Positions 1 through 64,000 of a stretch of 64,000 bases of DNA are shown one piece after another (the first letter of the stretch is position 1; every line of letters starts with the position of its first letter). The translations under genes and the position numbers were made by a program. The DNA comes from Streptococcus salivarius (GTDB lineage Bacteria > Bacillota > Bacilli > Lactobacillales > Streptococcaceae), in assembly GCF_002094975.1 (NCBI RefSeq), contig NZ_CP015283.1, positions 729,501 to 793,500 on the forward strand, read 5' to 3'. The notes beneath the pieces were generated by a model. The model saw nothing but the letters and a program-made list of their open reading frames with translations, did no database searches and was not told the DNA's origin.

Positions 1-24
1 CGCTCGCTTGTAATTCTCAGATAA

Positions 25-49
25 GATCAGCTTTGGCTGGTCTTTTTTT
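25..49 (+). terminator. Rho-independent terminator of the gene left of the window
   Basis: A 7-bp stem (25-31 with 36-42, one G-U pair) with a 4-base loop is followed by a run of seven T. It points rightward, so it most likely ends a gene lying before position 1. The remaining 50-180 region has no supported ORF; it holds a 10-bp palindrome AGTTTAAACT at 110-119. Confidence 0.75.
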
Positions 50-211
50 ATTCATTTGTAGGCTAAAACTCTCCATTAATGATTTCTTGTAGGTTAATTT
101 ACGAATTTTTAGTTTAAACTTTTTGGACTGGCTAGTTGGAGTTGGGTTTTGTGGCTCTTTAATTTAGAAATGATTGTTGTTATAATTAGTTCAAGTATAG
201 GAGGATGAATC

Positions 212-1084
212 ATGATTGGACCTGTGGAAATGGGTGCTTTGTTGAAAAAAATCCGTTTATCAAAGAATTTGACATTGAAAGAACTTGCTAGTGATTATTT
301 ATCAGTATCTTTCCTATCAAAATTTGAACGTGGAGAATCTGATATCTCATTATCTAGATTTTTTCTCTTGTTAGATAAATTGGATGTCAGTATTGAAGAA
401 TTCTATGGTATTTTATCTCAAGATAATCCAACTCATACTGAAAAGTTATTAGAAAGGGCTAGTAAGGCTTATTATCAAAACGATAGTTTATCGTTGCAGA
501 AGTACGCTAGAGAAGAGCGTCATAAATTTGAGCTCACACAAGACAAATCATTTCTCTATAACAGTATTATGCTAGAATCTTTTTTGGCAAGTGTTTCAAA
601 TAAAGAGGTTGATGAAAATAAGGTAAGGGAATTAACAGACTATCTTTTTAGCATTGAACAATGGGGAAAAAGAGAGTTAATCATATTAGGAAATAGTATG
701 TCGTTTATTTCCACCCAGACACTTAATGTTTTGACCAAGGAGATTGTGTATAGAACTAGACTTTTTGGAAATAGCGACTCAAATCAAAGAATCCGAATTA
801 GTCTTCTTATTAATGCAGCTTCTGAATTTTTACGACGTGATGAATTAGATTTAGCGAAATACTATTTAGATTTAGTCAATGATAGTGGAATTCCTGAGGT
901 CCTCTTATATGAAAGACATGAGTTGATATTTGTAATGGGGTCTTACTTGATAAAGTCGGGTGAAGTTGCTGAAGGGAGAAATCTAATTGAGGGGTGTTTA
1001 GAAACTCTTAGGACTTTAGGTGCGGAAAAGTTATTGCTCGCTAAGGAATCAGAGTATCAAGAGTTGTTAAATTCCACTATATGA
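212..1084 (+). CDS. Rgg/GadR/MutR-family transcriptional regulator
   Basis: A 290-residue protein with an N-terminal helix-turn-helix of the Cro/C1 (HTH_3) type at about residues 8-62 (ALLKKIRLSKNLTLKELA, then FERGESDISLSRF, the FERGES motif typical of Rgg proteins) and a long all-helical C-terminal region that in this family forms the TPR-like peptide-binding repeat domain. An AGGAGG-like SD at 199-205 lies 6-8 bases before the ATG; Met7 is an alternative start. An extended -10 (TGTTATAAT, 178-186) lies just upstream. The family senses short exported peptides (SHP) or acts as stand-alone regulator; no SHP-like gene is seen beside it. A terminator separates it from the ABC exporter downstream, which is the obvious candidate target. 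The target is inference. Confidence 0.85.
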   Translation: MIGPVEMGALLKKIRLSKNLTLKELASDYLSVSFLSKFERGESDISLSRFFLLLDKLDVSIEEFYGILSQDNPTHTEKLLERASKAYYQNDSLSLQKYAREERHKFELTQDKSFLYNSIMLESFLASVSNKEVDENKVRELTDYLFSIEQWGKRELIILGNSMSFISTQTLNVLTKEIVYRTRLFGNSDSNQRIRISLLINAASEFLRRDELDLAKYYLDLVNDSGIPEVLLYERHELIFVMGSYLIKSGEVAEGRNLIEGCLETLRTLGAEKLLLAKESEYQELLNSTI

Positions 1085-1123
1085 CAATTTTATAGAGTGA
1101 GTTAAAAAATAGAATAAACTAAG

Positions 1124-1151
1124 ACCATAGTACGACATCACTATGGTTTTT
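1124..1151 (+). terminator. Terminator after the Rgg-type regulator
   Basis: Arms ACCATAGT (1124-1131) and ACTATGGT (1140-1147) pair perfectly and are followed by a T run. It implies that the ABC gene downstream has its own promoter, perhaps using the AT-rich segment at about 1200-1210. Confidence 0.8.
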
Positions 1152-1225
1152 AATTTTCAATGGATATATGGTATTTCAATGTCTTCAATTTATCCAACTG
1201 ATTATATACCAAGGTGATTTAGATT

Positions 1226-2815
1226 GTGAGGAAATCTATGAGAACCTATATTCTTAAATACAAGTATGACAATTTAGTTCATATCTTACTGTTAGCACTG
1301 AATTCTGCTATTTTTGTGAGTGCCTCGGTAACCTTAGCTTTAATGACGAATCAGCTGGTATCGAAGCGAATCCAATCTTTTTTAGCTCTATTAGGTCTAG
1401 AGGTGGGGCTTTACGTTATTTATTTAGTTTTGAATTATATTATTGCTGTACATCAAACAAAATTAATCCAAAAAATGACTTTGTCTATTCGTCAGTCTTA
1501 TCTTAGTAAAATTATTCACCATTCTTTTAGTGAATTCAGAAAGACTGATATTGGAGAGCATCTCTCAGTATTAAATAATGATATCCAATTGATTGAATCA
1601 AATGGCTTTTCAAGTATTTATACTCTTTGTTCAACAGTATTTACCACTTTGTTTTCAATTATTGCCTTATTAAGTTATGATGTAAGGATTGTTCTTCTAG
1701 CCATTTTTTTGACTTTGTGTCTGACTTATCTTCCCAAACCATTTACCAATAAAATGCAGAAATCAATGGAGATATTTTCCAAAGCGAATGAGGAGCTTGT
1801 TTCTGGAATAAGCGATCAGTTATATGGATATGCGGATGTTTATTACGCCAGTCGTAAACAGATATTTCTTAGACAAGTGAGGTCCATTGTTGAGAAATAT
1901 ATTGCACAAAAAATTATTTTTACAAAAAGAAATACTAGCACTGAGACGTTGATGGCTTTATTTTCAGTTGCCGCCCAGATGTTGATACTTCTTCTAACTG
2001 GCTTGTTAATTATTTTTGGAAATATTACTGTTGGAACCATTGCCTCAGTAGGACAGATATCAGGTAATATTTTTAACTCTCTATCCACCATTAATCAGCT
2101 GCAAGTGACCATTAAGTCTGTCGATCCTATCTTAAAAAAATTTCACGATTTTCCAGAGGGTCCAAAGACTTGCATAGCGACTATTCAGGATGTTCGTTTT
2201 GAGAATGTAAGTTATCATTTTGGAGAGAAGGCTGTTTTTGAGGGATTCACCCAAACTTTTAAAAAAGGAGGCAAGTATGCTATTACTGGATGCTCAGGTA
2301 GTGGGAAGTCAACCCTGCTTAATATATTCTTAGGCAATCTTAAAGATTACGAGGGAAAAATCTTGTTTGGAAAATTGGAGTCAAAAGAAATTGATGAGAA
2401 CTCAATCGTGTCTGAATGTGCCTATGTTGGGAGTCAAACTCATATCTATAATGATACCTTGAGGAACAATCTAACCCTTTGGAATGAAGCTATTACTGAT
2501 ACGCACATCAAGGAAGTTCTTGAAAGAGTTAATCTTTTATCTTTCTTAAGTCGTATAGATGAGCAAGTAAGTGACGGTAGCTTTTCGGAGGGCCAAAAAC
2601 AAAGAATAGGCCTGATAAGAGCATTTTTAAAAGGATGTTCTGTTGTGATTTTTGATGAAGCTACTGCAAATCTTGACCATAATAACGCTACTCGTATTGA
2701 GCACTTATTATTAAGCAATCCCAATATCACTTATATTACGGTTACCCACCATCTTATAAAGGAAAATGAACCATATTTTGATATGATTATTCGTTTGGGA
2801 GAGGCCACTGAGTAA
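1226..2815 (+). CDS. ABC exporter, fused membrane and ATPase domains
   Basis: This 529-residue half-transporter has about six membrane segments in residues 15-290 and a C-terminal ATPase domain: Walker A GCSGSGKST near residue 355, Walker B VVIFDEATANLD near residue 475, and a late switch histidine (VTHH). The ABC signature is degenerate, FSEGQKQR instead of LSGGQ. There is no N-terminal C39 peptidase domain, so it would not process double-glycine leaders itself. Start: GTG 1226 has an AAGGTGA SD at 1211-1217; ATG 1238 with GAGGA at 1228-1232 is equally plausible. Its position behind an Rgg regulator suggests peptide or bacteriocin export, but the substrate is unknown and no precursor peptide gene is visible. 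Confidence 0.85.
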   Translation: MRKSMRTYILKYKYDNLVHILLLALNSAIFVSASVTLALMTNQLVSKRIQSFLALLGLEVGLYVIYLVLNYIIAVHQTKLIQKMTLSIRQSYLSKIIHHSFSEFRKTDIGEHLSVLNNDIQLIESNGFSSIYTLCSTVFTTLFSIIALLSYDVRIVLLAIFLTLCLTYLPKPFTNKMQKSMEIFSKANEELVSGISDQLYGYADVYYASRKQIFLRQVRSIVEKYIAQKIIFTKRNTSTETLMALFSVAAQMLILLLTGLLIIFGNITVGTIASVGQISGNIFNSLSTINQLQVTIKSVDPILKKFHDFPEGPKTCIATIQDVRFENVSYHFGEKAVFEGFTQTFKKGGKYAITGCSGSGKSTLLNIFLGNLKDYEGKILFGKLESKEIDENSIVSECAYVGSQTHIYNDTLRNNLTLWNEAITDTHIKEVLERVNLLSFLSRIDEQVSDGSFSEGQKQRIGLIRAFLKGCSVVIFDEATANLDHNNATRIEHLLLSNPNITYITVTHHLIKENEPYFDMIIRLGEATE

Positions 2816-2872
2816 ATGTTTCATATGATAAATGCTTAGGATTTATTTCAATTTTACTAACGGCAGTCAAAG

Positions 2873-2881
2873 TGCTATAAT
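2873..2881 (+). promoter_or_regulatory. Extended -10 promoter of yebC
   Basis: TGCTATAAT at 2873-2881 is a perfect extended -10 with no good -35. Transcription should begin near 2888, giving a leader of about 80 bases before the yebC ATG at 2971. Confidence 0.65.
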
Positions 2882-2970
2882 GTAAGGGATTGTGAATTTA
2901 GCAAGCTTTGCTATTTTCAAAAAAGAAAAAACAAATCAGAGATACAAATCTCTTAGAAGAGGTGAATCCC

Positions 2971-3687
2971 ATGGGACGTAAATGGGCTAATATCGTTGCT
3001 AAGAAAACTGCTAAAGATGGTGCAAACTCTAAGGTTTACGCTAAGTTTGGTGTCGAAATTTATGTGGCTGCTAAACAAGGTGAACCAGATCCAGAATCAA
3101 ACTCAGCTTTGAAATTTGTTTTGGAGCGTGCTAAACAAGCGCAAGTGCCAAAACACGTTATTGATAAGGCCATTGATAAGGCTAAAGGTAACACTGATGA
3201 AACTTTCGTTGAAGGACGTTATGAAGGGTTTGGACCAAATGGTTCTATGATTATCGTAGATACTTTGACTTCAAACGTTAACCGTACAGCTGCTAACGTA
3301 CGTACTGCCTTTGGTAAAAACGGTGGTAACATGGGTGCTTCAGGTTCTGTTTCATACATGTTTGATAAAAAAGGTGTTATCGTATTTGCAGGTGAAGATG
3401 CAGACGCAATCTTTGAACAATTGCTTGAAGCAGATGTAGAAGTTGAAGATGTAGAAGCAGAAGATGGTACTGTCACTGTTTACACTGAGCCAACAGATCT
3501 TCACAAAGCTTTGGAAGCTCTCCGTGCTAACGGACAAGAAGAGTTCCAAGTGACTGAACTTGAAATGATTCCACAAACTGAGGTTACTCTTGAAGGTGAA
3601 GACCTTGAAGTTTTCGAAGGACTTATTGATGCGCTTGAAGCAGACGATGATGTTCAAAAGGTATATCACAACGTAGCAGATATGTAA
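2971..3687 (+). CDS. yebC: YebC/PmpR family regulatory protein
   Basis: The frame is open from 2908, but the true start is the ATG at 2971 ([12 protein letters not shown]), with SD AGAGGTGA at 2958-2965; this yields 238 residues, the usual length. The sequence matches the family across its whole length: the basic N-terminal domain, the [15 protein letters not shown] segment, and [14 protein letters not shown], the signature motif of the family. YebC proteins were described as DNA-binding regulators; more recent work on this family points to a role in helping ribosomes through difficult (for example proline-rich) sequences. Which of the two applies here cannot be told from sequence. It is monocistronic, with its own extended -10 and a strong terminator. 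Confidence 0.95.
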
Positions 3688-3695
3688 TCTCATTC

Positions 3696-3726
3696 AACAC
3701 TTTCCTTACCATGGAAAGTGTTTTTA
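3696..3726 (+). terminator. Terminator after yebC
   Basis: A perfect 10-bp stem (3696-3705 with 3713-3722) followed by a T run. Confidence 0.85.
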
Positions 3727-3749
3727 TGTGGTCTGTCTAAGGATTTGTC

Positions 3750-3778
3750 TTGCTTGTCCTGACTTAATCTGATATAGT
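3750..3778 (+). promoter_or_regulatory. Promoter of yajC
   Basis: TTGCTT (3750-3755), 17-base spacer, TATAGT (3773-3778). The start codon at 3813 follows at a normal distance with SD GGAGGA. Confidence 0.6.
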
Positions 3779-3812
3779 AGTAGCCAAGCGAATTATTGGA
3801 GGAATACGAAAT

Positions 3813-4151
3813 ATGAATATGATGCTAGTTTTGGCCATTTATGTGGTCGCAATTGTTGCTTATGTAGCTTTCAGCCGTCGTCGCCAAGCAAAGGCACAGG
3901 AAGATCGTTTTGCAGGTCTTGCTAAGGGTGCTGAGGTTGAAACAATCGGTGGTTTGATTGCTATTGTCGATGAGATTGACAAAGAAAATAATCGTATTGT
4001 TTTGGATGCAGAAGGTGTTTTCTTGACCTTTGATTTGAGTCGTTCAATCATGAAAGTGATCACACCAGCACCAACTACAGAAACAGCAGAAACAACTAAA
4101 AAGACAATTATAGAAGAAGATTCAGCAATTGAGTCTGCTGATGAAAAGTAA
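3813..4151 (+). CDS. yajC: Preprotein translocase accessory subunit YajC
   Basis: A 112-residue protein with one N-terminal membrane segment (MNMMLVLAIYVVAIVAYVAF), a basic patch (SRRRQAKAQ) and a small cytoplasmic domain containing the family motif GAEVETIGGLIAIV. YajC associates with SecDF/YidC at the Sec translocon. SD GGAGGA at 3799-3804. It is followed by a short terminator, so it is probably transcribed alone although it precedes the envelope operon uppS-cdsA-rseP. Confidence 0.9.
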   Translation: MNMMLVLAIYVVAIVAYVAFSRRRQAKAQEDRFAGLAKGAEVETIGGLIAIVDEIDKENNRIVLDAEGVFLTFDLSRSIMKVITPAPTTETAETTKKTIIEEDSAIESADEK

Positions 4152-4164
4152 GATGTGTATTTGA

Positions 4165-4189
4165 GACTAGGTTAAATCCTGGTCTTTTT
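4165..4189 (+). terminator. Terminator after yajC
   Basis: A 7-bp stem (4165-4171 with 4178-4184, one G-U) followed by five T. Confidence 0.65.
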
Positions 4190-4279
4190 GCGTTTTCTAA
4201 TCTTATCGGTATTAAAAGCTGTTCAGAACCCCTGAAAATGTGGTAAAATAAAGGGTAAACTATATTTAGAGGATATTCC

Positions 4280-5029
4280 ATGTTTAAATTTAGAAAAAAA
4301 TCTCATCAAGAGGTTCTAGACAATATTCCCAACCATATCGGTATTATTATGGATGGAAATGGCCGTTGGGCTAAAAAACGTCTACAACCACGTGTGATGG
4401 GGCATAAGGCTGGGATGGACGCCTTGCAAAAGGTAACTATCGAAGCGTCACAACTTGGAGTTAAGGTATTGACAGTATATGCCTTCTCAACTGAAAACTG
4501 GTCACGCCCACAAGATGAAGTGAAATTCATCATGAATTTGCCAGTTGAATTCTTTAACAAATATGTACCAGAATTAGACAAAAACAATGTTCGTATTTTG
4601 ACAATTGGAGATAACAGTCGTCTGCCTAAGGAAACCTTAGATGCTCTTGAAAAGGCAGTTGAGCAGACAAAACATAATTCCGGTTTGGTTCTCAACTTTG
4701 CACTGAACTATGGTGGTCGTGCGGAGATTGTATCTGCAGTTCAAGCGATTGCTAAAGAGGTTGAAGCAGGCAAACTCAGTCCTGAAGCTATTGATGAAGA
4801 TCTCATTGCTAAGCATTTGATGACAGATAAATTGCCTTACCTCTACCGTGATCCAGATTTGATTATCCGTACGAGTGGCGAGCTTCGTCTTAGTAACTTT
4901 TTGCCTTGGCAATCTGCCTACAGTGAGTTTTACTTCACAGATGTTTTCTGGCCAGATTTTGACCAGCAAGGGCTACGTCAAGCCATCTCTGACTACAATA
5001 AACGTCACCGTCGCTTCGGTGGTGTCTAG
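4280..5029 (+). CDS. uppS: Isoprenyl transferase (undecaprenyl diphosphate synthase)
   Basis: This 249-residue cis-prenyltransferase makes undecaprenyl diphosphate from farnesyl and isopentenyl diphosphates, the lipid carrier for peptidoglycan and other wall polymers. The catalytic motif HIGIIMDGNGRWAKKR is at residues 19-34, with the Mg2+-binding Asp25; the C-terminal substrate-binding region DLIIRTSGELRLSNFLPWQ is also intact. SD AGAGGAT lies just before the ATG and a TAAAAT -10 about 30 bases upstream. It opens an operon with cdsA (12-base gap) and rseP. Confidence 0.96.
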   Translation: MFKFRKKSHQEVLDNIPNHIGIIMDGNGRWAKKRLQPRVMGHKAGMDALQKVTIEASQLGVKVLTVYAFSTENWSRPQDEVKFIMNLPVEFFNKYVPELDKNNVRILTIGDNSRLPKETLDALEKAVEQTKHNSGLVLNFALNYGGRAEIVSAVQAIAKEVEAGKLSPEAIDEDLIAKHLMTDKLPYLYRDPDLIIRTSGELRLSNFLPWQSAYSEFYFTDVFWPDFDQQGLRQAISDYNKRHRRFGGV

Positions 5030-5041
5030 AAAGGACCTCTC

Positions 5042-5836
5042 ATGCAAGAACGTTTAATTGGTGGGGGTGTGGCAGCAGCCATTTTCCTCCCATTGCTCTT
5101 TATCGGTGGTCTTCCTTTCCAACTTTTGGTTGGAGCTATGGCCATGGTTGCGGTGTCTGAGATGCTTCGCATGAAGCACTTGGAGATTTTCTCTATCGAG
5201 GGTATTTTATCAATGGTGGCAGCCTTTATCTTGGCTGTGCCGATTGATCAGTATTTTATCAGTCTTCCAACAAATGCCAGTGTGACAGGTTTCGCTGTTA
5301 TTTCATTTTTGATTCTAGCGGGGACTGTCCTTAATAGCGACCATTATTCTTTTGATGATGCAGCTTATCCAATCGCATCTGCCTTTTATGTTGGTTTTGG
5401 TTTTCAAAATCTTATTGCGGCACGTTTGGATAGTTGGGAAAAAGTTCTCTTTGCCCTTTTTATTGTTTGGGCAACAGATATTGGAGCTTACCTCTTTGGT
5501 CGTCAATTTGGTCAGAATAAGCTATTGCCAAAAGTATCACCAAATAAGACTATTGAGGGTAGTGTCGGTGGTATCTTATCCGCAATTATTGTGGCTCTTA
5601 TCTTTGGTTTGATTAACCACGGCGTTTATGCCCCTCATAACTTCTTCTGGTTGCTTATCTGTACGATTCTCTTTAGTATCTTTGGTCAATTTGGTGATTT
5701 GGTTGAATCAGCTATTAAACGTCACTTTGGCGTTAAAGACTCAGGCAATCTCATTCCTGGGCATGGTGGTATTTTGGACCGTTGTGATAGCTGGATCTTC
5801 GTTTTCCCAATCATGCACTTCCTAGGACTTTTTTAA
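5042..5836 (+). CDS. cdsA: Phosphatidate cytidylyltransferase
   Basis: Converts phosphatidic acid and CTP to CDP-diacylglycerol, the branch point for phospholipids. The 264-residue protein is made of about eight membrane segments and ends with the family signature SAIKRHFGVKDSGNLIPGHG followed by GILDRCDS near residues 224-252. It is translated directly after uppS (SD AAAGGA in the 12-base gap) and just before rseP, the usual Firmicute order. Confidence 0.96.
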   Translation: MQERLIGGGVAAAIFLPLLFIGGLPFQLLVGAMAMVAVSEMLRMKHLEIFSIEGILSMVAAFILAVPIDQYFISLPTNASVTGFAVISFLILAGTVLNSDHYSFDDAAYPIASAFYVGFGFQNLIAARLDSWEKVLFALFIVWATDIGAYLFGRQFGQNKLLPKVSPNKTIEGSVGGILSAIIVALIFGLINHGVYAPHNFFWLLICTILFSIFGQFGDLVESAIKRHFGVKDSGNLIPGHGGILDRCDSWIFVFPIMHFLGLF

Positions 5837-5852
5837 GAGTGGAGGTGTCTAG

Positions 5853-7115
5853 ATGAAAGCTATTATTACCTTTTTACTGATTTTCTGTGTGATTGTCGTC
5901 TTCCATGAGTTTGGTCATTTCTTTTTCGCCAAACGCTCAGGGATTTTGGTTCGTGAATTTGCCATTGGTATGGGACCGAAAATTTTTGCACATACAGGTA
6001 AGGATGGTACCGTTTATACTATCCGTATCCTCCCTTTGGGTGGTTATGTTCGTATGGCTGGTTGGGGTGAAGATACAACTGAGATTAAAACAGGTAGTCC
6101 TGCCAGTCTAACGATTGGATCAGATGGTAAGGTAAGACGTATCAACCTTTCGGATCGCCAGATTGATCAGACGGCTTTACCTATGAACGTCACTGCCTAT
6201 GATTTGGAGGAAAAGTTAACCATTACAGGTCTAGTCCTAGATGAGACCAAGACCTATGAGGTTGATCATGATGCCACTATCGTTGAGGAAGATGGTACAG
6301 AACTTCGTATCGCTCCTAAGGATGTCCAATATCAAAATGCAAGCATTTGGGGACGTTTAATTACCAACTTTGCTGGTCCTATGAATAACTTCATTCTTGG
6401 AGTGCTTGTCTTTATTATCTTAGCTTTTGTTCAGGGTGGTGTTCAAGATACATCGACCAACCGTATCCAGGTAGCCGATGGAGGCGCTGCTCAGGTAGCA
6501 GGCTTGAAAAATGGTGATGCCATCGAGGCTATCAATAAGGACAAGGTTACTGATTGGGACAGCTTGAAGGAAGCATTGACAGAGAATACCCAAAAATTCT
6601 CCAAAGGTGACAGCCTTTCTGTGACAGTTAAGAGAAGTAACGGTCAGGAAGAAACAATCTCTGTTAAACCTCAGGAGAACCAAGGTAGCTACTTTTTGGG
6701 TGTTTCTCCTGCTTTAAAAACAGGTCTTAAAGATAAGATTTTTGGTGGTTTCCAAATGGCTTGGGAAGGGGCCTTCAAAATTCTCGTAGCACTTAAGGGG
6801 CTTATCACCAACTTTAGTTTGAATAAACTTGGTGGACCGGTTGCTATGTTCCAGATGTCTGCCCAGGCTTCAGAAAATGGCTTGATTTCCATTCTTAACC
6901 TTATGGGGATGCTCTCAATTAACCTGGGAATTTTCAATCTTATCCCAATTCCAGCCCTTGACGGTGGAAAAATTGTTATGAATATTATTGAAGCCATTCG
7001 TCGTAAACCACTTAATCAAGAAATTGAAAGCTATATTACACTTGCAGGTGTTGCTATCATGGTTGTTCTTATGATTGCAGTCACTTGGAATGATATTATG
7101 CGTGCTTTCTTTTAA
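5853..7115 (+). CDS. rseP: Site-2 intramembrane metalloprotease RseP (Eep family)
   Basis: A 420-residue M50 protease. The zinc motif HEFGH is at residues 18-22 in the first membrane segment, the second metal ligand motif PALDGGKI is near residue 370, and a single PDZ domain lies at about residues 205-280. Members in streptococci and enterococci (Eep) cut signal-peptide remnants, releasing sex pheromones and maturing SHP-type peptides, besides anti-sigma factors. That activity links it functionally to the Rgg-type regulator at the start of the window, which is inference. It is the third gene of uppS-cdsA-rseP; proS follows after 70 bases with no terminator. Confidence 0.95.
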
Positions 7116-7182
7116 TTAGAAACAAAGAAACGAAAGGAAGTCTAAGGGACTTGAGCCAAGGGCCAGCCTCCTTAGTATGTAA

Positions 7183-9048
<1,866 letters not shown>

Positions 9049-9053
9049 TATAA

Positions 9054-9092
9054 AAAATCTTTTCTTGCAGGAGCAAGAAGAGATTTTTCTTT
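9054..9092 (+). terminator. Terminator after proS
   Basis: A 13-bp stem (9056-9068 with 9073-9085, one G-U) followed by a T run. Confidence 0.85.
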
Positions 9093-9137
9093 TGTAGTGA
9101 CAATGATAAATTGAGAGAAAAGAGAGTAAATTCCAAT

Positions 9138-9166
9138 TTGACAGAATTGTCTAAATAGTGTAAACT
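9138..9166 (+). promoter_or_regulatory. Promoter of the Phe/Tyr leader and ABC importer operon
   Basis: Consensus TTGACA (9138-9143), exactly 17 bases, TAAACT (9161-9166). The start point should lie near 9173, about 23 bases before the leader peptide ATG and about 355 bases before the importer gene. Confidence 0.8.
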
Positions 9167-9195
9167 TAAAACTATCATAACTACGGAGGCATCAC

Positions 9196-9261
9196 ATGCT
9201 TAACAAAGCGACCCATTTGGGAAATCTTAAAGCTTTTTATTACTTTAGTTTCTTTAGATAG
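9196..9261 (+). CDS. Phe/Tyr-rich attenuation leader peptide
   Basis: A 21-codon ORF starts at ATG 9196 with SD GGAGG (9185-9189) at 6 bases and ends at TAG 9261. Residues 14-20 read FYYFSFF: four Phe and two Tyr codons of seven, just before Arg-stop. The aromatic codons overlap one arm of a possible hairpin (9243-9252 with 9307-9316, 10 of 10 pairs with one G-U), and an attenuator follows at 9335-9428. This is the standard layout of a ribosome-mediated attenuation leader that senses charged tRNA-Phe and tRNA-Tyr. The gene controlled is the ABC importer at 9529. The ORF and pairings are seen directly; the regulatory role is inferred. Confidence 0.8.
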   Translation: MLNKATHLGNLKAFYYFSFFR

Positions 9262-9334
9262 GACGTTTGTGTTTCAGGATACAAGCGTCAGTCAGTTTGT
9301 ATCTATGAAGCTAAAGCATTTTGTGATGGATTAG

Positions 9335-9428
9335 CCGATTAGATGAATAGGTCTAACCGGTGACATAAGCTAGCCTGTGCTAGTCAAGATGCATAAAACC
9401 AGTTGGGCCTGTCCTAACTGGTTTTTTT
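9335..9428 (+). promoter_or_regulatory. Attenuator: competing antiterminator and terminator hairpins
   Basis: Three exclusive pairings can be drawn. Sequestering hairpin: CCGATTAGA (9335-9343) with TCTAACCGG (9352-9360), 8 of 9. Antiterminator: 9349-9361 with 9398-9410, 12 of 13 including two G-U. Terminator: 9396-9407 with 9413-9424, 12 of 12 including one G-U, followed by seven T (9422-9428). The antiterminator uses the right arm of the first hairpin and the left arm of the terminator, so only one state is possible at a time. A small CTAGC/GCTAG hairpin (9370-9383) lies between. No T-box sequence is present. Confidence 0.75.
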
Positions 9429-9528
9429 CATACCGTGGTCTATTTTTAATTTTCATTTGACGCTATCGTCTTGGAAAAATCATAAAAGAAAATTGGAAAT
9501 AGATAGAATAAAAATAGAGGTATACAAG

Positions 9529-11469
9529 ATGAAGAAATTCTTGGTCAGTATGATGGCTGTTATCACAGCTGTCCTCTTAGTAGCATGTTCCAATGCTTCT
9601 AATAAAGATTTGGTTCACGTCGGTGTGCTCCAATATGTGGAACATCCTTCCTTGTCAGCGACCCGTAAAGGGTTCATTGAAGAACTTAAAGAGGAAGGTT
9701 ACGTCGACGGTAAGAACATCAAAATCGATTATCAGAATGCACAAGGAGATCAGTCTAACTTGCAGACGATTTCTCAGTCGCTTATTGAAGATAATGATGT
9801 CATGTTGGCTATCGCAACTCCAGCAGCCCAGTCTTTGAGTAGTTTGACAAAGGACAAGCCAATTCTCTTTACAGCTGTTACAGATCCAGTTTCAGCTAAA
9901 TTGGTTAAGTCTATGGACAATGTTGGAGGAAATGTGACAGGGACAAGCGACATGTCACCAATCAACAAACAAGTCGAGTTGTTGAAAAAGGTCCTTCCAA
10001 ACACTAAAAAAGTTGGGATTATGTACACGACCAGCGAGCGTAACTCAGAAGTTCAGGTTGAAGAAGCCAAGAAATACTTCAAGGAAGCTGGTATTGAAAC
10101 GGTTATCAAGGGAATTTCATCAACCAATGATATCCAAGATACAGCCAAGAGCTTGATGAGTCAGACCGAAGTGATTTTCATCCCAACTGATAATACTATT
10201 GTTAGTGCTATTAATACCTTGGTAGATCTTTCTAAAGAGACTAAGGTTCCAGTTGTTGGTAGTGACGCTGGTAGTGTAGAAAAAGGTGTCCTGTTCACTT
10301 ATGGAACTAACTATGAAGCGCTTGGACGTCAAACAGGTAAGTTGGCAGGCCGTGTTCTCCGAGGTGAGAAGGTAAAGGATGTCGATGCCGAGTATCCTAA
10401 AACCCTAAATGTTGTGGTTAACCATGACATGGCTAAAGAACTTGGTATTGATGTTTCTAGCATTAGTGACGAGGAATCTAAAGCATCAACGCAAGATGAC
10501 AAACCAATTGCTAAAAAAGATAAGGGTGTCATTAAGCTTAAGGTCAATAAGTCTTCTAAAAAAGGATTTTCAAATGTGGTGCTAACTGCCATTTCTCAGG
10601 GACTTCTCTGGGCTATTATGGCTATTGGGGTCTTCATTACCTTCCGTATTTTGGACCTTGCTGATTTGACAGCTGAGGGGGCCTTCCCACTTGGTGCTGC
10701 TACGACAACTATCATGATTATCCGTGGAATCAACCCAATCTTTGCGACTCTAGGTGGTTTTGTAGCTGGTATGCTTGCTGGAGCTGTGTCTGGCTTTATG
10801 CATACGAAAATGAAGATACCAGCACTCTTAACAGGGATTATTACCTTAACAGGGCTCTATTCAGTTAACCTTTTGGTTCTTGGAAGTGCCAATGTCTCTC
10901 TTTCAGGACATAACACGCTGGTGACTATGGTTATGGATCTTGGTCTATCTAAGCTGAATGGTGTGATTCTATTAGGACTGATTTTTGTTAGTCTGGTAGT
11001 ACTTATGTTGGTTGTTCTCCTTAATACACAGGTTGGACTTGCTCTTCGTGCAACAGGTGATAACCTTGCCATGGGTGAAGCCAATGGTATCAAGGTTGAC
11101 CGTATGAAGATTCTTGGCTACATGATTTCCAATGGTTTGATTGCCCTATCAGGTGCCCTCCTAGCTCAAAACAATGGCTATGCGGATATGAATATGGGTA
11201 CTGGTACAATCGTAAATGGCTTGGCTGCAATCATCTTGGCTGAGGTTATCGTCAAGTATCTACCGCTTGGAAAACGTCTCTGGTCAATTGTCGTAGGAGC
11301 TGTTCTCTACCGTTTGGTCTTGGTTATTATCCTTGCCATGAACGTTGATGCTCAAATGTTGAAATTGGCTTCAGCCATCTTGCTTGCTATCATCCTTTAT
11401 GTGCCAGAAGTACGCCAAAAATTGAAAATCAGACCTAATAAATCCTTGACTCCAGGAGGTGACAAGTAA
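9529..11469 (+). CDS. ABC importer: substrate-binding lipoprotein fused to permease (TrpX-TrpY-like)
   Basis: The frame is open from 9457, but translation should start at ATG 9529 (MKKFLVSMMAVITAV, SD at 9516-9520), giving 646 residues. Residues 1-20 are a lipoprotein signal with lipobox LVAC and Cys20. Residues about 30-320 form a periplasmic-type ABC_sub_bind domain (HVGVLQYVEHPSLSATRKG, family of streptococcal TrpX). A charged linker (about 320-350, rich in K/D/S) leads into a LivH-like permease with about eight membrane segments (355-640). In other streptococci the two parts are normally separate genes. The ATPase gene overlaps its stop codon (TAATG at 11467). The family imports aromatic amino acids; the leader peptide here points to Phe/Tyr. 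Confidence 0.88.
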   Translation: MKKFLVSMMAVITAVLLVACSNASNKDLVHVGVLQYVEHPSLSATRKGFIEELKEEGYVDGKNIKIDYQNAQGDQSNLQTISQSLIEDNDVMLAIATPAAQSLSSLTKDKPILFTAVTDPVSAKLVKSMDNVGGNVTGTSDMSPINKQVELLKKVLPNTKKVGIMYTTSERNSEVQVEEAKKYFKEAGIETVIKGISSTNDIQDTAKSLMSQTEVIFIPTDNTIVSAINTLVDLSKETKVPVVGSDAGSVEKGVLFTYGTNYEALGRQTGKLAGRVLRGEKVKDVDAEYPKTLNVVVNHDMAKELGIDVSSISDEESKASTQDDKPIAKKDKGVIKLKVNKSSKKGFSNVVLTAISQGLLWAIMAIGVFITFRILDLADLTAEGAFPLGAATTTIMIIRGINPIFATLGGFVAGMLAGAVSGFMHTKMKIPALLTGIITLTGLYSVNLLVLGSANVSLSGHNTLVTMVMDLGLSKLNGVILLGLIFVSLVVLMLVVLLNTQVGLALRATGDNLAMGEANGIKVDRMKILGYMISNGLIALSGALLAQNNGYADMNMGTGTIVNGLAAIILAEVIVKYLPLGKRLWSIVVGAVLYRLVLVIILAMNVDAQMLKLASAILLAIILYVPEVRQKLKIRPNKSLTPGGDK

Positions 11470-12272
11470 TGGCTTTACTTAGTTTACAACAGATTCACAA
11501 AACCTTTGAAAAAGGCACAGTCAATGAAAATCACGTCCTTCGTGGTTTGGACCTAGACATTGAGCAGGGAGATTTTATCTCTGTCATTGGGGGAAATGGT
11601 GCTGGTAAATCAACCTTGATGAATTCAATTGCTGGTGTTCTTAGCATTGATGAGGGGGATATCTTGTTGGAGGGGCAATCTATTAAGAAAGCATCTGTAG
11701 ATGAGCGCTCTAAAGACATTAGTCGTGTTTTCCAAGATCCTCGAATGGGGACAGCGACAAACCTTTCTATCGAAGAAAATATGGCGATTGCCTATCGTCG
11801 TGGTAAGAAACGTAGCTTCTTTAAAAAGTCTATCACTGAAAGCGAACGTCAAGTCTTCAAGGAAGCTTTGGTAGATCTTGGTCTTGGTCTTGAGAATCGT
11901 ATGAAGACCGATGCTAATTTCTTGTCAGGTGGACAACGTCAGGCCTTGACACTTGCTATGGCAACCTTGGTTCGTCCAAAAATCTTGCTTTTGGATGAAC
12001 ACACAGCAGCCCTAGATCCTAAGACAAGTGATATGGTCATGAATTTGACACGTAAGATCGTTGAAGAACAAGAATTAACAACCCTTATGATTACCCATAA
12101 TATGGAACATGCTATCGAATATGGGAACCGTCTAGTCATGCTCTATCACGGAAAAATCGTCGTCGATGTGCGAGGTGAGGAAAAGAAAAACCTCACTGTT
12201 GCAGAACTTATGGACCTCTTCCACAAAAATAGTGGACAAGTCCTCAATGACGATGCCTTGGTACTCGGTTAA
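11469..12272 (+). CDS. ABC importer ATP-binding protein (TrpZ-like)
   Basis: A 267-residue ATPase with Walker A GGNGAGKST near residue 40, signature LSGGQRQALTLAMA near residue 150, Walker B ILLLDEHTAALDP near residue 175 and switch His in MITHNMEHA. It energises the fused permease encoded immediately upstream; the start codon overlaps the preceding stop (TAATG), so the two are translationally coupled. Typical for the branched-chain-like importers of this family, where one ATPase homodimer serves. The transcript ends at the terminator at 12286. Confidence 0.92.
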   Translation: MALLSLQQIHKTFEKGTVNENHVLRGLDLDIEQGDFISVIGGNGAGKSTLMNSIAGVLSIDEGDILLEGQSIKKASVDERSKDISRVFQDPRMGTATNLSIEENMAIAYRRGKKRSFFKKSITESERQVFKEALVDLGLGLENRMKTDANFLSGGQRQALTLAMATLVRPKILLLDEHTAALDPKTSDMVMNLTRKIVEEQELTTLMITHNMEHAIEYGNRLVMLYHGKIVVDVRGEEKKNLTVAELMDLFHKNSGQVLNDDALVLG

Positions 12273-12285
12273 TAAACAAAAAAAG

Positions 12286-12320
12286 AAACTATCCAAAGTT
12301 CAGATTTTGGGTAGTTTTTT
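12286..12320 (+). terminator. Terminator after the ABC importer operon
   Basis: A 12-bp stem (AAACTATCCAAA with TTTGGGTAGTTT) followed by six T. Confidence 0.85.
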
Positions 12321-12337
12321 CTTGACTATTTTTGACC
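12321..12337 (+). promoter_or_regulatory. CtsR heptad repeat
   Basis: CTTGACT-ATT-TTTGACC matches the reverse complement of the CtsR direct repeat (RGTCAAA-NAN-RGTCAAA) with one mismatch at the first base. It covers the groESL -35 region, as expected for repression. Dual CtsR/HrcA control is known for class I heat-shock genes in streptococci. Confidence 0.75.
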
Positions 12338-12349
12338 AAGTGCTAAAAT
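12322..12349 (+). promoter_or_regulatory. groESL promoter
   Basis: TTGACT (12322-12327), 16-base spacer, TAAAAT (12344-12349), placing the start near 12356, just before the CIRCE element. Confidence 0.7.
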
Positions 12350-12360
12350 AAATATATGGA

Positions 12361-12387
12361 TTAGCACTCGTGGTTTATGAGTGCTAA
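12361..12387 (+). promoter_or_regulatory. CIRCE operator (HrcA site)
   Basis: A perfect inverted repeat TTAGCACTC-N9-GAGTGCTAA, the HrcA operator, located directly after the predicted transcription start and 53 bases before groES. Confidence 0.97.
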
Positions 12388-12439
12388 AAATAACGTTTCA
12401 CACGTTACTAATAATAAATAACATTTGGAGGTAATTGGT

Positions 12440-12727
12440 ATGGCATTGAAACCATTGGGTGATCGTATCGTTGTCCGTTTTGAAGAAACAGAAGAAAAAA
12501 CAGCTAGTGGCTTTGTTTTGGCAGGAGCCAGTCATGAAGCTACAAAGACTGCTGAGGTTTTGGTAGTAGGTGAAGGAATCCGTACTCTTACTGGTGAATT
12601 GATTGCACCTAGTGTTGCAGCAGGCGATAAAGTTCTTGTTGAAAATGGTGCAGGTGTCAATGTTAAAGACGGAGATGATTCCGTTTCAATTATCCGTGAA
12701 GCAGATATTTTAGCAGTCCTAGCTTAG
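12440..12727 (+). CDS. groES: Co-chaperonin GroES
   Basis: This 95-residue lid protein of the GroEL folding chamber starts at ATG 12440 ([16 protein letters not shown]) with SD GGAGGT at 12427-12432; the in-frame TTG at 12425 overlaps that SD and is not the start. The mobile loop ([12 protein letters not shown]) and C-terminal [11 protein letters not shown] are conserved. It forms a two-gene operon with groEL, 44 bases downstream, under CtsR and HrcA sites. Confidence 0.97.
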
Positions 12728-12753
12728 GTTTATGCTAATCAGATATAAAGTAA

Positions 12754-14391
<1,638 letters not shown>

Positions 14392-14412
14392 GAGTTTAAA
14401 AAAGCAAAAGAA

Positions 14413-14458
14413 AAAACCTAGGAAAAGTCGAGAAACTTTTTCTGGGTTTTCTTTTTTT
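14413..14458 (+). terminator. Terminator after groEL
   Basis: A 16-bp stem (14413-14428 with 14435-14450) followed by a long T run. The convergent minus-strand gene ends at 14476. Confidence 0.9.
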
Positions 14459-14475
14459 CAATTATTTGTTGTTAA

Positions 14476-15321
14476 TTACTGAAAAGGGTTAAATGTATCA
14501 GAACTTCCTTGTTGACCTGCCATTTGCATCATCATTTGTTGTTGTCTAATGCGTTCTGCTTCCTTATTCGTATTGATAGAAACAGCAAGAAGGATGATCC
14601 AACCGATGAATGTCCAGCCTAGAAGAAAGGATAGGATAAAGATTGGCCATTTTTTATCTGTTTTATTTAGAAGAGCTGGTAATATAAGAAGTACTACCAA
14701 GGGGAAATTAATGATGACGGAGAGAAGAGCCGTGATCAATCCGGCACTAAGATCATCACTGGCAATTCCCAAGAGTATCATTCCAAGAGCCCAGAGGATA
14801 GCTGGGATGGAAGCGACGGCTAACATGATGAAGTTTGTTTGGGTTTTCTTGTCTTGTTTCTTCCAAGTTTCATTTAGATTTTTGCTTGCTTGTTGGAAAG
14901 TTTCACCAGTTTGATTCGCAAATTGGTTAACAGTCTGACTGGCCGTTTCTACAGCAGGTTTAACTTGTTCCTGGAAGGTCTTTGCTTGCTTTTCTTGAGC
15001 TAGGTTAGTTGCTTGGAAAGTCTCTTCTTCATCTGCTGTAGAGTTAGTGAGTGGCTCTTCAGCAACATCATAGCTGTCAACATTTTTTTCGGCAGTTTCT
15101 ACCACTTCTGTTGATGGTGCAGATTCTGCTGGTTCAACAACTTCTGAATCTTGCTTAGTTTCTACAGTCTCTTTTTGTGAGACAGTTTCTGTTACTTCGA
15201 CAGTTTGTTTGGGAGTTTCTCGGACAAACTCGCCTTTCTGAGCTGCTTCAGCCATTTCTTGAATACTTGGATTACGACCATTAACTGCTTGGAAAAAATC
15301 GATCCAATCTTGTTGCTTCAT
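14476..15321 (-). CDS. Membrane protein with superinfection-immunity-like C-terminus
   Basis: A 281-residue protein in three parts. Residues 1-35 (QQDWIDFFQAVNGRNPSIQE) form a small conserved N-terminal segment. Residues 36-160 are acidic, Val/Thr/Glu/Gln-rich and probably disordered or coiled. Residues 160-250 contain three or four membrane segments, the last (ILSFLLGWTFIGWIILLAVS) matching the GWTxIGW hallmark of the Imm/superinfection-immunity membrane family. The C-terminus is QQMMMQMAGQQG-rich. SD GGAGG precedes the ATG and a TGCTATAAT -10 lies at 15368-15376 on the minus strand. The family name derives from phage T4 Imm; a role in phage exclusion here is not shown. Confidence 0.7.
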   Translation of the reverse strand: MKQQDWIDFFQAVNGRNPSIQEMAEAAQKGEFVRETPKQTVEVTETVSQKETVETKQDSEVVEPAESAPSTEVVETAEKNVDSYDVAEEPLTNSTADEEETFQATNLAQEKQAKTFQEQVKPAVETASQTVNQFANQTGETFQQASKNLNETWKKQDKKTQTNFIMLAVASIPAILWALGMILLGIASDDLSAGLITALLSVIINFPLVVLLILPALLNKTDKKWPIFILSFLLGWTFIGWIILLAVSINTNKEAERIRQQQMMMQMAGQQGSSDTFNPFQ

Positions 15322-15410
15322 GTGTATAACCTCCAGATATCTTGATTAAAAAATGTTGATAATTACAATTATAGCAATAGTGTAAGGGGATCGCAATGGG
15401 AGTCTTTACT

Positions 15411-15716
15411 TTATTTCCTTATAATCTTCTTATCACTAAAGATGGGAAAGAGAAAGAAATAGGTTAGGACATAGACCACTAGAGGATATATCAGTGGATT
15501 ATAGTCCCAGGCTCCTTGCCAATCTAGGTGTAAGAGTCTAACACTAGCGCGTGTTAGGCCTGTGCTCCAAGCTTTAAGGCCAAATGGTCTTAGGATTAAA
15601 CTGAGTGGTGTTGGAAGATGCAAAAGGTAGACTCCATAAACTGTCACTAAAACTAAGAGATATAATCTAAAAAAACGCTGGTGGTAGGCCCACAAGCGTG
15701 TAAAATAGTTTTTCAT
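15411..15716 (-). CDS. DUF2752-type small membrane protein
   Basis: A 101-residue protein with three membrane segments. The sequence between the second and third (CLxxP-type context here reading LHLDWQGAWDYNPLIYPLVV) matches the DUF2752 pattern of a W/NP motif before the last helix, although the usual paired Cys residues are absent. It begins inside the stop codon of the TM2 gene (TAATG at 15714-15718), so the two are translationally coupled. Function unknown. Confidence 0.7.
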   Translation of the reverse strand: MKNYFTRLWAYHQRFFRLYLLVLVTVYGVYLLHLPTPLSLILRPFGLKAWSTGLTRASVRLLHLDWQGAWDYNPLIYPLVVYVLTYFFLFPIFSDKKIIRK

Positions 15717-16048
15717 TAGCCAATAACTGCAAAGAGTTTTTGAGCGTTTGATTGGCGAGTAGCATCCATGATGAGGAATAAGTCAACAATTGACCAGATA
15801 CCACATCCACCACACGTCAAAAGTTTACCAACACCGAGACCAATTTGTCCTAACAAAAAGCGGTCAATTCCAAGAGTCCCACCTAGAAGTGAAATAATCA
15901 ACAACATTGTTGGATCTTGGAAGCTGATTGAGTAAAGCATTGAAAGTTGTTGCTCAGGAAGTGCTTCAAGACGTTGACGGATGTACTGAACTTGTTCTGT
16001 TGGGAAATACTTGGCGTTAATGGTTATCCATTGATCGACTGGATTCAT
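15716..16048 (-). CDS. TM2-domain protein
   Basis: A 110-residue protein with a soluble N-terminal half (MNPVDQWITINAKYFPTEQ) and a C-terminal TM2 domain: two membrane helices, LLGGTLGIDRFLLGQIGLGV and CGGCGIWSIVDLFLIM, joined by the short GxGxxKLLT turn with the DRF motif. SD GAGGGG precedes the ATG. A consensus-like promoter (TTTACA, 17 bases, TATCAT) lies at 16074-16102 on the minus strand. TM2 proteins are often encoded with DUF2752 proteins, as here. Function unknown. Confidence 0.85.
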   Translation of the reverse strand: MNPVDQWITINAKYFPTEQVQYIRQRLEALPEQQLSMLYSISFQDPTMLLIISLLGGTLGIDRFLLGQIGLGVGKLLTCGGCGIWSIVDLFLIMDATRQSNAQKLFAVIG

Positions 16049-16073
16049 AAATTAAATACCCCTCAAATTTTAA

Positions 16074-16102
16074 ATGATATGTAAAGGATAACATATTGTA
16101 AA
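16074..16102 (-). promoter_or_regulatory. Promoter of the TM2-DUF2752 pair
   Basis: On the minus strand: TTTACA (16102-16097), 17-base spacer, TATCAT (16079-16074). The rest of the 16049-16232 gap shows only a short inverted repeat AGGAT/ATCCT near 16182-16201. Confidence 0.65.
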
Positions 16103-16232
16103 GGGAGATTCAAGGCGGTTAAGGCTTTTGAAGTCAATAAAAGCAACTTATTTGCAAGCTTCCACTGTGTCATAACTAGAGGATCATTAGGATAATCCTT
16201 TCGCACTATGCTTGAGAATGAGCCTACTTCTA

Positions 16233-17102
16233 TTATTTGTGATTTCTCAACCCTTGTTCAAAACTGTTTGAGCTCGCCTTAACAGTGATTTTGTCGAGTG
16301 TTAAGGGATGGGTGAAACTAAGGGTGTGAGCGTGGAGCATGAGTCGAGATGCGGGGCGGTGGCTATAAAGAGGGTCCCCCAGAATGGCATGCCCATGGTG
16401 GGCCAGATGCACACGAATTTGGTGGGTCCGACCGGTTTTTAGTTGGCAGTTGACCAGACTAGCTCCTTTGAAGGCTTTGAGGCGCGTGATGGTTGTATAG
16501 GCAACCTGCCCTTTTCTAGGATCAACCACCCGTTTTCTACGGTCATGGCGGTCGCGTCCAATCTTGTCTTTGTACACAGTCTCCTTGGTCTGAAATTTAC
16601 CTTCAGCCAAAGCCCAGTATTGACGCTGAATCTTCTTATCTTCCAAGAGTCTATTGAGAATTGGCAGGATAAACGGATTTTTTGCGAAGAGTACAGCCCC
16701 ACTAGTTTCCATGTCTAGTCGATGAACGACGTAACAGGTTTGCCCACAATAGGCCGAAACATGGTTAAGTAGAGCAATTTCTGTGGGTTCATTACCATGT
16801 GTTTTCATTCCTTCAGGTTTATTGACCACGATGAGATGCTGATCCTCATAGAGAGGTTCTACTAAACTGGCATTTCCCATAGGGATAATTTTTTCAGGGT
16901 AGTCCTCTGTATCAAAGGTCAGGCTAATCTTATCACCTTTTTCAACAGGACTCTGCCAATTAATAGTCTCTCCATTGATGAGGACGTGCTTTTTCGTGCG
17001 TAGGAAATGACGAATCTTACGAGGAATGAGGAGCTTAGTTTCGAGCAAGTCTTTGACGGTTGTTGCAGGATAGGGATTGATAATTTCTACGTGTAAAGTC
17101 AT
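16233..17102 (-). CDS. RluA/RluD-family RNA pseudouridine synthase
   Basis: A 289-residue enzyme that isomerises uridine to pseudouridine in rRNA or tRNA. An S4-like N-terminal part (residues 15-65) precedes the catalytic domain with the motif HRLDMETSG, in which Asp130 is the nucleophile; the later RTHQIRVHLAHHGHAILGDP motif is complete. The target base cannot be assigned. The ATG at 17102 lies only six bases after an extended -10 (TGATATAAT, 17117-17109 on the minus strand) and has no SD, so its mRNA is predicted to be leaderless. It faces away from pbp2A across 65 bases. Confidence 0.9.
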   Translation of the reverse strand: MTLHVEIINPYPATTVKDLLETKLLIPRKIRHFLRTKKHVLINGETINWQSPVEKGDKISLTFDTEDYPEKIIPMGNASLVEPLYEDQHLIVVNKPEGMKTHGNEPTEIALLNHVSAYCGQTCYVVHRLDMETSGAVLFAKNPFILPILNRLLEDKKIQRQYWALAEGKFQTKETVYKDKIGRDRHDRRKRVVDPRKGQVAYTTITRLKAFKGASLVNCQLKTGRTHQIRVHLAHHGHAILGDPLYSHRPASRLMLHAHTLSFTHPLTLDKITVKASSNSFEQGLRNHK

Positions 17103-17108
17103 GGTTTC

Positions 17109-17161
17109 ATTATATCATGAACGTTTAAAAGAGGACAGAATCTGTAAAAACTTGGTATAAT
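17109..17161. promoter_or_regulatory. Divergent extended -10 promoters driving two leaderless genes
   Basis: Rightward: TGGTATAAT at 17153-17161, six bases, then the pbp2A ATG at 17168. Leftward: TGATATAAT at 17117-17109, six bases (GAAACC), then the pseudouridine synthase ATG at 17102. With the normal 6-7 base distance from -10 to +1, both transcripts start at or next to the A of ATG. Neither gene has an SD. Confidence 0.7.
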
Positions 17162-17167
17162 AGGGTT

Positions 17168-19495
17168 ATGACATTTTTTGATAATCTAAAAAACAAACTT
17201 TTTAAAGAAGAAAATAGCGGAAAGGGCAAGGATTCCCAGCCTGCTGAAAAATCGAAGAATTTACAAAATAAGATAAAGGGACTCTTCGCTAAGAAACCTG
17301 ATGAGGTTGAACAAGCCGTTGAAGACCTAGATATGTCTCAGGAAAGTCAAGAGACGTCACGTTATCAACGTTCTAAGCAAAAGAAACCTATTGATACGAC
17401 CAAACCTTTAGGTAAGGTTCAGGCGTTCTTGAGCAAGTTTACACTTTCGCCAAGAAATCCTATTCGTCGTTTCTGGCGTCGTTATCATATTGGGAAAATT
17501 CTCTTTATCTTGGTAGCTATGCTGGTTTTGACAGTTGGTTCCTACCTTTTCTATATTGCCAAGACGACCAATGTTTCAGATCTTCAAGATGCCTTGAAAG
17601 CTACGACGGTTATTTATGACAAAGAAGGCAATCAAGCTGGTTCTTTGTCAGGGCAAAAAGGGACTTATGTGGAGCTGGATGCCATTAGTGATAGCCTAGA
17701 GAATGCTGTTATAGCAACTGAGGACCGTACCTTCTATGAAAATAGCGGGGTTAACGTCAAGCGATTCCTCTTGGCCATTGTGTCCATGGGACGCTTTGGT
17801 GGTGGTTCGACCATTACCCAACAGTTGGCTAAAAATGCCTTCTTGACACAAGAACAGACAGTCACTCGTAAGGCCAAGGAATTCTTCCTCTCTTTGGAAT
17901 TAACCAAGAAATACAGCAAGCAAGAAATCCTTACCATGTACCTCAATAATGCCTACTTTGGAAATGGGGTTTGGGGTGTTGAAGATGCCAGCCAAAAATA
18001 CTTCGGGACAAGTGCTGCCAATCTAACCGTTGATGAAGCAGCGACCCTCGCGGGTATGCTTAAGGGACCTGAAATTTACAACCCAATCGATAATATCCAA
18101 AATGCGACCAACCGTCGAAACACTGTCCTCGCCAACATGGTTGATGACAAGAAGTTGAGTCAGGCAGATGCCGACAGTGCGGCTGGAGTTGATATGGCTA
18201 GTCGTCTGGATGATACCTATCAAGGGACTGGCGATGACTACAAGTATCCGTCTTACTTCGATGCCGTCATTGAAGAAGCTACGAAAACTTATGGCTTGAG
18301 TGAGGATGAAATTGTTAAAAATGGCTACAAGATCTACACAGAGATGGATGCCAATTCACAAGCTAACATGCAGCAAACCTACGAAAATACTTATCTCTTC
18401 CCTACATCAGAAAGTGATGGTAGTACAGCCCAGTCCGCTAGTGTGGCACTTGATCCAACAACTGGAGCGGTCCGTGGTCTAGTAGGTCGTGTAGGTGGTA
18501 CCAGTGATACAACCTTCCGTAATTTCAACTATGCAACCCAAGGTAAGCGTAGTCCTGGTTCGACCATCAAACCTTTGGTAGTTTATGCCCCGGCCTTGGC
18601 TTCAGGGTGGAGTATCAACAAGGATCTCCCTAATAAACCAATCGACTACAACGGCTATACCCCAACTAACTATGGTGATATTGAGACAGAGGATATCCCC
18701 ATGTATCAAGCTTTGGCCAACTCCTACAATGTCCCAGCAGTTTACCTATTTAATCAAATCGGTATTCAAAAAGGGATCAGTTACGGTCAAAAATTCGGTC
18801 TCAACTTTGACAATGTTCCAGAAGAACTGGGGATTTCACTTGGTGGTGGTGTGACAGCCAGTCCTCTTCAAATGGCTCAGGCATATGCGACCTTTGCTAA
18901 TGGTGGTGAGATGAACACGGCTTATTTCATCACTAAAATTGAAAATGCCAGTGGTGACATTATTGCTACCCATAGTAAGAAGTCTAAACGTGTTATCAGC
19001 CAGTCAGTAGCTAACCAGATGACCAGCATGATGCTTGGTACCTTCTCAAATGGTTCCGCTGTGAATGCCAACTACACAGGTTATACGATGGCAGGTAAGA
19101 CAGGTACTGTTCAGGCTGAATTTAACAAGGATTTGACTAGCGACCAGTGGGTGATTGGTTATACTCCTGATGTGGTTATGACGACCTGGATTGGTTTTGA
19201 TAAGACTGACGAGAGTCACTACCTAACAGGAGCTAGCTCGGGAACAGCTTCGACGATTTTCAGCTACATCGCTGCGGATGTTTTGCCAAATACACCAGGT
19301 ACTGAGTTTACCGTTGAAAATGCCTATGCAGCTGATGGTCAAACACTAGACTATACGGCAGATCCAAATGACTCGCGCAATAGCAGTAACAAGTCATGGA
19401 CAGACAAGGCATCAGACGTTGTGAATGACGTTAAAGATCAGGCAAGCAGCCTTTGGGATAAGATTACAGACTCCTTCTCAGGTCTATTCAGATAG
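17168..19495 (+). CDS. pbp2A: Penicillin-binding protein 2A, class A
   Basis: A 775-residue bifunctional peptidoglycan synthase. The cytoplasmic N-terminus is about 110 residues and strongly charged, followed by one membrane anchor (ILFILVAMLVLTVGSYLFYI). The glycosyltransferase domain has EDRTFYENSG near residue 184 and GGSTITQQLAKN; the transpeptidase domain has SxxK as SPGSTIKP near residue 462 and KTG as AGKTGTVQ near residue 643. The tail is Asp/Ser-rich and amphipathic. The N-terminal sequence aligns with pneumococcal PBP2a, which supports ATG 17168 despite the lack of an SD. Only six bases separate it from an extended -10, so the message should be leaderless. It heads pbp2A-rpmG-secE-nusG, a conserved streptococcal order. 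Confidence 0.95.
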   Translation: MTFFDNLKNKLFKEENSGKGKDSQPAEKSKNLQNKIKGLFAKKPDEVEQAVEDLDMSQESQETSRYQRSKQKKPIDTTKPLGKVQAFLSKFTLSPRNPIRRFWRRYHIGKILFILVAMLVLTVGSYLFYIAKTTNVSDLQDALKATTVIYDKEGNQAGSLSGQKGTYVELDAISDSLENAVIATEDRTFYENSGVNVKRFLLAIVSMGRFGGGSTITQQLAKNAFLTQEQTVTRKAKEFFLSLELTKKYSKQEILTMYLNNAYFGNGVWGVEDASQKYFGTSAANLTVDEAATLAGMLKGPEIYNPIDNIQNATNRRNTVLANMVDDKKLSQADADSAAGVDMASRLDDTYQGTGDDYKYPSYFDAVIEEATKTYGLSEDEIVKNGYKIYTEMDANSQANMQQTYENTYLFPTSESDGSTAQSASVALDPTTGAVRGLVGRVGGTSDTTFRNFNYATQGKRSPGSTIKPLVVYAPALASGWSINKDLPNKPIDYNGYTPTNYGDIETEDIPMYQALANSYNVPAVYLFNQIGIQKGISYGQKFGLNFDNVPEELGISLGGGVTASPLQMAQAYATFANGGEMNTAYFITKIENASGDIIATHSKKSKRVISQSVANQMTSMMLGTFSNGSAVNANYTGYTMAGKTGTVQAEFNKDLTSDQWVIGYTPDVVMTTWIGFDKTDESHYLTGASSGTASTIFSYIAADVLPNTPGTEFTVENAYAADGQTLDYTADPNDSRNSSNKSWTDKASDVVNDVKDQASSLWDKITDSFSGLFR

Positions 19496-19496
19496 C

Positions 19497-19525
19497 TTGT
19501 CAATTGCATTTAAAAGTGGTAAGAT
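19497..19525 (+). promoter_or_regulatory. Promoter of rpmG-secE
   Basis: TTGTCA (19497-19502), 17-base spacer, TAAGAT (19520-19525), immediately after the pbp2A stop codon. Confidence 0.6.
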
Positions 19526-19543
19526 AAAAAGAACGGAGGCGTT

Positions 19544-19696
19544 ATGGCACAGAAAAAAGCAAGCCTAGCGTGTGCTGAATGTGGGAGCCGAAACTACTCA
19601 ATTAATGTGAGTAGCACTCCCAAACCAACACGACTAGAAGTTAACAAATTTTGTAAACATTGTAAAAAATACACCTTGCATAAAGAAACAAGATAG
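19544..19696 (+). CDS. rpmG: 50S ribosomal protein L33
   Basis: A 50-residue ribosomal protein with both zinc-binding pairs: CAEC near residue 10 and CKHC near residue 36, thus the zinc-containing (C+) form. SD GGAGG lies eight bases before the ATG. It lies eight bases before secE and is too short to be found by size-filtered ORF calling. Confidence 0.95.
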
Positions 19697-19704
19697 GAGA
19701 CACC

Positions 19705-19881
19705 GTGAGACAAACTGGAAGTATTTTCAAAGTCTTGAAAGACACGACTTGGCCAGACCGTAAACAACGCTGGCACGATTTTATTTCAGTTCTTGAGTAT
19801 ACTGCGTTCTTCACTGTCATCATCTATGCGTTTGATGAATTGTTGAGTCGCGCTATGTCAGCACTGATTAACTTTTTCTAA
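19705..19881 (+). CDS. secE: Preprotein translocase subunit SecE
   Basis: A 58-residue essential translocon subunit starting at GTG 19705 with SD AGGAG eight bases upstream. It has the SecE signature LKDTTWPDRKQRWHDFISVL (amphipathic helix, residues 11-30) followed by a single membrane helix (YTAFFTVIIYAFDELLS). It sits between rpmG and nusG, the classical location. Confidence 0.95.
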   Translation: MRQTGSIFKVLKDTTWPDRKQRWHDFISVLEYTAFFTVIIYAFDELLSRAMSALINFF

Positions 19882-19890
19882 AGAAAACAC

Positions 19891-19919
19891 AAAAAGAGTG
19901 GGAATGCCTGCTCTTTTTT
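19891..19919 (+). terminator. Terminator after secE
   Basis: An imperfect stem of AAAAGAG...GG with CC...CTCTTTT and a T run. The nusG extended -10 begins at its last T, so the two signals abut. Confidence 0.7.
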
Positions 19920-19927
19920 GTTATAAT
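19919..19927 (+). promoter_or_regulatory. Extended -10 promoter of nusG
   Basis: TGTTATAAT at 19919-19927, directly on the T run of the secE terminator. It predicts a start near 19934 and a leader of almost 150 bases. Confidence 0.6.
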
Positions 19928-20002
19928 AAATGCAGATAAAAGCGAGAACGAGGGCCATCAGGCTTTTTTATTACGCTTTGAATTAAACCATAGACATTCA
20001 TT

Positions 20003-20054
20003 GACATTTAACACTCGAAGCTAGAAGATAGCTAGCCGAAGGTGTTTAAATGTC
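20003..20054 (+). promoter_or_regulatory. Long two-tier hairpin in the nusG leader
   Basis: Outer stem: GACATTTAACAC (20003-20014) with 20042-20054, 12 pairs and one bulged T. Inner stem: GCTAG (20020-20024) with CTAGC (20032-20036). No T run follows, so it is not a simple terminator. It ends 14 bases before the nusG SD (20068-20073). The function is unknown; control of nusG translation or mRNA stability is possible. Confidence 0.6.
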
Positions 20055-20081
20055 ATTTAGAAAAAAGAAAGGAATCCTAAA

Positions 20082-20621
20082 ATGCTAGATTCATTCGACA
20101 AGGGCTGGTTCGTCCTTCAAACCTATTCAGGATACGAAAACAAAGTTAAAGAAAACCTTTTGCAACGTGCCCAAACTTATAACATGCTTGAAAATATCTT
20201 GCGTGTTGAAATCCCAACTCAAACGGTCAATGTTGAGAAAAACGGTAAAGTTAAAGAAGTAGAAGAAAACCGCTTCCCTGGTTACGTTCTTGTTGAGATG
20301 GTAATGACAGACGAAGCATGGTTCGTTGTCCGTAACACTCCAAACGTTACTGGTTTCGTTGGTTCTCACGGTAACCGTTCTAAACCAACACCACTTTTGG
20401 AAGAAGAAATCCGTCAAATCTTGATTTCAATGGGTCAAACCGTTGATGTCTTTGATACTAATATCAAGGTTGGTGACGTGGTTCAAATCATTGATGGTGC
20501 CTTTATGGGTCAAGAAGGCCGTGTTGTAGAAATTGAAAACAACAAGGTTAAAATCATGATTAATATGTTTGGTTCAGAAACAGCTGCTGAACTTGAACTT
20601 TACCAAATCGCTGAACTTTAA
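20082..20621 (+). CDS. nusG: Transcription elongation/antitermination factor NusG
   Basis: A 179-residue factor: NGN domain at residues 7-120 (WFVLQTYSGYENKVKENL, FPGYVLVEM, FVGSHGNRSKPTPL), KOW domain at 127-175 (VGDVVQIIDGAFMGQEGRVV). It binds RNA polymerase and couples it to the ribosome. SD AAAGGA lies eight bases before the ATG. It is preceded by its own promoter and an unusual structured leader. Confidence 0.97.
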   Translation: MLDSFDKGWFVLQTYSGYENKVKENLLQRAQTYNMLENILRVEIPTQTVNVEKNGKVKEVEENRFPGYVLVEMVMTDEAWFVVRNTPNVTGFVGSHGNRSKPTPLLEEEIRQILISMGQTVDVFDTNIKVGDVVQIIDGAFMGQEGRVVEIENNKVKIMINMFGSETAAELELYQIAEL

Positions 20622-20684
20622 GATAGACAAAAAGAGGTTGGGCTAAGAGACTTCAACCTTGGAAGACTATCTCATTAAACTTGA

Positions 20685-20740
20685 GGGAGAGGCTAGAAGC
20701 TAGATTTTTGAAATTTAGTTCTGTGTCACTCCCTTTTTTT
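20685..20740 (+). terminator. Terminator after nusG
   Basis: Arms GGGAG (20685-20689) and CTCCC (20729-20733) enclose an internally structured loop and are followed by seven T. A second hairpin AGGTTG/CAACCT (20635-20659) lies between it and the nusG stop. Confidence 0.6.
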
Positions 20741-20747
20741 CTAACGG

Positions 20748-21239
20748 ATGATGATGAATTACAAACGATTTTACGATAGGATTAGCGCTCCTTTGCGTTC
20801 TTACGCTAAGGTTTTAGAAGGGTTGAACAAGCTTATAACTAGGACTTTTTACCTGCTTTTTCCTATATTTCTTATTTGGGTTTGGCTAAGGAATGGTTGG
20901 TTTGTTCTCTCTACGACGGTGCTTATTATGGGGGGAGGCTTTTTCCTTCTTTCTCTTGGTCGTAGCCTCTACAATCGACCGCGTCCATACCAGACCTGGG
21001 CTATTCAACCCCTTATTAAGAAGGACAGTCTGGGCAAGTCCTTTCCCAGTCGGCATGTTTTCTCAGCGACTGTCATTGCTATGTTGGCACTGACGCTTAA
21101 CCCCTGGCTAGGTGGGACTATGCTTTTTCTGGCGGGCGCTCTAGCTCTTTTGCGTGTGCTAGGTGGTGTTCACTATCCTAGTGATGTTTTGGCAGGCTAT
21201 GTCATTGGGATTCTTATAGGTCTCCTTCTTTATCTTTAG
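20748..21239 (+). CDS. PAP2-family membrane phosphatase
   Basis: A 163-residue membrane protein with all three PAP2 phosphatase motifs: NRPRP after the third helix (residues 77-81), SFPSRHVFSA (about 97-106), and RVLGGVHYPSDVLAG (about 136-150). Such enzymes remove phosphates from undecaprenyl diphosphate or phosphatidate; recycling of the lipid carrier made by UppS is plausible. Several adjacent ATGs (20748, 20751) make the exact start uncertain, and SD is weak. Confidence 0.88.
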   Translation: MMMNYKRFYDRISAPLRSYAKVLEGLNKLITRTFYLLFPIFLIWVWLRNGWFVLSTTVLIMGGGFFLLSLGRSLYNRPRPYQTWAIQPLIKKDSLGKSFPSRHVFSATVIAMLALTLNPWLGGTMLFLAGALALLRVLGGVHYPSDVLAGYVIGILIGLLLYL

Positions 21240-21282
21240 AAAATTTGGGTCTTCTTCGAGAGAGGAAGGCTTTTTTCGTTGA

Positions 21283-21317
21283 AAAAGGAAAGGCACCTCT
21301 AGGGCACCTTTCCTTTT
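21283..21317. terminator. Bidirectional terminator after the PAP2 gene
   Basis: An 11-bp stem AAAAGGAAAGG (21283-21293) with CCTTTCCTTTT (21307-21317); T-rich on both strands, and so able to stop both the PAP2 transcript and the convergent HAD transcript. Confidence 0.75.
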
Positions 21318-21442
21318 GTTCTAAAATTCGAGTTGGCAATTAAGGGCTGTTCCCACCCTAAATGTTATCTTAGTCATAAGATGTGTTCTAAAATTCGAGT
21401 TGGCGATTAAAGGTTGTTCCCACCATTAGATATTAGCTTAGT
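21317..21442. repeat. Two tandem copies of a 58-base repeat
   Basis: Copy one spans 21317-21374 and copy two 21384-21442, at a period of 67 bases. The first 21 bases (beginning TGTTCTAAAATTCGAGTTGG) are identical, and GTTCCCACC and CTTAGT recur at the same offsets. Copy two runs into the 3' end of the HAD gene. Origin unknown. Confidence 0.8.
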
Positions 21443-22247
21443 TTAGGACATGTTTTTTAATAGCTTGAGCGACACCATGCTCATCATTTGAAGCAGTTAC
21501 TAAGTTTGCAGTTTCCTTGACCCCTTCAGGTGCATTGCCCATAGCAATTCCTAGACCAGCTAGAGCTAGCATAGGACTATCGTTGAAGTTATCTCCGATG
21601 GTCATGACTTCTTCAAGAGGAAGGTCATAATATTTGGCAACCTCAAGGAGAGCGTGTTCTTTAGAAACATGTTTGGCTGTGACTTCAAGGTAGTTATCTT
21701 TAGATAAGTAGAAGGCTGTCTGTGGAAAATCCATGCTTAGGAGTTTTTGGTGGAGGTCCTGGATAACTTCAGGCTCATCAATCAACAATAGCTTGTGGAT
21801 AGGTGGTTCTGAGTCTGAGACCGTGTCTTGTAGTTCCTTAATGATAGGAGATTCACCCGTGATACTTCCTTCCAACTGAGACCATTTGTCTAGTTCGTTG
21901 GTGATCCAGTCCTTGCCAGAGTAGATATTCACAGAGACACTTGGATAATCTGTGGATAAGTAGCTAAGAAGTTCTTGAATCTCAGATTTATCCACAGGGT
22001 GCTGTATGATAGCACGATCACCCTCAAGTACTAGGGCACCGTTGTAGCAGGCGATAGGATTGTCATGAAGTCCCAGTTTATGAGCAATTGGTTGCATCCC
22101 TAGTGGCGAACGGGCAGAAGCTAAAACAAAGGGAATATTTGCTTTTTCAAGCTTTGGCATTAGCTCTATCAGTTGCTCGTCCACCTGGTGGTTACTAGTG
22201 AGAATAGTGCCATCAATGTCACTGATAATCAAACGAATATTACTCAT
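21438..22247 (-). CDS. Cof-type HAD-family hydrolase
   Basis: A 269-residue sugar- or nucleotide-phosphatase-like HAD type IIB protein. Motif I is ISDIDGTIL at residues 7-15 (nucleophile Asp), followed by SARSPLGM (motif II region) and the C-terminal motif GDNFNDSPMLALAGLGIAMG (motif IV). ATG 22247 with SD AAGGA is preferred over the longer in-frame start. Its start lies within the 3' end of the DeoR gene (8-base overlap ATGAGTAA), so the pair is translationally coupled and the regulator probably controls it. Confidence 0.9.
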   Translation of the reverse strand: MSNIRLIISDIDGTILTSNHQVDEQLIELMPKLEKANIPFVLASARSPLGMQPIAHKLGLHDNPIACYNGALVLEGDRAIIQHPVDKSEIQELLSYLSTDYPSVSVNIYSGKDWITNELDKWSQLEGSITGESPIIKELQDTVSDSEPPIHKLLLIDEPEVIQDLHQKLLSMDFPQTAFYLSKDNYLEVTAKHVSKEHALLEVAKYYDLPLEEVMTIGDNFNDSPMLALAGLGIAMGNAPEGVKETANLVTASNDEHGVAQAIKKHVLN

Positions 22248-23007
22248 AGTCGCTATCCTTTCCATCGTATAAAATCGTTACTTTATCTTTAAGAGACTCG
22301 ACCAAATCAGGGTCAGGTTTCTTATCTGTAATCCAGTAGTCAAAGTCTTCAATCTTGCCCAAGATATATTTGGAATGTTTTTCATATTTATCAGATTCAG
22401 CAATAAGAATCTTGGTTCTAGCAGCTTGCATGGCTAGTTGTTTGACAGCAACGTCCTCTTCATCTTCATAGCTAACCACTCCTTGACTGAGACTAGCCGC
22501 TCCAAAGAAGGCTAAGTCAAATTGTAGATGTTGCAAGAGCTGGGCTTCGTGAAGCGAATAGTAAAAGCGGTTTTTGCTGTAAAATCTTCCTCCCAAGAGA
22601 TGAAAGTCGATTCCTTCTTTGCCACTTAGGACCAAGGCATTGTCCAAAGAGTGGGAGTAGACAGTTACGCTCTTAGTCAATTTTTGTGAAACTTCAAGCA
22701 TCAGGGTAGAGACATCGAAGAAGAGTAGAGATTGCTCTTTGACCAAGCTAAGCGCTAGGTCTGCCATTTTTTTCTTGTCTTCAGTGAGTCCTTTCTGACG
22801 TTCCTGGAAGCCAAGAACAGTGGTATTTTTAACTGGAAGAATGCCACCATGGGTACGCTGAGCCAAATTCCTCTGGCTGAGGCAGTCGAAATCTCTTCTG
22901 ACGGTATCTTTGGAAACACCTAATGCGTCAACCATTTCCTTGACAGATAGGTTTCCGCGCTCCTCCAAAAGTGTTAATATTTTCTCTAATCGTTGTTCCT
23001 GATACAT
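22240..23007 (-). CDS. DeoR-family transcriptional regulator
   Basis: A 255-residue regulator with an N-terminal winged helix (RLEKILTLLEERGNLSVKEM, then SKDTVRRDF, residues 5-55) with the RTHGG motif, and a C-terminal DeoR sensor domain (residues 75-230) that in this family binds a phosphorylated sugar. It is cotranscribed with a HAD phosphatase whose substrate may be the same sugar phosphate. A TGCTATACT -10 lies about 25 bases upstream on the minus strand. Confidence 0.9.
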   Translation of the reverse strand: MYQEQRLEKILTLLEERGNLSVKEMVDALGVSKDTVRRDFDCLSQRNLAQRTHGGILPVKNTTVLGFQERQKGLTEDKKKMADLALSLVKEQSLLFFDVSTLMLEVSQKLTKSVTVYSHSLDNALVLSGKEGIDFHLLGGRFYSKNRFYYSLHEAQLLQHLQFDLAFFGAASLSQGVVSYEDEEDVAVKQLAMQAARTKILIAESDKYEKHSKYILGKIEDFDYWITDKKPDPDLVESLKDKVTILYDGKDSDYE

Positions 23008-23200
23008 GAGTCACCTACTTTCTGATACTAGTATAGCATCTTTTTGCTTTTTTGTTACACAAGAGCGCAAAAAAACTTAAAAAGAAGAAAAAAGGTGCAA
23101 AATAGACTCAGGTGAATTTGCCTCTTAAAGTTCCCTTATCATCTTTAAAAATCCTTCAAAAATGCTATAATAGAAGCATTACGAATATTGGAGAGAAACC

Positions 23201-25702
23201 ATGAGTTTTTACAATCATAAAGAAATCGAGCCTAAGTGGCAAAAATACTGGGCTGACAATCATACTTTTAAGACAGGAACAGATGCCTCAAAACCTAAGT
23301 TTTATGCGCTTGACATGTTCCCTTACCCATCTGGAGCGGGTCTTCACGTAGGACACCCAGAAGGCTACACAGCGACTGATATCCTCAGCCGTTTCAAACG
23401 TGCGCAAGGTTACAATGTCCTTCACCCAATGGGATGGGATGCCTTTGGTTTGCCTGCAGAGCAATACGCTATGGATACAGGGAATGACCCAGCGGAATTC
23501 ACAGCAGAAAACATTGCCAACTTCAAACGCCAAATCAATGCGCTTGGCTTCTCTTACGACTGGGACCGTGAAGTCAATACGACAGATCCGAACTACTACA
23601 AGTGGACGCAATGGATCTTCACCAAGCTTTACGAAAAAGGTTTGGCTTATGAAGCTGAAGTACCAGTAAACTGGGTTGAAGAATTGGGAACAGCTATCGC
23701 CAACGAAGAAGTTCTTCCAGATGGAACCTCTGAGCGTGGAGGCTATCCAGTTGTCCGCAAACCAATGCGTCAATGGATGCTTAAAATCACTGCCTATGCT
23801 GAGCGTTTGCTCAATGACTTGGATGATCTTGATTGGCCAGAGTCTATCAAGGACATGCAACGCAACTGGATTGGTAAATCAACTGGTGCCAATGTCACTT
23901 TCAAAGTAAAAGGGACAGACAAGGAATTCACAGTCTTTACGACACGTCCAGATACTCTTTTTGGTGCGACCTTCACTGTTTTGGCGCCTGAGCATGACTT
24001 GGTAGATGCCATCACAACACCTGAACAAGCTGAGGCTGTAGCTGACTACAAACATCAAGCCAGCCTTAAATCAGACTTGGCTCGTACAGACCTTGCCAAG
24101 GAGAAAACAGGGGTTTGGACTGGTGCTTATGCCATCAACCCTGTCAATGGTAAAGAAATTCCAATCTGGATTGCTGACTATGTTCTTGCCAGCTACGGAA
24201 CAGGTGCTGTTATGGCCGTACCTGCCCACGATGAGCGTGACTGGGAATTTGCAAAACAGTTTGACCTTCCAATCGTAGAAGTGTTGGAAGGTGGAAACGT
24301 TGAAGAGGCTGCTTACACAGAAGATGGCCTTCACGTCAACTCTGACTTCTTGAACGGTCTCAACAAAGAAGAAGCGATTGCTAAAATCGTGGCTTGGTTG
24401 GAAGAAAAAGGCTTTGGTCAAGAAAAAATCACTTACCGTCTTCGTGACTGGCTCTTTAGCCGTCAACGTTACTGGGGTGAACCAATCCCAATTATTCATT
24501 GGGAAGATGGTACTTCAACAGCTGTTCCAGAAAGTGAACTCCCACTTGTCTTGCCAGTAACCAAGGACATTCGCCCTTCAGGTACTGGTGAAAGCCCATT
24601 GGCTAACTTGACAGACTGGCTTGAAGTGACTCGTGAGGATGGTGTCAAAGGTCGTCGTGAGACTAATACTATGCCACAATGGGCAGGTTCAAGCTGGTAC
24701 TACCTCCGCTATATCGATCCACACAACACAGAGAAATTAGCTGATGAGGATCTCCTCAAACAATGGTTGCCAGTCGATATTTATGTGGGTGGTGCTGAAC
24801 ACGCCGTGCTCCACTTGCTTTACGCTCGTTTCTGGCATAAATTCCTCTATGACCTTGGTGTTGTACCGACTAAAGAGCCATTCCAAAAACTCTTTAACCA
24901 AGGAATGATCTTGGGAACAAGCTACCGTGATCACCGTGGAGCTCTTGTGGCAACTGACAAGGTTGAAAAACGTGACGGTTCCTTCTTCCATGTGGAAACA
25001 GGGGAAGAGTTGGAGCAAGCACCAGCCAAAATGTCTAAATCCCTCAAGAACGTGGTTAACCCAGACGATGTGGTGGAACAATACGGTGCTGATACCCTTC
25101 GTGTCTATGAAATGTTCATGGGACCCCTTGATGCCTCAATCGCTTGGTCTGAAGAAGGATTGGAAGGAAGCCGTAAATTCCTTGACCGTGTTTACCGTTT
25201 GATTACAAGTAAAGAAATCGTTGCGGAAAACAATGGCGCTCTTGACAAGGTTTACAACGAAACCGTTAAATCTGTTACAGAGCAAATCGAGTCTATGAAA
25301 TTCAACACAGCCATTGCCCAACTCATGGTCTTTGTCAATGCAGCTAACAAGGAAGACAAACTCTATGTAGGCTACGCCAAAGGATTTATCCAATTGATTG
25401 CACCATTTGCGCCTCACTTGGCAGAAGAACTCTGGCAAACAGTCGCAGAAACAGGTGAGTCTATCTCTTATATAGCTTGGCCAACATGGGACGAAAGCAA
25501 ATTGGTTGAAGACGAAATCGAAATTGTCGTTCAAATCAAAGGTAAAGTCCGTGCCCAACTCATGGTCGCAAAAGACCTGTCACGCGAAGAATTGCAAGAA
25601 GTCGCTCTTGCTAACGAAAAAGTTAAAGCAGAGATTGATGGCAAGGAAATCGTGAAAGTGATTGCGGTACCAAATAAACTCGTTAATATCGTTGTAAAAT
25701 AA
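23201..25702 (+). CDS. leuS: Leucyl-tRNA synthetase
   Basis: An 833-residue class I synthetase. The HIGH motif appears as HVGH at residues 49-52 and KMSKS as AKMSKSLKN near residue 608; the CP1 editing domain (about 220-410, [12 protein letters not shown]) is present. A TGCTATAAT extended -10 lies about 30 bases before the SD GGAGAG. The leader is too short for a T-box, so it does not seem to be controlled by uncharged tRNA. Confidence 0.97.
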
Positions 25703-25706
25703 AAAT

Positions 25707-25740
25707 AAATCCTTCGGAGCTTAGCTCTGGAGGATTTTTT
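25707..25740 (+). terminator. Terminator after leuS
   Basis: A 14-bp stem (25707-25720 with 25724-25737, with G-U pairs) followed by six T. Confidence 0.85.
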
Positions 25741-25749
25741 AGGTTCAGC

Positions 25750-25789
25750 TTGACAAGAAATAGTAATTTTGTTAATGTTATTAACAAAA
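25750..25789 (+). promoter_or_regulatory. marR promoter with overlapping palindromic operator
   Basis: TTGACA (25750-25755), 17 bases, TAATGT (25773-25778). A perfect 10-3-10 palindrome, TTTTGTTAAT-GTT-ATTAACAAAA (25767-25789), covers the -10. A shorter copy of the same palindrome precedes the next gene (26282-26300). This fits an autorepressing MarR protein. Confidence 0.75.
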
Positions 25790-25800
25790 AGAGGGACACT

Positions 25801-26256
25801 ATGAATAAGAAAGAACTGCATAAGTTTAATAATCGTTTTAACAGTTTTGTTTTAGCCTTTGAACAGTTGAAAAAGGCTCAGCATAGGAACAGTATTGATA
25901 AATCAATCACTATTAATGAAGTCCATTTGATTGACCTAATAGGTCGCAATCAGCCTGTGAATTTAGTGAAATTATCTGAGTTACTTGAAGTATCTAGGAG
26001 TGCCATTACTCAGAGTGTTAGACGTTTAACCAAGAAAGACCTTGTTTCTTTTGAATTTGCACCTGATAATGAAAAAAATAAATATCTGATATTATCCAAA
26101 AAAGGTGTTGACGTTTTTAACATTCATAAAGAGCAGCAAGAACATATTGAAAAAGCCATTTCTTCAGTTTTAAGAAACTATAGTGATGAGGACCTTCAAA
26201 TGGTTATGAAATTGATGGATGATGTTGAAAAGGTATGGCAAGAATTACCGTGGTAA
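25801..26256 (+). CDS. MarR-family transcriptional regulator
   Basis: A 151-residue winged-helix regulator starting at ATG 25801 (MNKKELHKFNNRF, SD GAGGG). The DNA-binding part is at residues 35-105 (INEVHLIDLIGRNQ, LSELLEVSRSAITQSVRRL, wing DNEKNKYLILSKKG), with the dimerisation helices at the two ends. It lies upstream of, and in the same orientation as, an acyl-CoA thioesterase-like gene, and both have the GTTAAT-N3-ATTAAC palindrome in their promoter regions, so it very probably controls both. The ligand is unknown; an acyl-CoA or a xenobiotic acid would fit. Confidence 0.88.
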   Translation: MNKKELHKFNNRFNSFVLAFEQLKKAQHRNSIDKSITINEVHLIDLIGRNQPVNLVKLSELLEVSRSAITQSVRRLTKKDLVSFEFAPDNEKNKYLILSKKGVDVFNIHKEQQEHIEKAISSVLRNYSDEDLQMVMKLMDDVEKVWQELPW

Positions 26257-26273
26257 AAATCACGGTAATTTTA
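26243..26273 (+). terminator. Hairpin at the end of the marR gene
   Basis: A perfect 10-bp stem (26243-26252 with 26261-26270) includes the marR stop codon and is followed by TTTT. It could be a partial terminator between the two genes. Confidence 0.5.
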
Positions 26274-26277
26274 AAAC

Positions 26278-26300
26278 TATATTGTTAATTACATTAACAA
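26278..26300 (+). promoter_or_regulatory. Second palindromic operator, before the BAAT-like gene
   Basis: TTGTTAAT-TAC-ATTAACAA (26282-26300) repeats the marR operator core GTTAAT-N3-ATTAAC. A possible -10 TATATT (26278-26283) overlaps its left edge. The SD of the next gene follows at about 26304-26309. Confidence 0.7.
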
Positions 26301-26313
26301 AAAAGAGGAAGAT

Positions 26314-27546
26314 ATGAATATACAAATTGAACTGATTTCAGAGTCTGATTTAGCAGACGAATCTTTTAATATTGTCATCGATGGCTTAAAACCAAGAGAA
26401 ATCTATCGAGTCGAAATGTTTCTATCCGATTATTATTGTATCAATGCTCCCATGCTTTTAGCTCATGATGTTTTATGGAAATCAACAGCGACTTTTGTAT
26501 CAGATAAGAATGGTATTATTGATATTTCACAAACTCCATCTTGTTCTGGCTCTTATGAAGATATTGCAACAATGGGGTTATTCTTTAATGCCAAACCCTT
26601 GACCAATAGGAAAAAGAAACTTCCAAACTCTCTTTCTAAAATTCCCTTATTAGATCACTTTTTTGTGGAAATCAAAATTATACAAGGTAATACTGTCGTC
26701 GCAAAGAGAACTTTCACAAGACATTACATGAGTTCGCAAATTAGTCATCAAGATATTTACGAGAGACATTTTCAAGGGAGACTCTTTTATGATAAAAAGG
26801 CAATAAAAGCACCAGCATTGATTATTGTGAGCGGTAGTGAAGGAAGGATTGAAAAGGCACAGAATATAGCTCAGCTTCTATCTTCTAGAGGTTATATTTG
26901 CCTAGCAGTTGCCTACTTTGGTTTAGAGGGGTTGCCAAAACATTTGGAACGTATTCCTTTAGAGTGCCTTATGGAAGCAAAGGATTATCTACGTCAGCAT
27001 CCTCAAGTAGATAGTGAAAAAATTGGACTCTATGGACGTTCTAAGGGAGCAGAGTTAGTTTTAGCTGAGGAGAGCATTTTTAATGACGTTCAATGTTTGG
27101 TACTAAATTCACCCTCTGATGTGGTGTATGAAGGGATAAAAGGGAAATGGAACTCTCATACTTCTTCTTGGACGTATTTGCAAAAAGAACTTCCTTATCA
27201 AAAGTTTCGACTTAGAGATTATCTGTTCAGCAAACTTTTAAAAAAATCCTTTCCTAAAGATTGCTCTGCTAGGATAGATATTGGTCAAATGTATTCACCA
27301 ATCTTACTGCTCGGAAGTACTGTTGATGAAATATGGGATGCCTCGTCAGCAATTGATGATATTGTCTCACATTATAAAGGACACCAGATTACATTTAAAA
27401 AATATCATGAAACAGGTCACATGTTGACAGTGGCTTATCAACCCAATCATCGCTATCGAAAAGATTGGCGTTTACTGATGAAAGAGAGCAAGGATTCTTG
27501 GTTGGCTACGATTCATTTTTTTGATAGGCATTTGAAGAAGCAATAA
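26314..27546 (+). CDS. Acyl-CoA thioester hydrolase / bile acid-CoA:amino acid N-acyltransferase-like protein
   Basis: A 410-residue protein with the two-domain layout of the acyl-CoA thioesterase/BAAT family: an N-terminal beta-sandwich (about 1-145, VIDGLKPREIYRVEMFLSD) and a C-terminal alpha/beta hydrolase (about 160-405). The hydrolase carries APALIIVSGSEGRIEKAQ, the nucleophile elbow IGLYGRSKGAELVLA (G-R-S-K-G, nucleophile Ser), Asp in GSTVDEIWDA and His in the segment YHETGHML, a plausible Ser-Asp-His triad. The animal enzymes use Cys or Ser and conjugate or hydrolyse acyl-CoAs; the bacterial role is not established. MarR-type regulator upstream with the same operator. Codon use is more AT-rich than the flanking housekeeping genes, suggesting an accessory gene. 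Confidence 0.78.
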   Translation: MNIQIELISESDLADESFNIVIDGLKPREIYRVEMFLSDYYCINAPMLLAHDVLWKSTATFVSDKNGIIDISQTPSCSGSYEDIATMGLFFNAKPLTNRKKKLPNSLSKIPLLDHFFVEIKIIQGNTVVAKRTFTRHYMSSQISHQDIYERHFQGRLFYDKKAIKAPALIIVSGSEGRIEKAQNIAQLLSSRGYICLAVAYFGLEGLPKHLERIPLECLMEAKDYLRQHPQVDSEKIGLYGRSKGAELVLAEESIFNDVQCLVLNSPSDVVYEGIKGKWNSHTSSWTYLQKELPYQKFRLRDYLFSKLLKKSFPKDCSARIDIGQMYSPILLLGSTVDEIWDASSAIDDIVSHYKGHQITFKKYHETGHMLTVAYQPNHRYRKDWRLLMKESKDSWLATIHFFDRHLKKQ

Positions 27547-27562
27547 CATAAGATTATAAATA

Positions 27563-27571
27563 TGCTATAAT
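27563..27571 (+). promoter_or_regulatory. Extended -10 promoter of yjdF
   Basis: TGCTATAAT at 27563-27571, predicting a start near 27578 and a leader of about 110 bases that holds the yjdF element. Confidence 0.7.
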
Positions 27572-27579
27572 AGTCCCAA

Positions 27580-27687
27580 CTAAGATAAAAACACAGTTCT
27601 GGTTGGTAGTCCAGACGTAGGCAAGCCTATCAGTAACCTTCCTCCTTGGTTGTCCATTCTTAGGGATAGATTTAAGGAGGTGCTGTC
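27580..27687 (+). promoter_or_regulatory. yjdF-type riboswitch
   Basis: A structured leader directly before a yjdF gene. Visible elements: hairpin TCTGG (27598-27602) with CCAGA (27611-27615), the GTAGGC/GCCTAT segment (27617-27630), and CCTCCTT (27641-27647), which is exactly complementary to the SD AAGGAGG (27674-27680). Pairing of the last two would hide the SD of yjdF, implying translational control. yjdF-motif RNAs upstream of yjdF genes in Firmicutes bind azaaromatic compounds. Assignment rests on gene context and the SD-masking arm; no covariance model was run. Confidence 0.75.
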
Positions 27688-28101
27688 GTGGAAACAATTT
27701 CAATTGGATTGACAGTTTATTTTGAAGATGGATTTTGGCATGGTTTGTTCGAACAAGTTTATCGAGAATCTTATCAAGTTTGTCGTGTGACATTTGGTCA
27801 GGAGCCAAAAGATGATGAAATTCTAGAGATTTTACAGACTCAGTTTACCCAATTATCTTTTAGTCCAGAGACTACAGCTAATCAACATGTAAAAATTAAG
27901 AATCCTAAACGATTACAGCGAGCTGTGAAGAAACAAGTAAATCAGAAAGTTTCTTCCAAGTCGAAAGAACTATTGCAGTTGCAGTACGAGGAAAGGAAAA
28001 AGATTTCAAAACATCAATCTAGTGTCCAAAAGCAATTGCTCAAACAAGAGAAATTTGAACGCAAACAGCAAAAACGAAGAGACAAGCATAAAGGACATTA
28101 A
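27688..28101 (+). CDS. yjdF: YjdF family protein (DUF2992)
   Basis: A 137-residue protein starting at GTG 27688, seven bases after SD AAGGAGG. The N-terminal half (ISIGLTVYFEDGFWHGLFEQ) is the conserved YjdF domain; the C-terminal half is very basic and Lys/Gln-rich (RLQRAVKKQV, EERKKISKHQ, KQQKRRDKHK), probably a charged coiled coil. Biochemical function unknown; the link with an azaaromatic-sensing riboswitch suggests a role in handling toxic heterocycles. Confidence 0.9.
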   Translation: METISIGLTVYFEDGFWHGLFEQVYRESYQVCRVTFGQEPKDDEILEILQTQFTQLSFSPETTANQHVKIKNPKRLQRAVKKQVNQKVSSKSKELLQLQYEERKKISKHQSSVQKQLLKQEKFERKQQKRRDKHKGH

Positions 28102-28118
28102 TGTGTTTCTCTTTATAG

Positions 28119-28154
28119 AAACAGCTCTTTTCTAAATAGAAAGGAGCTGTTTTT
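28119..28154 (+). terminator. Terminator after yjdF
   Basis: A stem of up to 16 bp (28119-28134 with 28137-28152, one G-U) followed by T. Confidence 0.85.
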
Positions 28155-28195
28155 ACTAGTATTGAAGAATAGATTTCAACTGTTTCCTAATCTAG

Positions 28196-28386
28196 TTACT
28201 TATCGTCAAAACTTTTACTGATGATAGTTTCAAATTCAGGACAATACTTACTTGCCTCAAATTCAATGACACCATATTGGGCAATCTCATTTTGATAGAA
28301 TGGATCGTGTGTAATGATTTCTTGAACAGCTTCTTTATTTTTAGCTCTTCCATCCCTCCACTTAGCTCTTCATTTTGACCACTTAT
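28196..28386 (-). pseudogene. Remnant of a YciI-like protein gene
   Basis: On the minus strand the stretch ending at TAA 28196 encodes NKEAVQEIITHDPFYQNEI then AQYGVIEFEASKYCPEF, the C-terminal half of a YciI-family (ferredoxin-like fold) protein, including the hallmark HDPFY. The upstream part (GISGQNEELSGG, equivalent to the usual GGQNPRxGG) is in another frame, the shift lying near 28350. The N-terminal half is missing and a hairpin terminator occupies its place. It is therefore a truncated, frameshifted gene that would be missed by ORF calling. Confidence 0.7.
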
Positions 28387-28390
28387 CCCC

Positions 28391-28417
28391 AAAAGCCGTT
28401 TTTTAAACGGCTTTTTT
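28391..28417. terminator. Hairpin with T runs on both strands
   Basis: AAAAGCCGTTT paired with AAACGGCTTTT. Rightward it is followed by TTTTTT, so it insulates the ABC-LytTR operon from upstream transcription. Confidence 0.7.
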
Positions 28418-28449
28418 GCTAGACTGGTTCTATCAAAAGGAGAGTGAAC

Positions 28450-29316
28450 ATGATATTACAAGCTAAAAATATAAGCAAACGGTATGGGAACCACCTTGCT
28501 GTTGATAATATTCAATTACAATTCAAAAGAGGGACTTTCAATGCGATTCTAGGACCAAATGGGGCGGGGAAATCAACGACGATTTCCATGTTGATTGGTT
28601 TGAAACAGCCAACGAAAGGTGAAATCATCTATGAACCAGGTGCTAAAATTGGTATGGTCTTCCAAACCAGTGTTTTAGATGAGATGCTGACGGTTAGGGA
28701 AAATCTGGCCATTCGTGCCAGACAGTATAAAGGACTGAAACCCAATCGTGTGTCTGATCTCATTGGTCGGCTAGGCCTATCAGCTTTCCAAAAGCAGAGA
28801 TACGGGACGCTTTCAGGTGGCCAAAAGCGTCGGGTTGACATTGCGCGTGCTCTACTGCACAGTCCAGATCTTCTGTTCTTAGATGAGCCAACGACAGGTT
28901 TGGATATCCAAACCCGGAAGTCTATTTGGGATTTGCTCTATCAATTGCAGAGAGAAGAGGGAATGACCGTTGTACTGACCACGCATTATCTTGACGAAGC
29001 AGATGAAGCTGATCAGATTTATATTGTGGACCATGGGAAAGTGATTGCTCAGGGATCAGCATTAGATATTAAGAGTCGGTATGCAAAAAATATCTTGAAA
29101 ATTCGTTTCAAGGAGATACAGCAGATAGAAAGTCTTAAAACTTCGGGAATGTCAGTAGAGCAACAAAGTCAACTGGAGTATGTTTTTCAACCTGAGAGTG
29201 AAAGGGAAGCCATTGATTACCTGGCACAAGTTAGAGATAGAATAGCCCATTTTGAGTTTCGTCCAGGGACCATGGATGATGCCTTTATTGCACTTACAGG
29301 AAGGGAGGTCCGCTAA
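28450..29316 (+). CDS. ABC transporter ATP-binding protein
   Basis: A 288-residue DrrA/CcmA-type ATPase. ATG 28450 is at the right distance from SD AAGGAG (28437-28442); the in-frame GTG 28444 is too close. Walker A GPNGAGKST near residue 38, signature LSGGQKRRVDIARAL near residue 120, Walker B LLFLDEPTTGLD near residue 140, and the C-terminal DUF4162-like extension. Its 3' end overlaps the permease start (TAATG at 29314). The pair probably forms an exporter for a drug, peptide or lipid, and is followed by a LytTR regulator and its DUF3021 partner. Confidence 0.92.
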   Translation: MILQAKNISKRYGNHLAVDNIQLQFKRGTFNAILGPNGAGKSTTISMLIGLKQPTKGEIIYEPGAKIGMVFQTSVLDEMLTVRENLAIRARQYKGLKPNRVSDLIGRLGLSAFQKQRYGTLSGGQKRRVDIARALLHSPDLLFLDEPTTGLDIQTRKSIWDLLYQLQREEGMTVVLTTHYLDEADEADQIYIVDHGKVIAQGSALDIKSRYAKNILKIRFKEIQQIESLKTSGMSVEQQSQLEYVFQPESEREAIDYLAQVRDRIAHFEFRPGTMDDAFIALTGREVR

Positions 29317-30158
29317 TGTTAGCTTTACTAAAGCGAAATTTTTTATTGTACTTCAGGAATCGTTCAGGAGTTTTCTTCTCCTTGTTGGGAGCCTTGATTT
29401 CCTTTATTCTCTATATTATTTTTCTTCAAAAAAATCTAACAGATGCTTGGAATCAGCTCCCCAATAGTGGTCCTTTGTTAAATAATTGGTTGATGAGCGG
29501 GACGCTGGCTGTGACAGGGATTACGACGAGTCTGGCTGCCCTGACTCAGTTGGTAAAGGACCGTGAACATCAAGTAGATCAGGATCTTTATTTATCGAAT
29601 CATGGGAAATGGCAGTTACCATTTTCGTATCTAGCGAGTGCAATCATCATTTCTTTTGCCATGCAGGTCCTTATGTATGTGCTGATGTGTGGCTATTTTA
29701 GAGAAGTGCCAAATTTATACATACTACCTGAAGTGCTCCTCATTATGCTGCTTAGTAGCCTGCTTTCTAGCTTAGTGAATGCCATTTTTGTTTATTTTTT
29801 CCAATCTGTAGACAGTCTTGGGAAGTTTTCGACCATAGTGGGTACAGCTTCTGGTTTTTTGGTAGGGACTTATGTACCTTTGGGCGTTCTACCTGATTTT
29901 GCACAACTACTAATGAAATGTACTCCAGCAACTTATATTGCTGCACTTTATCGACAAGTCCTCATGAAAGAAACATTAAGTGAGACCTTTAAAGGTCAAG
30001 ATAACCTTCTTCAAGAGTTTCAAGAAAAAATGGGCGTTCAGCTCAAGTGGCAAGGTTTATTGACAAAGGAAAATACTTACCTTATAGTGTTAGGAGGTAT
30101 TCTTCTAGCAAGTATCCTTTGGATTGTTTTAGTGAAAAAAACTAGTCAGAAAAAATAA
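29316..30158 (+). CDS. ABC-2 type permease
   Basis: A 280-residue membrane protein with six segments: one near residue 25, a periplasmic stretch (NLTDAWNQLPNSGP), four around 60-200, and one at the end (LIVLGGILLASILWIVLV). The pattern ..SGFLVGTYVPLGVLP.. before the last extracellular region is typical of ABC-2 permeases. Translationally coupled to the ATPase upstream; the LytTR gene follows within 20 bases. Confidence 0.88.
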   Translation: MLALLKRNFLLYFRNRSGVFFSLLGALISFILYIIFLQKNLTDAWNQLPNSGPLLNNWLMSGTLAVTGITTSLAALTQLVKDREHQVDQDLYLSNHGKWQLPFSYLASAIIISFAMQVLMYVLMCGYFREVPNLYILPEVLLIMLLSSLLSSLVNAIFVYFFQSVDSLGKFSTIVGTASGFLVGTYVPLGVLPDFAQLLMKCTPATYIAALYRQVLMKETLSETFKGQDNLLQEFQEKMGVQLKWQGLLTKENTYLIVLGGILLASILWIVLVKKTSQKK

Positions 30159-30176
30159 GTGAGAGTTGGAATAGGA

Positions 30177-30632
30177 ATGAAACTTCGTTTTGAAGAAAAA
30201 TCAGATATTTCGGCAAAGGATCCCTGTGTGGTCATCCAAGCAGAGCGATTGTCTGATCAAGCACGAGAGGTAATGGATTATCTCGAACAATTTTCAGTTG
30301 TAAATCAAGTGGTGATTCCTATTAAAACGGATGATCATTTGGTTATGGTAAAAATTGATGACATTATCCTAGCTGAGATTGATAAGAATGTGTTAACGAT
30401 TTATACCGTAAACAATACCTATACGATGAGAGAGACACTAACAAACTTTCAGCATCGCATCAATCGTCGAAGTTTTTTACAGATATCACGTCATGCTGTT
30501 ATGAATATAGACCATTTGGAGTCCCTATCAGATAGTTTTTCTGGCAATATGATGGCTAAAATGACAGGTGGGGTGAAGTCCAGTGTCAGCCGAAAATATG
30601 TCAAATCCTTGATGGATTATTTAGGGGTGTAG
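30177..30632 (+). CDS. LytTR-family DNA-binding regulator
   Basis: A 151-residue stand-alone LytTR protein. ATG 30177 (MKLRFEEKSDIS) matches the usual start of this type; the frame opens at GTG 30159. The LytTR domain covers residues 45-150 (VKIDDIILAEIDKNVLTIYT, FLQISRHAVMNIDHLESL). In streptococcal LytTR systems (for example HdrRM and BrsRM of S. mutans) such a regulator is held inactive by a small membrane protein encoded next to it; here that partner is the DUF3021 protein downstream. It probably controls this same operon. Confidence 0.9.
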   Translation: MKLRFEEKSDISAKDPCVVIQAERLSDQAREVMDYLEQFSVVNQVVIPIKTDDHLVMVKIDDIILAEIDKNVLTIYTVNNTYTMRETLTNFQHRINRRSFLQISRHAVMNIDHLESLSDSFSGNMMAKMTGGVKSSVSRKYVKSLMDYLGV

Positions 30633-30641
30633 GAGGAACCA

Positions 30642-31067
30642 ATGAAACGTTTAATTGCTTATTTTGTATCCGGCGTGAGAACGGGATCGTTCTTTTACCT
30701 TGCACTCCTTTTACTTGGTCAATTATTTCCCCAGCTTATCTATCCCAAAGTTAGTGTGGGGAATATTTTAGCCCTCTTTATGATGAGTGGTTTGATGGGA
30801 ATGCTCTCGTGGATTTTGGAAGAGATTGACTGCATATCGTATAGGCTTAGAATAATCTTGCATTTCTTGTTGACGGTGATTGTACTTACAGTGACTTGTC
30901 TGATATCAGGCTGGTATGAGGCTTTAACGAACCCTGCTATCTGGATTGTTTTCATTTTCGTTTATAGTATTATCTGGCTATATCTCATTTGGCAAATGCA
31001 TATGAGAACACAGCGTATTAATCAAGCTTTACTGCATCGTCGAAGCCAGAAAAAGAAACAAAAGTAA
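30642..31067 (+). CDS. DUF3021 membrane protein, likely LytTR antagonist
   Basis: A 141-residue protein with four membrane segments (residues about 10-30, 38-60, 68-92, 100-122) and a basic tail (HRRSQKKKQK). DUF3021 genes are usually found directly after LytTR genes, and in characterised streptococcal pairs the membrane protein inhibits the regulator. SD AGGAGG lies seven bases before the ATG. Last gene of the ABC-LytTR operon. Confidence 0.88.
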   Translation: MKRLIAYFVSGVRTGSFFYLALLLLGQLFPQLIYPKVSVGNILALFMMSGLMGMLSWILEEIDCISYRLRIILHFLLTVIVLTVTCLISGWYEALTNPAIWIVFIFVYSIIWLYLIWQMHMRTQRINQALLHRRSQKKKQK

Positions 31068-31106
31068 TAAATTATAGAAAACTTCAAAAAAATACTCTTT
31101 TTCCTC

Positions 31107-31137
31107 TTGACCCTCACGCCACGTCATAGCCTATACT
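31107..31137 (+). promoter_or_regulatory. MerR-type promoter with 19-base spacer
   Basis: TTGACC (31107-31112), 19 bases, TATACT (31132-31137). The over-long spacer and the ACG-N3-CGT core (31117-31123) between the boxes are typical of promoters that MerR activators untwist. It drives the MerR gene itself, indicating autoactivation. Confidence 0.7.
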
Positions 31138-31158
31138 CTTAATTAGAGAGGAGTTCTA

Positions 31159-31869
31159 GTGAAATCTGTAAAAGAAGTGAGCCAACTATCAGGTGTCAGT
31201 GTGCGCACCCTTCATTATTATGACGAAATTGATTTGCTGAAACCGTCGGTTGTGGCTGAAAATGGTTACCGTTACTATAATCGCGATGCGGTTGTCCGTT
31301 TGCAAGAAATATTGCTTTACCGTGAGTTAGACTTTCCTCTCAAAAAAATTAAGGAAATCGTAGGTCAACCAGGTTATGATAAAGTTCAAGGGCTTAGGGA
31401 TCAGATTAAGCTCTTAGAGTTGAAAAAGTCCCGGTTGGAAGCCGTCATAGCTCATGCCAAGGCCTTACAAATGGAGGAAGAAGAAATGTCATTTGAAGCA
31501 TTTGATCAAAAAGCTGTGGAAGCCTTTCAGGAAGAAGCTCAGGCTAGATGGGGTCAGACAGAAGCTTATCAAGCTTTTGTGGCTAAGGGAGAGGAGTCCT
31601 TCCCTGAAGTTACCAAAGAGATGACTGCAATCATGTCTACCTTTGGACAGCTCAAGGAGTATAATCCTGGTGATGATAGTGTTCAGGAGCAAGTAAAGTC
31701 GTTACAAGATTATATTAGTCAGCATTTTTATCCATGTAACCAAACGGTATTAGCTGGTCTAGGTCAGATGTACCAAACAGATAATCGCTTTTCTAGTTTT
31801 ATCGATAAAGTCGGAGGATCGGGTACTGCCGCCTTTCTCGCAGAAGCTATTCGTATTTATTGTCAATAA
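31159..31869 (+). CDS. MerR-family activator with TipAS drug-binding domain
   Basis: A 236-residue TipAL/Mta-type regulator. Start is GTG 31159 with SD GAGAGGAG. The MerR helix-turn-helix is at residues 1-70 (VKEVSQLSGVSVRTLHYYDE, NGYRYY), a dimerisation coiled coil at 75-110, and the TipAS domain at 120-235 (EAFQEEAQARWGQTEAYQAF, HFYPCNQTVLAGLGQMY), which in the family clamps thiopeptides or other bulky drugs. It may also control the MacB/FtsX-type ABC pair downstream, but no matching operator is seen there. Confidence 0.9.
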   Translation: MKSVKEVSQLSGVSVRTLHYYDEIDLLKPSVVAENGYRYYNRDAVVRLQEILLYRELDFPLKKIKEIVGQPGYDKVQGLRDQIKLLELKKSRLEAVIAHAKALQMEEEEMSFEAFDQKAVEAFQEEAQARWGQTEAYQAFVAKGEESFPEVTKEMTAIMSTFGQLKEYNPGDDSVQEQVKSLQDYISQHFYPCNQTVLAGLGQMYQTDNRFSSFIDKVGGSGTAAFLAEAIRIYCQ

Positions 31870-31873
31870 ACTA

Positions 31874-31904
31874 AGGCCAAAGTCTATAAGACTTTGGCTC
31901 TTTT
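31874..31904 (+). terminator. Terminator after the MerR gene
   Basis: A GGCCAAAGTC/GACTTTGGCT stem (31875-31884 with 31890-31899) followed by CTCTTTT. Confidence 0.8.
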
Positions 31905-31910
31905 CATGCC

Positions 31911-31958
31911 ATAGTGACATTTATGTCACTATTTTTATAATCATTTAATGCTTATAAT
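31911..31958 (+). promoter_or_regulatory. Palindromic operator and promoter before the MacB/FtsX-type ABC genes
   Basis: A perfect 10-2-10 palindrome ATAGTGACAT-TT-ATGTCACTAT (31911-31932) overlaps a -35-like GTGACA that lies 16 bases from TATAAT (31936-31941). A second TATAAT is at 31953-31958. It resembles the operator of a TetR- or similar dimeric repressor. No adjacent repressor gene explains it. The T run after it means a terminator role cannot be excluded. Confidence 0.6.
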
Positions 31959-32080
31959 TAATGTATCGTTTTAAAAGGCGATTAGTTAAGTGTTTCTGCT
32001 ATTTTGCTTGAAATTTTCTTGCAGATAATCAGATAGAAATTGATCAAATTCTAACCTAAATCAAATTTACGGAGGAAACC

Positions 32081-32764
32081 ATGTCCATTTTAACCATCGA
32101 TCACATCTCAAAGTACTATAATCTCGACGGTACGAACCAAGAGCGCGCTTTGAACGATGTTACGCTTGGGATTGCACCAGGAAAGATCACTGCTATCTAC
32201 GGTCCATCTGGCTGTGGTAAGACCAGTCTGCTTAGTATTATTAGTGGCTTGGATAGTCAGTATCAAGGAAATCTTTATTTCAAAAATCAAAACATGCGAG
32301 ATTTTTCAGAGCGTGACTTGACCTATTTTAGAAAGGCTCATATTGGCTTTGTCTTTCAAAATTTCAATCTTATCCCTCATCAATCAGTCCTTGAAAATGT
32401 CAAGATGCCTCTTTACGTTAAAAATATGACTGATAAAGAGATGGTCGATATTGCGGAAAGGGAGCTCAGCCGTCTTGGAATCGGAGACTTTATCAAGAAA
32501 AATGTTAAGCAGCTTTCTGGTGGGCAAAAACAACGTGTGGCCATTGCCCGTGCCCTAGTCAATAATCCAGAAATGATTGTGGCTGATGAACCGACAGGTT
32601 CTCTTGATTCTCAGTCTCAGGAAAATGTTCTCGAAATTTTTAAAGAGCTAGCTGAGGCAGGTAAAACTGTGATTATTGTAACCCATAACCCTGAAGTGGC
32701 GGATTATGCGGATGTTGTCATTAAAATGAAGGATGGTGAAGTCGTTGAAACAATCGAAAAATAA
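32081..32764 (+). CDS. ABC transporter ATP-binding protein (MacB/LolD type)
   Basis: A 227-residue ATPase with Walker [10 protein letters not shown] near residue 40, Q-loop [14 protein letters not shown], signature [16 protein letters not shown] near residue 143, Walker [13 protein letters not shown] near residue 163 and switch His [19 protein letters not shown] precedes the ATG. The permease gene overlaps its end by 32 bases. Such pairs export peptides, lipoproteins or drugs; in streptococci many resist antimicrobial peptides. Confidence 0.92.
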
Positions 32765-34034
32765 GGGGTTGACCCTCAAGAATAAACTCAAATTGTCATT
32801 GAACAACTTTATGGAACGTAAGTGGCGTAATCTTTTGATTGCGACGGCAACTTCCATTGGTTTTATCGGTGTCTTGATTTCCTTTGGTTTGGGAAATGCT
32901 ATTGTTGGTATGATTAATGACAGTACCGATGGTGGCAATATTCCATCCCAGATTCAGATCAGTCTTAGTGCTAAATCAGCAGCCAGAGGGGTTCTAAATG
33001 CGGATGACGAGAAGTTTATTCGTAGCCAGATTAAGAGTGATGACATTAAGTATTTGGAGAGTCCCTTTGGAATGAACATGGCAAGTCTTACCCTTGATGG
33101 CAAGACCATAGATTTCAGCAAGGACCTTCCTAACTATTCTCAGGTTATCAGTCTTTACAAGAACACAAAAATCTCTACATCTCGCAATGATAAGGATAAA
33201 ATTTCAGCTGGGAAACCTTTTAAATCTGAAGATGAAAAGGGCTTAACCCTTCCGATGAGTTTTGTCAAACGCTACAACCAAGAAATAGGGAAGAAGCTCA
33301 AGGCTAAAGACTTTATTGGTAAAGAAATTTCAGCTCAGATTGTTGAAAATACTGCTGAGGGAACTAAAGTAGCGGATATCAAGACTAAGATTGTCCGTAT
33401 TGTTGATGACAGCGAGGATGCTGAAGAGGGCAATAGCTATATGCCAGCTAAACAATTGGAAGAATTGCTCAAAGAAAATGGCTTTACCAAAACAGTATCT
33501 TACATGCTTTTGGAGCTCAAGGATCCAGCCAAGACTAAGGAAGTCACTAAAAAATTGCAGAAAAACAAGAAGTATCTGGTTCTTTCACAGCAGGCCATCC
33601 TAGATGTCATTATTAAATTCATCCGTGTGATCCAGGCCCTCTTGATTACCCTTTCATCACAAGCTATCCTAGTTTCAGCTGTTATGATTGGAATTATCAT
33701 CTATATTAACATCATGCAACGCTCAAAAGAGATTGGTGTTATGAAGGCTGTCGGTTATCTTAATCGTGATGTGAAAGCTATCTTTGTTTATGAGGCCCTC
33801 TGGATTACGGGTATCTCACTAGCTCTTGCCCTCCTTGTATCGCAGGGCATTGGAAGCTTGGCTAACATGATTGTTTCACATCTCTACCCAAGTGTCAGCA
33901 AGGTGTTTGACCTAAATCTGACATCAATTCTCATCATGTTTGGTTTCTCACTCTTGATGGGCTATCTGTCAGCCTACCTTCCAGCCCGTAAAATCAGTAA
34001 AATGGACCCTGTCGAGTCCCTAAGATATGAATAG
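32733..34034 (+). CDS. FtsX/MacB-type ABC permease
   Basis: A 433-residue permease: a membrane helix at about residues 33-60 (NLLIATATSIGFIGVLISFG), a large extracellular domain (about 65-285), then three helices (ALLITLSSQAILVSAVMIGI, ALWITGISLALALLVSQGIG, SILIMFGFSLLMGYLSAYLP) ending in the typical PARKISKMDPVESLRYE. The first codons overlap the ATPase gene; ATG 32733 has a poor SD distance, and GTG 32736 or a start near 32774 is possible. Partner of the ATPase upstream. Confidence 0.9.
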   Translation: MVKSLKQSKNKGLTLKNKLKLSLNNFMERKWRNLLIATATSIGFIGVLISFGLGNAIVGMINDSTDGGNIPSQIQISLSAKSAARGVLNADDEKFIRSQIKSDDIKYLESPFGMNMASLTLDGKTIDFSKDLPNYSQVISLYKNTKISTSRNDKDKISAGKPFKSEDEKGLTLPMSFVKRYNQEIGKKLKAKDFIGKEISAQIVENTAEGTKVADIKTKIVRIVDDSEDAEEGNSYMPAKQLEELLKENGFTKTVSYMLLELKDPAKTKEVTKKLQKNKKYLVLSQQAILDVIIKFIRVIQALLITLSSQAILVSAVMIGIIIYINIMQRSKEIGVMKAVGYLNRDVKAIFVYEALWITGISLALALLVSQGIGSLANMIVSHLYPSVSKVFDLNLTSILIMFGFSLLMGYLSAYLPARKISKMDPVESLRYE

Positions 34035-34038
34035 AAAT

Positions 34039-34069
34039 AAAGAGTAGTCTCCTCAGGCTACTCTTTTTT
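34039..34069 (+). terminator. Terminator after the MacB/FtsX-type ABC genes
   Basis: A 9-bp stem AAAGAGTAG/CTACTCTTT followed by six T. Confidence 0.85.
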
Positions 34070-34218
34070 GTCAAAACAAGCATTAGAAAAATCGGAAAAT
34101 CCAAACAATAATTAACTTTCTGAAAAGTGGAGACAATTGCTCAAAAATGCTATAATAGTCAGTATATACAGGCTATTAATAACAAAAAAAGAAGTACCTA
34201 TTCGATTGGAGGAATTCC

Positions 34219-35673
34219 ATGTATAAAGATGATAGTTTAACCTTGCACACTGACTTGTATCAAATCAATATGATGCAGGTTTACTTTAACCAAGGTATTC
34301 ACAATAAAAAGGCCGTTTTTGAAGTTTATTTCCGTCAACTTCCGTTTAAAAATGGCTTTGCTGTGTTCGCAGGTCTGGAGCGTATTGTCAACTATCTTGA
34401 AAATCTGACCTTCTCAGAAACTGATATTACTTATCTAAAAGATTTAGGTTATCCTGAGGATTTTCTGGACTATCTAGCCAACCTAAAACTCGAGTTGACT
34501 ATCAATTCAGCTCTTGAGGGTGATTTGGTATTTGCTAATGAACCGATTTTCCAAGTGGAAGGTCCCTTGGCCCAGTGTCAGCTTGTAGAGACTGCCTTGC
34601 TAAATATCCTCAATTACCAGATTCTTATTGCTACCAAGGCAGCCCGTATTCGTTCTGTCATTGAGGATGCTCCTCTGTTGGAATTTGGGACACGTCGTGC
34701 ACAAGAGATGGATGCAGCAATCTGGGGAACACGTGCAGCCGTGATTGGTGGTGCTGATGCAACGTCAAATGTACGTGCCGGCAAGATTTTTGGAATCCCA
34801 GTTTCTGGTACTCATGCCCATGCCCTTGTTCAAGCCTATGGCAACGATTATGACGCCTTTAAAGCCTATGCATCTACTCATAAGGACTGTGTATTCCTTG
34901 TAGATACCTATGACACCCGTAAGATTGGTGTTCCTAATGCTATCCGTGTCGCTAAAGAGCTAGGTGATAAGATTAATTTCTTGGGTGTTCGTCTTGATTC
35001 AGGTGACTTGGCTTATCTATCGAAGCAGGTTCGTAAGCAATTGGATGCAGCTGGTTTCCCTGATGCTAAGATTTACGCTTCAAACGACCTTGATGAAAAT
35101 ACTATCCTTAACTTGAAGATGCAGAAGGCTAAGATTGATGTTTGGGGAGTAGGTACTAAGCTCATCACTGCCTATGACCAACCAGCCTTGGGTGCTGTTT
35201 ACAAGATTGTCTCAATGGAAGATGATAAGGGAGTCATGCATGATACTATCAAGTTGTCCAATAATGCTGAGAAGGTTTCGACACCAGGTAAGAAGCAAGT
35301 TTGGCGTATTACGAGTCGTGCTAAGGGCAAATCAGAAGGTGACTATATCACTTTCGCAGATACGGATGTTAATGCTTTAGATGAAATTAATATGTTCCAC
35401 CCAACATATACTTACATCAATAAGACGGTTCGTGATTTTGATGCAGTGCCACTCTTGGTTCCAATCTACGACAAAGGGCAACTAATCTATGACTTACCAA
35501 GTCTTGATGAAATCAAGGCTTATGCTACTAAGGAATTGGACGAACTTTGGAATGAGTACAAGCGCGTGCTTAACCCTCAAGATTATCCAGTTGACTTGGC
35601 TAAAGATGTCTGGGATAACAAGATGACCTTGATTGATAATGTCCGTAAGAAAGCCCATGACTTGTCAGAGTAA
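34219..35673 (+). CDS. pncB: Nicotinate phosphoribosyltransferase
   Basis: Converts nicotinate to nicotinate mononucleotide, the first step of NAD salvage. The 484-residue protein shows the family blocks [13 protein letters not shown] near the N-terminus, EFGTRRAQ (about 155), [14 protein letters not shown] with the phosphorylated His, [15 protein letters not shown] and [30 protein letters not shown] -10 lies at 34148-34156 and SD GGAGGA precedes the ATG. nadE follows 11 bases on, so the two steps of the pathway are coupled in one operon. Confidence 0.96.
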
Positions 35674-35684
35674 AGGGAGAAATT

Positions 35685-36506
35685 ATGACTTTGCAAGAAA
35701 CTATTATTGCTCAACTAGGCGTTAAACCTAGCATTGATCCAAAGGAAGAAATTCGAAAATCCGTTGATTTTTTGAAGGCCTACATGCTCAAACATCCATT
35801 CCTTAAAACATATGTTTTGGGAATCTCAGGAGGTCAAGATTCTACATTGGCTGGTCGTCTGGCACAACTTGCGATTGAAGAGCTCCGTGCAGAGACAGGA
35901 AAAGACTATCAGTTTATTGCCATTCGTTTACCATATGGTGTCCAAGCAGATGAAGATGATGCCCAACGTGCTCTTACTTTTATCAAGCCAGATGTGAGTC
36001 TTGCGGTTAATATCAAAGAAGCTGTTGATGGTCAGGTTGCTGAACTTGCCAAGGCAGGTGTCACCGTTTCTGACTTCAATAAGGGAAATATCAAGGCCCG
36101 CCAACGTATGATTACCCAATATGCGGTTGCTGGTGAAAATAGTGGGGCAGTTATCGGAACAGACCACGCCGCTGAAAACCTTACGGGCTTCTTCACAAAA
36201 TTTGGTGACGGTGGTGCGGATATTTTGCCGCTCTTTCGTCTAAACAAGCGTCAAGGTGCAGCCCTTCTTGCAGAACTTGGTGCAGACAAGGCCCTTTATG
36301 AAAAAGTGCCAACAGCTGACTTGGAAGAGGACAAACCAGGAATCGCTGATGAAGTGGCACTTGGAGTGACCTATCGTGAAATTGATGACTACCTTGAAGG
36401 CAAGGAAGTCTCAGCCAAAGCTCAGGAAACGATTGAGTCTTGGTGGCGTAAAGGTCAACACAAACGTCACTTGCCAATCACCATTTTTGATGATTTTTGG
36501 AAATAA
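35685..36506 (+). CDS. nadE: NH3-dependent NAD synthetase
   Basis: Amidates nicotinate adenine dinucleotide to NAD. The 273-residue enzyme carries the PP-loop SGGQDS at residues 48-53 and the second ATP-site segment [20 protein letters not shown]; no glutaminase domain is present, hence ammonia as donor. Second gene of the pncB-nadE operon; a DUF805 gene follows after 15 bases. Confidence 0.96.
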
Positions 36507-36521
36507 GAGGAGAAATGAGTT

Positions 36522-36965
36522 ATGATTAAAGCTTATATTGATTTTTGGAAGCGTGCCTTTGACTTTAGAGGCCGTTCGACTCGTCCAGACTACTGGTGGG
36601 CTTACTTGGTTAATGTCATTATTATTACTATTCTTACTGTTTTTTGTGTTCTTATTCCTTTCTTCAGTAATGTTGATCTTAGTGACCCAGCTCTGTTGAA
36701 TAATTCGACTGAACTGCAAAAAATAATTATTACCTATGCTTGGCCACTAATGCTTTTTAGCTTAATTGAACTTATCCCTCAATTGTCTCTACAAATCCGT
36801 CGTTTGAGAGATGCAGGATTTCATCCGGCTTGGGTACTTCTAAGTTATATAGGTCTTATACGAATCTTGGCTATCTTCTCATTGATTGGAAGCATTGTCC
36901 TCCTTATCATGTCTTGTCAACCAACGAAACCAGCACCTGAAACGCAGTTTGATAAAGTGGAATAA
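36522..36965 (+). CDS. DUF805 membrane protein
   Basis: A 147-residue membrane protein starting with the DUF805 signature FWKRAFDFRGRSTRPDYWWA, followed by three or four membrane helices and the internal motif QIRRLRDAGFHPAW. SD GGAGAA precedes the ATG. Transcribed with pncB-nadE. Function unknown. Confidence 0.88.
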   Translation: MIKAYIDFWKRAFDFRGRSTRPDYWWAYLVNVIIITILTVFCVLIPFFSNVDLSDPALLNNSTELQKIIITYAWPLMLFSLIELIPQLSLQIRRLRDAGFHPAWVLLSYIGLIRILAIFSLIGSIVLLIMSCQPTKPAPETQFDKVE

Positions 36966-36972
36966 GATTGTC

Positions 36973-37003
36973 ATAACCCTAGGTTAAACCTAGGGTTATT
37001 TTT
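36973..37003 (+). terminator. Terminator after the DUF805 gene
   Basis: A perfect stem AACCCTAGGT/ACCTAGGGTT (36975-36984 with 36988-36997), then ATTTTT. Confidence 0.85.
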
Positions 37004-37066
37004 AAATTGAATTTTCAGAAATTAGTGATAAAATAGAGAGGAATAAGGCTTAAAAGGAGGAATCTT

Positions 37067-38404
37067 ATGACTTCACTATCAACAGATTTCACAGATAAAC
37101 TATTTGCAGACTATGAGGCCAATGCCAAATACAGTGCTATCGAAAATGCTGTAACTCACAATGGCTTGCTCAAATCTATCGAAACACGTCAATCAGAAGT
37201 TGAAAATGACCATGTTTTCTCAATCGATTTGACTAAAGATGAGGTGTCTAATCAGAAAGCTTCAGGACGTTGCTGGATGTTTGCGGCACTAAATACTTTC
37301 CGCCATAAATTAATCTCAGACTTCAAATTGGAAAGTTTCGAGCTTTCTCAAGCCCACACCTTCTTCTGGGACAAGTATGAAAAATCAAACTGGTTCTTGG
37401 AACAAATCATTGCTACAGCAGATCAAGAGATTGGCAGTCGTAAGGTTAAATTCCTTTTGGATACCCCTCAACAAGATGGTGGACAATGGGATATGGTCGT
37501 ATCACTTTTTGAAAAATATGGTGTTGTGCCAAAATCAGTTTATCCAGAATCTGTAGCTTCAAGTAATAGTCGTGAGCTTAATCAATACCTCAATAAGCTT
37601 CTTCGTCAAGATGCTCAAATCTTGCGTGATTTGATTGCTGGAGGTGCTGATCAAGCTGCTGTTCAGGCCAAGAAGGAAGAACTTCTTCAAGAAATTTTCA
37701 ATTATCTTGCCATGACTCTTGGTTTACCACCACGTCAGTTTGATTTTGCCTACCGAGATAAAGATGACAACTATCAATCTGAGAAAAATATCACACCACA
37801 AGCTTTCTTTGAAAAATATGTGGGTCTAAAACTCAGCGACTATGTGTCAGTCATCAACGCTCCAACAGCTGATAAACCTTTCGGGAAATCTTATACTGTT
37901 GAGATGTTGGGTAATGTTGTGGGTGCACCAAGTGTTCGTTATATTAACCTCCCAATGGATCGTTTCAAAGAGCTTGCCATTGCACAGATGAAGGCTGGAG
38001 AGACTGTTTGGTTTGGTTCAGATGTTGGTCAAGTTTCAGACCGTCAAAAAGGTATTCTTGCAACTAATGTTTATGACTTTACAGCTAGCATGGATATTAA
38101 CTTGACTCAAGACAAGGCAGGACGTTTAGACTACAATGAATCTCTCATGACTCATGCCATGGTATTGACTGGGGTTGATTTGGATGCTGATGGTAAACCT
38201 ATTAAATGGAAGGTTGAAAACTCTTGGGGAGACAAGGTCGGACAAAAAGGTTACTTTGTCGCTTCCGATGCCTGGATGGATGAATACACTTATCAAATCG
38301 TTGTTCGCAAAGACTTCCTTACAGCTGAAGAATTAGCAGCCTATGAAGCAGAGCCACAAGTACTTGCTCCTTGGGACCCAATGGGAGCCCTTGCTTCAAA
38401 ATAA
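37067..38404 (+). CDS. pepC: Aminopeptidase C (bleomycin hydrolase family)
   Basis: A 445-residue cytoplasmic cysteine aminopeptidase of family C1B, part of the peptide-utilisation set of lactic streptococci. The catalytic Cys is Cys69 in ASGRCWMFAALN; His lies in LMTHAMVLTG and Asn in VENSWGDKVG. The C-terminal residues (PMGALASK) fill the active-site channel in this family and confer exopeptidase activity. SD GGAGG at seven bases; its own promoter and terminator make it monocistronic. Confidence 0.97.
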   Translation: MTSLSTDFTDKLFADYEANAKYSAIENAVTHNGLLKSIETRQSEVENDHVFSIDLTKDEVSNQKASGRCWMFAALNTFRHKLISDFKLESFELSQAHTFFWDKYEKSNWFLEQIIATADQEIGSRKVKFLLDTPQQDGGQWDMVVSLFEKYGVVPKSVYPESVASSNSRELNQYLNKLLRQDAQILRDLIAGGADQAAVQAKKEELLQEIFNYLAMTLGLPPRQFDFAYRDKDDNYQSEKNITPQAFFEKYVGLKLSDYVSVINAPTADKPFGKSYTVEMLGNVVGAPSVRYINLPMDRFKELAIAQMKAGETVWFGSDVGQVSDRQKGILATNVYDFTASMDINLTQDKAGRLDYNESLMTHAMVLTGVDLDADGKPIKWKVENSWGDKVGQKGYFVASDAWMDEYTYQIVVRKDFLTAEELAAYEAEPQVLAPWDPMGALASK

Positions 38405-38410
38405 GACAAT

Positions 38411-38448
38411 ATATAAAACCACTGGAAATGATGCTAGTGGTTTTATAT
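38411..38448 (+). terminator. Terminator after pepC
   Basis: A perfect 13-bp stem ATATAAAACCACT/AGTGGTTTTATAT with a 12-base loop. Confidence 0.75.
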
Positions 38449-38472
38449 AGCTTCTTTAAATTTTATCGGTAA

Positions 38473-38503
38473 AAAAAGAGTTATCCATTCGGATAACCCT
38501 TTT
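38473..38503 (-). terminator. Terminator after pbp1A
   Basis: A 13-bp stem (38474-38486 with 38491-38503, one mismatch) with TTTTTTT on the minus strand, just past the pbp1A stop. Confidence 0.85.
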
Positions 38504-38508
38504 ATTTC

Positions 38509-40800
38509 TTATTCTTCTGCTGTAGCAGTGTTTGAATTTGAATGTTCAGAACCGTTAGAGGCCGATGTCGATGGATTTGTTGAAGCATCAGGGCCGTACT
38601 GTTGACTATCTTGTGAACTTGATGAGTCACTGCTTTGGCTTGAGTCTAAACTTGATGATGAGCTAGATGTTCCAAGTGATCCTGTGTAAACATTTGATGT
38701 TGAAGAACCAGTAAGGAAGACATAGCTACCATTATTATAAACACCGCTAGGCATATCGAAATCTTCAGAACCCGCACCATACATCTGGTTAAGGTAGCCA
38801 CTTGTTACACCGTAGATTTGTTTAGCAATGTCAAGGTCTGAATCATGAAGTGGTGTTTTACGGTTTTTGTAACCTGTCCAAATCGCCATTGAATACTTAG
38901 TATTGTAACCAACGAAAGTTTCATCTGGAACCATAAGATAAGCATAGACGCCACTTTCTTTTTGTACCTTGTAGTATTCATCGTCACCATAGTTAGATGT
39001 ACCAGTCTTACCAGCATTGAATGTACCAGGGACATAAGCTTCAGTCGCTGTACCACCTGTCATTACTTGTTTCAACATGCTTGACATCATGTAAGCTGTT
39101 TGTGGCGACATGGCCTCGACACCTTTAGAATCAAATGATTTTGTTGAACCGTCTTCAAATTTGATTGATTTAATGTAAGATGGTTTATAGTAAGTACCGC
39201 CATTTGCAAAGGCTGCATAGGCCGCAGCCATTTTCTCGCTTGATGCACCGTACTTAGGATCTGACGATGTTGTTGAAGATGAGATGGCATTTGAGTAATA
39301 CATTTCTGGATACTCAATACCCAAATCTTTCAAGAAGGACTGTGCATATTCCAAACCAACAGCCTGAAGAGCTTTAACAGCTGTTACGTTACGTGATTGT
39401 TGAATAGCATAGGTCAATGATATACTTCCGTAATATTTACGGTCCCAGTCGTAAACTGGGGTTGAAGAGCCAGGGAAATTATAAGGATTATCGTAAACAG
39501 TCGTACCAGTGTTTGTATAAACACCTTTTTCAATAGCGGGAGCGTAGTCAGTGATAGGTTTCATTGTTGAACCCCAGTCACGGTCAGTTTGGACTGCTTG
39601 GTTGGTACCAAGGGCAACGTTCTCATCCTGATGGCGTGATCCTAGCTGAGCAACAACACGACCATTAGTAACATCAATAATAGTAGAGGCAACCTGGAAG
39701 CTATCATTTGGATAGTAGATATAGTCATCAGTATTATAGACATTCCAAATGTATTTTTGAATATCAGGATTAAGGTTAGTGTAGACGTCGAGACCTGCTG
39801 AGTAAATATCAGCATTGGCATCAGTAGATACCTGTTCGATAACTTGTTTGATGTAGTTATCTAGATATGGCTCGTAGCTAGCTTTCTTTGTGAGTGGAAG
39901 AAGACCATCTGATATGTCAGTTTCTTTAGCTTGTTCGTACTCTTCTTTAGAAATGTTTTTGTCTTCATACATTTCACTAAGAACAGTGTTACGACGCTTT
40001 TTAGCAGCATCCGGATTAGCATAAGGGTCATATTGTGTTGGTGCTTGTGGAATACCGGCAAGAAGAGCTGCTTGGGCAACAGAGAGGTCGCTCAAGTCTT
40101 TACCGAAGTAAGATTTAGCTGCAGTCTTCATACCATAGTAACCATTACCCATATAAACCTTGTTAACGTAGAAGGTCAAAATCTCTTGTTTAGTGAATTG
40201 ACGCTCCATTTGGAGAGACAACCAGATTTCTTGTGACTTACGTTTAAGGGTTTGGTCCGAAGTGTTTGTTGAGAAGTAGGCCAATTTAATCAACTGTTGG
40301 TCGAGTGTAGACCCCCCCTGGGTACTACTACGACGAAGGTTATTAACAGCCACTCCCATGATACGGTAGACGTCAATTCCACGGTGTGTGAAGAAACGTT
40401 TATCCTCAATAGAGGTGATGGCATTAACTAGAGTTGTTGGAATTTCATCTGTGGATGCACTCTCACGTTTCTCAGCTCCCAAGTCAGCAATAAGGCTACC
40501 ATTGGCGTCGTAAATCTTACTTGAGCTTGTTGATTGTAGTTTGTTCTCGGTAAGTTTAGGAACACTGCTAATATAGTAGGCAAAGAGGCTACCACCAGAG
40601 ATGACACACACTACAAAGAAAGTCAGTAATCCAATAAATCCGTATTTTGCAATACGCCAGCCCAAGCTTTGGTCTGAAGTAGCTGAGCGTTTTCCCTTGC
40701 TATAGCGAGAAGAATCTGAACGTTTGGCTTTGATGTTTTTAGCACGTTTAGTCAAACCGCTCAGCGATTCTTTAAAGTTGTTGAAATTAAATTTAGCCAT
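38509..40800 (-). CDS. pbp1A: Penicillin-binding protein 1A, class A
   Basis: A 763-residue bifunctional peptidoglycan synthase. A basic cytoplasmic tail (about 45 residues) and a membrane anchor (FIGLLTFFVVCVISGGSLFA) precede the glycosyltransferase domain (SIEDKRFFTHRGID, GGSTLDQQLIKL) and the transpeptidase domain (SxxK in DWGSTMKPITD, KTG in AGKTGTSNYG). The last 60 residues are Ser/Asp/Gln/Asn-rich low complexity. Its ATG overlaps the recU stop (TAATG at 40798-40802); the recU-pbp1A operon is conserved in streptococci and bacilli. Confidence 0.96.
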   Translation of the reverse strand: MAKFNFNNFKESLSGLTKRAKNIKAKRSDSSRYSKGKRSATSDQSLGWRIAKYGFIGLLTFFVVCVISGGSLFAYYISSVPKLTENKLQSTSSSKIYDANGSLIADLGAEKRESASTDEIPTTLVNAITSIEDKRFFTHRGIDVYRIMGVAVNNLRRSSTQGGSTLDQQLIKLAYFSTNTSDQTLKRKSQEIWLSLQMERQFTKQEILTFYVNKVYMGNGYYGMKTAAKSYFGKDLSDLSVAQAALLAGIPQAPTQYDPYANPDAAKKRRNTVLSEMYEDKNISKEEYEQAKETDISDGLLPLTKKASYEPYLDNYIKQVIEQVSTDANADIYSAGLDVYTNLNPDIQKYIWNVYNTDDYIYYPNDSFQVASTIIDVTNGRVVAQLGSRHQDENVALGTNQAVQTDRDWGSTMKPITDYAPAIEKGVYTNTGTTVYDNPYNFPGSSTPVYDWDRKYYGSISLTYAIQQSRNVTAVKALQAVGLEYAQSFLKDLGIEYPEMYYSNAISSSTTSSDPKYGASSEKMAAAYAAFANGGTYYKPSYIKSIKFEDGSTKSFDSKGVEAMSPQTAYMMSSMLKQVMTGGTATEAYVPGTFNAGKTGTSNYGDDEYYKVQKESGVYAYLMVPDETFVGYNTKYSMAIWTGYKNRKTPLHDSDLDIAKQIYGVTSGYLNQMYGAGSEDFDMPSGVYNNGSYVFLTGSSTSNVYTGSLGTSSSSSSLDSSQSSDSSSSQDSQQYGPDASTNPSTSASNGSEHSNSNTATAEE

Positions 40801-41396
40801 TATGTGTTACCACCTAATAATTTTTCAATGATTTCTAAATAAGGAACTTGAGGATAAGCTGCTTCTGCAATTGCATAGCCTCTTTTTTTGATATAATCAA
40901 GAGGCATTGATTTCGTCCCCTTATCAATTTGATAAAAAGCGATTAAGTCTTTGGCAGGCAGAAGGTAGGTTTCCTTAAGCGTCGAGAAGTGAAGTAGCAC
41001 GAAGCAGATCCCATCTTGACTGATGACCTGAGACATGTGCTCAATTTGATGCGCATGAAAGTTTTTCATAGGCATGGCTGTCTTTTGTCGTGTCTCTTTG
41101 GCTTCAAAATCAATGTAATATCCCTTGTAAACACCAGAGTAGTCGGTAGTAGAGGCTTGTCTAAAGTAAGCTTCCACAATCTTTGCTCGTGAGCGTTTGG
41201 GATAATCGACTTTGACAATTTGAACAGGAGTGGGTTTTTTATGAATAACGGCTAAACCACGCGACAAATAGTAATCATTAGTCGCGTTAATAGCAGATTC
41301 AAAGCTCATCCCCCGATTGGCAAAGTCAACTCTATTTGATTTTTTAGGACGTACTTGTGCTTTCTTACGAGATATCTGATGGGGATAGTTTACCAT
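40800..41396 (-). CDS. recU: Holliday junction resolvase RecU
   Basis: A 198-residue nuclease for recombination intermediates and chromosome segregation. Conserved blocks: [20 protein letters not shown], the catalytic region [20 protein letters not shown] (Asp and Glu-x-Lys of the nuclease core) and [13 protein letters not shown]. It precedes pbp1A, with translational coupling, and faces away from ypsA across 76 bases that contain promoters for both directions. Confidence 0.96.
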
Positions 41397-41472
41397 TTCT
41401 TTCCCTTCTTCTTTATAAGATATGCATAAAGACTATTTTATTATACCATAAAATGAACGAGGAAAACAATAA

Positions 41473-41988
41473 ATGACATCACTACTGGTAACTGGTTATA
41501 AGAGCTTTGAACTCGGTATTTTTAAAGACAAGGACCCTAAAGTAACCATTATCAAGAAAGCAATTAAACGTGATTTTAAGCGTTTCTTGGATGATGGTGT
41601 GGATTGGATGATTTTTACCGGCAACCTCGGTTTTGAATTTTGGGCACTAGAGGTGGCCAAAGAACTTCAGAAAGACTATCCTTTGAAGTTGGCGACACTT
41701 TTCCCTTTTGAAACGCATGGTCAGAATTGGAATGAAGCGAATCAGACAAAACTAGCAGCCTTTAAGCAGGTTGATTTTGTCAAGTATAGCTTTCCCGCTT
41801 ACCAATCTCCAGCACAGTTTAAACAATTTAATCAGTTTCTCATTGACAATACAGATCAGGCTTATTTATTTTATGAACCTGAAAATGAAACAAATCTGAA
41901 ATATTTTTACGGTATGATGATAGAAGCAAGGGATTATCCCGTATCTCGACTGACTTTTGATGACCTCAATGAGGTCATGTCGGAATAG
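41473..41988 (+). CDS. ypsA: YpsA family (DUF1273, SLOG) protein
   Basis: A 171-residue Rossmann-like SLOG protein with [14 protein letters not shown] at the N-terminus and the [18 protein letters not shown] nucleotide-binding region near residues 50-67. SD GAGG precedes the ATG. Next to gpsB, which is the conserved Firmicute arrangement; in B. subtilis and S. aureus YpsA has been linked to cell division. Ligand unknown. Confidence 0.9.
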
Positions 41989-42096
41989 GATATAATTGAG
42001 TTTTAAACTTGCATTTTTATTTTTTTTTCTGTATCATAAAAACATTAGACAGTAAAGTATTAGTAAGTTAGATAAGACAAGTATTGGAGAATAAAA

Positions 42097-42429
42097 ATGG
42101 CTAAGATTAATTTAACGCCCAAGAAAATCTACGAACAAGAATTTAAAACAAGCATGCGTGGATACGATAAAAAAGAAGTTGATGAGTTTTTAGATGATGT
42201 AATCAAAGATTACGGTGTCTATATTGCTCTAGTTAAGGAATTGCAAGAAGAAAATGCAAAACTTAAGGCTAAAGCTTCATCAGCTCCTGCAAGTCGCCCA
42301 GCATACGCAAGTGCGACAAGTGAACCATCACGTGCGAATGCCAATGTTGCTTCGGCTTCAAACTATGATATCTTAAAACGTATCAGTCGTTTGGAAAAAG
42401 AGGTCTTTGGAAAACAAATCGTCGAATAA
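42097..42429 (+). CDS. gpsB: Cell-division regulator GpsB
   Basis: A 110-residue DivIVA-like protein with the N-terminal lipid/PBP-binding domain ([32 protein letters not shown]), a coiled coil (about 40-70), an Ala/Ser-rich linker and the C-terminal trimerisation helix ([16 protein letters not shown]). It ties septal and peripheral wall synthesis together and binds class A PBPs, the products of pbp1A and pbp2A in this window being candidates. rnpB follows directly. Confidence 0.95.
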
Positions 42430-42436
42430 AACTGGT

Positions 42437-42818
42437 TTGTGCAATTTTTGGATAATCGCATGGTTGCTAGTCTTCCATGAGGAAAGTCCATGCTAGCACT
42501 GGCTGTGATGCCAGTAGTGTTTGTGCTAGGTGAATTAATAAGCCTAGGGACTTGTTTTCAAGTTACGGCGAGTGAACTGGCTAAGTCTTCGGATAGGTTT
42601 TAGTAGCTCTGAAAGTGCCACAGTGACGGAGTTTTTAGGGAAACCTAAAAAGTGGAACGCGGTAAACCCCTCAAGCTAGCAACCCAAACTTTGGTAGGGG
42701 CATGGGATGGCTGGAAACGAACGGACCATCCTGACTGCTTTGCAGTAGACAGATGATTATCGAAGGAAGTGGTACCTAGTCACTTCTGGAACAAAACATG
42801 GCTTATAGAAAATTGCAT
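42437..42818 (+). ncRNA. rnpB: RNase P RNA, class B
   Basis: The catalytic RNA of RNase P. P1 is formed by GCAATTTT (42441-42448) and AAAATTGC (42809-42816). Conserved core segments are recognisable: GAGGAAAGTCC (about 42479-42489), GGGAAACC and GGTAAACCCC mid-molecule, and the 3' part with GACAGATGATTATCGAA before P1. It lies between gpsB and the RlmL-like gene, the standard streptococcal place. Ends are accurate to a few bases. Confidence 0.93.
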
Positions 42819-42823
42819 ATAGG

Positions 42824-42855
42824 TGAGGCTGGGACACATGTCTCAGCCTTCTTTT
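42824..42855 (+). terminator. Terminator after rnpB
   Basis: A stem of GAGGCTGGGAC with GTCTCAGCCTT and a T run. The GCTGGGAC/GTCTCAGC type recurs after yneF. Confidence 0.85.
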
Positions 42856-42959
42856 AGCAAGAATTCTTTCTTTTACAACTATATCTAAAGAAAAGAGTGG
42901 GAAAATAAGCCATCAGTTAAGAAAGTTTGTACTCGTAACAATGAGATAAAAGGATGACA

Positions 42960-44126
42960 ATGAAAGAAACATTTACATTAGTAGCAACTGCTGCAGCAGG
43001 TCTTGAGGCTGTGGTTGGACGTGAATTGCGTGAGTTAGGTTATGACACTCAGGTTGAAAATGGTAAGGTGCGTTTCCAAGGCGGTGTTCGTGCAATTGCT
43101 GAGACCAACCTTTGGTTGAGAGCAGCAGACCGTATCAAGATTGTAGTTGGTGAATTTCCAGCACGTACCTTTGAGGAACTCTTTCAGGGAGTTTTTGCCT
43201 TAGACTGGGAAAATTATCTTCCGCTAGGTGCAAAGTTCCCAATTTCTAAAGCTAAATGTGTTAAATCAAAGCTTCATAATGAGCCATCTGTTCAGGCGAT
43301 TTCAAAAAAAGCAGTCGTTAAGAAATTGCAGAAGTATTTCCACCGTCCAGAAGGAGTGCCTCTTCAAGAAACAGGAGCAGAATTTAAGATTGAAGTTTCT
43401 ATCTTAAAGGATAAGGCTACGGTTTTAATTGATACCACAGGTGCTAGTCTCTTTAAGCGTGGCTATCGTACTGATAAAGGTGGGGCACCTATTAAGGAAA
43501 ATATGGCGGCTGCTATCCTTGAACTTAGTAACTGGTATCCGGATAAACCGTTGATTGACCCGACTTGTGGTTCAGGGACCTTCTGTATTGAGGCTGCAAT
43601 GATTGGTATGAACATTGCGCCAGGATTTAATCGTGATTTTGCCTTTGAAGCATGGAATTGGGTGGATAAAGATTTAGTACAGTCGGTACGTGATGAAGCA
43701 GATAGCAAGGCAAACTATGATGTTGAATTAGACATTATGGGTTGTGATATTGATGGCCGTATGGTTGAGATTGCAAAAGCTAATGCCCGTGAGGCAGGTC
43801 TTGAAGATGTTATTAAATTGAAACAAATGCGTTTACAGGACCTGAAAACAGATAAAATCAATGGTGTCATAATTTCAAACCCTCCTTATGGTGAGCGTTT
43901 GTTGGATGACAAGGCTGTGGATATCTTGTATAATGAAATGGGTCAAACTTTTGCGCCACTTAAAACTTGGAGCAAGTTTATCTTGACCAGCGATGAACAA
44001 TTTGAAAGCAAATACGGTATGAAAGCCGATAAAAAACGTAAGCTTTATAACGGTACACTCCGTGTTGATTTGTATCAATATTTTGGTGAACGTGTTCGCC
44101 GTTCTGAGGCTAGAAAGGTAAATTAA
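42960..44126 (+). CDS. THUMP-domain 23S rRNA guanine-N2 methyltransferase (RlmL/YpsC family)
   Basis: A 388-residue SAM-dependent methyltransferase. ATG 42960 is six bases from SD AAAGGA; the in-frame ATG 42954 overlaps it. The N-terminal ferredoxin-like/THUMP region is at residues 1-155, and the Rossmann domain at 160-375 has the SAM motif DPTCGSGTFCIEAAM and the catalytic NPPY in ISNPPYGERL. By family it methylates a guanosine of 23S rRNA. Its stop is two bases from the mapZ start, so the two genes are cotranscribed. Confidence 0.92.
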   Translation: MKETFTLVATAAAGLEAVVGRELRELGYDTQVENGKVRFQGGVRAIAETNLWLRAADRIKIVVGEFPARTFEELFQGVFALDWENYLPLGAKFPISKAKCVKSKLHNEPSVQAISKKAVVKKLQKYFHRPEGVPLQETGAEFKIEVSILKDKATVLIDTTGASLFKRGYRTDKGGAPIKENMAAAILELSNWYPDKPLIDPTCGSGTFCIEAAMIGMNIAPGFNRDFAFEAWNWVDKDLVQSVRDEADSKANYDVELDIMGCDIDGRMVEIAKANAREAGLEDVIKLKQMRLQDLKTDKINGVIISNPPYGERLLDDKAVDILYNEMGQTFAPLKTWSKFILTSDEQFESKYGMKADKKRKLYNGTLRVDLYQYFGERVRRSEARKVN

Positions 44127-44128
44127 AC

Positions 44129-46114
44129 GTGTCAGAAGATAAAACACAAAATGGCTATGAAGGTAGCCAAGAGCTAGATTTCCAAGATGCCAAGGAAATG
44201 ACAGTCGGTGAGGCTGTCCGCAAAGAAGCTGAGATTAATGCTGGTGTAACAGAAACAGATAGCATTTTGGATAAGTATATCAAGCAACACCGTGAAGAAG
44301 TTGCCTCACAAAAATTTTCAAAGAAAATTGAAGCTGACGGCGATACATCACCTTTGGATGCTTTTATTCAAAAGCAACGTCAGGAGTTTGCGGATTCAGG
44401 TTTGATTAGCCAATCAATGGCTAATGAGTCAATCAACTCAACAACAGCTACTGAAGAAGTAACACTGGTCACATTTGGTTTTGGTGCAACAGATAACAAG
44501 GTTGATGAAGCTCAATCTCATGTTGATAAGCAGTTGCCAAATGCTCCTGTTGAACCTGAGGTTATTGCAGAACCAGAAAGTCAAAATTCTGAAGTTATCA
44601 TTACGTCAACGAATGCTGATCGTTTCATCACGTCAGAAACAGAAAAATTTGACATTGGTGATGCACTTGCTGATTCCTCTACTTCAACTAATCAGCCAGC
44701 CTATAACGATGCATTGGTCGATAATATTGATGATAACAATCCTTTGATTGCTAACATTGATGATCCAGAACCACAAAATCCTGTTGTCGCCAATATTGAT
44801 GATACTGAGCCACAAGCTTCAAACCCTTTGTTGGATGATGTTACTATCTCAGACACTATCGATTTGGCGGCTATTGCATCAACAGTGGCAGGGGTAACTG
44901 GAGCAAAAGCTGATGAAGAAAAGACAACACCAAAAGTGTCTATGGCAGTTAATCGCCCATCTGCAGAAGACAGAATCTCTTCAGAATCTATTTCGCCATC
45001 GCATAAGAGTGCCTTTGATGGTGACATTCCAGTTTACCGCCGTAAAGGTGTTGTTATCGGTGCTCTAGCAGTTCTTGCTTTAGCTATTATTGGTGGTAGC
45101 TATGCTCTTTATAAGGGAACACATAGCCAATCGGCAAAAACAACAAGCACAGCTTCTTCAGCAGTGACTTCATCATCAAGCAAGGACACGGCAGCTGCTG
45201 ATAATAAGGCCTTCGAAGAAATGTATAAGAATTTCTTCACAGATGACGAGCAAACAAAACTCGCTAATGATCAATTTGGTAAGCTATCAGATTTGGAAAA
45301 ACTGCTCAAGAAATTGGAGAAAACCAAGTATTATGATGCAGCTAAGAAAAAATATGATAATTTGAAGAAGCAAATTGAAGCTGTACAAAAGATTAACAGT
45401 CAGTTTGAGTCAGATGCTCTTGTAGATGGTAGCTATAATGCCTCTATCGCTGTTAAATCCGATGCTAACTTTAATAATCTTCCAGAAAGTGTAACAACAA
45501 CTGGGAATGCGAGTCTTGATAGCACTATTCAAGAAGCTATTAAGGGTGGTAAGACTCAGCTTGAAGAAAAAGCTAAGGCTGCGAGCGTAACATCTGCAGC
45601 GACAGCTGCTGATAGCGCCAATACTGTTAGTCCTGCTGCACCTTCGGGTGATAACACGTCTGGAGCAGCTTCTAATGGTGGTGGTTCGGCTGCATCAAAT
45701 ACTTCTGGAGCGCAAAATGGATCAGCTAACTCAGGTTCAACTGGTGCGACTGGAGGAACTACTGGTGGTTCGGCTGCAGCTTCAACAGTTGTAACACGCG
45801 GAATCACAAATTATAACCCATCAATCCTTCAACGTGACCGCTCACGTGTGCCTTATAATGCAAACGTAGTAGCAGATACAAGTAACCCAGCTTGGATTTG
45901 GGCTGACGGTGTTCTTGATAAGATTATCGAAACATCACACTCACGTGGTTACTTCTCAGGAGATAACTTCATCCTTGAGCCAGTTAACATCATCAATGGT
46001 AATGGCTACTACAACTTGTACCTTCCAGATGGAACTTACCTCTTCAGTATCAACTGTAAGACAGGTTACTATGTTGGTAATGGTTCAGGTCACTCAGATA
46101 AACTTGATTATTAA
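44129..46114 (+). CDS. mapZ: Mid-cell-anchored division protein MapZ (LocZ)
   Basis: A 661-residue bitopic protein that marks the division site and positions the Z-ring. The cytoplasmic part (1-308) carries the conserved N-terminal block KEMTVGEAVRKEAEINAGVT and DSILDKYIKQHREE, then a long acidic region with three imperfect ANIDDxEPQ-type repeats near residues 195-235. A single membrane helix lies at about 309-330. The extracellular part has a helical domain (about 360-480), a Gly/Ser/Asn/Thr-rich linker (about 500-550) and the conserved peptidoglycan-binding C-terminus (NGNGYYNLYLPDGTYLFSIN to the end). Start is GTG 44129. Confidence 0.95.
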   Translation: MSEDKTQNGYEGSQELDFQDAKEMTVGEAVRKEAEINAGVTETDSILDKYIKQHREEVASQKFSKKIEADGDTSPLDAFIQKQRQEFADSGLISQSMANESINSTTATEEVTLVTFGFGATDNKVDEAQSHVDKQLPNAPVEPEVIAEPESQNSEVIITSTNADRFITSETEKFDIGDALADSSTSTNQPAYNDALVDNIDDNNPLIANIDDPEPQNPVVANIDDTEPQASNPLLDDVTISDTIDLAAIASTVAGVTGAKADEEKTTPKVSMAVNRPSAEDRISSESISPSHKSAFDGDIPVYRRKGVVIGALAVLALAIIGGSYALYKGTHSQSAKTTSTASSAVTSSSSKDTAAADNKAFEEMYKNFFTDDEQTKLANDQFGKLSDLEKLLKKLEKTKYYDAAKKKYDNLKKQIEAVQKINSQFESDALVDGSYNASIAVKSDANFNNLPESVTTTGNASLDSTIQEAIKGGKTQLEEKAKAASVTSAATAADSANTVSPAAPSGDNTSGAASNGGGSAASNTSGAQNGSANSGSTGATGGTTGGSAAASTVVTRGITNYNPSILQRDRSRVPYNANVVADTSNPAWIWADGVLDKIIETSHSRGYFSGDNFILEPVNIINGNGYYNLYLPDGTYLFSINCKTGYYVGNGSGHSDKLDY

Positions 46115-46126
46115 TAATAATCTGCG

Positions 46127-46150
46127 ACACTCCCTAGGGAGTGTTTTTTG
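46127..46150 (+). terminator. Terminator after mapZ
   Basis: ACACTCC-CTAG-GGAGTGT followed by six T. Confidence 0.85.
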
Positions 46151-46222
46151 TTTTATCTTGGTGAAGGCCTAGTTTATAAGGATTTTGTGCTATAATAGAG
46201 GGATAAGATAGGGGTGAATACT

Positions 46223-49200
46223 ATGGCAAAATTGATGCCGGGTAGAGTCCGTAATGAGGGTATTGAACTTTTTGAAAAGGATCTCATTACCATTCATCAG
46301 GTCTCAGAAACTCAGTTGGATACAACAGTTGACCAACATCATTTAATTTATGCACTCAATGATTCTGAAATCACGTGTGACTGTGATTATTTCGTTCAAA
46401 AAGGCTATTGTCCCCATTTGGCAGCGGTTGAGTATTATCTAAAAAATGATAAAGAAGGCCAGCGCCTCTTGGCAGAACTGGAAGAGGAACAAGAATCCTC
46501 TCAAGGTCAAGACCGAGGACACTCTTTTGGTGGTTTATTTTTAGAAGGCCTTTCCCTGAATGAAGATGATACCGTTAGATATAGCTTGATGGTAGAGGGA
46601 GAGGAATCTACCTTTGGTTCAGAGATTTGGTGGAGTATACGTTTACGTCGCTTACCAGATGAACGTTCTTATGTTATTCGAGATATTCCTGCCTTCCTCA
46701 AACTTGTAGAGGCTGAAGGTTATTATCAGATAGGTAAGAACTACTATGAACCCCTATCACTTATTCAATTTGACCAGGCTTCACAGGCATTTTTAGACTT
46801 CCTAGGACGGATGATTCCAGATGAAGCCAAGACTAATTTAGACTTTATTTTACCGAATAATGCACGTCACCTTTGTCTCCCTTACGGTTTTTTTGAGGAA
46901 GGTTTGAGACGGATGCAAGATTTGGATGGCTTTAGGTTTGAATGGGAAGGAACCGAATATCGCCAACTTTTGGTCGAGGATTTGACTGCTGATGCTCAGC
47001 TCTTCTCGTTTGATATTTGTGTCGAGCCTAAGATGATTGAATTGACTGTCGCTGAGAAGAATAGTCAGGCCTTTTTTAATAATCGTATTCTCTTTTATCA
47101 AGGTGTTTTTTATCGTCTGAATCGAAAACAACAAAAACTTTTGGTTGGCTTACGCTCTCTTCCAATCGGAAGCGATTTGAATAAGCACGTCAGCTTTAAT
47201 CTCGATGAACAAGCCATCTTGGCTGCTAGTCTTTTTGATTTTAGGACTATGGGGCCAGTTAAGGCACCAAAAGCTTTTAATATCAAGGATTTCACACCGA
47301 GATTTCGCTTTGATCTGAAAGGTGACAGTGAGATTATTCTTACATTAGCCTTTGATTTTGATGGTTTCTTGGTACATGATCGCCAAGAGTTGAGTCATTT
47401 AGGATTTACCAGTAACTATCGTCATGAGCAGGCAGTTTTTCGTTTGATGTCTAAGCATGGATTCATCCCTGATTTTCAGTCATCTAAACGATTAAGTAGC
47501 AGTCAAGAGCTCTATGATTTCTTTACAAATACTCTATCAGATTTTGAAAATGCAGGAACGGTTCTGATTGGACAGGAGTTACGTGACTTACGGGTTGAGC
47601 AGAGTCCACAGGTTCAGGTAGAGCGTCAGGGAAATTTATTAGATATTTCCTTTGATTTTTCAAGTCTTGACGACGAAGATGTGGATCATGCTTTAGCAGC
47701 CTTGATGGAAAGCTCGCCCTATTTTATCAATCGTAGTGGTCAGTTGATTGTTTTTGACGAAGCGACGCATCGTATTAGTGAGAGTCTCAAAACTCTGAGA
47801 GCTCGTTACTCAGGAAAAGGTCACCTAGAACTCAATCAATTAACTGCCTATCAATTGATGGCTGCTCTTTCAGAAAGTGATTCTGTTCGTTTTTCAAAAG
47901 ATTTCCAACTCTTAACGCAACATTTGAGTAAGCCAGAGACCTTTGATTTGCCAACCTATAAGGTAGAAGCTGGCCTTCGTCCCTACCAGGAAAGAGGTGT
48001 TCAGTGGCTATCGATGTTGCATCACTATGGTTTTGGCGGTATCTTGGCCGATGATATGGGGTTGGGGAAAACTTTGCAAACTATTGCCTATCTCTCTGCA
48101 CATTTAGAAGAAGGACAACGAGTTTTGGTTTTGTCACCATCAAGCCTGATTTACAATTGGCAGGATGAGTTTAAAAAGTTTGCCCCTCAGTTAGATGTAG
48201 CGGTTTCTTATGGACTCAAGCCAAAACGTGATGACATCATTGCTGAAGACCACCAGATTATTATTACAAGCTACGCTTCCTTCCGTCAGGATTTTGATGC
48301 TTACAAGGCTGGCAAATATGACTATCTCATTCTCGATGAGGCTCAGGTCATGAAGAATACACAGACAAAGATTGCCCAATATCTACGTGATTTTTCTGTT
48401 CCACATTGCTTAGCACTATCTGGAACGCCTATTGAAAATCATTTGTTGGAGATTTGGTCTATTTTCCAGATTATTCTACCAGGACTTTTACCAGCTAAGA
48501 AAACGTTTCTTAAGTTAACACCTAAGGAAGTGGCTAGGTATATTTCTCCCTTTATTCTAAGACGTAAAAAAGAGGAGGTCCTTCCTGATCTCCCAGATTT
48601 GATTGAAATCACTCATCAAAGTGAATTGTCAGATGCTCAAAAGGCTATCTATTTAGCACAATTGCAACAGATGCAACAAGGATTAATTTCGGCAAGTGAT
48701 CAGGAAATCAACCGTCGTAAGGTGGAAATCTTGTCAGGAATTACCCGCTTACGACAAATCTGTGATACCCCAGCTCTCTTTATGGACTATGCGGGAGATA
48801 GCGGAAAATTAGATAGCCTTAGAGAGTTGCTTAGCCAAATTAAGGAATCAGACCATCGTGTCCTTATCTTTTCACAATTTCGTGGGATGTTAGATATTAC
48901 AGAGGGGCTCTTACAAGAATTAGGAATTTCCTCATATAAGCTAACAGGGTCAACGCCATCTGATAGTCGTCAGGAGATGACCAGAGCGTTCAATCAAGGA
49001 AGTCGAGATGCCTTTTTGATTTCTCTGAAAGCAGGAGGAGTGGGACTGAATCTAACTGGTGCTGATACGGTTATTCTGATTGACCTTTGGTGGAATCCAG
49101 CGGTAGAAATGCAGGCTATTAGTCGTGCTCACCGTATAGGTCAGGAACAAAATGTCGAAGTTTACCGTTTGATTACAAGAGGGACTATCGAAGAGAAAAT

Positions 49201-49318
49201 TCTTGAGCTTCAAGAAGGCAAGAAAAACCTGGTAACAACCGTCTTGGATGGCAATGAAAGCCGTGCCAGCATGACCGTTGAGGATATTAAAGAAATTCTT
49301 GGTATTGCAATATCTTAA
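46223..49318 (+). CDS. Snf2-family DEAD/DEAH helicase with SWIM zinc finger
   Basis: A 1031-residue protein starting at ATG 46223 (SD AGGGGTG); the frame opens at GTG 46214. A SWIM zinc finger (CDCDYFVQKGYCPHLAAVEYY) lies at about residues 53-75. The middle is a bacterial Snf2-associated region. The helicase core starts near residue 570: Walker A DDMGLGKTLQT near 609, DEAQ box YLILDEAQVMK near 703, and C-terminal motifs V-VI (LISLKAGGVGLNLTGADTVI, SRAHRIGQ). The family remodels protein-DNA complexes; the bacterial role is poorly known. It has its own TGCTATAAT promoter. The gene order to murC is conserved in streptococci. Confidence 0.94.
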   Translation: MAKLMPGRVRNEGIELFEKDLITIHQVSETQLDTTVDQHHLIYALNDSEITCDCDYFVQKGYCPHLAAVEYYLKNDKEGQRLLAELEEEQESSQGQDRGHSFGGLFLEGLSLNEDDTVRYSLMVEGEESTFGSEIWWSIRLRRLPDERSYVIRDIPAFLKLVEAEGYYQIGKNYYEPLSLIQFDQASQAFLDFLGRMIPDEAKTNLDFILPNNARHLCLPYGFFEEGLRRMQDLDGFRFEWEGTEYRQLLVEDLTADAQLFSFDICVEPKMIELTVAEKNSQAFFNNRILFYQGVFYRLNRKQQKLLVGLRSLPIGSDLNKHVSFNLDEQAILAASLFDFRTMGPVKAPKAFNIKDFTPRFRFDLKGDSEIILTLAFDFDGFLVHDRQELSHLGFTSNYRHEQAVFRLMSKHGFIPDFQSSKRLSSSQELYDFFTNTLSDFENAGTVLIGQELRDLRVEQSPQVQVERQGNLLDISFDFSSLDDEDVDHALAALMESSPYFINRSGQLIVFDEATHRISESLKTLRARYSGKGHLELNQLTAYQLMAALSESDSVRFSKDFQLLTQHLSKPETFDLPTYKVEAGLRPYQERGVQWLSMLHHYGFGGILADDMGLGKTLQTIAYLSAHLEEGQRVLVLSPSSLIYNWQDEFKKFAPQLDVAVSYGLKPKRDDIIAEDHQIIITSYASFRQDFDAYKAGKYDYLILDEAQVMKNTQTKIAQYLRDFSVPHCLALSGTPIENHLLEIWSIFQIILPGLLPAKKTFLKLTPKEVARYISPFILRRKKEEVLPDLPDLIEITHQSELSDAQKAIYLAQLQQMQQGLISASDQEINRRKVEILSGITRLRQICDTPALFMDYAGDSGKLDSLRELLSQIKESDHRVLIFSQFRGMLDITEGLLQELGISSYKLTGSTPSDSRQEMTRAFNQGSRDAFLISLKAGGVGLNLTGADTVILIDLWWNPAVEMQAISRAHRIGQEQNVEVYRLITRGTIEEKILELQEGKKNLVTTVLDGNESRASMTVEDIKEILGIAIS

Positions 49319-49473
49319 TTTGTTATATTTGATATTGGAATACTAAGAGGTAAAAATGCTACTAGGCAAATCTTTTGAATTAGGCTATAATAGAATATTG
49401 CAAGACGTATCTTCCCATTCCCGATTATTTATATTAAGATACGCATCATCTCGAAAATGAAAGGAAGTCTTTT

Positions 49474-50190
49474 ATGCATCGCCAAAGACGACAATTTCCG
49501 CTGATTCCAGACGGGGAACCTTGCTTGCAAGAACCGGTCTCTATGCGCCTATACGAAAATGAAGATTTAATCACAAATATCCGTGGCCCTTACCAAGATA
49601 AGGACTACAATGATTTGTTGCCGAACTATGATTTCTTGTCAGCTAAGCCTAGCAATCGTAAGCAGGCTCCAAAACGAGTGGAGACACAAGAAGCTGGCAT
49701 GACTTATGCTGAGGAAGCCCGTGAAAAGGCTAAGCGTGATGTACGTGAGAAACGCCAAAAATTCCTCCGCCAAGAAGTTCAACAAACCAAGCATACTAAT
49801 AGCCGTCAACTGACTACTAAGCCTAAGGTAGAAGCTAAACCAAGCTTTGAGGCTACTGTTGAACCAGCTGCTGTAACAACGGATAAAGGACCAGTGACAG
49901 CCTCTATCTTGGGAGCTCCTGTAAGTGCTATCAAGCGAACTTTAGCACCTAATGGGAAGCACTCAAAGATTCATCACTTGGCAAATCGTCTGCAACAAGA
50001 TTCTTACATCTTGGCAGAAGTGGCTCCAACTTATCAACAGCCTAGTAACCCATCTCGTAAGAACGTCAAGAAAAATAGCTATGACTTCTTGAAACGTAGC
50101 CAGGTTTATAATTACCCAGAACGTCAAACTTACCGTGAACACCGAGTTGCTCAAGAATTAAATTTGACGCATTTAGAAGACGCAAACTAA
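49474..50190 (+). CDS. Conserved streptococcal protein of unknown function
   Basis: A 238-residue, very basic, mostly disordered protein without membrane segments or signal peptide. A short conserved N-terminus (IPDGEPCLQEPVSMRLYENE, then IRGPYQDKDYNDLLPNYDFL) is followed by a Lys/Glu-rich helical stretch (EEAREKAKRDVREKRQKFLR) and a Tyr/Asn/Arg-rich C-terminus (KKNSYDFLKRSQVYNYPERQ). SD AAAGGAAG precedes the ATG. It sits between the Snf2 gene and murC, 26 bases from the latter, so it may belong to wall or division functions. I do not recognise a domain. Confidence 0.85.
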   Translation: MHRQRRQFPLIPDGEPCLQEPVSMRLYENEDLITNIRGPYQDKDYNDLLPNYDFLSAKPSNRKQAPKRVETQEAGMTYAEEAREKAKRDVREKRQKFLRQEVQQTKHTNSRQLTTKPKVEAKPSFEATVEPAAVTTDKGPVTASILGAPVSAIKRTLAPNGKHSKIHHLANRLQQDSYILAEVAPTYQQPSNPSRKNVKKNSYDFLKRSQVYNYPERQTYREHRVAQELNLTHLEDAN

Positions 50191-50216
50191 TCGCAGTGCG
50201 ATTGTAAGGAGAAACT

Positions 50217-51545
50217 ATGTCAAAAACTTATCATTTTATTGGAATTAAAGGATCTGGTATGTCAGCTTTGGCTTTGATGCTCCACCAAATGGGACACAAG
50301 GTTCAAGGTTCAGATGTGGAAAAGTATTACTTCACTCAACGTGGTCTTGAGCAAGCAGGTATTCCTATCCTTCCTTTCGATGAAAAAAACATCACAGAAG
50401 ATGTTGAATTGATTGCTGGAAATGCCTTTCGTGAAGATAACAACGTTGAAGTTGCTTATGCAATTAAAAATGGCTACAGCTTTAAGCGTTATCACGAGTT
50501 CTTGGGTCACTTCATGGATCAATTCACTAGCTTTGGTGTGGCAGGTGCACATGGTAAGACTTCTACAACAGGTCTCTTGTCACATGTTATGAAAAATATC
50601 ACCGACACGTCATACCTTATCGGTGACGGAACTGGACGAGGTTCTGCTAATGCACAATACTTTGTCTTTGAGTCTGATGAATATGAACGTCATTTCATGC
50701 CATACCACCCAGCATACTCAATCATCACTAACATTGACTTTGACCATCCTGATTACTTTACAAGTATCGATGATGTGTTCTCTGCCTTTGATGACTATGC
50801 TAAGCAAGTGCAAAAAGGACTCTTTGTTTACGGTGAGGATCCACACCTTCGTAAGATTACAGCCAATGCGCCAATCTATTACTATGGTTTCGAAGAAAAT
50901 GATGACTTTATAGCAACAGACATTGTGCGTACAACGACAGGGTCTAATTTTAAGGTGAAACATGATGGACAAATCCTTGGAGAATTCCATGTACCAGCCT
51001 ATGGTCGTCACAATATCTTGAATGCAACTGCGGTTATTGGGAACCTCTATGTAGCCGGTTTTGACATGGGCTTGGTTGCGGAACACCTTAAAACCTTCTC
51101 AGGTGTTAAACGCCGTTTCACAGAGAAAATTATCAGTGGTACTGTTGTCATCGATGACTTTGCCCACCATCCAACTGAAATTATTGCAACGCTTGATGCA
51201 GCACGTCAAAAGTACCCATCTAAAGAGATTGTTGCTATTTTCCAACCACATACCTTCACACGTACCATCGCCCTTCTTGATGAATTTGCTGAAGCTTTGA
51301 ACGAAGCAGATGCTGTTTATTTGGCACAAATTTACGGTTCAGCGCGTGAGGTTGACCATGGTGATGTTAAGGTTGAAGATCTTGCTGCTAAGATCAATAA
51401 ACCTGCCAAAGTGGTTACAGTTGAAAATGTCTCACCTCTCCTTGACCATGACAATGCTGTCTATGTCTTTATGGGAGCTGGAGATATCCAACTTTACGAA
51501 CGCTCGTTTGAAGAGCTCCTAGCAAGCTTGCAAACACACATGTAA
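50217..51545 (+). CDS. murC: UDP-N-acetylmuramate-L-alanine ligase
   Basis: Adds L-alanine to UDP-MurNAc, the first peptide step of peptidoglycan synthesis. The 442-residue Mur ligase has the N-terminal Rossmann motif [19 protein letters not shown], the ATP loop GAHGKTST near residue 110, and the C-terminal domain [18 protein letters not shown] precedes the ATG. Confidence 0.97.
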
Positions 51546-51551
51546 TATATT

Positions 51552-51581
51552 AAGGGCTGTAGCGATTTCGCTCAGCTCTTT
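51552..51581 (+). terminator. Weak terminator after murC
   Basis: An imperfect stem of GGGCTGTAGCGA with TTCGCTCAGCTCT; the T run is interrupted. Confidence 0.5.
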
Positions 51582-51604
51582 CTCTTAATAGAAAGGAATT
51601 TGAT

Positions 51605-52099
51605 ATGCTTATTCGACATGCCCGAAAGGATGATTGGGCTGATGTTGTTCGTATCGAACAAGAAAATTTTTCGCCTGAAGAGGCTGCAACTCCAGAGGCT
51701 ATTGCAGAGCGTTTAGAGACGATTTGTGATACCTTTCTAATTGCTGAAATTGATGGCGTTGTAGTTGGTTACATCGAAGGACCTGTGATTGCGGAACGTT
51801 ATCTCACAGATGACCTGTTCCATAAGGTGGCTCCTAATGCTAGTCAAGGAGGTTTTATTGCAGTTACTAGTTTGTCTATCTCCAAAGATTTTAAAGGGCA
51901 AGGTATTGGAACAGCCTTGATTGCAGCGCTTAAAGATCTGGCTATTGCTCAAAAACGCCAAGGTATTAGCTTGACTTGTCATGATTACTTGATTGCCTAC
52001 TATGAGATGAATGGTTTTACTGATGAGGGAGAATCAGAATCAAAGCATGGTGGAAGCTCTTGGTATAATATGGTCTGGGAGAACCCAGAAACCCATTGA
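51605..52099 (+). CDS. GNAT-family N-acetyltransferase
   Basis: A 164-residue acetyltransferase with the acetyl-CoA motif A as LSISKDFKGQGIGTALIAAL (about residues 91-110) and motif B YYEMNGFTDEGESES near 135. SD AAAGGAA precedes the ATG. Its position between murC and mltG is conserved in streptococci; the acceptor is unknown. Confidence 0.9.
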   Translation: MLIRHARKDDWADVVRIEQENFSPEEAATPEAIAERLETICDTFLIAEIDGVVVGYIEGPVIAERYLTDDLFHKVAPNASQGGFIAVTSLSISKDFKGQGIGTALIAALKDLAIAQKRQGISLTCHDYLIAYYEMNGFTDEGESESKHGGSSWYNMVWENPETH

Positions 52100-52137
52100 T
52101 TTCAGTGTTACGTTACTGTGACAAAGGACCAATTGAT

Positions 52138-52166
52138 TTGCATTAACTGACTTTTTAAGATATAAT
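52138..52166 (+). promoter_or_regulatory. Promoter of mltG
   Basis: TTGCAT (52138-52143), 17 bases, TATAAT (52161-52166). Confidence 0.7.
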
Positions 52167-52195
52167 GGCGTTTGTTACTATAGAGGAGGTATGCC

Positions 52196-54172
52196 TTGAC
52201 GGACAAGTTTAATGAACACTCGGAAGCTTCTGAAGATAGCCTAAGCTTCAAAGATCAGATTCTCCGAGACTTACAAGAAGCGACACGGCTCCGTTCTCTT
52301 CGTGAGGAGGAGCATAATAAAAGTGCAACTATGCCCGAGACACCACTTTCAACGTCAGCTGAGAGCGCTACAACTCGTAGTGATTCAGCGTCTAATAAAG
52401 TAAGTAACCAAGATTTTAGTTCACATTCTGTTTCACACAGTGCCTTTGCTAAATCTATGACTTCTGAGACAGCCCAAGATTCTCAACAAGATAGTCTTGG
52501 CTTGTTTTCAGATTCTCAAGAGGAGTCTTTAGTATCTGATGCTCATTCAAACCTAGCGTCTATTCCTAAAGAGCCAATTGAGGAGGAGACAAAGGTAAAT
52601 ATTCCTCAGGAGACTGAAACGTCGAAACGTCGTTTTAAACGTCCAGTTTGGGAAACTAGCCTTAACGAAGCATCTGAAGAGGAGTATATTCCTGCAGATG
52701 TTGCCAAGGAGCTCATTGAAGCTAAGTCTAACGAAGCTATTTATACAGACCCTAAAGAATTGGAGGCCAAATTGACCTCAGAACGTCAAAAAGAAGCATT
52801 CTTGCAGGAACATCATGCAACAAGTGACCAAGCGTCGCAAGAAAAGGTTCAATCAGAGCTAGTAGCTGATGGTAATGAGGATGATGAGAGTATTTCTCTA
52901 GAACCCTCTGGAAAACCTAAGAAAAAGAAAGGCAAGAAAGTGAAGAAGAAAAAGTCTTCGCCAAAAGATGGTAAACAGGCTGACATTGTCGACGAAGAGC
53001 CGATTTCACGTTCTAACCGAAATCACAAACGCAATAAAAATAACCGTCGTGCTGGTAAAATTGCAAGAAACATTATCATCTTCTTGCTACTTATCTTGTC
53101 AGTAGCTACATTCTTTGGTTATCGCTATGTTAGTGATGCTGTTGGCGCAAAAGATGTTAATTCAACTAAGTTTGTTAGTGTTGAAATTCCTGAAAATTCA
53201 GGTAGCAGTTATATCGGCCAACTCTTGGAATCAGCTGGTGTTATTAAGTCTGGTAAGGTCTTTAATTACTATACCAAGTTTAAAAACATCTCAAATCTGA
53301 AAAGTGGTTACTACAACCTTCAGGCTAGCATGACCATGGATGAAATTATTGAGGCACTTCAGAAAAAAGGAAGTGATAAACCTCAGGAGCCATCTCTTGG
53401 TACGGTCTTAGTCAAAGAAGGATATACCATTGATCAAATTGCCAAGGCAGTTGAAGTTAATTCTTCAGCTAAAAAAGGCAAAAAATCATCAACTGGACTT
53501 AAGGCGAAAGATTTCTTGAAATTGATGAAGGATGATGCTTTCATTACAAAGATGAAAGCGAAGTACCCAACCTTGTTGGCAAACCTTCCAAATTCTACGG
53601 ATGCTAAGTATGTCCTAGAGGGTTATCTGTTCCCAGCGACTTATAACATTCATGATGATACGACGGTGGAGTCTTTGGCAGAGGAAATGTTGTCAACGAT
53701 GGATACCTACCTATCACCTTACTATGCGACGATTTCATCTAGTGGACATAATATTAATGAGATTTTGACCCTAGCTTCTCTTGTTGAAAAAGAAGGAGCT
53801 ACAGATGACGACCGTAAAAACATTGCTAGCGTCTTCTATAATCGTCTAAACTCAGACATGGCTCTACAAAGTAATATCGCAGTTCTTTATGCTCTTGGAA
53901 AACTTGGTCAGGAAACGACCTTGAAAGAAGATGCAACTATTGACACAAACATTGACTCCCCTTATAATGATTATGTTCATAAGGGGTTGATGCCAGGTCC
54001 TGTGGACAGTCCTAGTCTGTCTGCGATTGAAGCGGTTATCAATCCATCATCTACCAAGTACATGTACTTTGTGGCAGATGTAACCACTGGTAATGTCTAT
54101 TTTGCTGAAAGCTATGAAGAGCATCAGCATAACGTTGAAACTTACATTAACAGCAAACTAAAAGATAAATAG
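52196..54172 (+). CDS. mltG: Endolytic transglycosylase MltG (YceG-like)
   Basis: A 658-residue enzyme that cleaves nascent glycan strands and works with class A PBPs in peripheral wall growth. TTG 52196 has SD GGAGGT. Residues 1-285 are cytoplasmic, Ser/Glu-rich and disordered with a Lys block (KPKKKKGKKVKKKKS near 245); a membrane helix follows at about 287-307 (IARNIIIFLLLILSVATFFG). The extracellular part has a LysM-like subdomain and the catalytic YceG domain with Glu in LASLVEKEGATDDDRKNIAS and YNDYVHKGLMPGPVDSPS. The very long N-terminus is normal for streptococci. Confidence 0.94.
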   Translation: MTDKFNEHSEASEDSLSFKDQILRDLQEATRLRSLREEEHNKSATMPETPLSTSAESATTRSDSASNKVSNQDFSSHSVSHSAFAKSMTSETAQDSQQDSLGLFSDSQEESLVSDAHSNLASIPKEPIEEETKVNIPQETETSKRRFKRPVWETSLNEASEEEYIPADVAKELIEAKSNEAIYTDPKELEAKLTSERQKEAFLQEHHATSDQASQEKVQSELVADGNEDDESISLEPSGKPKKKKGKKVKKKKSSPKDGKQADIVDEEPISRSNRNHKRNKNNRRAGKIARNIIIFLLLILSVATFFGYRYVSDAVGAKDVNSTKFVSVEIPENSGSSYIGQLLESAGVIKSGKVFNYYTKFKNISNLKSGYYNLQASMTMDEIIEALQKKGSDKPQEPSLGTVLVKEGYTIDQIAKAVEVNSSAKKGKKSSTGLKAKDFLKLMKDDAFITKMKAKYPTLLANLPNSTDAKYVLEGYLFPATYNIHDDTTVESLAEEMLSTMDTYLSPYYATISSSGHNINEILTLASLVEKEGATDDDRKNIASVFYNRLNSDMALQSNIAVLYALGKLGQETTLKEDATIDTNIDSPYNDYVHKGLMPGPVDSPSLSAIEAVINPSSTKYMYFVADVTTGNVYFAESYEEHQHNVETYINSKLKDK

Positions 54173-54256
54173 TCTAATTGGCTCATTAAAATCAAGCAAA
54201 CGAATAGTGGTTTTGATGATACAGCCAACGGCTCAAAAAATAGAAAAGAGAAAAAA

Positions 54257-54739
54257 ATGGCAGAAAAAACATATGTAATGACACAAGCAGAGAAAGAACA
54301 ACTTGAAGCGGAATTGGAGGAGTACAAACTCGTCCGTCGTCCAGAAGTTGTAGAACGTATTAAGATTGCACGTTCTTATGGTGACCTTTCAGAAAACTCT
54401 GAGTATGAAGCAGCCAAAGACGAGCAAGCCTTTGTTGAAGGACAAATTCAGATTCTTGAAACAAAAATTCGTTATGCAGAAATCGTTGATAGTGATGCTG
54501 TTGCTAATGACGAGGTTGCAATTGGTAAAACAGTTGTTGTTCAAGAAGTTGGTACAAACGACAAAGATACTTATCATATCGTTGGTGCAGCCGGTGCTGA
54601 TATCTTCTCAGGTAAAATTTCAAATGAAAGCCCAATTGCTCAAGCCTTGATTGGTAAGAAAGTTGGCGACAAAGTCGCTATCGAATCACCAGCAGGTAGC
54701 TACTCTGTAGAAATCCTTAGTGTAGAAAAAACAGCCTAA
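54257..54739 (+). CDS. greA: Transcript cleavage factor GreA
   Basis: A 160-residue factor that rescues backtracked RNA polymerase. The N-terminal coiled coil (residues 5-75, with [20 protein letters not shown] at the tip) and the C-terminal FKBP-like domain ([20 protein letters not shown]) are complete. It follows mltG after 84 bases, as in other streptococci. Confidence 0.97.
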
Positions 54740-54779
54740 GTGACTGTTGGCATTAAGGTGTCCAATATTTGAAACTAGT

Positions 54780-54820
54780 GGGAGTGAGACAAAACAGTTG
54801 TTCTGTCTCACTCCCTTTTT
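54780..54820 (+). terminator. Terminator after greA
   Basis: GGGAGTGAGACA (54780-54791) pairs perfectly with TGTCTCACTCCC (54804-54815), followed by five T. Confidence 0.9.
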
Positions 54821-54869
54821 GCTTACCGGCGCTATTAGGAGTTAGGCTGGTCTGAATTAATCTATAAGA

Positions 54870-54901
54870 AAAGCACTCTTGGCATTTGCCAAGAGTGCTT
54901 T
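54870..54901 (-). terminator. Terminator after yidC2
   Basis: A perfect 15-bp stem AAAGCACTCTTGGCA/TGCCAAGAGTGCTTT. On the minus strand it follows the yidC2 stop by six bases and is followed by TCTT. Confidence 0.8.
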
Positions 54902-54906
54902 GTAGC

Positions 54907-55824
54907 TTATTTACGATTTTGCTTACCGGCATTACGGTTTTTCTTTGGTTTACTTGCAATTGCTTGAGTATTTTTTGGTGTTACATCTTTACGCTTGATT
55001 GGTGCAGTACGAGGTGCTTTTGGAGGGTTCTTTTTGAACTCTTCAGCAACTTTTTCTTTCAAGCGAGGTTTGATGATGTAGTTGGTAATCAACTGTTGGA
55101 TAATAGAGAAGATACCACCAACGAACCAGTAGAGGATTACGGCTGCAGGTGAGCTAATACCAAAGAAAATCATCATGATTGGCATACTGTACATCGTCGC
55201 TGCCATTTGTTTACGTTGCTCTTCAGGAACTTGTTGAATAGACAACCAAGATTGGAAGTAGTAAAGAGCTGCGATGATGATAATCAATGGGAAGTCACGG
55301 TGACCAAGGTTAAACCAGAGGAAGTTATCTTGGAGTACACCAGGAGTGTAACGTGCTGCGTAGTAGAGTGCTGAGAAGAATGGGAACTGAATCAATAGAG
55401 GAAGACAGCCGACACCACCCATCAAGCTTAGACCGTTTTCACGCTGAGCTTGCATGAGTTCAGACTGGGCAGCCATTTTTTCCTCTTGAGTTTCGGCGTT
55501 ACGCAAACGTTCGTTGATTGGTTCCAAGATAGGCGCAAGGTACTCACGTTTTGCTGATTGGTAGGCTGCGCTACGAGATTGGTGAAGACCAAGTGGCAAG
55601 ATAATCAAACGAACAATGATGGTAACAAAGATAATACCAAGACCAAAGCCGAGACCAAGATTATCAGCGAAGTAGGTGATGACGTGGCTCATAGGGCGAC
55701 CAAGGAGGTTCCAGACCCAACCAGTAGGATTACCAGACTTATCAAGGCTCACACATCCTGATAGGAAGAAAAGCATGCTGGCAGCAAGCCCCATCAGGGC
55801 TAGACGTTTTTGATTTTTATTCAC
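54907..55824 (-). CDS. yidC2: Membrane protein insertase YidC2 (lipoprotein type)
   Basis: A 305-residue insertase. Signal peptide with lipobox LSGC and lipidated Cys24, then five membrane segments with the hydrophilic-groove Arg in [11 protein letters not shown] and the cytoplasmic coiled hairpin [20 protein letters not shown]. The C-terminal tail (about 45 residues) is very basic ([36 protein letters not shown]), the feature that distinguishes YidC2 from YidC1 in streptococci and binds ribosomes. SD AAAAGGAATG-like sequence precedes the ATG. acyP lies upstream on the same strand. Confidence 0.93.
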
Positions 55825-55910
55825 AATATCATTCCTTTTGTTTTTTAGTTATACTTGTCTATTTTACCTTTTTTTAAGAAAGAGAACAAGCTAAAAACGG
55901 TGGCTTCCTC

Positions 55911-56189
55911 TTAATTAGCCATCCGAAAATCGCTGTAATTTGAGAAGTTTGCCATGGTCACATCGACATAGGTTACTTTAGACCATTTTGAAGGTCCTTT
56001 TCGAACTTCTTGAATAAATTTAGCTAACTTAGCAGGATTGTCTGACTGAGCTAGGATTTCAACAGTTCCGTCGTCATTATTCCAAACCCGACCGTATATA
56101 TCTCCAATATCTAGTGCTAGAGCATAGGTTGAATAACGAAAACCAACACCTTGGACTCTTCCTGAGACTAATAATCGTACTTTTTGCAT
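55911..56189 (-). CDS. acyP: Acylphosphatase
   Basis: A 92-residue enzyme that hydrolyses acyl phosphates. It starts at ATG 56189, eight bases after SD AAGGAGGT, although the frame is open further upstream. The catalytic loop GRVQGVGFRYSTYALA (residues 10-25, with the phosphate-binding Arg) and the catalytic Asn in GRVWNNDDGTVEI are intact. A consensus promoter lies at 56224-56252. yidC2 follows in the same direction. Confidence 0.93.
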   Translation of the reverse strand: MQKVRLLVSGRVQGVGFRYSTYALALDIGDIYGRVWNNDDGTVEILAQSDNPAKLAKFIQEVRKGPSKWSKVTYVDVTMANFSNYSDFRMAN

Positions 56190-56223
56190 GATCCACGACC
56201 TCCTTTTGAAAGCTCTTTCTTTT

Positions 56224-56252
56224 AGTATAATCCTTGCTATAAAGTCGGTCAA
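56224..56252 (-). promoter_or_regulatory. Promoter of acyP
   Basis: On the minus strand: TTGACC (56252-56247), 17 bases, TATACT (56229-56224). Confidence 0.8.
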
Positions 56253-56276
56253 GTCCAAGATTTATCAAGGAATTTC

Positions 56277-56285
56277 TGCTATAAT
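56277..56285 (+). promoter_or_regulatory. Extended -10 of the SpoU methyltransferase gene, leaderless layout
   Basis: TGCTATAAT at 56277-56285 is followed by six bases and then the ATG at 56292, so transcription should start at the start codon. Confidence 0.7.
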
Positions 56286-56291
56286 GAGTGT

Positions 56292-57029
56292 ATGGAAATC
56301 ATTCAATCAAAGCAAAATGCTAGCATTAAGTCTGCTAGAAAATTATTGCAGCGCAAGCACCGTAAAACTAGTTATCTTTTAGAAGGATGGCATCTTTTTG
56401 AGGAAGCAAAGGCAAGTGGTGCTGAGATTCTTCAAGTTTTCGTGCTTGAGGAAATGGCTGATTGTGTGGCTAATATGGCTAAGGTGAAGTTGGTTAGTCC
56501 AGAGGTGCTCAAGGAGCTCTGTGAAACTCAGACCCCCCAAGGGATTGTGGCAGAAGTTGCTAAACAATCTCAAGCCTTGCCAGAGTCTCTCTCAGGTAAG
56601 TACCTTCTCTTGGAGGATGTTCAGGATCCTGGCAATGTAGGAACAATGATTCGCACAGCGGATGCCGCAGGTTACGATGGAGTTTTTTTGTCAGACAGAT
56701 CAGCTGATATTTATAATCAGAAGACCTTGCGTTCTATGCAGGGAAGTCATTTCCATCTTCCAATCTATCGTGGACCTATTCTTGACATGGTTGAGGCTTG
56801 CAGAAAGCAAGGGGTACCCGTCTTGGCAACGACTCTCTCAGATGTCTCGGTTGACTATAAAGCAGTTAAGACAGATGGTAATTTTGCCTTAGTGATGGGA
56901 AATGAAGGTCAAGGAATTAGTCAGGAAATGGCTGAGTCTGCTGATCAACTTGTACATATTAGCATGCCAGGTCAGGCGGAGAGTCTGAATGTTGCTGTGG
57001 CAGCAGGAATTCTCATGTTTAGTCTCTAG
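56292..57029 (+). CDS. SpoU/TrmH-family RNA 2'-O-methyltransferase
   Basis: A 245-residue RlmB/TrmH-like enzyme: a substrate-binding N-terminal domain (ARKLLQRKHRKTSYLLEGWH, residues 15-34) and the C-terminal knotted SPOUT domain with motifs LLLEDVQDPGNVGTMIRTAD, ALVMGNEGQGIS and ISMPGQAESLNVAVAAGI. The target nucleotide is unknown. No SD is present; the extended -10 ends six bases before the ATG, so the mRNA is predicted to be leaderless. acyP is transcribed in the opposite direction. Confidence 0.92.
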   Translation: MEIIQSKQNASIKSARKLLQRKHRKTSYLLEGWHLFEEAKASGAEILQVFVLEEMADCVANMAKVKLVSPEVLKELCETQTPQGIVAEVAKQSQALPESLSGKYLLLEDVQDPGNVGTMIRTADAAGYDGVFLSDRSADIYNQKTLRSMQGSHFHLPIYRGPILDMVEACRKQGVPVLATTLSDVSVDYKAVKTDGNFALVMGNEGQGISQEMAESADQLVHISMPGQAESLNVAVAAGILMFSL

Positions 57030-57130
57030 GTCTCAAGGATGATTTTAGGAGAAAACAACTGACTTTTAAAGTAATTTTAAGCACTAGTGGTATAATGAAG
57101 AAGCATTAGAAACATTAATGAGGTATTATT

Positions 57131-57634
57131 ATGAAACGACCAGAAGATGATAAAGAATTCATGGAAGTTGTGGGACATTTGATTTCACACCCACGTTTTC
57201 AAAAATTGGATGGGATTGTACAACACCATCATTCGACACGTTTAGAACACTCGGTTAATGTTAGTTACACCAGCTATAAGATTGCTAAAAAATTTGGCTG
57301 GGATGCCAAGAGTACTGCTCGAGGCGGTCTCTTACATGACTTTTTCTATTATGATTGGCGAGTGACTAAATTTAATAAGAGTCATGCTTGGGTACACCCA
57401 CGTATTGCTGTTCGTAATGCTAGAAAGCTTGTTAATCTAAATAAAAAAGAAGAGGATATTATCCTCAAGCATATGTGGGGAGCAACGATTGCACCGCCGA
57501 AGTATAAGGAATCTTATATTGTTACTATGGTGGATAAGTATTGGGCGGTTAAAGAAGCGGCGACACCCTTACGAAACCGAATTAAAAATCGTAAGTTTTT
57601 CCGTCGTAAGACCCTACAAAGCCACCACCAATAA
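57131..57634 (+). CDS. HD-domain phosphohydrolase
   Basis: A 167-residue protein with an HD domain: VQHHHSTRLEHSVNVSYTSY (first His), GGLLHDFFYYDW (the HD pair near residue 68) and a later conserved KSHAWVHPRIAVRNA. Proteins of this size are uncharacterised hydrolases. A TGGTATAAT promoter lies about 40 bases upstream. The Bax-inhibitor-like gene follows after 23 bases. Confidence 0.88.
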   Translation: MKRPEDDKEFMEVVGHLISHPRFQKLDGIVQHHHSTRLEHSVNVSYTSYKIAKKFGWDAKSTARGGLLHDFFYYDWRVTKFNKSHAWVHPRIAVRNARKLVNLNKKEEDIILKHMWGATIAPPKYKESYIVTMVDKYWAVKEAATPLRNRIKNRKFFRRKTLQSHHQ

Positions 57635-57657
57635 TTCATTATTTTTAGGAGATAACT

Positions 57658-58347
57658 ATGGAATCAAATGCAATTTATACGACTAGTGATGCGGGCTTAA
57701 GCCGCTTTTTCGGAAAGATTTATGGCCTTGTTGGTATGGGAGTGGGACTTTCAGCAGTCATTTCTTATCTGATGCTCTTCCCTCTCTCGCATGTTTTTGT
57801 CAATATTCTCATGAATTATTCTTGGGTTTACATGGCAGCCCTCTTTTTAGAGTTTGGTTTGGTCTTTTTGGCTAGCGGTGCTGCACGAAGAAATACACCT
57901 GCAGCCCTACCTTTATTTTTGGTTTATTCCGCTTTGAATGGATTTACACTTAGTTTTATCATCGTTCAATACACGCAAGCTATAGTTTTTCAAGCTTTCC
58001 TTAGCACTGCCATTGTTTTCTTTATCATGGCCCTTATCGGAGTTAGTATTAAGCGAGATCTATCAGGCATGGCTAAGTTCCTTATGGCAGCCTTGATTGG
58101 GATTATTGTGGCTAGCTTGATTAATATTTTCTTTGCAAGTAGCATGATGAGTTTTGTGATTAGTATTGTATCAATTCTTATTTTCTCTGGTTTAATTGCC
58201 TATGATAACCAGATGATTAAAAAGGTTTACTACGGTACCAATGGTCAGGTCACAGATGGATGGGCAGTTTCTATGGCACTTAGTCTTTACTTGGATTTCA
58301 TTAACTTATTCTTGAATATCTTGCGACTCTTTGCTAGACGTAATTAG
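57658..58347 (+). CDS. Bax inhibitor-1/YccA-family membrane protein
   Basis: A 229-residue protein with seven membrane segments; the BI-1 signature is present in the last third ([16 protein letters not shown] and [17 protein letters not shown]), including the conserved Asp residues of the proposed Ca2+/pH sensor. SD AGGAGA precedes the ATG. It is probably cotranscribed with the HD gene. Confidence 0.92.
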
Positions 58348-58354
58348 TAAAAAG

Positions 58355-58378
58355 AATCAGCCACCTGGCTGATTTTTT
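58355..58378 (+). terminator. Terminator after the Bax-inhibitor-like gene
   Basis: AATCAGCCA/TGGCTGATT stem followed by six T; the convergent lipoprotein gene ends at 58384. Confidence 0.85.
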
Positions 58379-58383
58379 AATGT

Positions 58384-59520
58384 CTAATAGTTTTTTGTAA
58401 GTGTCCCTTGCTGGCCTGTGTAAGCGTAGAAGAGTGGGTAGTATTCCCATTTTCCGACATAGCTATCTTTATCTGGGAAGGCCCACTTGTCGTCTTTTTT
58501 AGTAAGTTCGACTGAGTAATTATCAAAGATATTTGTTCCTTCTGTCTTTGGTGCTGATGGGCTTACTTCTTTGATTGAATTCGGTAGGTAAGTTTCCATG
58601 TAGTATTGTCTTGTTAGTTGATCGACATTTCCAGCGTTGGCACCATTGCTTTGTAGGTAGTTTTTAAGGTCATCTGTGAGATTTGGGTGATTAGCACCAT
58701 AGGCATCGTCTGCAGCTTTCATACTGATAGTTGACATGCTGACATTGAATTCTGCCTTATCTTTAGCGACAATAATGTTATCAACAGTATAGCTACCGCG
58801 TTCACGGTTAGCAGTTTGGACCCAACCAAAAACTTTTGGAATTTCATCACCGGTTGGTTTGATATGATCAGTATCATCATAGCTGTATTGAAGGCTATCT
58901 GAGAAATATTGGTTAAGTTCGCCCTTGGCTTTGTCCAAGTCGTTAGAAACAAATTTACTGTAGTCTTTGCTTTCACCACCTAGAAGAACTGCATTGAAAT
59001 AAGCATCAACAGCCTTTTTAACATTGGTAGTTGTTTTACCATCGAAATCTTTTAGGCTAGTAGAAACTGTTTGTCCCTCTGTTTTCTCATCTTTTGATTC
59101 AAAATAGAGTTTATAGCTTTCGTCGTTGTTAACTTCGAAAAAGAGTGAGACAGTCTTGTAGTCGTCAGCTTCAAGCTTTCCAAAGTCATCTGTAGCGTCC
59201 TCTACGTTCTTATTTTTATTGAAGAGAGTAGGTAGGTCGCCCTTGTCGAGCTTGCTTGCTGTGACTTTTTTACCATCTTTATCTTTGAGGTAGAATTGTT
59301 TAGCAGATGTTTTAAGCTCATTTTCCATATCTTCCGAAGTATTCTCGAGTTTGAATGAAACTTCGACTAGGGTTTGGTCATCCTTGAGCTTGAGGTCGCT
59401 TCCTGACATATAGACAATATCGTTAACAGAAAGCTTGGCATCAAGTTTTGGCTTGGCACATGCTGAGAGCGTTAAGATGGCTGCTAGAGCAAGAGCCCCA
59501 GAGTAAAGATATTTTTTCAT
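58384..59520 (-). CDS. DUF5105-type lipoprotein
   Basis: A 378-residue surface lipoprotein: signal peptide with lipobox LSAC and Cys21, an N-terminal DUF4352/DUF5105-like immunoglobulin-type domain (residues 28-160, TLVEVSFKLENTSEDMEN) and a C-terminal helical/beta domain (about 170-375, KKAVDAYFNAVLLGGESKDY). No catalytic motif is seen. Function unknown; monocistronic. Confidence 0.85.
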   Translation of the reverse strand: MKKYLYSGALALAAILTLSACAKPKLDAKLSVNDIVYMSGSDLKLKDDQTLVEVSFKLENTSEDMENELKTSAKQFYLKDKDGKKVTASKLDKGDLPTLFNKNKNVEDATDDFGKLEADDYKTVSLFFEVNNDESYKLYFESKDEKTEGQTVSTSLKDFDGKTTTNVKKAVDAYFNAVLLGGESKDYSKFVSNDLDKAKGELNQYFSDSLQYSYDDTDHIKPTGDEIPKVFGWVQTANRERGSYTVDNIIVAKDKAEFNVSMSTISMKAADDAYGANHPNLTDDLKNYLQSNGANAGNVDQLTRQYYMETYLPNSIKEVSPSAPKTEGTNIFDNYSVELTKKDDKWAFPDKDSYVGKWEYYPLFYAYTGQQGTLTKNY

Positions 59521-59655
59521 AAATAATCCCCATTATTTTATTAGGTTGTAGGTCTATTGTATCATGAAATATGCCTTGAGATTATTAGAAAATTGGGTTT
59601 CAAGCCTTTTCTTATGCTATAATAGGATTACTATTGTAAAAAAATGGAGAATCAA

Positions 59656-60909
59656 ATGACAAAAACACCTTTTATTACGGCTGATAAACTTGAACAAATC
59701 ACTGCAGAATTTCCAACACCTTTCCATCTTTACGATGAAAAAGGTATTCGTGAAACAGCGCGTGCAGTTAATGCAGCCTTTTCGTGGAATCCAGGTTTTA
59801 AAGAATTCTTTGCTGTAAAAGCTACACCTAATCCAGCAATCCTCAAAATCTTGAAGGAAGAAGGGTGTGGTGTCGATTGTGCGACCGATACAGAGCTTGT
59901 CATGAGTAAGAAAATTGGTTTTGATAGTAGCGCCATTAGCTTTACATCTAATGATACACGTGCAGAAGAGTTTGTTTACGCGCGTGATATTAATGCGACA
60001 ATTAACCTTGATGCTTACGAAGATATCTTTTTCTTGGAAGAGGCTGCAGGGCTTCCTGAAACCCTTTCTTTGCGCTTTAACCCAGGGGGCGTCTTCTCTC
60101 TTGGTACTGATATCATGGATCATCCTGAAGAATCAAAATTTGGGATGACTAAGGAACAGCTCTTCAAAGGTTATGCCTACCTTAAAGAAAAAGGAGTGAA
60201 ATCATTCGGTTTGCATGCTTTCTTAGCGTCAAATACAGTAACGAATGAGTATTACCCAACCTTGGCTGCTCAACTGTTTGAATTGGCGGTAGAAATCAAG
60301 AATGAACTTGGTGTTAGTCTTGACTTTATCAACTTATCAGGTGGTGTTGGAGTGGACTACACACCAGCCAATAAACAAAATGATATTGCCGTTATCGGTG
60401 AAGGCGTTCATGCTAAATTTGATGAAATCCTTGTTCCGAATGGTCTTGGACACATCAGTATTTACACTGAGCTTGGGCGTTTCATGACAGCACCTCATGG
60501 CCTTGTCGTTACTAAGGTTCTTCATATTAAGGACACTTATCGTCGCTATGTTGGTGTAGATGCTTCTGCGGTTAACTTGCTCCGTCCAGCTATGTACGAT
60601 GCCTACCACCACATCACGAATATGACTAATCCAGATGGTGACATTCAAGTAGTTGATGTGACAGGTTCGCTTTGTGAAAATAATGATAAGTTTGCTAAGA
60701 ACCGTGAATTGCCAGAAGCTCGTATTGGAGATACATTGGTTATCCACGACACAGGTGCTCATGGTTTCTCAATGGGTTACAACTATAATGGACGCCTTCG
60801 TTCTGCAGAAATTCTCTACCAAGAAGATGGCACAGCTCGTATGATTCGCCGTGCAGAGACGATGAATGATTACTTTGCCACTCTTGATGGTTTTGATTTT
60901 GACATTTAA
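59656..60909 (+). CDS. lysA: Diaminopimelate decarboxylase
   Basis: Makes L-lysine from meso-diaminopimelate; lysine is both a protein and a peptidoglycan building block in streptococci. ATG 59656 follows SD GGAGA (59646-59650); the frame opens at ATG 59644. The 417-residue fold-III PLP enzyme has the cofactor lysine in EFFAVKATPNPAIL near residue 50, the Gly-rich phosphate loop FINLSGGVGVDY, and the active-site CEN in TGSLCENNDKFA. A TGCTATAAT promoter lies just upstream. Confidence 0.95.
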   Translation: MTKTPFITADKLEQITAEFPTPFHLYDEKGIRETARAVNAAFSWNPGFKEFFAVKATPNPAILKILKEEGCGVDCATDTELVMSKKIGFDSSAISFTSNDTRAEEFVYARDINATINLDAYEDIFFLEEAAGLPETLSLRFNPGGVFSLGTDIMDHPEESKFGMTKEQLFKGYAYLKEKGVKSFGLHAFLASNTVTNEYYPTLAAQLFELAVEIKNELGVSLDFINLSGGVGVDYTPANKQNDIAVIGEGVHAKFDEILVPNGLGHISIYTELGRFMTAPHGLVVTKVLHIKDTYRRYVGVDASAVNLLRPAMYDAYHHITNMTNPDGDIQVVDVTGSLCENNDKFAKNRELPEARIGDTLVIHDTGAHGFSMGYNYNGRLRSAEILYQEDGTARMIRRAETMNDYFATLDGFDFDI

Positions 60910-60912
60910 CAA

Positions 60913-60948
60913 AAAATAAGCTAGGCCTTAAAGGCTCTAGCTTATTTT
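60913..60948. terminator. Bidirectional terminator between lysA and the tetR-type gene
   Basis: A perfect 12-bp stem AAAATAAGCTAG/CTAGCTTATTTT (60913-60924 with 60937-60948), overlapping the last codons of the convergent regulator. Confidence 0.85.
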
Positions 60949-61484
60949 ACTTTAATGATGACAGCTTCAAGAATGATATCGGCTAATTCCTCAGGGGATT
61001 CGATACAGCCTTCTTTGAGCCAGATTGTCAAAATGGTAACAATAGTGCTAACATAAACTTCCAATGAATATTTGGCAGGGATATGATAGCTTTGTTCCAT
61101 GAGCTCTGTAACATTTTCAATATCAGAGTTAAGGATAGTCTCGATAATGAATTCACGAATCATCTCATTGATGTTTGGAATGTGTGTCATCAAGGTGAGA
61201 CAGAGTTTTTGATTTTCCTTAAGATATCGTAGCATTTCAGTGACAACACCTTCTTGGTAGGTCATGTCTTCCTGAAGAATACTTGAGATTTTATCTAAAA
61301 TCTTTGAGAAGGTTGTTTCAACCAAATCTTCCTTATTTGAATAGTAGTAGTAGAAGGTCGGTCTGCTGAGATTTGCCTTCTTGATGATATCTGTGATGCT
61401 GATTTGTTCGAGTGAACTCTCCTCTAAGAGTTCAATAAATGCGTTGACAATTTTTCGTTCGGAAATAGTTGCTTCCTTGAGCAT
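60942..61484 (-). CDS. TetR/AcrR-family transcriptional regulator
   Basis: A 180-residue regulator with the TetR helix-turn-helix at residues 8-55 (ISITDIIKKANLSRPTFYYYYSNKEDLVE) and a helical C-terminal domain of the DhaS-like type with several aromatic and Ile/Leu-rich helices. It is divergent from yneF across 245 bases that contain two inverted repeats. The neighbours give no clear hint of a regulated transporter or enzyme. Confidence 0.88.
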   Translation of the reverse strand: MLKEATISERKIVNAFIELLEESSLEQISITDIIKKANLSRPTFYYYYSNKEDLVETTFSKILDKISSILQEDMTYQEGVVTEMLRYLKENQKLCLTLMTHIPNINEMIREFIIETILNSDIENVTELMEQSYHIPAKYSLEVYVSTIVTILTIWLKEGCIESPEELADIILEAVIIKVK

Positions 61485-61556
61485 AAATAAACCCCTTTAT
61501 ATAAACATAATAATAATTCCACAACTTATATAATAACCTATTTTTTTTCTAGAAAT

Positions 61557-61617
61557 CTTACAAGTCCTTTACAGTTGTAAGTGAAAAATACTGAAACTCT
61601 CATTTTATCAGTATTTT
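61557..61617. repeat. Two inverted repeats between the tetR-type gene and yneF
   Basis: CTTACAA (61557-61563) with TTGTAAG (61575-61581), and AAAATACTGA (61585-61594) with TCAGTATTTT (61608-61617). Both are perfect. They lie upstream of both divergent genes, where operators would be, but the spacings (11 and 13) are longer than usual for TetR sites and the second could also be a hairpin. The rest of the 61485-61729 gap is AT-rich and holds the yneF promoter. Confidence 0.55.
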
Positions 61618-61665
61618 AAACGAAAAAACTATTTTTCTAGACGTTTTTAAGAATCAACGTCTTAT

Positions 61666-61694
61666 TTGTCAGTAGGGGCCATTTTTGCTATAAT
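61666..61694 (+). promoter_or_regulatory. Promoter of yneF
   Basis: TTGTCA (61666-61671), 17 bases, TATAAT (61689-61694) with a TGC extension. Confidence 0.8.
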
Positions 61695-61729
61695 ATAAGG
61701 TAAATCAACATTATAGGAGAAATGAATTT

Positions 61730-61981
61730 ATGAACACCGTCCTTTGGATTATTCTTGTTTTTGTAGCCCTTTTGGGTGGTTTTTATGGAGGCGCATACTT
61801 TGCCCGCAAACAAATGGAGAAAGAATTGGCTGAAAATCCTCGTTTGAATGTGGACGCTGTTCGTACCATGATGTCAGCTGCGGGTCAAAAACCAAATGAA
61901 GCAAAAGTGCGTCAAACATATAACCAAATTATCAAACAACAAAAACAAGCACTTGCAGATAGCAAGAAAAAGAAAAAATAA
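61730..61981 (+). CDS. yneF: YneF-family (UPF0154) membrane protein
   Basis: An 83-residue protein: one N-terminal membrane helix ([20 protein letters not shown]) followed by a conserved cytoplasmic segment ([40 protein letters not shown]) and a Lys-rich end. SD AGGAGA precedes the ATG. Function unknown in the family. Confidence 0.93.
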
Positions 61982-61988
61982 TGGTGGG

Positions 61989-62015
61989 GAGCTGGGACGT
62001 GAATCTCAGCTTTTT
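61989..62015 (+). terminator. Terminator after yneF
   Basis: AGCTGGGA with TCTCAGCT followed by T; same sequence type as the rnpB terminator. Confidence 0.75.
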
Positions 62016-62044
62016 ACATGTAACCTAGGGGATAAGGAGGCAAG

Positions 62045-62860
62045 ATGGATAATCGACCTATAGGATTTTTAGATTCTGGTGTCGGAGGACTGACGGTAGT
62101 ACGTGAACTTAAACGTCAGTTGCCTCACGAGTCTATTGTTTATATTGGTGACTCTGCTAGGGCACCGTATGGTCCTAGACCGGCAGAACAAATCAGACAG
62201 TATACCTGGCAGTTGGTTAAATTCCTTCTGACCAAAGATGTAAAGATGATTGTTATTGCCTGTAATACGGCAACAGCAGTAGTTTGGGAGGAAATCAAAG
62301 GAGCCTTGGATATCCCAGTGCTAGGTGTGGTTTTGCCTGGTTCTAGTGCGGCTATTAAGTCTAGCCAATCGGGTCATATTGGTGTCATTGGGACTCCAAT
62401 GACGATTGCCTCTAACATCTATGAACAAAAAATTAAGCATTTGGCACCACAAATGAATGTCTTGAGTTTATCTTGTCCTCGCTTTGCCCCTATTGTTGAA
62501 TCCAATGAAATTAACTCAAGTGTGGCTAAAAAAATTGTTTATGAAAGCATGGCACCTTTAGTCGGTAAGGTAGATACCTTGGTTTTGGGTTGCACCCATT
62601 ACCCACTTTTACGTCCCATCATCCAAAATGTTATGGGGCCAAGTGTCAAGCTAATTGATAGCGGAGCGGAAACAGTTCGTGATGTTTCTGTTTTGCTCAA
62701 TTATTTTGAGATTAATCGTAGCCGTGAAGTCGAAGACAAGACGGAAGAATATTACACCACGGCTAGTGTGCTTGGTTTTAAAGAAATCGCAGAACAATGG
62801 CTAGGTGAAGAAGTTGCTGTCCAACATGTCGATTTGGACAAGGAGTTAGAAAATGACTAA
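62045..62860 (+). CDS. murI: Glutamate racemase
   Basis: Makes D-glutamate for peptidoglycan. The 271-residue enzyme has the N-terminal [15 protein letters not shown], the two catalytic Cys motifs VIACNTATA (near residue 74) and [13 protein letters not shown] (near residue 183), and the Asp/Ser of [18 protein letters not shown] precedes the ATG. Its last codons overlap the rdgB start by 8 bases (ATGACTAA), so the genes are translationally coupled. Confidence 0.97.
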
Positions 62861-63827
62861 ATCAATTTTTGAATATAAAGACGAACAAGACTGGTATTTG
62901 GCTAGTTTTGGAAACTACAATCACTTGACTTGTTTTGGTGGTGATGAGGCCTATGAGCAATTTGTTGACTTTTTCCAAGCTTTGACTAACGTTTTGGCTG
63001 TTAGTGGCTTTCAGTTACATATTGCGAAACATTCTTCAGACCTTCGCTTGGTATCCTTTATTTTGGATTGCTTGAAAGAGGAAACTGGTCGTGACCTAGC
63101 TGTTACGCAACATCAAGGGGCTTTGGTAGTTAGTGAAGGAGATAAGCTTGTCTATGTACATGTGCCTAGAGAAGGTGTCGCCTTGAGCGATTTCTTTGGT
63201 TCTGATAACAAATCAGACTTTGGTGATGTCCTATTGATTGCGACACGCAATGAAGGAAAAACCAAGGAATTTCGTAAACTATTTGGAAAACTAGGTATTA
63301 AGGTAGAGAATCTTAATGATTATCCAGACCTTCCTGAAGTTGCTGAAACGGGTATGACCTTTGAAGAAAATGCACGCTTGAAGGCGGAAACCATTTCTGA
63401 ATTAACTGGTAAAATGGTCCTTTCAGATGACTCTGGTTTGCAGGTAGATGTTCTTGGAGGTTTACCAGGAGTTTGGTCTGCTCGCTTTGCTGGTCCTGAT
63501 GCTACGGATGATGAAAATAATGCTAAATTATTACACGAGCTGGCTATGGTGCTTGATGATAGCAAACGTACTGCGAACTTCCATACAACCCTAGTTGTTG
63601 CAGCCCCTGGACGTGATAGTTTGGTTGTTGATGCCGACTGGAAGGGTTATATTGGCCGAGAACCGAAAGGTGACAATGGTTTTGGTTATGATCCACTCTT
63701 TTTAGTTGGTAATACGGGTAAAACGGCAGCAGAGCTTTCTGCAGAAGAGAAAAATGAACAATCTCACCGTGGACAAGCTGTTAAGAAACTTATGGAGGTC
63801 TTCCCAGCATGGCAGAACAAACAATAA
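62853..63827 (+). CDS. rdgB: Non-canonical purine NTP pyrophosphatase (RdgB/HAM1) with N-terminal extension
   Basis: Hydrolyses dITP, XTP and related nucleotides to keep them out of DNA. The catalytic domain starts near residue 125 ([20 protein letters not shown]) and contains [20 protein letters not shown] and [11 protein letters not shown]. The 124-residue N-terminal extension ([20 protein letters not shown]) is characteristic of streptococcal RdgB and is of unknown role. Overlaps murI at its start and the phosphodiesterase gene at its end. Confidence 0.95.
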
Positions 63828-64000
63828 TCGTAATGAGCGACTCCCATGGAGAACGTGACATTGTAGTAGATATAAAAAATCGTTATCAGGGGAAGGTAGA
63901 TGCTATTTTCCATAACGGAGATTCTGAGTTAGAATCAAGTGATCCTGTCTGGGAAGGTATCCATGTGGTTCGTGGCAACTGTGATTATGATTCAGGTTAT
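63809..64000 (+). CDS. YfcE/MJ0936-family metallophosphoesterase, cut by window end
   Basis: A partial ORF of 64 codons starting at ATG 63809 (SD GGAGG at 63794-63798) and overlapping rdgB by 19 bases. It has the family's metal-binding motifs MSDSHGE near residue 9 and FHNGDSE near residue 36, then VVRGNCDYD. Third gene of murI-rdgB-phosphodiesterase, a common streptococcal order. The C-terminal half lies outside. Confidence 0.92.

Follow-up and report, generated by a model that had tools for sequence, protein, structure and literature searches.

The trp, pheA and pheST leaders of Escherichia coli are classical ribosome-mediated attenuators. The family described here resembles them in combining a leader peptide that contains codons for the regulated amino acid with alternative hairpins, an intrinsic terminator and a default-off pairing over the codons. 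It differs from them in its longer chain of helices, which runs through segments A–H, in the use of one core for different amino-acid operons, and in its occurrence in Lactobacillales. Leader-peptide attenuators of Gram-positive bacteria, namely those of ilv-leu in Staphylococcus aureus, hisS/hisZ in bacilli and, reportedly, ilv in Listeria, follow the same principle; by their descriptions, each serves a single gene set with one specificity, and this sets them apart. Passages of published work describe the S. aureus ilv-leu leader and cite predictions for branched-chain amino-acid genes of Lactococcus and Streptococcus (PMC5794164), and part of another report describes the hisS/hisZ leaders (PMC2965389).

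An earlier note on the DNA studied here regarded T-boxes as the usual solution for amino-acid genes in streptococci. Passages of two reports do place Trp T-boxes at Streptococcus suis trpX and at the transporter locus 1069 of Streptococcus pneumoniae (PMC9382623, PMC10942264), but the leader family proved to be widespread in the order. The T-box of S. suis trpXYZ offers a comparison: as that source describes it, it controls a homologous transporter and causes antitermination when an amino acid is short, but it senses uncharged tRNA directly (PMC9382623). The locus studied here has no T-box. Searches with Rfam detected none in the 64,000 nt of Streptococcus salivarius DNA that we analysed (the window) at the gathering cut-off, and none in positions 9050–9540 at E up to 10.

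Three further entries in the literature have been interpreted or catalogued in other ways. Two elements upstream of paralogous ABC-transporter operons of Streptococcus agalactiae, gbs2033 and gbs1262, were proposed to be riboswitches for aromatic amino acids; in the parts of that publication that bear on them, RNA-seq gave short terminated and long transcripts, and the gbs2033 element also precedes aroFBC-tyrA of Enterococcus faecium (PMC4448216). The term “leader peptide” is absent from the main text of that paper (PMC4448216). The trpB motif (RF04312), with over 900 representatives, is presented in sections of its report as a strong riboswitch candidate, with the caveat from its authors that a classic attenuator was not excluded (PMC11109978). 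The third, sRNA_2410 (RF02863), is catalogued as a small RNA.

We consider it very likely that a leader in the window is a ribosome-mediated transcription attenuator that senses the supply of Phe/Tyr and controls an ABC importer of aromatic amino acids. The features of the leader and of the genes downstream of it are all on the forward strand. The gene upstream (7183–9048), named from its sequence, is presumably proS, and a terminator at 9053–9088 separates it from the promoter-like site of the leader. The gene that would be regulated (9529–11469) encodes a TrpX-like substrate-binding protein (PF04392) fused to a permease (PF02653), and the next gene (11469–12272) encodes an ABC transporter ATPase. 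In the window, binding protein and permease form one protein of 646 residues; many other loci have a separate binding-protein ORF of about 320–340 residues. Elsewhere in the window are an azaaromatic (yjdF) riboswitch aptamer (27575–27673, 84.3 bits) and a bacterial RNase P of class B (42444–42810, 352.8 bits).

The leader has a short ORF with a Shine-Dalgarno sequence and mutually exclusive helices that end in a terminator or an antiterminator. The promoter-like site, TTGACA-17-TAAACT (9138–9166), was recognised by consensus match; it has 10 of 12 matches, which is weak by itself since the shuffled region averages 2.0 such sites. A Shine-Dalgarno sequence, GGAGG (9185–9189), precedes the leader ORF, MLNKATHLGNLKAFYYFSFFR (9196–9261), whose 21 codons end in FYYFSFFR. 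The putative sensing codons, F14 to F20 (FYYFSFF, 9235–9255), are marked out by conservation and by the ribosome-position folds discussed below. The remainder of the leader can be divided into eight segments with seven possible helices, A:D, B:C, C:D, D:E, E:F, F:G and G:H. Segment A (9243–9261), delimited by pairing and covariation, pairs with D through CTTTAGTTTC, the complement of GAAGCTAAAG at 9307–9316 of D. Pairing and folds define B (9262–9272), which forms a hairpin with C; C itself (9278–9289), which pairs either with B or with 9295–9303 of D; and E (9331–9345), which pairs with D or F. Segment D (9295–9316), assigned from conservation and folds, is nearly invariant and has A, C or E as its partner. 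By pairing, F (9349–9361) can join E in a sequestering hairpin or G in an antiterminator, and G (9396–9410) can join F or H. Segment H (9413–9424) and the T-run at 9422–9428, together 9413–9428, complete an intrinsic terminator, as both pairing and folding indicate.

Counted by hand, the pairs formed are 10 of 10 for A:D (9243–9252 with 9307–9316), 8 of 9 for E:F (9335–9343 with 9352–9360), 12 of 13 for the antiterminator F:G (9349–9361 with 9398–9410) and 12 of 12 for the terminator G:H (9396–9407 with 9413–9424), which is followed by seven T (9422–9428). The earlier note had listed the promoter-like site, the Shine-Dalgarno sequence, the ORF, these four pairings and the seven T, and each was recovered at its position. 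Its list did not have the hairpin B:C (9262–9272 with 9279–9289), the rival of that hairpin, C:D (9278–9286 with 9295–9303), or one of the two helices that make up D:E in the window, 9300–9305 with 9340–9345; the other is 9310–9314 with 9331–9335 (GCTAA with TTAGC). Positions 9180–9432 gave a better fold than any of their 200 shuffled versions (z −5.12). A simple terminator scan of the window did not list the terminator at 9396–9428, because its T-run lies partly inside the stem. In the window, no T-run follows the E:F hairpin, whose effect would be exerted by way of F:G and G:H. We also observed that, when the leader is folded in full, the start of its ORF (9190–9201) pairs with about 9316–9330, just 3ʹ of D, which might limit initiation.

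The host genome of 2.33 Mb has one copy of the element according to our model R1 (E = 3e-19; the next E is 5.58). Within the genus, the leader DNA of the window matched 25 of 147 genomes, its own included, and in distant relatives the match spans the aromatic codons to segment E, less than the whole leader. At 24 of the 27 loci of the genus search, one of them identical to the window, the N-terminus of the leader ORF varies while its aromatic end is kept; the other three are without the exact core used in that comparison. All 25 distinct pattern matches among the genus loci lie upstream of TrpX-like proteins, as determined by similarity clustering. RNAalifold, run on 23 sequences, returned A:D enclosing B:C, with 3 of 26 pairs changed on both sides. 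The conservation in relatives of both aromatic codons and pairings, on which the earlier note had made its reading depend, is thus borne out in the genus. Two genomes each have two copies of the element and TrpX-like genes within a few kb (G057:C1, with L013 and L026; G072:C1, with L016 and L027).

How far does the element extend beyond Streptococcus? A pattern in which the sensing codons are unconstrained, AGATAR N22–52 TTTGTATCTATG, was found in 163 of the 395 genomes of Lactobacillales searched and in 36 of 80 genera, and the reversed pattern, used as a control, occurs in 4 of the 395 genomes. A slightly narrower pattern, which also required two T before AGATAR, was found in at least 120 named stretches, some of them clear chance matches, from Streptococcus, Enterococcus, Tetragenococcus, Vagococcus, several Aerococcaceae-type genera, Schleiferilactobacillus and others. 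Conservation at AGATAR and TTTGTATCTATG is by construction, since both motifs are fixed in the patterns. From at least 216 distinct pattern matches, 198 loci with a B:C-like loop were kept; these are a part of the loci that exist, and at least two of the 18 dropped for want of that loop look real (L019, L211). L077 was treated as a chance match, which left 197 loci, and these were reduced to 132 by identical A/D stretch. The loci share descent, and all were found through a pattern that fixes two core motifs. By a strict rule, 171 of the 198 loci have a leader ORF led by a Shine-Dalgarno sequence and 27 do not. Copies outside Lactobacillales were seen in Terrisporobacter mayombei, Clostridium sartagoforme and another genome of the phylum (L078, L102, L253); these are Phe/Tyr leaders, and the genes that follow them were recognised by eye as BrnQ-like or NSS-like transporters.

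The codons in the leader correspond to the amino acid that the regulated genes handle, and for the aro and ilv/liv genes they do so without exception. Leaders were classed by their last nine residues; genes were grouped by similarity cluster, with one representative per cluster named through NCBIfam or Pfam. Genes of the shikimate pathway have a Phe/Tyr leader in 44 of 44 cases (aroE 27, DAHP synthase 10, aroB 5, aroC 2), and ilv/liv genes have an Ile/Leu/Val leader in 17 of 17 (Liv-type binding proteins 8, ilvE 4, ilvA 3, ilvB 2). Among the 198 loci, TrpX-like proteins follow 113 Phe/Tyr leaders and 10 Trp leaders. The other Phe/Tyr leaders precede a polar amino-acid binding protein (4), a 2-hydroxyacid dehydrogenase (1) or, named by eye, an NSS-type transporter, a BrnQ-like gene and an IS200-like ORF (1 each), and for 4 no gene was found; one Ile/Leu/Val leader precedes an OppA-like gene. 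At one locus (L202) a Phe leader (VFFNSNFR) precedes the gene of a D-isomer 2-hydroxyacid dehydrogenase, which may have a part in the metabolism of aromatic keto acids. Two leader classes occur together in ten genomes (G434, G348, G354, G374, G446, G357, G229, G377, G413 and G489). One of these, G348, has a Phe/Tyr leader before a TrpX-like gene and Ile/Leu/Val leaders before ilvA and ilvB; another, G357, has a Phe/Tyr leader before aroE and a Trp leader before a TrpX-like gene.

Codon changes are accompanied by compensatory changes in the paired strand D. Over the 132 loci with distinct A/D, the mean energy of A with its own D is −13.5 kcal/mol for Phe/Tyr, −11.8 kcal/mol for Ile/Leu/Val and −11.0 kcal/mol for Trp, and A is bound better by its own D than by the D of another class in 2806 of 2835 Phe/Tyr comparisons, 1773 of 1955 Ile/Leu/Val comparisons and 897 of 1220 Trp comparisons. 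When D was anchored on its own GCY and A on the serine or glycine codon, 113 of the 122 Phe/Tyr and Ile/Leu/Val loci could be fitted to one A:D layout. In this layout 99, 102, 107 and 112 of the 113 loci are paired at the four columns before the anchor codon, where C-G is seen exchanged for T-A and T-A for A-T, among others, and pairing over seven columns is 0.697, compared with at most 0.628 in 500 reassignments of D. The covariation that the earlier note expected of its pairings is thus seen for A:D, where codon swaps go together with changes in the paired strand and in the downstream gene; the comparative outcome that the note had named as refuting its reading was not observed. Two of the seven columns, which hold the central base of codon 6 (the one that tells Tyr from Phe) and the third base of codon 7, are paired in only 29 of the 113 loci. 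Among 102 Phe/Tyr loci, a fraction of 0.96 has Phe or Tyr at codon 6 and 0.90 at codon 7, with TAT, TAC, TTT and TTC all in use. Codons 6 and 7 are thus kept as Phe/Tyr although these bases rarely pair, as a coding constraint predicts.

The downstream helices are also found across the family. A terminator-like hairpin is present at 126 of the 132 loci, compared with 35 of 132 shuffles given to the same lenient finder, and was not found at the remaining 6; with a terminator score of at least 12, the counts are 119 of 132 loci and 0 of 132 shuffles. Compared with sequences in which the middle region was shuffled, the real F:G is stronger, with a mean z of −2.9 for Phe/Tyr, −4.1 for Ile/Leu/Val and −1.9 for Trp loci, and z is below −2 in 75 of 101, 14 of 16 and 3 of 9 loci, respectively. 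By the same comparison D:E has a z of −2.3 to −2.6 and falls below −2 in 59 of 101 Phe/Tyr, 8 of 16 Ile/Leu/Val and 7 of 9 Trp loci. The E motif was recognised in 107 of the 132 loci and in 627 of 6600 shuffles. At several enterococcal and Trp-type loci (L028, L068, L244 and similar ones), inspection by eye found the E:F hairpin followed by a T-run of its own, seemingly giving two terminators in series; at such loci D:E would be a direct antiterminator.

What would connect the position of the ribosome to the choice of helix? The ribosome is taken to cover 12 nt past the first A-site base, as in toeprint work. With the stop codon in its A site, it would cover the window leader to about 9271, nearly all of B. 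In our ribosome-position model, the transcript was folded to the end of E with the part under the ribosome removed; 24 of the 132 loci, those without a recognised E motif, were left out of the profile. For 86 Phe/Tyr loci, a ribosome placed at the stop codon gives a D:E share of 0.24; the share is 0.26 one codon before it, 0.44 at two and 0.67–0.69 at three to seven codons, and it then declines through 0.57, 0.30 and 0.17 at codons 8, 9 and 10; in the absence of a ribosome it is 0.07. The modelled stall positions that free D:E coincide with the sensing codons: Phe/Tyr residues are found 2, 3, 5, 6 and 7 codons before the stop in 0.90–0.99 of 102 loci, at codon 8 in 0.13 and beyond it in about 0. 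For 15 Ile/Leu/Val loci the share is 0.47 at codon 3, 0.64–0.65 at codons 4–7 and 0.51 at codon 8, and the residue profile is less sharp (0.59 at codons 5 and 8, 0.35 at codon 9). Trp-type loci have Trp at codon 3 in 9 of 10 cases and at codon 6 in 10 of 10; for 7 of these loci the D:E share is 0.71–0.74 at codons 3–6, 0.16 at the stop and 0.31 without a ribosome. In 43 Phe/Tyr loci, with assumed footprints of 9, 15 or 18 nt, the modelled stall window moves one codon for every 3 nt of footprint, and the D:E share is flat at 0.05–0.17 when E is shuffled.

In the minimum-energy folds of the window leader itself, stalls at codons 3–9 before the stop give both D:E helices. At positions 0 and 1 the fold contains C:D and GCTAA/TTAGC, at position 2 it contains C:D, and at position 10 it contains A:D. 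The earlier note had assigned the role of weakening the sequestering hairpin to GCTAA/TTAGC; that pairing does form in the window, but it also forms with the ribosome at the stop and so would not discriminate alone, and the helix 9300–9305/9340–9345 does. Without a ribosome, the fold to the end of E has C:D and additional pairing to the upstream leader, and the fold to the end of G has A:D around B:C. Ribosome-free folds of the window thus hold D in C:D or A:D, so that D is not free either way.

We propose the following sequence of events. When charged tRNA-Phe and tRNA-Tyr are plentiful, the ribosome would get to the stop codon and cover B, which would favor C:D, then E:F and then the terminator G:H. 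When Phe or Tyr is short, the ribosome would stall at about codons 15–19 and cover A, leaving B free. B:C would then form, D would pair with E before F is made, and F would be left for G, giving read-through. Without translation, D would be held upstream by A or C, so that the default state would be off. The parts of the leader, their conservation, the codon–gene match, the compensatory A:D changes and the freeing of D for E when the ribosome is suitably placed are results of computation. We infer that the ribosome stalls, that the leader responds to Phe/Tyr and that D:E leads on to F:G. The earlier note had named the link from stalling to antitermination as its weakest part. The link gains from the second D:E helix and from the alternation of B:C and C:D, but the equilibrium fold of the window does not support the step from D:E to F:G. 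When the window leader is folded at equilibrium to the end of G, F:G is at most 0.03 in every ribosome state, so the last step must rest on D:E forming before F is made and persisting. In the same folds of other loci, stalled positions exceed the stop position for D:E in 70–73 and for F:G in 69–72 of 101 Phe/Tyr loci, depending on position, and in 10–13 and 8–12 of 16 Ile/Leu/Val loci; Trp loci show no trend (D:E 2–6 and F:G 1–6 of 9). D:E exceeds the ribosome-free state in 94–96 of the 101 Phe/Tyr loci. Overall, the reading of the window leader as a ribosome-mediated attenuator is supported.

Two catalogued RNAs, sRNA_2410 and the trpB riboswitch candidate, appear to fall in the leader-peptide attenuator family. 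No Rfam family matches the window leader at its cut-off; RF02863 gives 32.3 bits (E = 0.0014) against a cut-off of 61, and RF04312 (cut-off 59 bits) has no match in the window or in its own genome. Of 20 relatives searched, RF02863 passes at 3 (212.5 bits at L226, 166.9 and 70 bits) and RF04312 at 2, L213 and L244, while 15 match neither. In enterococcal Phe/Tyr loci the RF02863 model takes in the last part of the leader ORF together with the hairpins after it; it differs from our family in being catalogued, in the entry consulted, as an sRNA. RF04312 matches Trp-codon loci of the family, and there too the difference lies in the catalogue, part of which gives it as a riboswitch candidate; at L213 its model begins at segment C and leaves the leader ORF out. 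At E up to 0.001, RF04312 occurs in 210 of the 395 Lactobacillales genomes, 59 of them over the cut-off, and in 4 of 398 genomes of a phylum sample. Two of these four have a leader (Trp at L252, Phe at L253); in the other two, L254 and L255, no leader was recognised by eye, and they are probably false matches. We inspected 73 RF04312 loci, taken from a part of those that exist. An ORF led by a Shine-Dalgarno sequence, with Trp near its end and ending about 8–33 nt before the RF04312 match, was found at 30 of 31 loci and at 35 of 40 lower-scoring ones; where several ORFs were possible, the one with most Trp was shown first in the 31-locus reading. Trp codons lie just upstream of RF04312 in 69 of the 73 loci, including four outside this rule: at L289 and L312 Trp is ten or eleven residues from the end, and at L318 and L324 there are Trp codons and no Shine-Dalgarno sequence was detected. 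L253 (Phe codons), L254, L255 and L322 have none. The gbs2033 and gbs1262 elements very likely belong to the family as well, by gene context: they lie upstream of paralogous ABC-transporter operons and, for gbs2033, also of aroFBC-tyrA, although they were interpreted as riboswitches.

Could these RNAs bind a metabolite, an aromatic amino acid or a precursor, as proposed for gbs2033/gbs1262 and for the trpB motif (PMC4448216 and, in the sections concerned, PMC11109978)? Strong conservation of segment D and the conserved hairpins would fit a riboswitch, but the near invariance of D may follow from its having three alternative partners. It is the codons that vary, switching with gene class; codon 7 is kept as Phe/Tyr though its measured base is unpaired; and in 65 of 71 loci the trpB motif comes directly after the end of a Trp-codon ORF led by a Shine-Dalgarno sequence, compared with 3 of 400 control windows, in which any candidate ORF was also accepted. 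We consider a riboswitch very unlikely. A structured RNA with no coding role is rejected by the same codon swaps.

The coding role could instead be that of a nascent peptide which, as in TnaC, arrests the ribosome and senses the free amino acid through its sequence, including the terminal Arg. An Arg precedes the stop codon in all Phe/Tyr, Ile/Leu/Val and Trp loci read in that frame, but this is largely by construction, since the pattern fixes AGATAR. At four loci (L009, L040, L049 and L156) the ORF stops early, in the TAG of TAGATAR; the Arg codon is gone there but the AGATAR bases are still present, so it is the bases that are kept, not the Arg. Phe and Tyr also replace one another, and entire classes of codons are swapped. 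Arrest by the peptide was rejected as the main reading on the loss of the Arg codon, and we regard it as highly improbable. The terminated leader might also be a small RNA with targets of its own in trans, as sRNA_2410 is catalogued. RF02863 matches 3 of the 20 loci searched with up to 212 bits, and the E. faecium RNA gives two transcripts on Northern blots in the part of its report that covers it (PMC5593968). A terminated leader would itself resemble an sRNA, however, and the position before amino-acid genes, the codon–gene match and the attenuator architecture point to a leader acting in cis; a role in trans seems to us extremely unlikely. An attenuator that reads Phe/Tyr supply through ribosome stalling is the reading that we retain for the window leader.

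The transporter genes offer a further view of leader specificity. The binding protein of the window is closest in sequence to 6hni (258.8 bits), which we take to be a tyrosine-binding protein of Clostridioides difficile, and then to 3lft (228.8 bits). The leader class separates a residue that, by alignment and spacing, corresponds to a reported specificity residue of the binding protein. Among proteins similar to that of the window, with L322 dropped and repeats removed (107 to 103 and 71 to 69), window residue 262 is Tyr in 99 and Phe in 4 of 103 unique binding proteins with a Phe/Tyr leader, and the position is Gln in 69 of 69 unique ones with a Trp leader; the two groups look like paralogous clades, so that this counts as a single association, not as many independent ones. 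Residue 262 aligns with a Gln of 3lft and is 40 residues from a conserved Asn, the spacing of N233 to Q273 in S. suis TrpX. Passages of the S. suis report give tryptophan as the ligand bound in 3lft and describe Q273 as important for ligand specificity (PMC9382623).

The principle of attenuation is known; what appears to be new is the family and the inclusion in it of an orphan riboswitch candidate. We found no description of the family as a leader-peptide system in the titles, abstracts and passages of open-licence PMC papers that our searches covered. We think it likely that there is one modular family of leader-peptide attenuators, with a shared RNA core and cassettes of Phe/Tyr, Ile/Leu/Val or Trp codons, that is spread through Lactobacillales and sparsely through clostridia as an alternative to the T-box. 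Such a family would use a relay of eight segments, compared with four in the classical trp leader, would account for sRNA_2410, the trpB candidate and probably gbs2033/gbs1262, and would have codons that predict the substrates of uncharacterised transporters.

If this is true, the trpB riboswitch candidate and an enterococcal sRNA would be members of one family of leader-peptide attenuators, which would end the search for ligands that may not exist. The codon cassettes would provide a way to predict transporter substrates, supported by their match with the reported specificity residue. Natural codon swaps on one scaffold, and the presence of two leader classes in ten genomes, would make a change of attenuator specificity directly testable. 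Ribosome stalling would then be a widely used device for the amino-acid genes of Lactobacillales, for which T-boxes have been thought to be standard.
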